In this document: piece by piece, positions 1 to 15,156 of the stretch
Position numbering within the stretch: position 1 is the stretch's first letter
Layout of the letters: every line of letters starts with the position of its first letter
Source of the DNA: a candidate division WOR-3 bacterium
Lineage (GTDB): Bacteria; SDB-A
Direction: 5' to 3'
DNA: 15,156 nt
NCBI GenBank assembly: GCA_016926475.1
Contig: JAFGON010000047.1
Span: 1 to 15,156, forward strand
The notes under the pieces: generated by a model
Database searches by the model: none
Seen by the model: the letters and a program-made list of their open reading frames with translations, nothing else
What the model was told of the DNA's origin: nothing
Program-made: the position numbers and the translations under genes

Positions 1-2
1 TA

Positions 3-71
3 CGTGATTGGGGGTATACTCTTTCTCAGTTTTCGATTATGTTTGAAGGAAGGTTGAAACTCGATGCTTGA
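3..71 (+). CDS. 3' end of an upstream gene (frame uncertain)
   Basis: The window opens inside what may be a gene tail. Frame 3 is open from the first base to a TGA at 69-71 and gives a short, alternating polar/apolar end (FSIMFEGRLKLDA) with codons like those of the neighbours (AGG, CTC, GAA). Frame 1 is also open, to a TGA at 55-57, and would give a hydrophobic end. Neither can be assigned to a family from about 20 residues, so the choice of frame 3 is a weak inference. Confidence 0.3.
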   Translation, partial: RDWGYTLSQFSIMFEGRLKLDA

Positions 72-316
72 TCTAAAACCATTTACACAGTTTTATTTAC
101 ACTCTCGTCCCTCTTCGTGGTGTGTATCTTTTTTATAATCTTTTGAGACCAAATACAATTTTTACCACGACTGATAATCCGCGGTTGATATTCTTTTTTC
201 ATTCGCAGATATCTTTGCTTTTAGAGTTAATTGTTCATTGATATTTGTCTTTTTATGTGTAGAATTTCATCAATGACAGGATTTATTCACCCCCAACATT
301 CAATGCCGGAAAAGGC
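72..316. other. AT-rich intergenic region
   Basis: About 245 bases without a credible coding frame. It is rich in T runs and holds stop codons in all frames. I see no tRNA-like fold, no strong GC-rich hairpin and no repeat array. The only structured signal is the promoter-like pair at 238-265. Confidence 0.6.
238..265 (+). promoter_or_regulatory. Putative sigma70-type promoter of the membrane-protein operon
   Basis: TTGATA at 238-243 and TAGAAT at 260-265 each match the bacterial housekeeping consensus at five of six positions, with a 16-base spacer. Transcription would begin near 272, about 45 bases before the first start codon at 317. A second TATAAT at 134-139 lacks a good -35 partner. 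This is a sequence match only; AT-rich DNA produces such pairs by chance. Confidence 0.4.
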
Positions 317-1435
317 ATGATTTTAGCGGCGATCCTTGTCTTTTTATCCTATCTAAATCCCGAACCACCTCAATCTGTAAAAGCTTACGACGTGCCGGAC
401 GACATTGGCGGAACAGTAATTGTAGAATGGACGAGAAGCCTTTCCGATTCTTCAGGAGGCGAAAACAACGTCTGGGGTTATAGGGTTTTCAGGATTCAAC
501 CGCAATCACTCGACACGCATTTTCTCGGTTTTTGCGACAGGTGGTCGGATCTGACTTTAAAGGATACTACAGCTGTCAACGGCACTGTATATGTTTACGG
601 AGTCCAGACGAAATCGGCTACCGGATTATCTGAAATGGCTTTTTCAAATCCCGTCAAATCTTCAAAGTCAATATTCCGGGTTGACAGAATTGCAGTCGCT
701 GTAGCTGTTTTGCTGGGGGTTGGAATTTTTCTCTTTTCAAAGGAAAAGACACTTGATTTTTTTAAAGGAAAAAGCGTTGACGGCAGTATATTATGGTCCG
801 TAGAAAAAGGGAAACCAGTCATGGTCATCATCAGCTATGAAGACACTTCTTCAAGGAAAGGAGTGATGAGAACCCTCACGGATTTAAAGAGAATCGCCGG
901 AAAAGTTCTTTGCGCGAAAGGCGAAATCAAAGTTCTCGCTCCGGGTTATCTTCAAGAAGCCGTTCAGGGCATTTTTATGGATATTTTAATGAAAGAGGGC
1001 AGGTTGGATGAATTCAACCCGCTTTGGATTAGAAGAACTTGGTCCGGCGGAGTGTCATATTCAGACGAAGCTTGCCGGCTTATAGAAATCTGGAAACCAG
1101 GTGTCGTTCTCGTCACAGGAGAACCAGGAATATGGACGTTTCAACCCTTGAAAACAGCGCTTCAGAAAGGCGCGGAAATAGCCGGTATCAGAGCAGGTAT
1201 AGACTATCTTCCGGCGGTCGTCTCCGCCGGAGTGGCTCTTGAGAAAATTTCCGGGCCTTTTTCGGAGGTGCTGGACCCAAGGCCTGTTGTGAAAAGGTAT
1301 TTACAGTTGACTGTTTTTGTAATCTTAATCGCTGTATTTCATATTCTTCTTTGTTTTGTCTTGATGGGGACGAATTGGCTTTATCCGACGCTTGGTTTAA
1401 GAGAAGCATTTAGGGGTTTTTTGTTATATCCATGA
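317..1435 (+). CDS. Membrane-anchored protein: FN3-like domain, TM, soluble domain, TM (possibly DUF6754-type)
   Basis: A 372-residue protein of unknown function. A short hydrophobic start (residues 1-14) looks like a signal peptide. Residues about 19-113 resemble a fibronectin type III fold: a VEWT strand, then GYRVFRI, then a YVYGVQTKS strand near the end. A clear membrane segment follows (about 123-141), then a soluble alpha/beta domain of about 185 residues (GKPVMVIISYED, IKVLAPGYLQEAVQ, KPGVVLVTGEP), and a second membrane segment at about 329-351. The soluble domain has the look of DUF6754, recalled from family pattern and not searched. If the N-terminus is exported, the FN3 part is extracytoplasmic and the soluble domain cytoplasmic. 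ATG 317 is the first start after the in-frame TAG at 260; its ribosome site (GGA at 308-310) is weak. The stop overlaps the next ATG by 4 nt, implying coupling. Confidence 0.8.
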   Translation: MILAAILVFLSYLNPEPPQSVKAYDVPDDIGGTVIVEWTRSLSDSSGGENNVWGYRVFRIQPQSLDTHFLGFCDRWSDLTLKDTTAVNGTVYVYGVQTKSATGLSEMAFSNPVKSSKSIFRVDRIAVAVAVLLGVGIFLFSKEKTLDFFKGKSVDGSILWSVEKGKPVMVIISYEDTSSRKGVMRTLTDLKRIAGKVLCAKGEIKVLAPGYLQEAVQGIFMDILMKEGRLDEFNPLWIRRTWSGGVSYSDEACRLIEIWKPGVVLVTGEPGIWTFQPLKTALQKGAEIAGIRAGIDYLPAVVSAGVALEKISGPFSEVLDPRPVVKRYLQLTVFVILIAVFHILLCFVLMGTNWLYPTLGLREAFRGFLLYP

Positions 1436-2067
1436 ATATCATCTCATCAATAGTTTCTGTCATCGTGCTGATCTTATTTTTCTCTGTAAAAGGTTCTTTT
1501 CCAGAGGCGCTTGAGAGAGAAATTCTATACGGATTCAGGGTTTTGTCGGGTTTTGTGCTGACAGCGGGAATAATCCGGGTAGTAGGAGTAAATTTCAAAA
1601 GACGCAGAGCAGGGTTTAAACAGGGTGTCTCAGGTATTTCTTTTCTCATGTCTGCGCTCGTCTTTTTTCTCCTTTTTGCGTTTGAAAACTTTTCAGGGCA
1701 ATCCTTTACGAGATTTATTTTCAAAGCAGCGGCGATGCCTCTATGGACGAGTTTCGCCTCTCTTTCCGGTCTCGCTTTTAGCACAGCTGTTCTGAAATCG
1801 GCTGACCTTAAAAAATGGGAATCAATCCTGACGTTGATGACCGCGTCTTATTTTCTTTTGACACTTTGTCTTCCTGTTGGAAACCTGCGCTTTGAATTTT
1901 ATCCCGGTAGGGGAATCTCTTTCGACAGGATTCTTTCTGAAATTTTCGAAATACTTTTTACGGGAGGAATAAGAGGGTTATTCATAGGGTTTTTCTGCCT
2001 TGTATTCGCACAGAGGATAAGGGTACTCATCGGCAGAGAAAAGAGGAAAGATGAATATACGCCCTGA
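1432..2067 (+). CDS. Polytopic membrane protein of unknown function
   Basis: A 211-residue protein, not recognised. About six hydrophobic stretches are visible (roughly residues 2-20, 35-53, 66-85, 103-122, 131-149, 172-194), with basic loops between them (KRRR near 56-59) and a charged C-terminal tail (GREKRKDEYTP). It begins in an ATGA overlap with the preceding gene, and its own end overlaps the next gene by 17 nt, so it belongs to a translationally coupled set with its neighbours. There are no catalytic motifs; a structural or channel-like membrane subunit is the most that can be inferred. Confidence 0.75.
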   Translation: MNIISSIVSVIVLILFFSVKGSFPEALEREILYGFRVLSGFVLTAGIIRVVGVNFKRRRAGFKQGVSGISFLMSALVFFLLFAFENFSGQSFTRFIFKAAAMPLWTSFASLSGLAFSTAVLKSADLKKWESILTLMTASYFLLTLCLPVGNLRFEFYPGRGISFDRILSEIFEILFTGGIRGLFIGFFCLVFAQRIRVLIGREKRKDEYTP

Positions 2068-2794
2068 AAAATCAGCTTTATTGTCTTTGTTCCTACTGTT
2101 GTCTTCCATGGTGGGATTTGCCGTCGGATGTCCTGCTTTCCGGTCTTTCAAACGGGAAAGACAAATTTACGCAGAAAACAGGGAAAGGGGGAAAGTTGTC
2201 GTTATACTCGATTTTCCTCCCGAAACGTGGGATGAAATGGCGCCGGTATGCTTTTACGTAATTGAAAAACTCCTTGAGAAAGAAAACGAAGTGGCTGTAA
2301 TGTCAACAGACTTGAGAACTTCCTACTGGTTTGAGTGTTTCAATGAGAATTTTTATTTTCAGGACAAATCGGGAGAAATCAACGACCGTGTGAGTTGGGC
2401 TGGATTTTTACCTGGGCTCCCTTCGAGCGCGGCAGAAATTTTCAGAGACCCGGAACTTGTCATCGGAAAACCTATTTTTAGAGGTCAAAAGATAAAATAC
2501 GCTATATTTTCGTCCGGAGAGAACTTTCACCTTTGGATGTTTTTCGGCTGGGCGAGAAACAGGCCGGACGCCGTCTATTATACGTCTTCTTCGTATTTTC
2601 CTATAGCTCAGGTATATATATCCTCCGGTCAGGCGCCGGAGACCTCGCAGTCGATATCCGGTTTGAGCGAGGGGGATTTTTACCGGAGAAGATCATCGGT
2701 GTCTTGGTTTTGTGTTTTGTTTGCCAGCTTGCTAGTATTCAAAATAGCGTTTTCGGGCTTCAGAAAATTCTTTTCGAGGGCGGAAAATGGTTGA
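2051..2794 (+). CDS. Membrane-anchored protein with TM-soluble-TM layout, unknown function
   Basis: A 247-residue protein, not recognised. An N-terminal hydrophobic segment (about 8-26, signal anchor) is followed by a soluble domain of about 185 residues and a second membrane segment (about 218-237) with a basic cytoplasmic-type tail. The soluble domain starts with a strand/helix/strand pattern (KVVVILDFPPETW near 48-60, then EVAVMSTD near 80-87), suggesting a Rossmann-like alpha/beta core. It carries distinctive stretches (LPGLPSSAAEIF near 120-131, IFSSGENFHLW near 152-162, YYTSSSYFPIAQVYISSGQ near 176-194) that look conserved in style but match no family I know. ATG 2051 is preceded by AGAGGAAAG. 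It overlaps the gene before by 17 nt and the gene after by 8 nt. The overall layout mirrors the first gene of the operon, so the two may be partners. Confidence 0.75.
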   Translation: MNIRPEKSALLSLFLLLSSMVGFAVGCPAFRSFKRERQIYAENRERGKVVVILDFPPETWDEMAPVCFYVIEKLLEKENEVAVMSTDLRTSYWFECFNENFYFQDKSGEINDRVSWAGFLPGLPSSAAEIFRDPELVIGKPIFRGQKIKYAIFSSGENFHLWMFFGWARNRPDAVYYTSSSYFPIAQVYISSGQAPETSQSISGLSEGDFYRRRSSVSWFCVLFASLLVFKIAFSGFRKFFSRAENG

Positions 2795-3383
2795 ATTCGC
2801 GATTGGGATTTTGCTGATTTTGGCGGTTTTCAGCTATTTTTGGCGTGAAGGATTTTTTTTCAGGTCCGCTGAATTATTAGCCCAGGCCCTGACCCTTTCT
2901 TTTTTGGGATGGGCTTCAATCAGATTCTTTTTCGCCCCTCAGTTGGAGATCGCATCTGAATTACCCCTGAGGTATATTTGGTTTGTCCTCGGAGGGGCTA
3001 TAGTAGTCGGGGAGGTGCCAAAATTCAAGAAAATTTCAAAATTTCCAATGAGCGTATTCCTGGGAATTCTGACGGCGCTTTTACTCGAAGGAATCATGCA
3101 AGGATTTTTCATACCTCAAGCAATGGCATTTTCACAATTCACGCCCAGTTCTGGCTTTATGTTACAAGCCCTCGCCCTGATGTTTTCTTCTCTTTCGGTT
3201 CTATTATTTTTCGTTATTCCGGACAAAAACCAGAACGCTTTTTTAAACGCTTTGAAAACAAGCGGCAAAGTAGTTTTGTTTTTTGTGCTTGGCGTCCTCC
3301 TTTCCGGGATGATTTTCACAGCGGCAACTTATCTGTCAGGCAGGGTAGCCTTTTTATTTTCCGTGGGGAGGGCTCCTTTTTGA
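2787..3383 (+). CDS. Polytopic membrane protein of unknown function
   Basis: A 198-residue, strongly hydrophobic protein, not recognised. Hydrophobic segments lie at about residues 2-18, 30-50, 62-76, 86-106, 124-144 and 160-180, so five or six helices are likely. It starts at an ATG inside the end of the preceding gene (8-nt overlap), and its stop codon overlaps the TTG start of the lipoyl-transferase gene by 4 nt. With the three upstream genes it forms a cassette alternating single/double-pass and multi-pass proteins, as expected for subunits of one membrane complex (inference). A run of eight T at 2853-2860 lies inside the gene but the reading frame is intact. Confidence 0.72.
   Translation: MVEFAIGILLILAVFSYFWREGFFFRSAELLAQALTLSFLGWASIRFFFAPQLEIASELPLRYIWFVLGGAIVVGEVPKFKKISKFPMSVFLGILTALLLEGIMQGFFIPQAMAFSQFTPSSGFMLQALALMFSSLSVLLFFVIPDKNQNAFLNALKTSGKVVLFFVLGVLLSGMIFTAATYLSGRVAFLFSVGRAPF
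3365..3372 (+). promoter_or_regulatory. Ribosome binding site that decides a TTG start
   Basis: GGGGAGGG at 3365-3372 sits 7 bases before TTG 3380. No ATG in this frame has a comparable site, so it fixes the start of the lipoyl-transferase gene. Confidence 0.6.
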
Positions 3384-4135
3384 AACTCGAACGGATAACC
3401 GATTCAGCGGATAAGATAGAAGTTCACATGGCTAGAGACGAGGCTCTTTTCGAAAGCGCTCAAAATGAGAGATCAGACAAAGCAATTGTTAGGTTTTACA
3501 CAACGCCCGAACCAAGCGTGACTGTTGGCAGAAACCAGAGACTCGGAGCTGAATTTACACTGAAATGCCTCGAGACGGGAGTCAAGGCGGTGAGAAGGCT
3601 GACTGGAGGTAGAGCCGTTCCTCACGCCAACGAGGTTACTTATTGTCTCGTGGCACCGGTGAAAGAAATGTTTTCAGGCAGGGTCACGGAAAGTTTTATG
3701 GTCGTTTCGGAGCGGCTTGTCCAGGGGTTGAGAGCTTCGGGGGTAGAAGCCCGAATTTCCCGGGTGAACGAAGGCGAAGAGAGCACCGTATCATGCTTTG
3801 ACGCGGTAGGAAGGCATGAAATCACATTCAGAAGCATAAAACTGCTGGGGAGCGCCCAGTACAGAAAAGCGGGTTACCTGCTTCAGCAGGGAACTCTGAT
3901 TTTCCGAAAATTGCCCTTCGAAATAGAATACATACTTGGTTCAAAAAACGTTTCTCTGGAAGAGCTTCAAGGCACCCTGCCCTCGTGGAACCAGGTCGCC
4001 CAAAACATGTTTTGCGCCCTCTCGTCGCTTTTTGATGGAACTTCTCTTACGAGAGATTTGACCACCCGTGAAAAACAGCTTGAGAAGGCTCTTTTAGACA
4101 AATACGGGGGGGTTGAAAAGGAGAAACAATTTTAG
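3380..4135 (+). CDS. Lipoate/octanoate transferase of the LipM-LplA (BPL/LPL) family
   Basis: A 251-residue enzyme that would attach octanoate or lipoate to the lipoyl-domain lysine of complexes such as the 2-oxoacid dehydrogenases or the glycine cleavage H protein, in the cytoplasm. Diagnostic motifs in order: MARDEALFE (17-25), SVTVGRNQ (46-53), RRLTGGRAVPHANEVTY (72-88), SCFD with Cys139, then IKLLGSAQ with Lys154 (153-160) and LLQQGTL (167-173). The Cys-Phe pair ahead of the K-x-x-GSAQ motif is typical of LipM-type octanoyltransferases, which use a cysteine; LplA ligases lack it. That favours LipM, but a ligase role is not excluded. The open frame extends upstream to 2978, but that part overlaps a better gene. 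TTG 3380 has the best ribosome site and a TTGA overlap with the previous stop; ATG 3428 would cut into the conserved N-terminus. Confidence 0.85.
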   Translation: MKLERITDSADKIEVHMARDEALFESAQNERSDKAIVRFYTTPEPSVTVGRNQRLGAEFTLKCLETGVKAVRRLTGGRAVPHANEVTYCLVAPVKEMFSGRVTESFMVVSERLVQGLRASGVEARISRVNEGEESTVSCFDAVGRHEITFRSIKLLGSAQYRKAGYLLQQGTLIFRKLPFEIEYILGSKNVSLEELQGTLPSWNQVAQNMFCALSSLFDGTSLTRDLTTREKQLEKALLDKYGGVEKEKQF

Positions 4136-4154
4136 TTTTAGGAGAAAAACTGCA

Positions 4155-4183
4155 TTGATTTAATGGTCTTTTCATTGTATAAA
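4155..4183 (+). promoter_or_regulatory. Putative sigma70-type promoter of the PATAN/Roadblock operon
   Basis: TTGATT at 4155-4160 and TATAAA at 4178-4183 are separated by 17 bases, the optimal spacing. They lie in the 82-base gap before the gene at 4218, which has a strong ribosome site (AAGGAGG at about 4207-4213). This marks the start of a new transcription unit downstream of the lipoyl-transferase gene. Confidence 0.5.
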
Positions 4184-4217
4184 ATAATTTACATCTTCAG
4201 GTTCATAAGGAGGCAAA

Positions 4218-5084
4218 ATGTCTATTCAATGCAATGTTGCTGATGCCAGTCCCAGTGAATTGCTATTTTTTCTCTCTCATTTCAAAAAAACTGGAACTCT
4301 GAAGCTTCAGGGAAAAAACAACAGAGGTGAAGTGTTTATAAAATCCGGCAGAATAGTACATGCCGTGAACAAAGATGCGGTAGGACTGGAAGCTCTTTAC
4401 AATTTGGCGATGATTCAGGAAGGCAAAATAGATTTTGTTCAGGACGAGATCCCGGCTTCCGAGACCATCGCGGAAGAATCGATGCAGGTGATTAGTGAAG
4501 CCGAAAGAAGAAGAGCAGAACTCGCTGATCTTATGAAAAGAGTTCCGCCTCTTGAGACCGTTTTATTGAGAGCCCCGAAGCTTTCTACGGAAGAAGATGT
4601 AATCCTCAGAAAAAGCGACTGGAAGGTTTTTGTAATGACGGACGGGAAAACCGCTCTCAGAAATATTATCGAAAATTCCAATATTGGCATTTTGGAAGTA
4701 TATTCGAGCATAACTTGGCTCCTTGAAAAGAGTTTTATCCTGGATCCCGCCGCGGCGATGAGAGAACTCGGTTCAAGCCTTTTGAAATTAAACGAGTTGG
4801 TCAAAGAATTCGGAGAAGGAGGAGTAGGAGTCCCCGCGTGGATTTCTTTTCTAAAAGAGCAGGTCAGAAAATACGATCCGGACGATTCAAAACTCGGACC
4901 TTTTTTAGTCTGGAACGCCGACAGCCTGCAGATAAAGCAGGAGAACATAACTCCGAAAAACGGAGCTGTTCTGAACGAATTCATTCAGAAATTGATTTCT
5001 ATTGTTCTCGAAAAAGCTGTAAACGACTACGGCAGGATCATAGCCAAGAGAAAATACGATCAAGTAGCCAAGAGGATTTCATAA
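4218..5084 (+). CDS. DUF4388 (PATAN)-like protein with a C-terminal helical domain
   Basis: A 288-residue soluble protein. Residues about 4-90 match the DUF4388/PATAN pattern seen in bacterial signalling proteins: SPSELLFFLSHFKKTGTLKL, then GEVFIKSGRIVHA, then GLEALYNLAMIQEGKIDF. Residues about 134-175 (DWKVFVMTDGKTALRNIIE and what follows) look like the winged-helix-like piece often found after PATAN. The C-terminal part (about 203-288) has a PAWISFLKEQVRKY helix, a short strand region and a long terminal helix with LISIVLEKA and AKRKYDQVAKR. Very similar blocks end the next two proteins. It has its own promoter and a strong ribosome site. No enzymatic motif is present; a protein-protein adaptor role is inferred from the family. 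Confidence 0.8.
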   Translation: MSIQCNVADASPSELLFFLSHFKKTGTLKLQGKNNRGEVFIKSGRIVHAVNKDAVGLEALYNLAMIQEGKIDFVQDEIPASETIAEESMQVISEAERRRAELADLMKRVPPLETVLLRAPKLSTEEDVILRKSDWKVFVMTDGKTALRNIIENSNIGILEVYSSITWLLEKSFILDPAAAMRELGSSLLKLNELVKEFGEGGVGVPAWISFLKEQVRKYDPDDSKLGPFLVWNADSLQIKQENITPKNGAVLNEFIQKLISIVLEKAVNDYGRIIAKRKYDQVAKRIS

Positions 5085-5087
5085 AAA

Positions 5088-5828
5088 ATGGCCGACGCGT
5101 CCAAACTTACGGAAAGCGCGAGAATTATCGGTGAAAATATTTTCAGGACCGGCGGAATTAAAACAGTTGAAATTCTCGGATCTCTCGATGGCGAACTTTT
5201 ATTCACACTTGGAGAGACTGATTCAAGCCTCTACGATATTTCGGCTTTCATCGGTTCCGTGAGTGTTCCTGTTTCAAAAACCATGAGGATAGAAGATTTA
5301 AAATACGCTGTAGTCGACTCCTCCGGAGGCAAAACGGTTTTGGTAACCGAAGAAGACTTCATTATTGGAATTCGATGCCAGGATGAAGCTGACCCGGATG
5401 AAATCGCAATAAACGCCGGGAAATATCTTAAACCTGAAAAATTATCAGATGTCCAAAAGACAATCACGCCAGCGGTGATGTCGAAGGAAGCGAGACTTGC
5501 CGCAGGCAAAATAAAACAGATAAATTTTCTTATAGAGGAGTTTTCTCAAGACAACGAAGTAAGACCCTGGCTCGATTTAGTGGAAAGAAAACTCGAAGAC
5601 TTCAGAGGACAAAAAGTGTTGGTAAATTTTTTGGAAATAAAAGAAGACAACCTTTTCTTGAATCCTGGAGCTGAAGCGATTGACGAAAAAGAGGTAAACG
5701 AAGTCTCCAAAAATTTAATTGATTCTCTTTGCAGGCTTGCTATTGAAAAGCTCGGACCGGATGCGGCTAAAAACAAAGTTCACAATGTCATCCAGAAGAT
5801 GGGATTTCTGGCTAAGAAAAAGGATTGA
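5088..5828 (+). CDS. Roadblock/LC7-like protein with the shared C-terminal helical domain
   Basis: A 246-residue soluble protein. Residues about 12-112 have a Roadblock/LC7-like pattern (helix, VEILGSLDGELLFTLG strand pair, helix through ISAFIGSVS, then LKYAVVDSSGGKTVLVTEED and FIIGIRC strands). Proteins of this fold dimerise and regulate or scaffold small Ras-like GTPases such as MglA. A linker follows, then the C-terminal block (about 140-240) with RPWLDLVERKLEDF, LIDSLCRLA and AKNKVHNVIQK, lining up with the ends of the two flanking proteins. The start is 3 bases after the previous stop, with AGAGGA at 5071-5076, a rather long 11 bases away. The Roadblock assignment is by pattern only; no signal peptide or membrane segment is seen. 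Confidence 0.72.
   Translation: MADASKLTESARIIGENIFRTGGIKTVEILGSLDGELLFTLGETDSSLYDISAFIGSVSVPVSKTMRIEDLKYAVVDSSGGKTVLVTEEDFIIGIRCQDEADPDEIAINAGKYLKPEKLSDVQKTITPAVMSKEARLAAGKIKQINFLIEEFSQDNEVRPWLDLVERKLEDFRGQKVLVNFLEIKEDNLFLNPGAEAIDEKEVNEVSKNLIDSLCRLAIEKLGPDAAKNKVHNVIQKMGFLAKKKD
5821..5824 (+). promoter_or_regulatory. Ribosome binding site favouring the GTG start at 5831
   Basis: AGGA at 5821-5824, within an A-rich stretch, sits 6 bases before GTG 5831 but directly touches the alternative TTG at 5825. The spacing therefore favours GTG, a start two codons downstream of the longest open frame. Confidence 0.5.
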
Positions 5829-5830
5829 CA

Positions 5831-6598
5831 GTGGAACCTCTTGAAATTCTGCGAGAAGCCACGACAGCATCGAAAGTTTTCTGTTGCGACAACTCATCCT
5901 GCAAAGAATCCGGTGAGTTGAACCTCGATCTCGACAAAAATGCTTTTTTGAGGGCTTGCGGATCAGTCAAGGGAGCAGCTGCGAGCATCGAGGGAGAAGA
6001 TATACAAAAAATAATATTCCACGGCGTGAACATCACCGTGGCTTTCATGAAACAAGAATCCGATACGATAGGTGTTGTTTGGCAGGAGCCGATCTCTTCT
6101 CTCATCCAGCTCGGAAGGCTCGATGGGGCGTTGAAAAAAATGCTCGAAACACCTCCACCCCAACCAGAAGAACAAAAACAGCCCGAGATTCAAGCACCTC
6201 CTACCGAAGAACCTGAAGAAAAAGAACCGGAAAAGTTCGAGAAAGAACCCATGCAACGGGAACCGGAAATCGAGGTCAAGGAGAAACCCTCTGAACCCAA
6301 AATAGAACAGCCTCCACCTCCTGTCGTCAAATTTATATATGCGGCGGAAGTGATGGACAGAATAGAAAACCTCCTTGAAAAATATCTCGAAGATTTCAGC
6401 ACTGTTATATTCGAAAATGAAATCTCGGATTTGGGGCTGAGTTTAAAGGGAGCCCAATCATTTACCAAAGAACAGATTGTAACTCTAATCGATAAATTGC
6501 ATGACGCAGCGTCTCTGATGATAGGAGGCTCGACTGCCAATGACATGAAAGAAGAAATTCTCAAAAATATAAAAGATACGGAAAGGGAGGCGCAATAA
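5831..6598 (+). CDS. Roadblock-like protein with Pro/Glu linker and the shared C-terminal domain
   Basis: A 255-residue soluble protein. The N-terminal part (about 5-105) follows the same strand/helix order as the preceding Roadblock-like protein; ACGSVKGAAASIEGEDIQKI and ITVAFMKQESDTIGVVW correspond to its second half. It has an unusual cluster of cysteines, Cys18, Cys19 and Cys24. Residues about 106-165 are a low-complexity Pro/Glu/Lys linker, clearly disordered. The C-terminal block (about 168-250) contains RIENLLEKYLEDF, LIDKLHDAA and MKEEILKNIK and resembles the ends of the two upstream proteins, though less closely. GTG 5831 is preferred over TTG 5825 on ribosome-site spacing. It lies 2 bases after the previous stop and its own stop abuts the next ATG, so the operon continues. 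Function unknown; an adaptor role is inferred. Confidence 0.72.
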   Translation: MEPLEILREATTASKVFCCDNSSCKESGELNLDLDKNAFLRACGSVKGAAASIEGEDIQKIIFHGVNITVAFMKQESDTIGVVWQEPISSLIQLGRLDGALKKMLETPPPQPEEQKQPEIQAPPTEEPEEKEPEKFEKEPMQREPEIEVKEKPSEPKIEQPPPPVVKFIYAAEVMDRIENLLEKYLEDFSTVIFENEISDLGLSLKGAQSFTKEQIVTLIDKLHDAASLMIGGSTANDMKEEILKNIKDTEREAQ

Positions 6599-6985
6599 AT
6601 GAATCTTGTTTCACTTTTGATAACGGCCCAGGGTCTTCCTCCGGATGTTCAAAATCTCTGGACCATAAAGACGTGGATACTGGTGGCGTCCGCTTTGTTT
6701 CTTTGGCTGGCTTTCGTCTTGCTGGGATTGGCGGCGAGAAATTACGAGAAAGTCTTGAGGCAGACCACTGAGTGGCAGTTTCTTGTCGCAGCTCCTTCAG
6801 GCATTCTGATCTACGCTGTAATACAGGCGATTTTGCTTGTAACAGCAGGTAAATACAGACTTGTAGGGCTGACAGGATATATAGGTTACGGTCTTTTCCT
6901 GGTGTCGGCGGTGATAACCCTTATCGGAACTCTCAGGTTTTACGAAGTAATAAAAGGTAAAAAAAGAAAAAAGCAGGGGAGGTGA
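6599..6985 (+). CDS. Small three-helix membrane protein
   Basis: A 128-residue protein, not recognised. Three hydrophobic segments lie at about residues 26-46, 62-83 and 92-115, and the tail is strongly basic (GKKRKKQGR), which should stay in the cytoplasm. ATG 6599 directly follows the previous TAA, with GGGAGG at 6585-6590 eight bases upstream. It sits between the Roadblock-like genes and a second three-helix protein, so it is a candidate membrane anchor for the soluble proteins encoded upstream. No catalytic motif is visible. Confidence 0.75.
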   Translation: MNLVSLLITAQGLPPDVQNLWTIKTWILVASALFLWLAFVLLGLAARNYEKVLRQTTEWQFLVAAPSGILIYAVIQAILLVTAGKYRLVGLTGYIGYGLFLVSAVITLIGTLRFYEVIKGKKRKKQGR

Positions 6986-6991
6986 CGAACC

Positions 6992-7327
6992 GTGGTTAAA
7001 ACAATTCTGGCTGAACAATTTTTCATACTGGGAGAAATACTTCTCGTAGCCGCCCTTGTAATATACGGATTAATTCTCAAAAGGCTGCTGAAGTTGTTGA
7101 AAAAAAACCCTGTTTTTTGGATCCTTTTGATTGTTTCCGCGTTGTTCGTGCTCGTATCCCTCGTTTTCCATTCTTTCGGTGTCTACGAAAAAGGTTCGGT
7201 CGAGGATCCCGTTGAATTGATGAGATCACTGGGATTTATGGGGATTTTTGAAGCCCTGGCGGTTGTATTGGGAAGTATATTCGCCTTTTTTTCGGCTTTG
7301 ATGTACAACAGATGGTCTCACAGGTGA
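6992..7327 (+). CDS. Small three-helix membrane protein (GTG start)
   Basis: A 111-residue protein, not recognised. Hydrophobic segments lie at about residues 9-29, 41-63 and 85-105, with a basic loop after the first (KRLLKLLKK). GTG 6992 has an excellent ribosome site (GGGGAGGTGA, 6976-6984, overlapping the previous stop) at 7 bases, so the GTG is well supported. Its size and helix number match the preceding protein, and the two may form a heteromeric membrane unit. It is the last gene of the operon; the next promoter follows at 7393. Confidence 0.72.
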   Translation: MVKTILAEQFFILGEILLVAALVIYGLILKRLLKLLKKNPVFWILLIVSALFVLVSLVFHSFGVYEKGSVEDPVELMRSLGFMGIFEALAVVLGSIFAFFSALMYNRWSHR

Positions 7328-7392
7328 AATGCGACTGGTGTAACCTTGCTTAAGCGTCGTTTAATTTTTAATTTAATCGGTAAAGTTAATTA

Positions 7393-7421
7393 TTGACTAA
7401 CATTGTGTTAATTTCTATAAT
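7393..7421 (+). promoter_or_regulatory. Near-consensus sigma70-type promoter of the TonB receptor gene
   Basis: TTGACT at 7393-7398 (five of six) and a perfect TATAAT at 7416-7421 are separated by the ideal 17 bases. Transcription would start near 7428, leaving a leader of about 50 bases before ATG 7481. The surrounding 150-base gap is AT-rich, and I recognise no operator or riboswitch in it. This is the best promoter in the window and suggests strong expression of the receptor. Confidence 0.7.
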
Positions 7422-7480
7422 TATTGGTAATGTTTTGATAAGCAATTTAAAACATACGGCAGGAAATCGAGGAGGTAGGT

Positions 7481-10186
7481 ATGCTCAGGTGGGCTAAAAA
7501 TGTAGTTTTGATTGTAAGCTTGTTCCTCATCGCTTCTCTGCTCGTGGCGGGCACGACAGGAAAAATTCGCGGAAGGGTTGTCGACGAAAGAGGCAATCCC
7601 GTTCCATACGCGCAGGTCATGGTGCTGAACACGAGCTTTGGAGGGTTGACAAACGCTCAGGGTGAATTCGACATAATAGGTATTCCACCGGGAACCTATA
7701 TTGTCCAAGCCGCGATGATAGGATTCACCCCGGCTCAAAAGACTTCGGTCGTTGTCAACGTCGACAGGACAACGGACGTTGGCGCGATGGTACTTCGTTC
7801 TGAAGCCCTTGAAATCGGAATCGAAGTGACGACTTACGGGACGAGGATGATAGCGGCTGACGTGACCGCGACGGAGATAAGCGTCAACCAGGAAGACATG
7901 CAGGCTTTGGGACTTGAAAACTTCGCCGAAGCTTTGACCCGTTCGACTGCCGCAACCGAGCAGGGCGGGCAAATACACATGCGCGGAGGCAGAGGCGGAG
8001 AAATTTTGTACATGGTCGACGGAATGTCGGTAAAAGATCCCCTCGTAGGCGGCAGTTACGCCATTGATATAGCTACCAACGCAGTACAGCAGATGAATAT
8101 AATGGCCGGCGGGTTCAACGCCGAATACGGTCAGGCTCAATCCGGAGTCGTAAACGTAGTTACGAGAGAAGGAAGCAGGACAAACTACTCCGGAAGGATT
8201 TCCTACTCGACAGATAAATTCGCGGGTTCAAACAGGGATTACAGCTTCAACACAGACAGATACGATTTGTCTTTCGGAGGGCCCGAACCTATATCAAGAG
8301 CTCTTTTGGGAAGAGGGCAGGAAGGGTCTGAAGCCGGATACCTGACGTTTTTCGTCTCGACTTCGGGATATTTCTCAAACACAGGAATTCCATACCCGGA
8401 ACTGCAGTCAGACTATAATTTTCTTAAAAATAGGTTCGACCCCGACACTACCAACTACAGGGGCTGGGTAAGCCCCGGAGATTTTCTCCTGCAGTCCGAC
8501 CTCAGCGAGACCACACAGCTTTTCTCCCTTAGGCAGAGCAATAAATTCACGTCGAACGCAAAACTCGCTTACCTTTTGACGAGCACGAAAAAACTTGTTC
8601 TTTCTTTCAACAAGACTTGGCAGTGGAGATTGCCTTACCAGCATTGTTTTAAATACAACGCTCATCACGCTTTGGCTTATCAGGATATAGCGTATCAATG
8701 GACGCTTGGCTGGAACCACACCATTTCTGCGAAAGCGTTTTATAACATTAAAGTAGGTTTTTTCCACAACCAGGACGCGAGAGACCATGGACACAATCCT
8801 GATTACTTCTATCCCGGTACTTTCCCTGAAGATTATTTCCCTTACCAGGCGAATTACCTCGGTATAAGGTTTCTGAACCAAAACGAATGGGACCAGTGGG
8901 CAAGATGGCAGAGAAGGGACCTCAAGAGGTGGACCGTCCTCGGGGATTTCTCTTGGCAGGTCAACAGGGAAAACCTGCTTAAAATCGGCGGAAGCATAGA
9001 ATATTATAAAATTCAACAGGGAGAAATTTCCTATACTTGGCAGTACTATACAGGCGCCATACAGCCCAAGCCCTGGGAACCTTATCCAGACCAGGGTGTT
9101 TTCAGAGACTGCTGGAAGGCTTCGCCAATTGGAGCGGCGTTTTACATACAGGATAAACTTGAAACGGAAGGTATGATAATCAACCTCGGCCTTAGAGCTG
9201 ATATGTGGATGCCAGGAAAAGACTTTGAAGAATATCCAGATCCGCTTTCCGGGGATACTCTCGAGGCGACAAACAAGTTTGACATAAGCCCGAGGCTCGG
9301 TATCGCCTTCCCAATAACGGACAAGGACAAACTTTATTTTTCTTACGGCAGATTCATTCAGCTTCCAGAGCTTCAGTACCTATACGGAGCAAACCAGCAG
9401 GGTACATCAGCTTTAAAAAATTACACGAATCCAAACCTTGACGCGGAAAAGACAGTTCAATACGAAATCGGTCTCGACCACGCTTTCTCCAACACCACCA
9501 AAATGTCCATAAGGGCTTTCTTCAAAGATATTCGCGGTCTCATAGGCCTTATGACAGGCGGAACGCCTCCTTTCGACGGGCAGATTTTCACGAACCTCGA
9601 CTACGGAAACGTCAGGGGTTTTGACTTCGCTTTCGACAAAACTGTCAAAAACTACTGGGGGTTTAGCGTCAACTATACTCTTCAGTGGGCTGACGGCAAG
9701 GGTTCGGACGCTTATGACAACTACCTTATTTCAGACCCCGCGGAAATTCCTTTGAAGACATACCCCTTGGATTGGGATGAAAGGCATTCGGTTAAAGGCA
9801 ACATTATTCTCGCCGCTGACGAAGGGGAGAAGATGTTCGGATTTGTCCCAGACAAGTGGTCGTTTTCCGTGGAATGCCTATACGGGAGCGGTTTCCCATA
9901 CTCCCCGAGCACAGACAACCCGGATTACGACATTCTCAAGGGCGAAAACTACATGAGGATGCCGTACCATATTCAGTGGAACATGACTTTTATAAAGAAC
10001 TTCAAATTCGGACCTATGGGATACGGCTTCAGGGTTCAGGTTGACAATATCTTCAACAAGAAAGACGTCATAGACGTCGACGATGACACAGGGACTTGGA
10101 ACGGAAACGGGACGGAAGTCCAGTCCGATCCTCTGAACCTAACAGACCCAAGACAAATAATGATAGGATTTTTCGCTGAATTTTAA
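7481..10186 (+). CDS. TonB-dependent outer-membrane receptor with carboxypeptidase-regulatory-like domain
   Basis: A 901-residue outer-membrane transporter or receptor. It has a signal peptide (basic MLRWAK, hydrophobic core to about residue 23), then a carboxypeptidase-regulatory-like beta domain (about 27-105: GKIRGRVVDERGNPVPYAQV, GEFDIIGIPPGTYIV). The plug domain follows (about 125-230), with HMRGGRGGEILYMVDGMSV and the typical end GFNAEYGQAQSGVVNVVTRE. The rest is a beta-barrel rich in aromatic strands, with late barrel motifs such as FDISPRLGIAFPI and YEIGLDHAF, and it ends in phenylalanine as outer-membrane barrels do. This N-terminal arrangement is common in SusC-like and other FCB-group receptors, but no SusD partner is seen. 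The downstream exbB-exbD-exbD-tonB genes are probably its energy source. The substrate cannot be deduced. GGAGGT at 7471-7476 supports ATG 7481. Confidence 0.93.
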   Translation: MLRWAKNVVLIVSLFLIASLLVAGTTGKIRGRVVDERGNPVPYAQVMVLNTSFGGLTNAQGEFDIIGIPPGTYIVQAAMIGFTPAQKTSVVVNVDRTTDVGAMVLRSEALEIGIEVTTYGTRMIAADVTATEISVNQEDMQALGLENFAEALTRSTAATEQGGQIHMRGGRGGEILYMVDGMSVKDPLVGGSYAIDIATNAVQQMNIMAGGFNAEYGQAQSGVVNVVTREGSRTNYSGRISYSTDKFAGSNRDYSFNTDRYDLSFGGPEPISRALLGRGQEGSEAGYLTFFVSTSGYFSNTGIPYPELQSDYNFLKNRFDPDTTNYRGWVSPGDFLLQSDLSETTQLFSLRQSNKFTSNAKLAYLLTSTKKLVLSFNKTWQWRLPYQHCFKYNAHHALAYQDIAYQWTLGWNHTISAKAFYNIKVGFFHNQDARDHGHNPDYFYPGTFPEDYFPYQANYLGIRFLNQNEWDQWARWQRRDLKRWTVLGDFSWQVNRENLLKIGGSIEYYKIQQGEISYTWQYYTGAIQPKPWEPYPDQGVFRDCWKASPIGAAFYIQDKLETEGMIINLGLRADMWMPGKDFEEYPDPLSGDTLEATNKFDISPRLGIAFPITDKDKLYFSYGRFIQLPELQYLYGANQQGTSALKNYTNPNLDAEKTVQYEIGLDHAFSNTTKMSIRAFFKDIRGLIGLMTGGTPPFDGQIFTNLDYGNVRGFDFAFDKTVKNYWGFSVNYTLQWADGKGSDAYDNYLISDPAEIPLKTYPLDWDERHSVKGNIILAADEGEKMFGFVPDKWSFSVECLYGSGFPYSPSTDNPDYDILKGENYMRMPYHIQWNMTFIKNFKFGPMGYGFRVQVDNIFNKKDVIDVDDDTGTWNGNGTEVQSDPLNLTDPRQIMIGFFAEF

Positions 10187-10195
10187 CTTTTTATT

Positions 10196-10216
10196 GGGGG
10201 AGATTGTATCTCCCCC
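10196..10216 (+). promoter_or_regulatory. Perfect 8-bp intercistronic stem-loop
   Basis: GGGGGAGA (10196-10203) pairs perfectly with TCTCCCCC (10209-10216) across a 5-base loop. It starts 9 bases after the receptor stop codon. No T run follows on either strand, so it is not a classical terminator. It may be a partial terminator or an mRNA 3'-end protector that lets the receptor transcript accumulate above the exbB-tonB transcript (inference). Confidence 0.55.
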
Positions 10217-10251
10217 GTGTAACTTAAAGGGTTCATTTTTAATTGAAAGAT

Positions 10252-10257
10252 AAGGAG
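10252..10257 (+). promoter_or_regulatory. Ribosome binding site deciding the exbB start
   Basis: AAGGAG at 10252-10257 is 8 bases before ATG 10266. It overlaps the alternative in-frame GTG at 10257, which therefore cannot be the start. Confidence 0.65.
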
Positions 10258-10265
10258 TGAGTCAG

Positions 10266-10901
10266 ATGGGAGTGATTCAGTTTTACAGAGAAGGCGGATG
10301 GGCGATGCATCTTCTCCTCGTTTCCGCCCTTATTGGACTTTTTTTCATGTTCGAAAGGATTATTTTTCTTTTTTTCAAAACCAGACCGGACCCGATTGAT
10401 TATGTCGAAAAACTCACCAAAGACATCAAATCCAAAAAGGGTAAAGATGGAGTGGACTCGGCTCTGAAGAAATCGAGATCTGATTCATTTCCCATAGCTA
10501 AAATTTCATCAGCCATACTTGAAAAGGCGAGCTACGGAAAAGACGAGATGGAGGAGGCGAGGGACATGGAAGCCCTAAAAACCCTTTCTTTTCTCGACAG
10601 GGGAATGCTCGTTTTAGCGGCTGTCGCGAACATAGCTCCTCTAATCGGATTCTTGGGCACTGTCGTAGGGATGATGATGGCTTTTGAGGCTATAGCAAAA
10701 GCTGGAACAGTCGAGCCGACTATTGTCGCTGACGGAATAAGGGTCGCTCTGATAACAACCGCGGCTGGACTCATGATAGCTTTTCCTGTAAGCGCGTTTC
10801 ATGTATGGTTCAGCTCAAGAATAAATTCTTTGAGCCGCAAATTCGAAGAGGCGACATCAATACTTGTCGAGACTGTGTTAGAGCAAGAAATAGAGGAATG
10901 A
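10266..10901 (+). CDS. exbB: ExbB / MotA-TolQ-ExbB proton channel protein
   Basis: A 211-residue inner-membrane protein that, with ExbD, converts the proton gradient into motion transmitted by TonB. It has the family's three-helix layout: TM1 at about 13-36 (MHLLLVSALIGLFFMFERI), a cytoplasmic loop of about 75 residues, TM2 at about 114-140 with IAPLIGFLGTVVGMMMAF, and TM3 at about 158-182 with GIRVALITTAAGLMIAFPV, including the conserved Thr pair. Length is normal. ATG 10266 is chosen over the upstream GTG on ribosome-site position. It is followed after 1 base by an exbD. Family members also serve TolQ and MotA roles; the neighbouring exbD, tonB and TonB-dependent receptor make ExbB the right call. 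Confidence 0.93.
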   Translation: MGVIQFYREGGWAMHLLLVSALIGLFFMFERIIFLFFKTRPDPIDYVEKLTKDIKSKKGKDGVDSALKKSRSDSFPIAKISSAILEKASYGKDEMEEARDMEALKTLSFLDRGMLVLAAVANIAPLIGFLGTVVGMMMAFEAIAKAGTVEPTIVADGIRVALITTAAGLMIAFPVSAFHVWFSSRINSLSRKFEEATSILVETVLEQEIEE

Positions 10902-10902
10902 C

Positions 10903-11403
10903 ATGGCTTTTAGGAAGAAAGTATCGCGAGAAGCTGAAATACCGACTTCTTCCATGTCAGACATCGCGTTCTTGCTCTTGGTCTTCTTTCTCGTCACAAC
11001 GCATTTCCAGCGCGACACCGGCATTGTGACCAAACTTCCTCCGAGTGGAGAGACCCAGGAAGCGCAGGAAAACATCGTTCTCAGCATCGTAGTGCCTGAA
11101 GACACTCTTGTAGCCGGGGACAGCGTAAAAGTCGGAGGCGTCAAAGTGCCGTTTTCGGACCTTCAAAGTGCAGTCTACGACTCGGTCTCAACCGCCATCG
11201 AATCGAGAAAGATGAAAGCTCCTCTGATTTTTGTCGAAAAAGGAGTGACATACGAGAGAATGCTCGAAGTCTACGAAGAAGTTATGAAAGCCGCCGACAA
11301 ACTCGATTTGGAACACCCAGAACTTCCGGAAGCCGATTGGTTCAACAAACAAACGGTCGCGGCGCTTATTAGCGTTCAACTCAGGCCGATAACAGGCTGG
11401 TAG
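10903..11403 (+). CDS. exbD: ExbD-family biopolymer transport protein (first copy)
   Basis: A 166-residue protein with a short cytoplasmic tail, one membrane helix (about 20-34) and a periplasmic domain. The signature PTSSMSDIAFLLLVFFLVTT holds the essential membrane aspartate at Asp20, the proton-carrying residue of the family. The periplasmic part contains VKVGGVKVPFSDL and a LIFVEKGVTYERMLEVYEEV stretch, matching the usual ExbD fold. Its C-terminus is longer than in classic ExbD (about 140 aa), with an acidic insert near LDLEHPELPEADW. It starts 1 base after the exbB stop with GAGGA at 10893-10897, so it is coupled to exbB. Confidence 0.92.
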   Translation: MAFRKKVSREAEIPTSSMSDIAFLLLVFFLVTTHFQRDTGIVTKLPPSGETQEAQENIVLSIVVPEDTLVAGDSVKVGGVKVPFSDLQSAVYDSVSTAIESRKMKAPLIFVEKGVTYERMLEVYEEVMKAADKLDLEHPELPEADWFNKQTVAALISVQLRPITGW

Positions 11404-11411
11404 GCGGTTTT

Positions 11412-11897
11412 ATGAGAGTGGAAAAAGAAAAAAAAGTTGAAGCGAGGATACCGACAGCTTCGATGTCGGACATCGCTTTTTTGCTTATTATATTTTTTAT
11501 GGTTACAACAGTTTTCAGACAGGAAAGAGGTCTCGACATCACCCTTCCTGGGTCGAACCTCGCAGTGAAACTGGAACAGAGAAGGATACACCACATATAT
11601 CTGGGCTGGTCTTCGAGAAACCCAAACGAGAGGGTTCCCATAGTATCCATAAACGACCAGATTTTCCCGATGGATCAGGTTGACGGGGTTCTCAGGCAGA
11701 AGCTCGAAGAATACAGGGCGAGCACGACCGGTACCGACGAAGAGTGGAAGCAGTTCGTCTTCAGCTTGCAGATTGAAAGGGACATGCCATATGTATTTGT
11801 GGATTCTCTTCTTCAGGAGGCGAGGCAGGGCGGAAGGAACGTAGTTCAGGCCATTCAGATAAACTATGGGGCGAGAGAAGCTCAAAAAGGGGGATGA
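11412..11897 (+). CDS. exbD: ExbD-family biopolymer transport protein (second copy)
   Basis: A 161-residue paralogue of the preceding gene product. The N-terminal signature is nearly identical (PTASMSDIAFLLIIFFMVTT, with Asp20 conserved), but the periplasmic domain has diverged strongly. It carries an insert around LEQRRIHHIYLGWSSRNPNE and another around YRASTTGTDEEWKQF, ending in a variant of the usual core (ERDMPYVFVDSLLQEARQGG). Two ExbD proteins per system are common in FCB-group bacteria and may form a heterodimer under the single ExbB pentamer (inference). It lies 8 bases after the first exbD with only a weak ribosome site (GGCGG, 11403-11407). The stop is 1 base before the tonB ATG. 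Confidence 0.9.
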   Translation: MRVEKEKKVEARIPTASMSDIAFLLIIFFMVTTVFRQERGLDITLPGSNLAVKLEQRRIHHIYLGWSSRNPNERVPIVSINDQIFPMDQVDGVLRQKLEEYRASTTGTDEEWKQFVFSLQIERDMPYVFVDSLLQEARQGGRNVVQAIQINYGAREAQKGG

Positions 11898-11898
11898 C

Positions 11899-12546
11899 AT
11901 GGATCGAAAACGCATGGACACATCTGTCCCTATAAGGACAGGGGTAATTCTCGCTCTGGTGTTTCATCTCCTCGCGCTCGTAGCGATTCCGGAACCCAAT
12001 ATACCGGAATACAAGCCTGCCGAGAGGAAGGAATCGGAAAACATCCAGCAGGAAGTAAATCTGCAAGTCGATTTTCAGACCATTGAAGAAATTCAGCAGC
12101 AGATACAACAGCCCCAGGATATCATGCAGGAAATACAGCAGAGCGGCGAAATAATTTTGTCGACAGAAGGCGATACGCTGATTGGGGGCGCCGCGTCGGA
12201 CGTTTTTGAAGTTGATACCACGGAACTTCTTCCAGACGATCAGGGGGAAGTATCTTCAGAATACGTCAGCGTTTACGAAACACCTCCGAGACCTGTTCAT
12301 ATTCAGGAACCTGCATACCCATCCGCTGCGCTAAACCAGAATTTGGAAGGAACTGTCGTCCTTTTGCTCTATGTCGATATAGACGGAAAAGTTACGAGAG
12401 CCGACGTGATAAACTCGACTAATCCCCTTTTCAACGACGCGGCCGTTGACGCCGGGCTCAGATGCACTTTCAAACCAGCAGAAAGCGCCGGCAGACCCAT
12501 AAGAGTAAAATTAGTTTTTCCAGTTAATTTTAAGTTGACTAATTAA
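11899..12546 (+). CDS. tonB: TonB-like energy transducer
   Basis: A 215-residue protein anchored in the inner membrane that reaches across the periplasm to the receptor plug. A cytoplasmic basic start is followed by one membrane helix (about 13-30) carrying His23, the place where TonB has its conserved histidine; the usual serine four residues earlier is Ala19. The spacer (about 45-130) is not Pro-Lys/Pro-Glu rich as in classic TonB but Gln/Glu/Ile rich (EEIQQQIQQPQDIMQEIQQ). The C-terminal domain (about 137-213) is typical: EPAYPSAALNQNLEGTVVLL, VDIDGKVTRADVINS, DAAVDAGLRCTFKPA and a final FPVNFKL strand. ATG 11899 is favoured over the in-frame ATG at 11866 because it follows the exbD stop by 1 base and has AAGGGGG upstream. 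Confidence 0.92.
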   Translation: MDRKRMDTSVPIRTGVILALVFHLLALVAIPEPNIPEYKPAERKESENIQQEVNLQVDFQTIEEIQQQIQQPQDIMQEIQQSGEIILSTEGDTLIGGAASDVFEVDTTELLPDDQGEVSSEYVSVYETPPRPVHIQEPAYPSAALNQNLEGTVVLLLYVDIDGKVTRADVINSTNPLFNDAAVDAGLRCTFKPAESAGRPIRVKLVFPVNFKLTN

Positions 12547-12557
12547 AGGAGGTGGAT

Positions 12558-15125
12558 GTGAAGAGACCTGTTTTGATATTTTTTTCTCTTCTGCTCGTAC
12601 TGACGACTTCATCCGTTTACGGAAAGATGAGGGATGAATACAATGCTATGGCAAATCCCTATACCCAATTCAGAGGGATGGAACAAAGCAACATTTGGCT
12701 TTGTTTTACAAACTACGGGTTTTTCGGAAATGGCGGTGAATACGGTATAGTAGGATACTCTTGTATGTTTCCCGCTTATTCAAACCAGGAATATTTATTT
12801 CAGGGAGCTCTCTGGATAGCTGCCGTCACAGGCAGAGATACCCTCTGCAGCGTAGGTGTAGACGGGTGGGCTCATGAAGGCGAGATGTATCCTGGAACGA
12901 CAGCGGATGATTCTATACACCAGCGTTCGACGATTCCAACGTCACCTGTGTATGATTCATTGGCGGTTTCGGAGCTCGATTTTGTGTCAGTTTACTACGA
13001 CACTTATACCGACCCTTCAATTCCAAGCATGGGTCCATGGCACAAACCTTTGGGTCTTCAAGTTACAATGGAATCCTTTTCTTGGTCTTATGAATACGCC
13101 GAGGATTTCATAATAATAAATTTTTGGATTAAAAACATAGGTAGGAAAAACCTTAAGCAGTGTTACTTGGGACTATATGTTGACGCCGATGTCGGTCCTG
13201 TCGGAGCGGCATACGACGACAAAGCTCAGGACGACGTCTGCGGTTTCATACCTTCAATTCCCGTTCAATACGGTGGTAATCCTGAAAATCCAAAAGACAG
13301 CATAAACGTCGCGTGGATAGCCAATGCCGGTCTTTTGGGATTTCCACAGGCTGGTACAGCACAGGGAGTTCCCACGCCAGACGTAACAGGGACCAGAGTT
13401 TTAAGAACACCTCATCCAAACCTTACAACCTCCTTCAACTGGTGGTACAGCAATCAAAACGATCAAATTCTCGACTGGGGTCCTTGCTACCCAGACAACA
13501 CTTTCGATATCATAATGAAACTCGTCAATTCGCAGCTTGCGCCTGGTGATCCTCAGCCTGGAACACCGAGCTACGACGACCCTCGGGCCGACATTCTTAA
13601 ATGGCTTTATCTCGGCAACGGATCTTTCGACCCGGACCAGTTGGACATCAAATACGAAAACCGTGACACGCTTTTCAATGACACGAGATACCTTCTGTCT
13701 TTCGGACCGATATACCCCGCTTTGAGAAATGGAGTCCCCGTTACAGACTCGATGTTCCTGCCCGGAGACAGCGTTCCTGTGACATTCGCGTATATCGGAG
13801 GAGAAGATTTCCAGAAATACTCAAACGCTCCTCTTTGGAGCCAGCACCCTAACGCCACTGACACAATTGTACCAAGAGAGCTGTCATGGTCACCTATAAG
13901 GTATGATTTCACTGATCTTGGTGTAAACGCGAGATGGGCGCTCGATGTCTATGACAACCCAAATGTGATAACAGAAACAAAAAACGGTCCTCATGTCGTA
14001 ACTCACGACAGATGGCCTTCGATTATTTCTGGAGACACGATTTTCTGCGACACACTCGACCCGTTTTTCCATTGGCCTTACCCGCTTATCGTCGCGGGTG
14101 ACACTATTGACTGGTCGGGAGACGGAATACCCGATTACGCAGGACCTCCTCCTCCGGCTTTCACGGAGATGTTGGTTGTTCCGGGAGTCCCCAGGCCGAA
14201 CGATGTCGCAATCTTGTGGGGAAGAAGAAACAAAACTCCCACAGACACAACTCAGGATTCGCTCTGGAACGTGCTGCCGGACGAGCAGGTTGGTAAAGAT
14301 ATATTCGCTCCTAACTATGAAGATTTCCAGGGATACAGGGTTTACCGCAGTTATCCAAATAACGAGAGAGAAATTGCCGGCTGGACTCTGCTAAAACAGT
14401 GGGACAGAGGTTACAGGTGGATTCACGCAATACCCACAGATCCAAATTCCGACACCCTGAGAGTTCCGACAGACCCGGCGTTTGCCTACGGATTCTGGCT
14501 TGATAGAGATTCATTGAGAGCTCCCGATGCTGACCTTGCGGACACAGTCCTTCAACTTAAATACCAACTCGCCCACGATCCCTCCTTCTCTCCTTTAAGG
14601 CAATACGAAAATACATACAGATATATATACGTCGATTCCGGCGTCACAATTCTCAGTCCAGTCTATTACACTGTTACATGTTTTGATTTCGGGAACCCTC
14701 AGACAGGAGTCGCTCCTCTTGAGACCTCAAAAGGAAGCAACACTCAGAGAGTTATCCCAGGACCTGCTCCTCAACCTCTGAACGATGAAAAACCAGTGAT
14801 GGTGATTCCCAATCCTTACAGGGGGGATATAGACTACTCGTCGGCGACGACAGGTCATCCCTGGGAAGATCCTTCGAGAAGAGGATGGACAGAGCATTCG
14901 AGAAGGATTTCTTTCATAAATCTTCCGGAAAAATGTACAATAAGGATATACACACTCAGCGGCGAACTTGTTAAAACTCTCGTTCACGAGGATATGTTTT
15001 CAAGCGTCCATGACTGGGATTTGATATCTTCAGACATACAGCTCATCGCAAGCGGTATATATCTTTTCTCGGTTGAGGATGAATCCGGAAAAACTCAAGT
15101 CGGCAAATTTGTCGTTCTGAAGTAG
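12558..15125 (+). CDS. Large exported protein with FN3-like region and C-terminal sorting tail
   Basis: An 855-residue exported protein, specific function unknown. It has a signal peptide (MKRPVLIFFSLLLVLTTSS, cleavage near Gly-Lys at about 22-24). The first 500 residues or so are a beta-rich, aromatic, Asp/Pro/Gly-rich domain with YLFQGALWIAAVTGRDTLCS and a later IIINFWIKNIG stretch. I know this style from large secreted proteins of FCB-related candidate phyla but cannot name it. A region from about 530 to 740 contains an FN3-like pattern (DVAILWGRR, FQGYRVYRS, VYYTVTCFDFG). The last 110 residues form a FlgD-like/type A sorting domain (VIPNPYRG, FINLPEKCTIRIYTLSGE, SGIYLFSVED, GKFVVLK), which directs type IX-type secretion in Bacteroidota. 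GTG 12558 has AAAGGAGG just upstream; the in-frame GTG at 12552 overlaps that site. It lies 11 bases after tonB, in the same operon. Confidence 0.82.
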   Translation: MKRPVLIFFSLLLVLTTSSVYGKMRDEYNAMANPYTQFRGMEQSNIWLCFTNYGFFGNGGEYGIVGYSCMFPAYSNQEYLFQGALWIAAVTGRDTLCSVGVDGWAHEGEMYPGTTADDSIHQRSTIPTSPVYDSLAVSELDFVSVYYDTYTDPSIPSMGPWHKPLGLQVTMESFSWSYEYAEDFIIINFWIKNIGRKNLKQCYLGLYVDADVGPVGAAYDDKAQDDVCGFIPSIPVQYGGNPENPKDSINVAWIANAGLLGFPQAGTAQGVPTPDVTGTRVLRTPHPNLTTSFNWWYSNQNDQILDWGPCYPDNTFDIIMKLVNSQLAPGDPQPGTPSYDDPRADILKWLYLGNGSFDPDQLDIKYENRDTLFNDTRYLLSFGPIYPALRNGVPVTDSMFLPGDSVPVTFAYIGGEDFQKYSNAPLWSQHPNATDTIVPRELSWSPIRYDFTDLGVNARWALDVYDNPNVITETKNGPHVVTHDRWPSIISGDTIFCDTLDPFFHWPYPLIVAGDTIDWSGDGIPDYAGPPPPAFTEMLVVPGVPRPNDVAILWGRRNKTPTDTTQDSLWNVLPDEQVGKDIFAPNYEDFQGYRVYRSYPNNEREIAGWTLLKQWDRGYRWIHAIPTDPNSDTLRVPTDPAFAYGFWLDRDSLRAPDADLADTVLQLKYQLAHDPSFSPLRQYENTYRYIYVDSGVTILSPVYYTVTCFDFGNPQTGVAPLETSKGSNTQRVIPGPAPQPLNDEKPVMVIPNPYRGDIDYSSATTGHPWEDPSRRGWTEHSRRISFINLPEKCTIRIYTLSGELVKTLVHEDMFSSVHDWDLISSDIQLIASGIYLFSVEDESGKTQVGKFVVLK

Positions 15126-15134
15126 GAGGGCGAA

Positions 15135-15156
15135 ATGAAAAAAATTATTCTTTCGA
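15135..15156 (+). CDS. Start of the next gene (truncated by window end)
   Basis: ATG 15135 is preceded by a good ribosome site (GTAGGAGGG, 15122-15129 region). The seven visible codons read MKKIILS, the usual beginning of a signal peptide, so the next product is probably also exported. It follows the preceding stop by 9 bases and would be in the same operon. Nothing further can be said. Confidence 0.6.

Follow-up and report, generated by a model that had tools for sequence, protein, structure and literature searches.

Profile comparisons of orthologues from two phyla establish that the C-terminal regions of about 110 residues in two adjacent proteins, the PATAN (DUF4388) protein p1 and the Roadblock/LC7 protein p2, are one domain. 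The tail of the next protein, p3, resembles them only at chance level, and is treated here as a separate conserved helical domain or as one that has diverged beyond recognition.

Genomic context and domain architecture

The window, i.e. the whole analysed stretch of 15,156 nucleotides, covers the first 15 kb of its contig; the genome (G000) has 2.1 Mb. The genomic sample included four genomes from the phylum of the window and ten from a second phylum, among them G132. The genes p1, p2 and p3 are part of a same-strand gene run that begins with four genes (g1-g4) and a lipoate-ligase-like gene and ends with m1 and m2. The features are as follows.

317..1435, + strand: g1, DUF6754-type membrane protein (homologue of a PF20539 protein)
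1432..2067, + strand: g2, DUF6754 cassette member, hydrophobic and predicted to be a membrane protein
2051..2794, + strand: g3, DUF6754 cassette protein, matched to its counterparts in the other phylum only by position
2787..3383, + strand: g4, DUF6754 cassette member, hydrophobic and predicted to span the membrane several times
3410..4135, + strand: lipoate-protein-ligase-like protein, start approximate (PF21948, E 1.9e-22)
4218..5084, + strand: p1, PATAN (DUF4388) protein, 288 aa, with PATAN domain, middle segment and shared tail (PF14332, orthologues)
4749..5081, + strand: p1 tail, residues 178-288, common to p2 (hhalign, BLASTP, genome searches)
5088..5828, + strand: p2, Roadblock/LC7 protein, 246 aa, with shared tail (Robl_LC7 in orthologues)
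5475..5804, + strand: p2 tail, residues 130-239 (hhalign, BLASTP, AF2)
5831..6598, + strand: p3, 255 aa, Roadblock-like N-terminus, Pro/Glu-rich linker (residues ~107-165) and separate helical tail (hhalign, AF2)
6332..6577, + strand: p3 tail, residues ~168-249, with IGxxxA turn, own conserved domain (profile searches)
6599..6985, + strand: m1, 128 aa, hydrophobic, predicted membrane protein 3' of the trio (kept in 14 of 14 genomes)
6992..7327, + strand: m2, 111 aa, hydrophobic, predicted membrane protein 3' of m1 (kept in 14 of 14 genomes)

The genes from p1 to m2 nearly abut, with successive spacings of 3, 2, 0 and 6 bases. The open frames of the trio are present as described previously; the start codon of p3 is GTG in the window and ATG in the orthologues. 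A separate group of genes at 7481-15125 contains a TonB-dependent-receptor-like, a MotA/TolQ-like, two ExbD-like and a TonB-like gene as well as one for a large protein whose C-terminus resembles a secretion signal, all named from reading of the sequence.

The PATAN assignment of p1 is borne out by the match of residues 6-101 to PF14332 (56.1 bits against a cut-off of 25, E 4.7e-15). The middle segment of p1 may be winged-helix-like. In p2, the window sequence is below detection with PF03259; its Roadblock assignment holds through the orthologues, the N-termini of which match this family in four of seven cases (best E 9.5e-6). One full-length orthologue (L035) scores 18.4 bits against the cut-off of 23, and p2 orthology between the phyla is detected by BLAST (E about 2e-10). 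The N-terminus of p3, also described as Roadblock-like, has no Pfam match, and aligns end to end with the Roadblock profile in hhalign (E 3e-4, score 26.5, shuffle maximum 16.1). Support for this assignment is moderate, since the second-phylum p3 sequences by themselves do not match the Roadblock profile.

The tail shared by p1 and p2

The relationship between the two tails becomes visible with sequence depth. Direct BLASTP comparison of p1 and p2 from the window gave E 0.68, and profiles built from the four same-phylum orthologues were too shallow, with E 0.027 for the p1 and p2 tails and E 0.02-0.06 for the comparisons overall. When 290 genomes were searched with the p1 tail, two adjacent genes emerged in G132, from the other phylum. 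These are the orthologues of p1 and p2, in a locus with the order lipoate-ligase-like gene, p1, p2, p3, m1, m2. Within this second phylum a single p1 sequence suffices to retrieve the p2 tail from each of the ten genomes (E 7e-14 to 1e-11, residues 169-283). With 14 orthologues of each protein from the two phyla, the tail profiles of p1 and p2 align over 106 columns in hhalign (probability 99.5, E 7.9e-23, score 124.2); the highest score among 100 column shuffles was 17.1, and the reversed comparison scored 13.3.

The shared tail has about 108 residues (178-288 in p1, 130-238 in p2). It is longer than the 80-90 residues initially assigned to it, because the first helix (LNELVKEF / INFLIEEF) belongs to the tail. 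The proposed residue register is recovered in both MAFFT and hhalign alignments, which pair WISFLKEQVRKY with WLDLVERKLEDF, LISIVLEKA with LIDSLCRLA, and AKRKYDQV with AKNKVHNV. AF2 models were obtained for p2 and p3 as monomers from shallow alignments, that for the p2 tail including the p1 tails. The modelled p2 tail consists of two helices, a beta-hairpin and two further helices (pLDDT about 70-90), and its structure matches are all weak (Z at most 6.8).

The tail of p3

The preliminary description proposed one C-terminal domain on all three neighbours, with p3 as the most divergent copy. The profile-profile comparison that it suggested upholds this proposal for p1 and p2 and fails to extend it to p3, the tail of which matches those of p1 and p2 with E 0.02-0.11. 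The third copy was examined with shuffles, reversal, half-swap and circular shifts. Column shuffles reached the observed score in 10 of 100 cases for p1-p3, 1 of 100 for p2-p3 and 2 of 150 for the joint comparison, and circular shifts of the p3 tail score as well as the native sequence. As this resemblance is at chance level, the presence of three copies is not established, and we treat the p3 tail as a domain different from the p1/p2 tail.

Tails of the p3 type were found in the p3 protein of G243 (43 bits) and in G132, where a further Roadblock protein bears one (44 bits). A protein of G319 (L118, 7100-8065) has what read as two PATAN-like domains followed by a weak match to the p3-type tail (15 bits, E 0.005).

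The AF2 model of the p3 tail is all helical (pLDDT about 56-83). Its best fold match is the STAC protein Af1502 (5A1Q; Z 7.9, rmsd 2.7, 69 of 69 residues). STAC consists of two alpha-hairpins with the motif LGPx(x)A, and Af1502 was likewise missed by sequence search (PMC4834066). Like it, the modelled p3 tail is a small bundle of helices, and it carries an I/L-G-(P)-x-x-A turn (IGPSAA/IGGSTA). In contrast to STAC domains, it is found on neither SLC5 transporters nor histidine kinases, and it has no sequence-profile support: against a STAC profile of ten plasmid-encoded transporter-linked kinases it gave E 0.02-0.07, within the circular-shift null. A common helical arrangement would be enough to explain a model-based match at this Z score. 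A STAC origin of the tails is not supported by sequence, with no significant match to this ten-sequence profile.

Distribution and origin of the shared tail

The p1/p2 tail belongs to no named family in Pfam or NCBIfam, as had been supposed: the best Pfam match has E 0.059 and occurs in one of 12 members, and NCBIfam gave no match. Searches of PDB sequences with profiles of the p1/p2 and p3 tails were also without significant matches. In searches of 386 and 385 genomes, largely overlapping sets, the p1/p2 tail was confined to the p1-p2-p3 gene set of three lineages, with two tails per genome in both phyla and one in the third lineage, represented by G243. One match elsewhere (E 0.008) was set aside as stop-riddled, and matches of the p1-tail and p3-tail profiles in G223 were dropped as partial or unrelated. 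In G000 and G132 the tail is absent from the remaining PATAN proteins. We therefore consider it a dedicated part of this module and not a general accessory of PATAN or Roadblock proteins.

The third lineage is a single locus, since the phylum of G243 has two genomes in the sample. Its gene order is a PATAN-tail gene, a short Roadblock-like gene without the tail and a p3-like gene; the PATAN-tail protein scores 17.9 bits when compared with a profile from which it was left out. Neither a DUF6754 cassette nor m1/m2 is found near this trio. Thus neither the membrane link nor paired tails are obligatory.

The order p1-p2-p3-m1-m2 is conserved in all 14 genomes of the two phyla. The lipoate-ligase-like gene lies upstream of the trio in 13 of them, and in the remaining one the contig stops shortly past p1. 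Given the synteny and full-length orthology in both phyla, p1 and p2 would already have had their tails in a common source of these loci. The tail tree neither supports nor rejects this scenario and does not date the duplication. The tail was probably duplicated before the separation of the two phyla; the locus may also have been transferred between them.

DUF6754 cassettes and GTPases

In the window, G001 and G132 alike, the trio is preceded by a four-gene DUF6754 cassette, and these cassettes are collinear. A direct comparison of g1 with PF20539 gave no match; its assignment relies on a G132 protein that is similar to g1 (BLASTP E 3e-10) and itself matches PF20539 with E 4.5e-117. The N-terminal region of g1 is fibronectin type III-like (weak Pfam match). 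Cross-phylum homology of g2 and g4 is weak, and for g3 no homology to the other-phylum copies was detected. Together with the two genes that follow it (L114, 2680-7401), a further cassette of G132 is embedded in a V-ATPase operon, with subunit C on one side and subunits F and A on the other; g4 matches its counterpart there with E 3e-4. This cassette is followed by a Roadblock gene and then by a Roadblock gene with a p3-type tail. The two paralogous loci thus show repeated pairing of Roadblock genes with the DUF6754 cassette. In G001 (L077, 2-4508) the cluster that resembles the window has, directly upstream, another DUF6754 cassette and one additional DUF6754 gene; in the window the corresponding region would be beyond the contig end. 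No functional description of the DUF6754 family was found.

No gene for a small Ras-like GTPase is present in the window. A PF00071 search detected only long-frame GTPases in G000 and recovered the 197-aa MglA of G132. Across the six module-carrying genomes, an MglA-sized GTPase was detected in G132 only, and so the module does not seem to require one. The G132 gene belongs to a separate mglB-mglA pair (L088, C3, minus strand, 2580-1486).

Possible function and alternative explanations

Whether p1, p2 and p3 form a PATAN/Roadblock assembly that involves no MglA GTPase, is held by tails of its own and docks on a membrane complex of the DUF6754 type is in our estimate an evenly balanced question, and this is the reading that we prefer. 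For the three proteins, a physical assembly, a membrane site and a signalling role are inferred. According to this model, the PATAN protein p1 and the Roadblock protein p2 would have acquired one dedicated four-helix C-terminal domain. Roadblock domains dimerise, and p2 and p3 could pair through theirs, while the shared tails would join p1 to p2 or bind both to one surface. The PATAN protein and the two Roadblock proteins would then form one cytosolic complex on the membrane proteins g1-g4, m1 and m2. This complex might serve the membrane assembly as its adaptor or sensor head, with no MglA-type GTPase. A docking role of the tail in subunit assembly is plausible because the tail is restricted to the p1-p2-p3 gene set. 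We only tentatively suggest a more specific version, in which the cassette anchors a complex that needs no Ras-like GTPase and bears a Roadblock dimer and a PATAN sensor kept together by their tails, and the paralogous complex is coupled to a V-type ATPase.

The tails could instead bind the same third partner, e.g. the cytosolic face of g1-g4 or m1/m2, so that p1 and p2 would be alternative clients of one site. The constant association of p1, p2 and m1/m2 in two phyla agrees with such a common partner, as does G243, where m1/m2 and a nearby cassette are missing, the p1 tail is highly diverged and the p2 tail is absent. The same genome also provides the counterargument, for its p1 retains the tail with no cassette nearby, and we regard this explanation as possible but doubtful. 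A different alternative concerns the origin of the tails: all three, including that of p3, could be copies of a single ancient helical domain with two hairpins, perhaps a STAC domain. The p1-p3 and p2-p3 alignments do have a sensible and identical register across the last two helices, a G-(P)-x-x-A turn occurs in p2, p3 and the second-phylum p1 orthologues, and both the fold match to Af1502 and the two-hairpin architecture of STAC point in this direction. However, the comparisons of p1/p2 with p3, and of either with the STAC profile, are within circular-shift nulls; the modelled beta-hairpin of the p2 tail has no counterpart in the p3 tail; 5A1Q is absent among the matches listed for the p2 model; and Z scores below 13 for helical bundles may reflect only a common arrangement. 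Altogether, a single ancestral domain in all three proteins seems unlikely to us.

It is still less probable that the tails are regulatory or nucleic-acid-binding ends involved in transcription control. This possibility is raised by the basic AKxK segment next to the possibly winged-helix-like middle of the PATAN protein, by the invariance or near-invariance of its two lysines in the p1/p2 tail alignments, and by the occurrence of PATAN proteins in response regulators (PMC4316618). The genes nevertheless adjoin membrane-protein genes and a V-ATPase operon, the tail also terminates a Roadblock protein, and no DNA-binding fold stands out among the matches of the p2 model.

Relation to known systems

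The location of a PATAN gene beside MglB-family Roadblock genes was noted by Makarova et al. 2006, as cited in Wuichet & Sogaard-Andersen 2014 (PMC4316618), and the locus described here is alike in encoding a PATAN protein beside Roadblock proteins. It differs from such neighbourhoods in having two Roadblock-type proteins and no adjacent small GTPase, and in the C-terminal domain common to the PATAN protein and one Roadblock protein, which is absent from Pfam and NCBIfam. With the MglA-MglB polarity modules it shares the Roadblock fold in p2 and probably in p3, and one genome with the trio, G132, has a separate mglBA pair as well. Unlike these modules, the cluster contains no GTPase and its proteins have extra C-terminal tails. 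With regard to DUF6754, g1 is homologous to PF20539 proteins, though it is itself below detection.

Few partners of PATAN and orphan Roadblock proteins are known in bacteria, and the shared tail names a testable pair. The conserved gene set extends beyond the region covered by the preliminary description to include membrane-linked neighbours. The repeated link to DUF6754, once within a V-ATPase operon, suggests that the target is at the membrane, and this uncharacterised family gains its first candidate cytosolic partner. The conserved trio together with the membrane cassette suggests a little-known membrane-linked protein assembly.
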